Shown one piece after another: positions 1 through 11,414 of a stretch of DNA of 11,414 bases. How positions within the stretch are numbered: position 1 is the first letter of the stretch; every line of letters starts with the position of its first letter. The notes under the pieces are model-generated. The model had not been told where the DNA came from. It saw only the letters and a program-made list of their open reading frames with translations, and made no database searches. Source of the DNA: Peptococcaceae bacterium BRH_c23. GTDB lineage: Bacteria > Bacillota_B > Desulfitobacteriia > Desulfitobacteriales > Desulfitobacteriaceae. The stretch covers positions 1 through 11,414 of the forward strand of contig LADV01000160.1 in the NCBI GenBank assembly GCA_000961805.1, given 5' to 3'. Position numbers and translations under genes: made by a program.

Positions 1-62
1 AGGTTGCCGTCTTCTTTCGTCATATCCTGATTACAACAAATTACTTTAATCGGTTCGTTCAT
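1..62 (-). CDS. Unidentified protein, N-terminal 20 residues only
   Basis: The gene starts at an ATG at 62 and runs off the left edge of the window. A GGGTGGTGAG-type ribosome binding site lies a few bases upstream. The visible residues begin MNEPIKVICCNQDMTKEDGN, which is a hydrophilic start followed by a short strand ending in a Cys-Cys pair (residues 9 and 10). There is no signal peptide in what can be seen. I do not recognise the family and assign no function. It belongs to a separate transcription unit from the hyd operon, because a promoter-like element and an inverted repeat lie between hydF and this start. Confidence concerns the existence of a gene, not its identity. Confidence 0.55.
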   Translation of the reverse strand, partial: MNEPIKVICCNQDMTKEDGN

Positions 63-86
63 TGACTCACCACCCTTCTCATATAG

Positions 87-105
87 TATAGGGGTCTACC
101 CTATA
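87..105. repeat. Inverted repeat TATAGGG-N5-CCCTATA, possible operator
   Basis: A perfect 7-bp inverted repeat is separated by five bases (GTCTA). It ends 25 bp before the start codon of the left-edge gene, in its leader or promoter. GC-tract half-sites flanked by AT are typical of operators for CsoR/RcnR-type repressors, but the GGG-then-CCC order here differs from the copper CsoR sites I recall, so this assignment is only a guess. A small RNA hairpin in the leader is the alternative. Confidence 0.35.
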
Positions 106-190
106 TTCCTCGTTAAAAAAATAAACCATAATTGGCTCGGAAAAATAAAATGTGTGCTGTTCAGATTAGGATGATACCACCCCCATCCAT

Positions 191-250
191 ATTTAAAATA
201 ATAGACTATTAGTTTGAAAAACCTTTGAATAAAAGTTAACGTTTTTGTAA
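191..250 (-). promoter_or_regulatory. Shared promoter element, copy A (upstream of left-edge gene)
   Basis: On the minus strand this reads ATTACAAAA, then TTCAA (starting at 229), TTCAA (starting at 218), then a TATTAT -10-like box (203-198). The two TTCAA repeats are 11 bp apart and the second begins 15 bp upstream of the -10 box, the same geometry as in copies B and C. There is no TTGACA-like -35 box. The section 213-255 matches 10063-10105 at 34 of 43 positions. A transcript starting near 191 would have a leader of about 130 nt. Confidence 0.5.
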
Positions 251-395
251 TACTTACGTAATGATAAAACACAAATGTGTGTCTTTGATGAAAATAATAT
301 GAATTACTTATGAAACATAAACATTTAATATTCTTTTTATTTTTTTGCTGTTACTCATGTAGTCCTAGCCGACGTCTCAAGATTGGTTGAACGAC

Positions 396-1637
396 TCAAT
401 CTATATCAACATCTATCTCATCCATCATCTCTTGTAACGCCGGAAAAGGTGATAAAGCCCGCCGTAATATCCCCATCAAATAAGCGATACACACCCCGTA
501 ATTAACTATCGGCACCCCGGCCTCCTGCACCTTCGCCAGCCGCGCTAACATTTCGCGCCGGGTGATCATACACCCTCCGCAATGAACAACAAGTTTAAAC
601 TCAGAAAGGTTGGCCGGGAAGCTATTCCCGTTGCTAAAATGAAATTCCAGCTCGCCACCCACCTCCTGGCGCAACCAACGTGGTATCTTGACTTTGCCTA
701 TATCATCTTCCGTGCTGTGATGGGTACAGGCTTCGCTGATTAGCACCTTGTCTCCTGGACGTAGTTTGGCGATGGCTTTGGCTCCGGCCACCAGTGTCAG
801 CAAATCTCCTTTATTACGGGCAAACAGAATAGAGAAAGACGTTAAGAGTACCTCAGGCGGAGTGTCGGCGTCCGCTTTGAGAAAGACCTGGGAGTCCGTG
901 ATCACGATTTTCGGCTTACGGTTCAAAGTGGCGATGCACTCTTTTAATTCTCTTTCTTTGGCGACATAGACCATGGCATCATGGTCCAGAATATCCCGGA
1001 TCGTCTGCACCTGGGGCAGGATCAAACGCCCTTTGGGGGCCGCCAAATCAATGGGTACTACCAGAACAGCCAGATCACCGGGATCCAACAAATCTCCAAC
1101 AATTGTCTGCTCATCCCAGGCCACCGGTGCGTTTCTAACCATGGTCATTTTCAGCTCCGCTAGACCCGTACGCCGCAAAGTGCTGGTCATAACCGGCTTA
1201 AGCCCGAATTTTTCTTCGATTTCTGCCGGTTCATCGGCCGGAACCGAGCGTAAATCCGTTTTATTCAGTATTACGATCAAAGGTAATTTTTTTTCCTGCA
1301 CCCGCCGGGCAATTTCCAGTTCCAACTCCGATATGGAGTTACCGGTTACCAAAACCAGAAGCACCATATCGACTTGTTCTAGCACCTCCAAGGAACGCTG
1401 CACCCGTAGAGCACCCAATTCACCGCTGTCATCGATTCCCGCTGTATCAATAATCATCACCGGACCCAATGGCAGGATCTCCATTGCCTTAAAAACCGGA
1501 TCCGTGGTAGTACCGGGCACCTCAGACACCAAGGCAATCTGTTGATTGGTCAAAGCATTAATCAAACTGGACTTACCGACATTGCGACGGCCAAAAATGG
1601 CAATGTGCAGGCGGTTACCACGTGGAGTAGTTTCCAT
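396..1637 (-). CDS. hydF: [FeFe]-hydrogenase maturation GTPase HydF
   Basis: HydF is the scaffold that receives the 2Fe subcluster built by HydG and HydE and delivers it to apo-HydA in the cytoplasm. This 413-residue protein has the family's usual size and layout. An N-terminal Era-like GTPase domain carries the P-loop GRRNVGKSS (16-24), the PGTTTDP switch I segment (41-47), DTAG (64-67) and NKTD (125-128). A middle dimerisation region follows. The C-terminal cluster-binding domain has C304-x-H306 and H352-C353-G-G-C356, the HydF signature CxH...HCxxC that holds a [4Fe-4S] cluster. The ATG at 1637 is preceded by AAGGAG at good spacing. It is the last gene of the operon, 12 bp after aspA. No defects are visible. 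Confidence 0.97.
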   Translation of the reverse strand: METTPRGNRLHIAIFGRRNVGKSSLINALTNQQIALVSEVPGTTTDPVFKAMEILPLGPVMIIDTAGIDDSGELGALRVQRSLEVLEQVDMVLLVLVTGNSISELELEIARRVQEKKLPLIVILNKTDLRSVPADEPAEIEEKFGLKPVMTSTLRRTGLAELKMTMVRNAPVAWDEQTIVGDLLDPGDLAVLVVPIDLAAPKGRLILPQVQTIRDILDHDAMVYVAKERELKECIATLNRKPKIVITDSQVFLKADADTPPEVLLTSFSILFARNKGDLLTLVAGAKAIAKLRPGDKVLISEACTHHSTEDDIGKVKIPRWLRQEVGGELEFHFSNGNSFPANLSEFKLVVHCGGCMITRREMLARLAKVQEAGVPIVNYGVCIAYLMGILRRALSPFPALQEMMDEIDVDID

Positions 1638-1649
1638 GATTTTTTCTCC

Positions 1650-3059
1650 TTATCTTCTAATCCGACCCGGCCGGGTCACCTTGTCCGCTCTGATGATTTC
1701 ATCCAGTTCTTCGGCCGTAAAGAGCCCGGCAGCCAGGACAGTATCCCGCACCGAACGTCTCGAAGCCAAAGCTTCTTTGGCCAAAGCAGCAGCCACATCG
1801 TAACCCAGCAAAGGGCTGATAACCGTAATGATTCCGGTGCTGTTATCCAAGTACTCGCGACACTTGGCGGTTTCCGCCCTGATGCCGGAAATACAACGTT
1901 CTGCCAGTAATAACATTGCCTTGCTCAGATTGTGCATAGCCGGCAATAAATTCGCCGCGATCAAAGGCAAAAATCCGTTTAATTCCAGCTGCCCACCCTG
2001 AGCAGCCAAAGTGATCGCCAGATCCTGAGCCATGATCTGATAGCCTACCTGAGTGACTAGTTCCGGCAACACGGGATTGACCTTACCCGGCATGATTGAA
2101 GAACCGACCTGTAAATCCGGCAGTAGGATCTCACCCAAGCCGGCACGCGGCCCGGAAGATAGTAGGCGCAAATCGGCCGTGATTTTGATTAAACTGGTGG
2201 CATTGGCTTTAAGCAAACCGGATACTTCGACAAAAACATCGGCATTCTGCGTTCCATCAATCATATTCTCCTGGCGTGCCAAACCTAAGCCACTCAGTAA
2301 GCGCAGGCGCTCGATCACCATATAGATGTATTTGCGGGACGCATTTAGCCCAGTGCCGATGGCTGTGCCGCCTAGGTTGACCTGGCGCAGCCTCTCTTCC
2401 ACCTTATACAGGCGCCAGCGGTCACGGGCGATGGCTTCAGCCCAAGCGGCAAATTCCTGGCCCAGGGTTATCGGCACGGCATCCTGCATTTCGGTGCGCC
2501 CCACTTTGAGAACGCCGGCAAACTCCGCTTCCTTAGCCTGTAAAGCGCCCTGAAGGGTGGCACATGACTCAGCCAGGTGCCGTAGGAGCCTGATGGCGGC
2601 AAGACGTAAAGCGGTAGGATATACGTCATTAGTTGACTGAGACATATTCACATGGTTTAGGGGATGAACCAGGGAATAATCTCCCTTGTTTCCGCCCAGT
2701 AATTCGATCGCCCGGTTGGCAATGACCTCATTCACATTCATATTGGTTGAAGTACCAGCCCCGCCCTGCAAAGCATCTACAATAAACTGGTCGGCGAAGC
2801 GTCCTTCCGCCACCTCAGCCGCCGCCTGCGCGATGGCATTGCCTAGGGTCGGTTCTAATTCCTTCAAGGTCAGATTGGTTTCAGCCGCTGCCTGTTTTAC
2901 CAAACCTAGGGCTTTGATTAACTCCGGGTGCACGGGCTGCCCGGAAACACTAAAGTTTTCGGCAGCGCGCAACGTGTGAATCCCGTAATACGCTTCCGCG
3001 GGAATCTCCCTAGTTCCCAGCAAATCCTCTTCACGGCGGAATTTCACTTCTATCACCAT
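1650..3059 (-). CDS. aspA: Aspartate ammonia-lyase (aspartase), in the hydrogenase maturation operon
   Basis: The enzyme deaminates L-aspartate to fumarate and ammonium. The 469-residue product matches the roughly 470-residue aspartase/fumarase superfamily. Visible conserved segments are TSTNMN (103-108), STND (142-145), and the flexible-loop signature GSSIMPGKVNP (319-329) that carries the catalytic serine. The absence of other aspartase paralogs in view and the TSTNMN/GSSIMPGKVN pattern favour aspartase over fumarase, though activity cannot be read with certainty. I chose the ATG at 3059. An in-frame TTG at 3110 would add 17 residues that do not look like the family and has no better ribosome binding site; the site for 3059 is itself weak (TTAGGAATCGG, 13 nt away). 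The gene lies between hydE (81 bp) and hydF (12 bp), an arrangement I recall from other Clostridia. It may supply ammonium for the bridging dithiomethylamine ligand (inference). Confidence 0.9.
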   Translation of the reverse strand: MVIEVKFRREEDLLGTREIPAEAYYGIHTLRAAENFSVSGQPVHPELIKALGLVKQAAAETNLTLKELEPTLGNAIAQAAAEVAEGRFADQFIVDALQGGAGTSTNMNVNEVIANRAIELLGGNKGDYSLVHPLNHVNMSQSTNDVYPTALRLAAIRLLRHLAESCATLQGALQAKEAEFAGVLKVGRTEMQDAVPITLGQEFAAWAEAIARDRWRLYKVEERLRQVNLGGTAIGTGLNASRKYIYMVIERLRLLSGLGLARQENMIDGTQNADVFVEVSGLLKANATSLIKITADLRLLSSGPRAGLGEILLPDLQVGSSIMPGKVNPVLPELVTQVGYQIMAQDLAITLAAQGGQLELNGFLPLIAANLLPAMHNLSKAMLLLAERCISGIRAETAKCREYLDNSTGIITVISPLLGYDVAAALAKEALASRRSVRDTVLAAGLFTAEELDEIIRADKVTRPGRIRR

Positions 3060-3140
3060 CCCAAGTATCCGATTCCTAAGACCCCAACTTCTTGTAAGAA
3101 AAGAAAACAATACTTATTTCACTGAAAAAAACACTATAAC

Positions 3141-4217
3141 TTATTTCATAATTCGTTTTTGTTTTAATTCATGGGTTCGGATAAACCGACTGCTGTCACC
3201 CCGGCTGAGGTCTGCTGCCATGCCAACGGAATTAATCCTCCGTTCAATACAATACCGGCACTTACCCGACTCATCATTCAGACAAATCTTATTTTGATAT
3301 AGTTCATAAAGTTTCCTCACGGAGGAGGGCGTTAAAAGCGGCATCACAACGTTAGCCCCTGCTTGGAGGGCAAGCTCCCGACCTTGCGGGTGCAGGGTGC
3401 CCATGGCTGTCGCAGCGGGCAATAGAGACTCCGGAAGCAACAAACGGGTTAAAGCAACCATTACCAGGGTATCTTCAACTGTGCCTCCCTTTTCCCCCTT
3501 CAAGGGGGTTTCAGAGTGGGGAATGAAAGGTCCAATTCCCACCATATCCGGTTCCAGCTCTTGGAGATAACATAAATCTTCGGCAAGATCGATATGACTT
3601 TGTCCCGGTAACCCGACCATAAACCCGGCTCCCACCTGATACCCTATTTCCTTTAGGGCCTGTAGGCAGGCCAAACGGTTCTCCAACTTCATAGTAGGGT
3701 GTAGTTTAGCATACAACCGTTCGGAAGCGGTTTCATGCCGCATCAAAAAACGGTCCGCTCCTGCTCGAAAGTACGCTTCATATTCGTCTCTTTTTCTCTC
3801 CCCAATGGACAAGGTAATAGCTACGCCCGGAAACTTATCTTTAATACGTCTGATGATCTTGACAATAATGTCTTTGGTGTACCATAGATCTTCGCCGCTT
3901 TGCAGGACAAACGTCCGGTATCCCAAATTATAACCTTCCTGACAGCAGACCTGGATCTCCTCTGGGGTTAAGCGGTAACGCGAAAGCATAGGGTTAGATG
4001 CCCGAATCCCACAATAGAGACAGTCCTGTCGGCAGTGATTAGAGAACTCAATCAGTCCCCGCAGGTACACCTCGTCACCGTAATGCTTTTTTTTAGTCTC
4101 TAATGCATAGCCAAAAAGAGTTTGCCGATCCTCATCTTTAAGGTTTTGCAAAAGATAAATAATCTCTTCTTTTGTTAATTTATTGGTATTAAAAGCCTTT
4201 GCGATCAGTTCTAACAT
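3141..4217 (-). CDS. hydE: [FeFe]-hydrogenase maturase HydE, radical SAM
   Basis: HydE is a radical S-adenosylmethionine enzyme that acts on the iron-CO-CN-cysteine product of HydG during assembly of the H-cluster 2Fe unit. The cluster motif C-RQD-C-LY-C (CxxxCxxC) is at residues 62-69, followed by a TIM-barrel sequence with VLQSGED and VGIGPFIPH segments typical of HydE. A second, non-essential cluster motif C-x7-C-x2-C is at residues 312-323, almost exactly where Thermotoga maritima HydE has it. I chose the ATG at 4217 (358 aa) because GGTGG lies 5 nt upstream. An ATG at 4229 adds only four residues and has no Shine-Dalgarno sequence, but cannot be excluded. The gene follows hydG by 39 bp. 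A ThiH- or BioB-like role is unlikely given the matches and the neighbours. Confidence 0.96.
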   Translation of the reverse strand: MLELIAKAFNTNKLTKEEIIYLLQNLKDEDRQTLFGYALETKKKHYGDEVYLRGLIEFSNHCRQDCLYCGIRASNPMLSRYRLTPEEIQVCCQEGYNLGYRTFVLQSGEDLWYTKDIIVKIIRRIKDKFPGVAITLSIGERKRDEYEAYFRAGADRFLMRHETASERLYAKLHPTMKLENRLACLQALKEIGYQVGAGFMVGLPGQSHIDLAEDLCYLQELEPDMVGIGPFIPHSETPLKGEKGGTVEDTLVMVALTRLLLPESLLPAATAMGTLHPQGRELALQAGANVVMPLLTPSSVRKLYELYQNKICLNDESGKCRYCIERRINSVGMAADLSRGDSSRFIRTHELKQKRIMK

Positions 4218-4256
4218 CCCTACCACCATCTTTTTGGAAGAATTTTTTCTTTGTAA

Positions 4257-5723
4257 TCATAGATAAATGTCCCGTTCCCCCAGTTCCAACCTTTTGAGAG
4301 CCTCTTCTGTGTAATTCCGGATCTTCTCACTCTTTATTTCCTGTAAATGTTTCAGGATTGTCTCTTCGCCCACTTTCTGAGTCTCCGGTGAAGCATAATC
4401 CAACAGATATTCCTTAAAGGTGAGAATAGCGTTAGGCTGACAGACATTTTGGATCTCGCCGGATTTGGCCAGTGCCATAAACCTGTCCCCAGTTCGTCCC
4501 TGACGGTAACAAGCCGTACAATAACTTGGTAACCAACCCGAGTTACAGACACTATACAATACTTCATCCGGACTCCGATGGTCTTCGACTTCAAATTGGG
4601 GAGATTTCTCCTGGTTGGTAACGGCAGGATGGTCAGTTGTTGTCTTGTCCTGTTTTTCCGCTTCTTTAATGTATCCGCCGACACCGGTACACGAACCAGC
4701 GGAAATTTGGGAAATGCCAATACTCAGCAATCTGTCCCGCAGTTCCGGTCTCTCCCGTGTGGAAGCAATCATACCGGTATAGGGCACTGCTAAACGGATG
4801 ATGGCCACCAACCTCATGAATTCCTCATCACTGACAAGGTAAGGGAAAGTTTCATAATCTACCCCCCGGGCTGGGCGCAAGCGCGGTACAGAGATTGTGT
4901 GCGGCCCCACGCCAAAGCGTTGTTCCAGATGTAAAGCATGCATCATCAAGCCTAAGACTTCGAATTTATAGTCATAGAGCCCAAATAAGACCCCAAAACC
5001 TACATCATCAATCCCGGCGGTCATCGCCCGGTCATGAGCTGTCGTATGCCAATCATAATCTGCTTTGGGGCCAGCGGGATGCATCTTCTGGTAGGTTTCC
5101 CAGTGGTAGGTTTCCTGAAACAAAATATAGGTGCCAATACCAGCATCTTTCAACAATCTGTATTCTTCAACAGTAGTGGCGGCAATATTGACATTACAAC
5201 GCCGGATACTGCCGTTGGCGAATTTGATGTCGTAAATGGTCTTTAAGCAGTCCACTACGTATTCAATAGGACATTCCTCCGGGTGTTCACCGGCTTCCAA
5301 AGCAAGCCGTTTGTGACCCATGCCCTCTAAAACCTTTACCTCTCCTTTTATTTGTTCCATAGTAAGCTTTTGCCTGATGAACTTGTTATCCCGTTTATAG
5401 CCGCAATATACACAGCTATTGATACAATGATCGCTTAGATAGAGAGGTGCAAACAGAACAATCCGTTTTCCGTAGATTCTTTGCTTGATTTCCGCAGCTA
5501 CTTCGTACATCAGGCCTGTTAGTTCTGCATCTTCGTTTTCCAGTAAGACAGCAACTTCGAGTGGAGTCAAACCTTTCGCTGCGCGAGCTTTGGCAATTAT
5601 CATTCGAACTTGAGCAGTCGTCGCCTGTTTCCCTTGTTGCAGTAAATCCTTAATCTCCTGATCATAGATGAAGTCAGCTGCTTGCCATTCCCGATTAAAT
5701 GCTTCTCTTCTTGATAAAGTCAT
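4257..5723 (-). CDS. hydG: [FeFe]-hydrogenase maturase HydG, tyrosine-cleaving radical SAM lyase
   Basis: HydG cleaves tyrosine to p-cresol and dehydroglycine and turns the latter into the CO and cyanide ligands of the H-cluster iron. The 488-residue product has the radical SAM motif C-INS-C-VY-C at residues 100-107. The C-terminal HydG-specific auxiliary cluster motif C402-TA-C405-x22-C428, within CTACYRQGRTG, separates it from the related thiamine enzyme ThiH. I chose the ATG at 5723 because of its strong ribosome binding site. The frame stays open to an ATG at 5897, but that would overlap the end of hydA by 119 bp and add 58 residues unlike HydG. The 55-bp gap after hydA and the shared strand place it in the hyd operon. 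Confidence 0.97.
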   Translation of the reverse strand: MTLSRREAFNREWQAADFIYDQEIKDLLQQGKQATTAQVRMIIAKARAAKGLTPLEVAVLLENEDAELTGLMYEVAAEIKQRIYGKRIVLFAPLYLSDHCINSCVYCGYKRDNKFIRQKLTMEQIKGEVKVLEGMGHKRLALEAGEHPEECPIEYVVDCLKTIYDIKFANGSIRRCNVNIAATTVEEYRLLKDAGIGTYILFQETYHWETYQKMHPAGPKADYDWHTTAHDRAMTAGIDDVGFGVLFGLYDYKFEVLGLMMHALHLEQRFGVGPHTISVPRLRPARGVDYETFPYLVSDEEFMRLVAIIRLAVPYTGMIASTRERPELRDRLLSIGISQISAGSCTGVGGYIKEAEKQDKTTTDHPAVTNQEKSPQFEVEDHRSPDEVLYSVCNSGWLPSYCTACYRQGRTGDRFMALAKSGEIQNVCQPNAILTFKEYLLDYASPETQKVGEETILKHLQEIKSEKIRNYTEEALKRLELGERDIYL

Positions 5724-5729
5724 CCTTTT

Positions 5730-5737
5730 CACCTTCC
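5730..5737 (-). promoter_or_regulatory. Ribosome binding site deciding the hydG start
   Basis: GGAAGGTG lies 6 nt before the ATG at 5723. It selects this start over the open upstream extension, which begins inside the 3' end of hydA. Confidence 0.75.
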
Positions 5738-5778
5738 TTAGCTGGCAGTCTGCATTCTTACAGACAAATTCCACCGCG

Positions 5779-7584
5779 TTATCCCAGACAATCCCTTTTT
5801 GTGGGCAAATGTTCGTTATATATACCTCTATCCGTGTAGTGAGTATGCAATAACTCATGTGATTTGTGTCCCAAGGGGTGTCCAAGAAATTCTGCATATA
5901 AAGACTGAATCAAAGGATTCTCATGAGATTTTCGGAGCTGTTTACCCTCGTCTTCCTGATAAATTGCCGCTAAACGTTTCCTGCGAATTTCGGCTGTGGT
6001 CGGTCTCGGTTGACCTCCGCCACTAATACAGCCGCCGGGACAACCCATAACTTCAATAAAGTGATAAGGCGACTCTCCTTGAGCGATCTGCTCCATTAAG
6101 ATTTTAGCACCCTTAAGCCCGCTGGTTACAGCAACCTTAACCGTCACACCGCCCAGGAACTTATACTCAGGCAACGGATTTTCAATTACCAGATCAGCTG
6201 TCTTAATTCTCTCCAAACCGACGATCGGATGGACATGAAGCCCGTCAAACGGAAGTTCCCGTCCGGTTATAATTTCATAAACTGAGCGTAGGGCGGCTTC
6301 CATAACTCCGCCAGTAACACCGAAAATATCTGCTGCACCGGTCGATAGACCCAGCGGATTGTCGAAGTCGGATTCCGCCAAGGCCCGAAAATCAATCCCG
6401 GCCTCTTTAATCATCCTTGCCAATTCCCGAGTCGTTAGAACAGCATCGACATTGGCCTGGCCACCATTGGTCAGTTCCGGCCGGGTTACCTCAAACTTTT
6501 TAGCGGTACAGGGCATGATCGAGACGACAAAAATATCTTCCGGACGTATCCCGACCTTCTCAGCATAATAGCTCTTTGCCAATGCTCCGAGCATCATATG
6601 CGGCGACTTACAAGTAGAAAGGTGGTCAAGTTCAGCCGGGAATGCGTGCTCGACAAACTTCACCCATCCTGGACTACAACTGGTAATCATCGGTAAGACG
6701 GCACTGCTGCCGTTAAATACTTGCTGGATACGCTGCAAAAATTCGTTGCCTTCCTCCAAGATCGTCAAATCCGCCGCAAAATTGGTATCAAATACATCAT
6801 CAAAACCCATCTCTCGCAAGGCGGTAACCATTTTTCCCGTTACCAGAGTCCCCGGTTCATAACTGAATTCTTCCCCCAGAGCAGCCCGAATCGCCGGAGC
6901 TGTCTGGACAATAACCCGTTTCTTGGTGTCATGCAGGGCGTTCCAGACCTTGGTAATCGCGTCCTTCTCCTGCAAAGCGCCTACAGGACAAACAACCGTA
7001 CACTGACCACAAAAGGCACAGTTTACTGAATTCAGTTGCAGAGCCGCTGCTGGTCCGATCATTGTTTTAAAGCCCCGCTGCTGAGCATTTAGCACACCAA
7101 CACCCTGAATTTCATTACAAACGGTTATGCATCGGCGGCATAAAATGCATTTCGAGGTATCCCGCATGATGGAAGGAGATAAATCATCGAGGACACCTTT
7201 GGACTGTTGCCCGTTAAACCGCACTTCTTTAACTTGAATTAATTCCCCTAGTTTTTGCAGTTCACATGACTGGTTCCGCTCACAGTTCAAACAATCTTTC
7301 GGATGGTCAGAAAGCATTAACTCATAAAGGAGCTTCCGGGCTTTTTGTACCCGCTCCGTTTTAGTGTGAACAACCATGTCCTCTCTAACTGCGGTTATGC
7401 AGGAAGCTTGTAAATTTCTAGCACCTTCCACTTCCACCGCACATATCCGGCAGGAACCATATTTATGAACCCCTTCCAGATAGCACAAGCTAGGAATTAA
7501 GATATTATTCAGCTTGGCTGCTTCCAGAATTGTAGTTCCTTCCTTAACAGTTATCCTTTTATTATTTATAGTTAGATTTATCAT
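5779..7584 (-). CDS. hydA: NADH-linked [FeFe]-hydrogenase, catalytic subunit HydA (HndD type)
   Basis: This subunit reversibly reduces protons to H2 at the H-cluster, in the cytoplasm, as part of the HydABC trimer. The 601 residues have the modular order of HndD/HydA proteins. An N-terminal [2Fe-2S] domain has C34, C45, C48 and C62. A His-Cys3 [4Fe-4S] site has H94, C98, C101 and C107. Two ferredoxin-type [4Fe-4S] clusters use C146-C156 and C189-C199. The H-cluster domain contains L1 TSCSPGW (301-307), L2 MPCTAKKFE (357-365) and L3 EVMGCPGGCISGGGQP (511-526), followed by the small-subunit-like tail with SHENP and LGHKSHELLHTHY. L1 has Ser at the second position of the usual Cys-Cys pair. The start at 7584 is set by GGAGGG 6 nt upstream; an ATG 18 bp earlier overlaps that site. 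The 141-bp gap to hydB is unusually long for this operon. Confidence 0.97.
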   Translation of the reverse strand: MINLTINNKRITVKEGTTILEAAKLNNILIPSLCYLEGVHKYGSCRICAVEVEGARNLQASCITAVREDMVVHTKTERVQKARKLLYELMLSDHPKDCLNCERNQSCELQKLGELIQVKEVRFNGQQSKGVLDDLSPSIMRDTSKCILCRRCITVCNEIQGVGVLNAQQRGFKTMIGPAAALQLNSVNCAFCGQCTVVCPVGALQEKDAITKVWNALHDTKKRVIVQTAPAIRAALGEEFSYEPGTLVTGKMVTALREMGFDDVFDTNFAADLTILEEGNEFLQRIQQVFNGSSAVLPMITSCSPGWVKFVEHAFPAELDHLSTCKSPHMMLGALAKSYYAEKVGIRPEDIFVVSIMPCTAKKFEVTRPELTNGGQANVDAVLTTRELARMIKEAGIDFRALAESDFDNPLGLSTGAADIFGVTGGVMEAALRSVYEIITGRELPFDGLHVHPIVGLERIKTADLVIENPLPEYKFLGGVTVKVAVTSGLKGAKILMEQIAQGESPYHFIEVMGCPGGCISGGGQPRPTTAEIRRKRLAAIYQEDEGKQLRKSHENPLIQSLYAEFLGHPLGHKSHELLHTHYTDRGIYNEHLPTKRDCLG

Positions 7585-7590
7585 TGTTTG

Positions 7591-7596
7591 CCCTCC
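7591..7596 (-). promoter_or_regulatory. Ribosome binding site deciding the hydA start
   Basis: GGAGGG sits 6 nt before the ATG at 7584. The in-frame ATG at 7602 lies upstream of this site and so is unlikely to be the start. Confidence 0.75.
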
Positions 7597-7613
7597 TGTC
7601 ATAAATCGAGCAC

Positions 7614-7760
7614 TTAATTCAAGTATTGACTTTTTGTAAATTCCAGCATCTCGTTCGGGTCTTCACCCGGAATACCCATCATATTTCCGAACCGGGTTCC
7701 AAGCGTTACAGCAACGGCTAGACGCTTAGGCCGGAGAACTTTTCGGGACGAGTTTTTTTT
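7614..7760 (-). other. Coding-like +1-frame continuation after hydB (possible frameshifted hydB tail)
   Basis: After the hydB stop (7726-7728) the +1 reading frame stays open to a TAA at 7614 and encodes a protein-like stretch with TRFGNMMGIPGEDPNEML and ending KSQYLN. The frame passes through a run of eight A in the hydB coding sense (7753-7760). Loss of one A there would join it to hydB and give a protein of about 609 residues instead of 572. No ATG in this frame (7814, 7766 or the tandem ATGs further on) has a convincing ribosome binding site, which argues against a separate small gene. I do not recognise the peptide. It has no cysteines, so it is not a lost ferredoxin domain. It could be a sequencing indel, a slippage site, a decayed remnant, or chance. 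Confidence 0.3.
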
Positions 7761-9444
7761 GCGCATTTCGACATGCTTGGCAACTCTTATCCTGAATGTG
7801 TTCCTCATACTCATGGCGGAAATACTTAATCGTACTCAGAACAGGGTTGGGTGCTGTTTGTCCTAAACCGCAGATGGCTGTCTCCCTGATGTTTTCTCCT
7901 AATTCCTCTAACAGTTCGATGTCTCCTTCGCGGCCTTCACCTCGCATGATCCGTTCAAGTATTTCCAGCATACGCTTAGTACCAGTCCGGCAGGGAACAC
8001 ACTTACCGCAAGACTCATCTTGCACAAATTCCATAAAGAAACGGGCCACGTCCACCATACAGGCATCTTCATCCATAACGATAAGTCCGCCTGAGCCCAT
8101 AATGGCTCCGAGTTTGATTAACGAATCGTAATCAACAGGAGTGTCAAGATATTCCTTAGTTATACAGCCGCCAGAAGGACCTCCTGTTTGGGCAGCTTTA
8201 AACTCTTTCTTTTTAGGAATACCGCCGCCGATTTTGAAGAGAATGTCACCTAAGCTCATTCCCATGGGAACTTCAACCAATCCGGTATTGACTACATTAC
8301 CGGCAAGGGCAAATACCTTAGTCCCCTTGCTACTGGCAGTCCCATACTGTGTAAACCACTCACAACCGTTTAAGACAATGGGAGCTATATTGGCATATGT
8401 TTCGACATTATTAATAATTGTTGGCTTGGCAAATAACCCGCTTTGGCAGGGGTACGGTGGTTTTTGCCTTGGTTCGCCGCGTTTTCCTTCTATCGAATGC
8501 ATTAACGCCGTTTCTTCCCCGCAGACAAAAGCACCGGCACCAATGCGAATTTCTATATCAAATGAGAATGCGCTTCCCAAGATATTCTCCCCTAACAATC
8601 CGGCTACCCGGGCTTGGTCAATCGCGTGTTCCAAACGTTCCACGGCCAGTGGGTATTCAGCTCGGACATAAACATAGCCTTTGTGGGCACCAATGGCATA
8701 TCCGCCAATCATCATTCCCTCTATGATGCTGTGGGGATCTCCTTCCAGAATGCTGCGATCCATAAAAGCACCAGGATCACCTTCATCAGCATTGCAGACG
8801 ATGTATTTAACACTACCAGCGGCTTTTAATCCAGCTTCCCACTTCACTCCTGTGGGAAAACCTCCGCCACCACGTCCGCGCAGGCCTGATTTTTTGATTT
8901 CGTCAATCAGACTTTCCGGAGTCATCTCGACAACCGCTTTTGCAAAAGCCAGATAGCCGTCTCTTGATATATAGGCCGGAAGAGAAGAGTGATCAATTGC
9001 TCCGCAGTTTCGCAGGGCTATTTTTACCTGGGCTTTAAAAAAGTCAATATCCTTCAGACAGGGTACCCGTTTCATAAGTTGACGGTCGAAAAAGACTTTA
9101 TTCTCTACTATTTTGCCGTCGATAAGATGAGACTGGACGATCCCCGGAATATCAGCAGGCTTTAGCCTGGTATAAAAGGTTTCGCCCGGCGAAACTACCA
9201 TCACCGGCCCAATATCGCATGAACCGATACATCCCGTTTCAAATACGACGACATCCTGTTCTAAACCGTGCGCCTTGAGGGAATTGAGCAAAGCATCCTT
9301 AACTGCATGACAGTTAGTAGAGATACAACCTGCGCCGGAACAAACCAAAACAGTATAGTTGTATTTGCTGATAGCTTCATTGTAACTTGACCGAACTTTC
9401 ACAAGATCTTCTTTAGTATTGATATAGGAAAATGCGACTTGCAC
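7726..9444 (-). CDS. hydB: NADH-linked [FeFe]-hydrogenase, flavoprotein subunit HydB (NuoF-like)
   Basis: HydB is the diaphorase subunit: it binds FMN and NAD(H) and links them to the Fe-S chain into HydA. The N-terminal thioredoxin-like [2Fe-2S] domain has C35, C40, C72 and C76. The NuoF-type core has the FMN/NAD glycine-rich motif GLRGRGGGGFPTG (187-199), NADEGDPGAF (218-227) and CGEETAL (308-314). A [4Fe-4S] site has C479, C482, C485 and C525. The protein then ends within about 20 residues, so the two-[4Fe-4S] ferredoxin-like C-terminal domain of confurcating HydB proteins is absent. Only C555 and C558 remain in the tail, and no frame downstream holds a ferredoxin motif. The start is GTG, with AAGGGGTG 8 nt upstream and a 13-bp gap after hydC. 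The precise C-terminus is uncertain because of the downstream +1-frame continuation. Confidence 0.95.
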   Translation of the reverse strand: MQVAFSYINTKEDLVKVRSSYNEAISKYNYTVLVCSGAGCISTNCHAVKDALLNSLKAHGLEQDVVVFETGCIGSCDIGPVMVVSPGETFYTRLKPADIPGIVQSHLIDGKIVENKVFFDRQLMKRVPCLKDIDFFKAQVKIALRNCGAIDHSSLPAYISRDGYLAFAKAVVEMTPESLIDEIKKSGLRGRGGGGFPTGVKWEAGLKAAGSVKYIVCNADEGDPGAFMDRSILEGDPHSIIEGMMIGGYAIGAHKGYVYVRAEYPLAVERLEHAIDQARVAGLLGENILGSAFSFDIEIRIGAGAFVCGEETALMHSIEGKRGEPRQKPPYPCQSGLFAKPTIINNVETYANIAPIVLNGCEWFTQYGTASSKGTKVFALAGNVVNTGLVEVPMGMSLGDILFKIGGGIPKKKEFKAAQTGGPSGGCITKEYLDTPVDYDSLIKLGAIMGSGGLIVMDEDACMVDVARFFMEFVQDESCGKCVPCRTGTKRMLEILERIMRGEGREGDIELLEELGENIRETAICGLGQTAPNPVLSTIKYFRHEYEEHIQDKSCQACRNAQKKLVPKSSPA

Positions 9445-9457
9445 GACAATTCACCCC

Positions 9458-9958
9458 TTACTTATTCGTGTATTCACCAAGAATGGTATCCAACTCTTCA
9501 GGATTCACCCTCTGATAAACTGTGTCATTAACCGTCATTACTGGAGCAAGACCACAAGCACCAATACAACGCGCTACTTCCAGGGTAAAGAGACCTTCTT
9601 CCGTTGTCTCTCCCACTTTAATGTCTAACTTTTTCTTTAACTCATCGACGATCTTTTTAGCACCACGTACATAACAGGCAGTTCCCATACAGACCCTGAT
9701 CGTGTACTTTCCTCGAGGACGTAAAGCAAAGTAGGAATAAAACGTGACTACCCCATAAACCTCAGACAACGGCAACTCCATTTTTTCAGCTATGAATTGT
9801 TGCAGCTCAAGTGGCAGATACCCGAAAATTCCCTGGGCTATGTGCAGAATCTGGATTAGACTACCTTCATGAGCTTTGTACTCTTCGATGATTTCCGCGA
9901 TCCGTTGGTACTTCTCCTGGTCGTCTTCCAGACAACACGTGCATGTAGAATTAGACAT
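9458..9958 (-). CDS. hydC: NADH-linked [FeFe]-hydrogenase, [2Fe-2S] subunit HydC (NuoE-like)
   Basis: This small electron-transfer subunit binds one [2Fe-2S] cluster next to the flavin subunit HydB. The 166-residue product has the NuoE/24-kDa thioredoxin-like fold signature. An N-terminal helical part carries LIQILHIAQGIFGYLP and PLSEVYGVVTFYSYF, then the cluster ligands C90, C95 (CMGTAC), C131 and C135 (CIGACGLAP). The first nine residues contain three extra cysteines (C6, C8, C9), unusual but of unknown meaning. The ATG at 9958 has GGGAGGTG about 8 nt upstream. It is the first gene of the hyd operon, with a leader of about 83 nt from the predicted promoter. Confidence 0.96.
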   Translation of the reverse strand: MSNSTCTCCLEDDQEKYQRIAEIIEEYKAHEGSLIQILHIAQGIFGYLPLELQQFIAEKMELPLSEVYGVVTFYSYFALRPRGKYTIRVCMGTACYVRGAKKIVDELKKKLDIKVGETTEEGLFTLEVARCIGACGLAPVMTVNDTVYQRVNPEELDTILGEYTNK

Positions 9959-10031
9959 TACCGAAACACCTCCCGAAAAATTACTTGATCCAATACCTAA
10001 CCAAACTGCTTGATGATATGGGGCTAGGCCC

Positions 10032-10100
10032 TTGAATCGATACTTGAATTATAAATAATTAATTTGAAGAACTCTTGAATTAAAAATAACGCTTTTGTAA
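10032..10100 (-). promoter_or_regulatory. Shared promoter element, copy B (hyd operon promoter)
   Basis: Read on the minus strand, TTACAA starts at 10100, TTCAA at 10079 and TTCAA at 10068, followed by a perfect TATAAT at 10053-10048. Two further TTCAA copies (ending at 10044 and 10032) lie at and after the -10 box. Spacings between successive repeats are about 20, 11, 20 and 12 bp, that is, one or two helical turns, so the repeats face the same side of the DNA. No -35 box is present, which fits activator-dependent transcription. The 43 bp at 10038-10080 match copy C at 39 positions. Confidence 0.6.
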
Positions 10101-10111
10101 TATTCTCTTCA

Positions 10112-10134
10112 AAACGGACTTTGAAAGCCCGTTT
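10112..10134. repeat. Imperfect palindrome upstream of the hyd promoter
   Basis: AAACGG-A-CTTT-G-AAAG-C-CCGTTT is symmetric except for one mismatched pair. As minus-strand RNA it would form a 9-bp stem (one G-U pair) with a UUCAA loop followed by only four U. It could be an operator, a weak terminator, or chance. It lies about 60 bp upstream of the predicted -10 box. Confidence 0.35.
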
Positions 10135-10215
10135 CCTGAAACTTCATTCCTTGCTGCTTTGCCATAATTATTAGTTGCTTTTTTCTATATTTCCTTGGAT
10201 CTAGGTACAAAAACA

Positions 10216-10254
10216 AATGACCTAATATCCTTGTTTTCAGGATATTAGGTCATT
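10216..10254 (-). terminator. Rho-independent terminator of the tatC-DUF2933 operon
   Basis: A perfect 15-bp stem (AATGACCTAATATCC at 10216-10230 against 10240-10254) has a 9-base loop. On the minus strand the stem is followed by a T-rich tract (TTTGTTTTTG). It begins 11 bp past the stop of the DUF2933 gene and separates that operon from the hyd operon. Confidence 0.9.
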
Positions 10255-10265
10255 GTATGCCCAGT

Positions 10266-10505
10266 TTATTCTTGTTTACAATTTTCCCCATCTGCTACAT
10301 CTTGATGTTTATGATTATGAGACATGAATTTCATCATTACTAAATGTCCCAATGGACAAGCCAATATTAATAACACCCATAATCCATTTTTTACACCTGA
10401 ACTTTGCAAGTTTAACGATGACAGTACTGCTAGCAGAACAATCGGTACCAAACAGCATAGTAACATTAAGATGCCATGTGATAAATGTCCACCTTTATTT
10501 TTCAT
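10266..10505 (-). CDS. Small DUF2933-type membrane protein
   Basis: A 79-residue protein with two predicted membrane helices, about residues 10-29 (ILMLLCCLVPIVLLAVLSSL) and 41-58 (NGLWVLLILACPLGHLVM), and a charged, His-rich tail (SHNHKHQD). The HLSHG...LLCCLVP and CPLGHLVMMKFM patterns resemble the DUF2933 family, whose function I do not know. Cys-Cys, Cys-Pro and several His residues could bind metal (inference). I chose the ATG at 10505 for its strong GGAGGG. A start at 10556 would overlap the tatC stop in an ATGA arrangement but has no ribosome binding site. Either way it is co-transcribed with tatC and is the last gene before the terminator. Confidence 0.75.
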   Translation of the reverse strand: MKNKGGHLSHGILMLLCCLVPIVLLAVLSSLNLQSSGVKNGLWVLLILACPLGHLVMMKFMSHNHKHQDVADGENCKQE

Positions 10506-10511
10506 TTTGCG

Positions 10512-10517
10512 CCCTCC
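10512..10517 (-). promoter_or_regulatory. Ribosome binding site deciding the DUF2933 gene start
   Basis: GGAGGG lies 6 nt before the ATG at 10505 and favours it over in-frame ATGs at 10556, 10529 and 10520. Confidence 0.65.
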
Positions 10518-10552
10518 CATTATGCTCATCACTTCCTGTGAATTATTTTGTC

Positions 10553-11284
10553 TCATGCATAGTTAACATTTTCTTTCTTCATCTTGTTTTTTTCCATAAA
10601 ATAAATAACCCAGATGCTCGATTCGTAGAGAAGAAGTACTGGGGCAGAGATGGCCACTAGAGTTAAAACGTCTGGGGTAGGTACGATCAGACCTATGAGG
10701 AGAAGGACTCCAATGTAGCCATATAGTCGCGTATTTCTAAGCTTTCTTGATTTTACTAAGCCCAGCCGGCTGAGGGCTATCATTACGATGGGAATTTCAA
10801 AAAAAACACCCATACCAAATGTTAATAATAATAGGAAAGAAAAATATTTACCACCCAGAAGCATAGGGTTAAGGTAACCCTCTCCAACCCCCATAAAAAA
10901 TCGTAGTACTAAAGGGAAAATCACTTGATTACCAAAACCTGCTCCCAAAGCAAAAAGGATCAATGCCGGTGGAATGGCAGAGAAAATCGTCTTCCGTTCT
11001 TGTCGAGTACAGCCTGGCATAATAAACGCAATGGCTTGGTAAATAAGCACCGGCAGGCTAACCATAATCCCCCCTACGACTGCTATTTGAATCGTTGTAA
11101 AAAACCCATCAGCAGGACCGATAAAGTACAGTTGCTTTCCACTTAAAGGAGCCGTAAGCCACATGATAACTTTATCCATATTTAGATAAATCACGGTGGC
11201 GCCGGCGAGCAGCGCCACAGATGAAATAATGAGACGGTATCTGAGCTCCCCCAAATGATCTGTCACTGTCATCTGCTTATCCAT
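10553..11284 (-). CDS. tatC: Sec-independent protein translocase subunit TatC
   Basis: TatC is the membrane receptor for twin-arginine signal peptides and with TatA exports folded, often cofactor-loaded proteins. The 243-residue product has the expected length and six hydrophobic segments. Family landmarks are the N-terminal HLGELRYRL (10-18), PGCTRQERK (90-98, conserved Glu96), FGMGVFFEIP (156-165, Glu163) and the VPTPD loop (201-205), followed by the last two helices. The ATG at 11284 has AGGAGGGGC just upstream. Its stop overlaps the first possible ATG of the DUF2933 gene. No tatA is visible in the window; it may lie elsewhere. The HydABC hydrogenase has no Tat signal, so this gene is not needed for its export. 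Confidence 0.95.
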   Translation of the reverse strand: MDKQMTVTDHLGELRYRLIISSVALLAGATVIYLNMDKVIMWLTAPLSGKQLYFIGPADGFFTTIQIAVVGGIMVSLPVLIYQAIAFIMPGCTRQERKTIFSAIPPALILFALGAGFGNQVIFPLVLRFFMGVGEGYLNPMLLGGKYFSFLLLLTFGMGVFFEIPIVMIALSRLGLVKSRKLRNTRLYGYIGVLLLIGLIVPTPDVLTLVAISAPVLLLYESSIWVIYFMEKNKMKKENVNYA

Positions 11285-11371
11285 ATGCCCCTCCTTTTCG
11301 AGGAAAATTTATAATGTATTTACCGAATCTCCTGTGGTTCTATGCCGAGGATGGTAACCTTAGGATTTTCT

Positions 11372-11414
11372 CGATACTTGAATTATAAATGACCAATTTG
11401 AAGAACCCTTGAAT
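11372..11414 (-). promoter_or_regulatory. Shared promoter element, copy C (tatC promoter), cut by the window edge
   Basis: On the minus strand, TTCAA starts at 11413 and 11402, followed by TATAAT at 11387-11382, with the same 11-bp and 15-bp spacings as copy B. Of 43 positions, 39 match copy B. A transcript starting near 11375 would have a leader of about 90 nt before tatC. The upstream part of the element lies outside the window. Confidence 0.6.

Follow-up and report, generated by a model that had tools for sequence, protein, structure and literature searches.

The stretch of DNA analysed here (11,414 nucleotides, referred to as the window) carries three copies of a promoter-like element ahead of different genes, and the question it raises is whether one regulator could act on all of them. 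According to the initial annotation, three minus-strand sites combine two TTCAA repeats 11 bp apart with a TATAAT or TATTAT box, 15 bp from the proximal repeat. A pattern search of the window recovered this arrangement, with exact matches to TTCAA-N6-TTCAA-N10-TATWAT, all on the minus strand, at 198-229, 10048-10079 and 11382-11413 (copies A, B and C; Table 1). Three copies of the pattern were obtained in none of 200 shuffled sequences (shuffle mean 0.06 at two or fewer mismatches), a figure to be read knowing that the pattern was picked after the sites had been seen. The -35 box had been described as missing, and in copies A, B and C the hexamers 16-18 bp 5' of the -10 box indeed match TTGACA at no more than two of six positions. 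Copies B and C are identical at 40 of 44 positions, consistent with the 39 of 43 first counted.

Table 1. Features of the window, in order of position.
Feature	Position	Strand	Remark
Start of probable csoR (MNEPIKVICCNQDMTKEDGN...)	1..62	-	cut by window edge; similarity to L078 csoR region
Palindrome TATAGGGTAGACCCCTATA	87..105	.	between copy A and left gene; comparable palindrome 5' of csoR in L078
Copy A, type 1	194..251	-	136 bp 5' of csoR-like gene
Copy A half-sites	TTACA 246-250, TTAAC 235-239, TTCAA 225-229, TTCAA 214-218; -10 TATTAT 198-203	-	
hydF	396..1637	-	TIGR03918
Aspartate ammonia-lyase-like gene (aspA)	1650..3062	-	NF008909
hydE	3141..4229	-	TIGR03956
hydG	4257..5726	-	TIGR03955
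[FeFe] hydrogenase, group A6	5779..7602	-	NF040763
nuoF-type subunit	7726..9444	-	
nuoE-type subunit	9458..9958	-	first gene behind copy B
Copy B, type 2	10044..10101 (10037..10101 with TATCGA)	-	90 bp 5' of nuoE
Copy B half-sites	TTACA 10096-10100, TTATT 10085-10089 (degenerate), TTCAA 10075-10079, TTCAA 10064-10068	-	
Copy B -10 and shared hexamer	TATAAT 10048-10053; TATCGA 10037-10042	-	
Terminator-like inverted repeat AATGACCTAATATCC...GGATATTAGGTCATT	10216..10254	.	from sequence; between tatC unit and copy B
Small membrane protein, DUF2933	10266..10556	-	PF11666; overlaps tatC end
tatC	10553..11284	-	behind copy C; TIGR00945; 94% to Desulfosporosinus burensis TatC
Copy C, type 2	11371..11414	-	98 bp 5' of tatC; cut at window end, upstream half outside
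Copy C parts	TTCAA 11409-11413, TTCAA 11398-11402; -10 TATAAT 11382-11387; TATCGA 11371-11376	-	

The element is real, as claimed, but it spans some 55 bp, not some 32. It begins at ATTACAAAA and can be read as four TTMAA-like half-sites in steps of 11, 10 and 11 bp, which in copy A stand at element positions 2 (TTACA), 13 (TTAAC), 23 and 34 (both TTCAA), with the -10 box at 49. The block ATTACAAAA is common to copies A and B, as had been noticed, but starts 22 bp, not 20 bp, ahead of the distal TTCAA.

On a broader scale, searching one family (that of G266, 45 genomes) with the pattern returned a single match, in the genome G527. With PWMs applied to the loci examined, G527 was seen to carry three copies and G521 a single one. 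With the upstream-block PWM, these four and window copies A and B scored 36.4-40.5, several of them having trained it, and the next best hit scored 14.6. A sequence-only model built from seven copies was then run over the 45 family genomes and 82 class genomes. In the family, scoring covered 124 of up to ~2,200 candidates in each genome, and four strong matches (54.8-62.3 bits, next 20.2) were found, each ahead of a gene; at E<=1, 41 of the 45 genomes had some match, those other than the strong four reaching at most 20.2 bits among the matches listed. In the class (68 candidates per genome scored), two of 82 genomes had a match at E<=0.001. Scatter through genomes as a repeat family was thus not seen, and the four strong matches, each before a gene, favour a functional promoter-type element over chance or a dispersed repeat, as had been proposed.

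G527 probably represents Peptococcaceae bacterium BRH_c23, given that the response regulator RR1 of G527, discussed below, is identical to a protein named from that organism. Its three strong copies lie inside 6.6 kb: D1 is 5' of a tatC paralogue (36% to the window TatC), D2 is 88 bp 5' of the genes for the [NiFe] small subunit, with a Tat signal, and large subunit, and D3 is 48 bp 5' of a HycI-type maturation protease gene followed by a NicO nickel transporter gene. Copy E, in G521, precedes the same kind of tatC as D1 and lies just 3' of two genes, csoR and one for a P-type ATPase that has heavy-metal domains. Copy F, in G540, is diverged and weak (18.3 bits, E 0.0086) but is the best match of its genome. 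It lies 5' of a [NiFe] small subunit gene orthologous to the one behind D2, its two readable pieces sharing 83% and 85% identity with the G527 subunit. Over the 1.4-1.5 kb compared between G540 and G527, only the element aligned beyond the gene and a few preceding bases (E 0.002; others E 0.9). SigI/RsgI-like sigma/anti-sigma pairs are also encoded in the three relatives (L046 72-1839 in G527, L078 1566-3370 in G521, L126 2534-4316 in G540).

The element is conserved, stands ahead of genes with a fixed geometry and, in G527, is confined to one hydrogenase island. The small regulon suggested at the outset stood in part: the association of hydrogenase and Tat genes is supported, since in other genomes the same element is found 5' of [NiFe] genes, of a gene for a hydrogenase protease and of a tatC paralogue. 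In G527, the one genome with several copies, the regulon is confined to a single island, and the left gene of the window is probably csoR-like, where copy A may be only a second promoter. A regulon reaching beyond the hydrogenase island is not supported.

The proximal pattern with two mismatches was found in none of 113 genomes of the Desulforamulus class, a search in which a copy as diverged as F would be missed, and the exact pattern had no match in the first 29 hydG-bearing loci or in viral_contigs; plasmids likewise gave no match. In a phylum sample, four of 398 genomes matched the proximal pattern with two mismatches, none of them convincing and all by eye without the upstream block (a copy diverged like F would again be missed); two of the four, L032 and L033, outscore copy E on the proximal-half PWM, so it is the upstream block that separates them. 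A looser pattern gave two matches in 11 genomes, both without this block. The window-type tatC of G540 (68%) comes after a second tatC and genes of hypA-hypB type on a 5.8-kb contig from which the element is absent, and a tatC search in the G458 family (10 genomes) gave one weak match (30%). In G523 and G525, tandem tatC and [NiFe] genes occur, with the element absent from the stretches read (20 and 14 kb, respectively). Tandem tatC paralogues within [NiFe] hydrogenase clusters (L077 3186-4969, L079 8536-10024, L080 9528-11016) point to a Tat translocase dedicated to hydrogenase.

Across the eight copies, the distance from the proximal half-site to the -10 box is 15 bp without exception (the -10 box of F being TAAGAT), and the step within the TTCAA pair is 11 bp in seven and 10 bp in E, which has lost one base inside the pair yet retained the 15 bp. 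In copy F, TTACA, TTAAA, TTCCC, TTCAA and TAAGAT occupy the positions of copy A; besides this TTCCC as distal member of the pair, the proximal member is TTCAT in D3, and degeneracy of half-sites 2 and 3 is seen in copies B, D2, D3 and F. Conservation reaches 0.875 in the half-site and -10 columns and 0.644 in the filler (eight copies), the columns having been picked after looking; random column sets scored as high at frequencies of 0.0008 (all eight), 0.0022 (A, B, F) and 0.03 (D2, F), and for A versus B alone the excess is not significant (0.08). Two types can be recognised, type 1 comprising A, D1, D2 and E and type 2 comprising B, C and D3, the latter marked by TATCGA 3' of the -10 box. As both types are present in the window and in G527, they arose before the lineages split or were exchanged.

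The diverged filler between conserved positions had been taken as an argument against duplication, and this was borne out only in part: copy F keeps the geometry, whereas the terminator block next to copy B recurs, near-identical, beside D3 (L046, ~12740-12800), with different genes downstream. Since B and D3 share a nearby terminator in addition to the element, entire stretches between genes have been duplicated or relocated, the terminator apparently travelling together with the promoter. Recent intergenic duplications, or a small mobile repeat, could produce this picture and the close identity of B and C without any shared regulation; nevertheless, strong copies are few and close to gene starts, similarity ends at the promoter boundaries and F has diverged with its geometry retained, all of which makes this explanation very unlikely.

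Conservation is highest in distal columns 1-12 (0.94) and lowest in the spacer ahead of the -10 box (0.41). The former value would suit a regulator of another family (e.g. of LysR, MerR or CRP/FNR type) binding the conserved TTACAAAAACGTTA block, the TTCAA repeats being incidental. Yet a strong inverted repeat was not found, the best arms being paired at 7 of 11 positions and placed differently between copies, and the proximal TTCAA stays 15 bp from the -10 box even in E, where a base was lost, so that we regard such a regulator as quite unlikely. The direct-repeat geometry is compatible with a regulator of the OmpR/PhoB type, whose sites the element had been noticed initially to resemble. In a direct-repeat autocorrelation, lag 11 came top of 20 lags, a modest signal (p 0.03, uncorrected).

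Pho boxes bound by PhoB in E. coli and PhoP in B. subtilis are direct repeats with a spacing of ~11 bp; they end ~10 bp 5' of the -10 box and replace the -35 box, four half-sites being typical of PhoP. The element shares with them both the ~11-bp direct repeats and their placement where a -35 box would stand, with an end ~10 bp from the -10 box, but differs in its half-sites (TTCAA/TTACA instead of CTGTCA or TTAACA), in the single 10-bp middle step and in the genes behind it, which serve hydrogenase and Tat functions rather than phosphate.

The element is most likely an activator-dependent promoter. Each copy would be a sigma-A-type promoter with a -10 but no -35 box, preceded by a ~37-bp site composed of TTACA, TTAAC, TTCAA and TTCAA in steps of 11, 10 and 11 bp. 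Membership of the regulator in the OmpR/PhoB class can be fairly inferred from this arrangement, and a protein of that family would most likely bind as two head-to-tail dimers, taking over the -35 contact and recruiting RNA polymerase in a class II activation, for which we favour activation over repression. Such promoters would head several operons of the hydrogenase island, namely those of the [NiFe] structural genes, the maturation protease and the hydrogenase-linked TatC, and in the window organism also the [FeFe] hydrogenase of group A6 along with its maturases, and the probable csoR. Taken as a whole, the reading of an activator-dependent promoter with an OmpR/PhoB-family site in place of the -35, repeated at the heads of island operons, is one on which we stand evenly balanced. 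With copies ahead of several operons, one signal would turn the island on together, and the distribution suggests that one regulator switches its gene sets on jointly.

An alternative sigma factor of SigI type, encoded near the island, might instead recognise the element as its promoter. In G527, G521 and G540, proteins with Sigma-70 region 2 and with RsgI domains are indeed encoded close to RR1 or to the element. SigI promoters, however, look unlike this element, seven of the eight copies have an ordinary TATAAT or TATTAT -10 box and conservation reaches ~48 bp 5' of it, past the contacts of a sigma factor alone; this possibility appears extremely improbable.

Among candidate activators, RR1, an OmpR-family regulator of G527 (L046 1964-2656), is intact in G527 and G540 and truncated in G521, these being the three relatives with the element. 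Among its relatives in the 45 genomes, that of G540 ranks best after G527 itself (62%, 305 bits), the others staying at or below 56% and 249 bits; the G521 fragment is 87% identical over 62 residues and lies beside a split kinase. In the tree, which was drawn open, RR1 of G527 and of G540 (the latter on a long branch) group with proteins of T. fracticalcis and C. formicaceticum (support 89/82), two organisms which also carry the window-type TatC (67% and 66%, respectively). RR1 further groups with proteins named ResD and SrrA by their sources. Two observations count against RR1: Desulforamulus and Desulfotomaculum have relatives of it at 69-73%, within the class whose 113 genomes gave no match to the proximal pattern, and the best 120 proteins listed include none from the 570-kb contig of D. 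burensis. The kinase next to RR1 is split in G521 (L078 9046-10270) and down to a remnant of 28 residues in G527 (L046 2661-2744), while none adjoins RR1 on the 9.4-kb contig of G540. The control system may be decaying, as suggested by the split or remnant kinase, the truncated RR1 and the missing base in the element of G521.

We tentatively consider this ResD/SrrA-like response regulator the best regulator candidate; none of the three relatives read has an intact kinase beside it, so its identity as the activator is unproven, and naming the regulator itself is a guess. The state of the kinase would also suit a housekeeping regulator of the OmpR family, ResD/WalR-like and conserved in nearly all genomes of the family, for which the island evolved good sites, RR1 being irrelevant. 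OmpR-family relatives of RR1 with similar recognition helices are indeed present in 44 of the 45 genomes at E<=1e-55, but the element is absent from most genomes with such regulators and the three strong copies of G527 in one island are odd for a global regulator, which renders this scenario unlikely. Two other systems near the island were rejected. RR2/HK2 of G527 (L046 8264-10390) matched at E<=1e-60 in three of the 45 genomes, namely G527 and two at 53-54% without a strong element, and the match of the RR2 DNA-binding domain stops at 44 of 77 positions. RR3/HK3 (L127 11664-13765), with HK3 matches in 35 of the 45 genomes, is not island-specific.

RR1 resembles ResD/SrrA-type regulators in its grouping, and departs from them in its broken or non-adjacent kinase; ResD sites differ from this element. 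HoxA and HupR are NtrC-type response regulators dedicated to hydrogenase genes which act from upstream, HoxA with sigma-54. The regulator proposed here would likewise be dedicated to hydrogenase, whereas the element shows a TATAAT -10 box and a proximal site. A doubtful but possible extension of the preferred reading is that a ResD/SrrA-like regulator, its kinase lost or broken in the relatives read, runs the island through the four-half-site promoter, which in the window lineage was copied onto the A6 [FeFe] operon and csoR. If true, one switch would serve [NiFe] uptake and [FeFe] turnover as well as Tat export, the supply of nickel and copper control.

The copper branch depends on the left gene, described initially as an unknown Cys-Cys protein and more probably a CsoR-type copper repressor. 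Its upstream region, together with the very start of the gene, is 84% identical over 137 bp to the csoR region of G521 (L078; the gene there is PF02583); six of the first 20 residues are identical, and this lower likeness leaves the assignment probable rather than certain. The palindrome between copy A and the left gene resembles CsoR operators. In G521 the matching DNA ends short of copy A and no element lies there 5' of csoR, so copy A may be a second csoR promoter or a relic of rearrangement; with a copper-operator-like palindrome belonging to the left gene itself, copy A may be no more than a second promoter there. Like CsoR-copA copper operons, the window has a probable csoR gene with an operator-like palindrome, and a P-type ATPase gene lies beside the island in G521 and G527. 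Unlike in such operons, the element and the CsoR palindrome are distinct, and the G521 copy of the element is 3' of copA instead of 5' of csoR.

Literature searches, judged by title and start of abstract, listed no paper describing such an element shared within a hydrogenase island. BRH_c23 comes from an H2-fed borehole experiment in Opalinus Clay, and the report on it states that type 1 [NiFe] hydrogenases were undetected in the proteomes of five heterotrophs, c23 being included according to its list of seven (PMC5067608). The organism nonetheless encodes a Tat-exported [NiFe] hydrogenase (L046 4562-6998 of G527), and the failure to detect it in that proteome would fit a switched-off island, non-detection in itself proving nothing. 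The finding offers a concrete, testable cis-element through which some anaerobic Firmicutes may switch on hydrogen use, and this bears on how H2 is consumed in clay rock and in waste repositories. The prediction is that two unrelated hydrogenases, an exported [NiFe] and a cytoplasmic [FeFe] enzyme, are placed under one switch together with a hydrogenase-linked Tat component, and the finding also suggests that within a metabolic island one promoter was copied from operon to operon.

In D. burensis, the [NiFe] small subunit (97% to that of G527) and the TatC 94% identical to that of the window are both encoded on 570,468-bp contigs, presumably one and the same, so that a [NiFe] hydrogenase may adjoin the window genes. 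The genes behind copy B follow the order nuoE-nuoF-hydA(group A6)-hydG-hydE-aspA-hydF, and the top identity among 29 hydG loci, 76%, is to Desulforamulus putei; the maturation genes of Desulforamulus loci are ordered aspA-hydF-hydE-hydG, unlike those of the window. An aspartate ammonia-lyase-like gene amid [FeFe] maturation genes is also found in Desulforamulus and several other loci (L001, L004, L010 and others).
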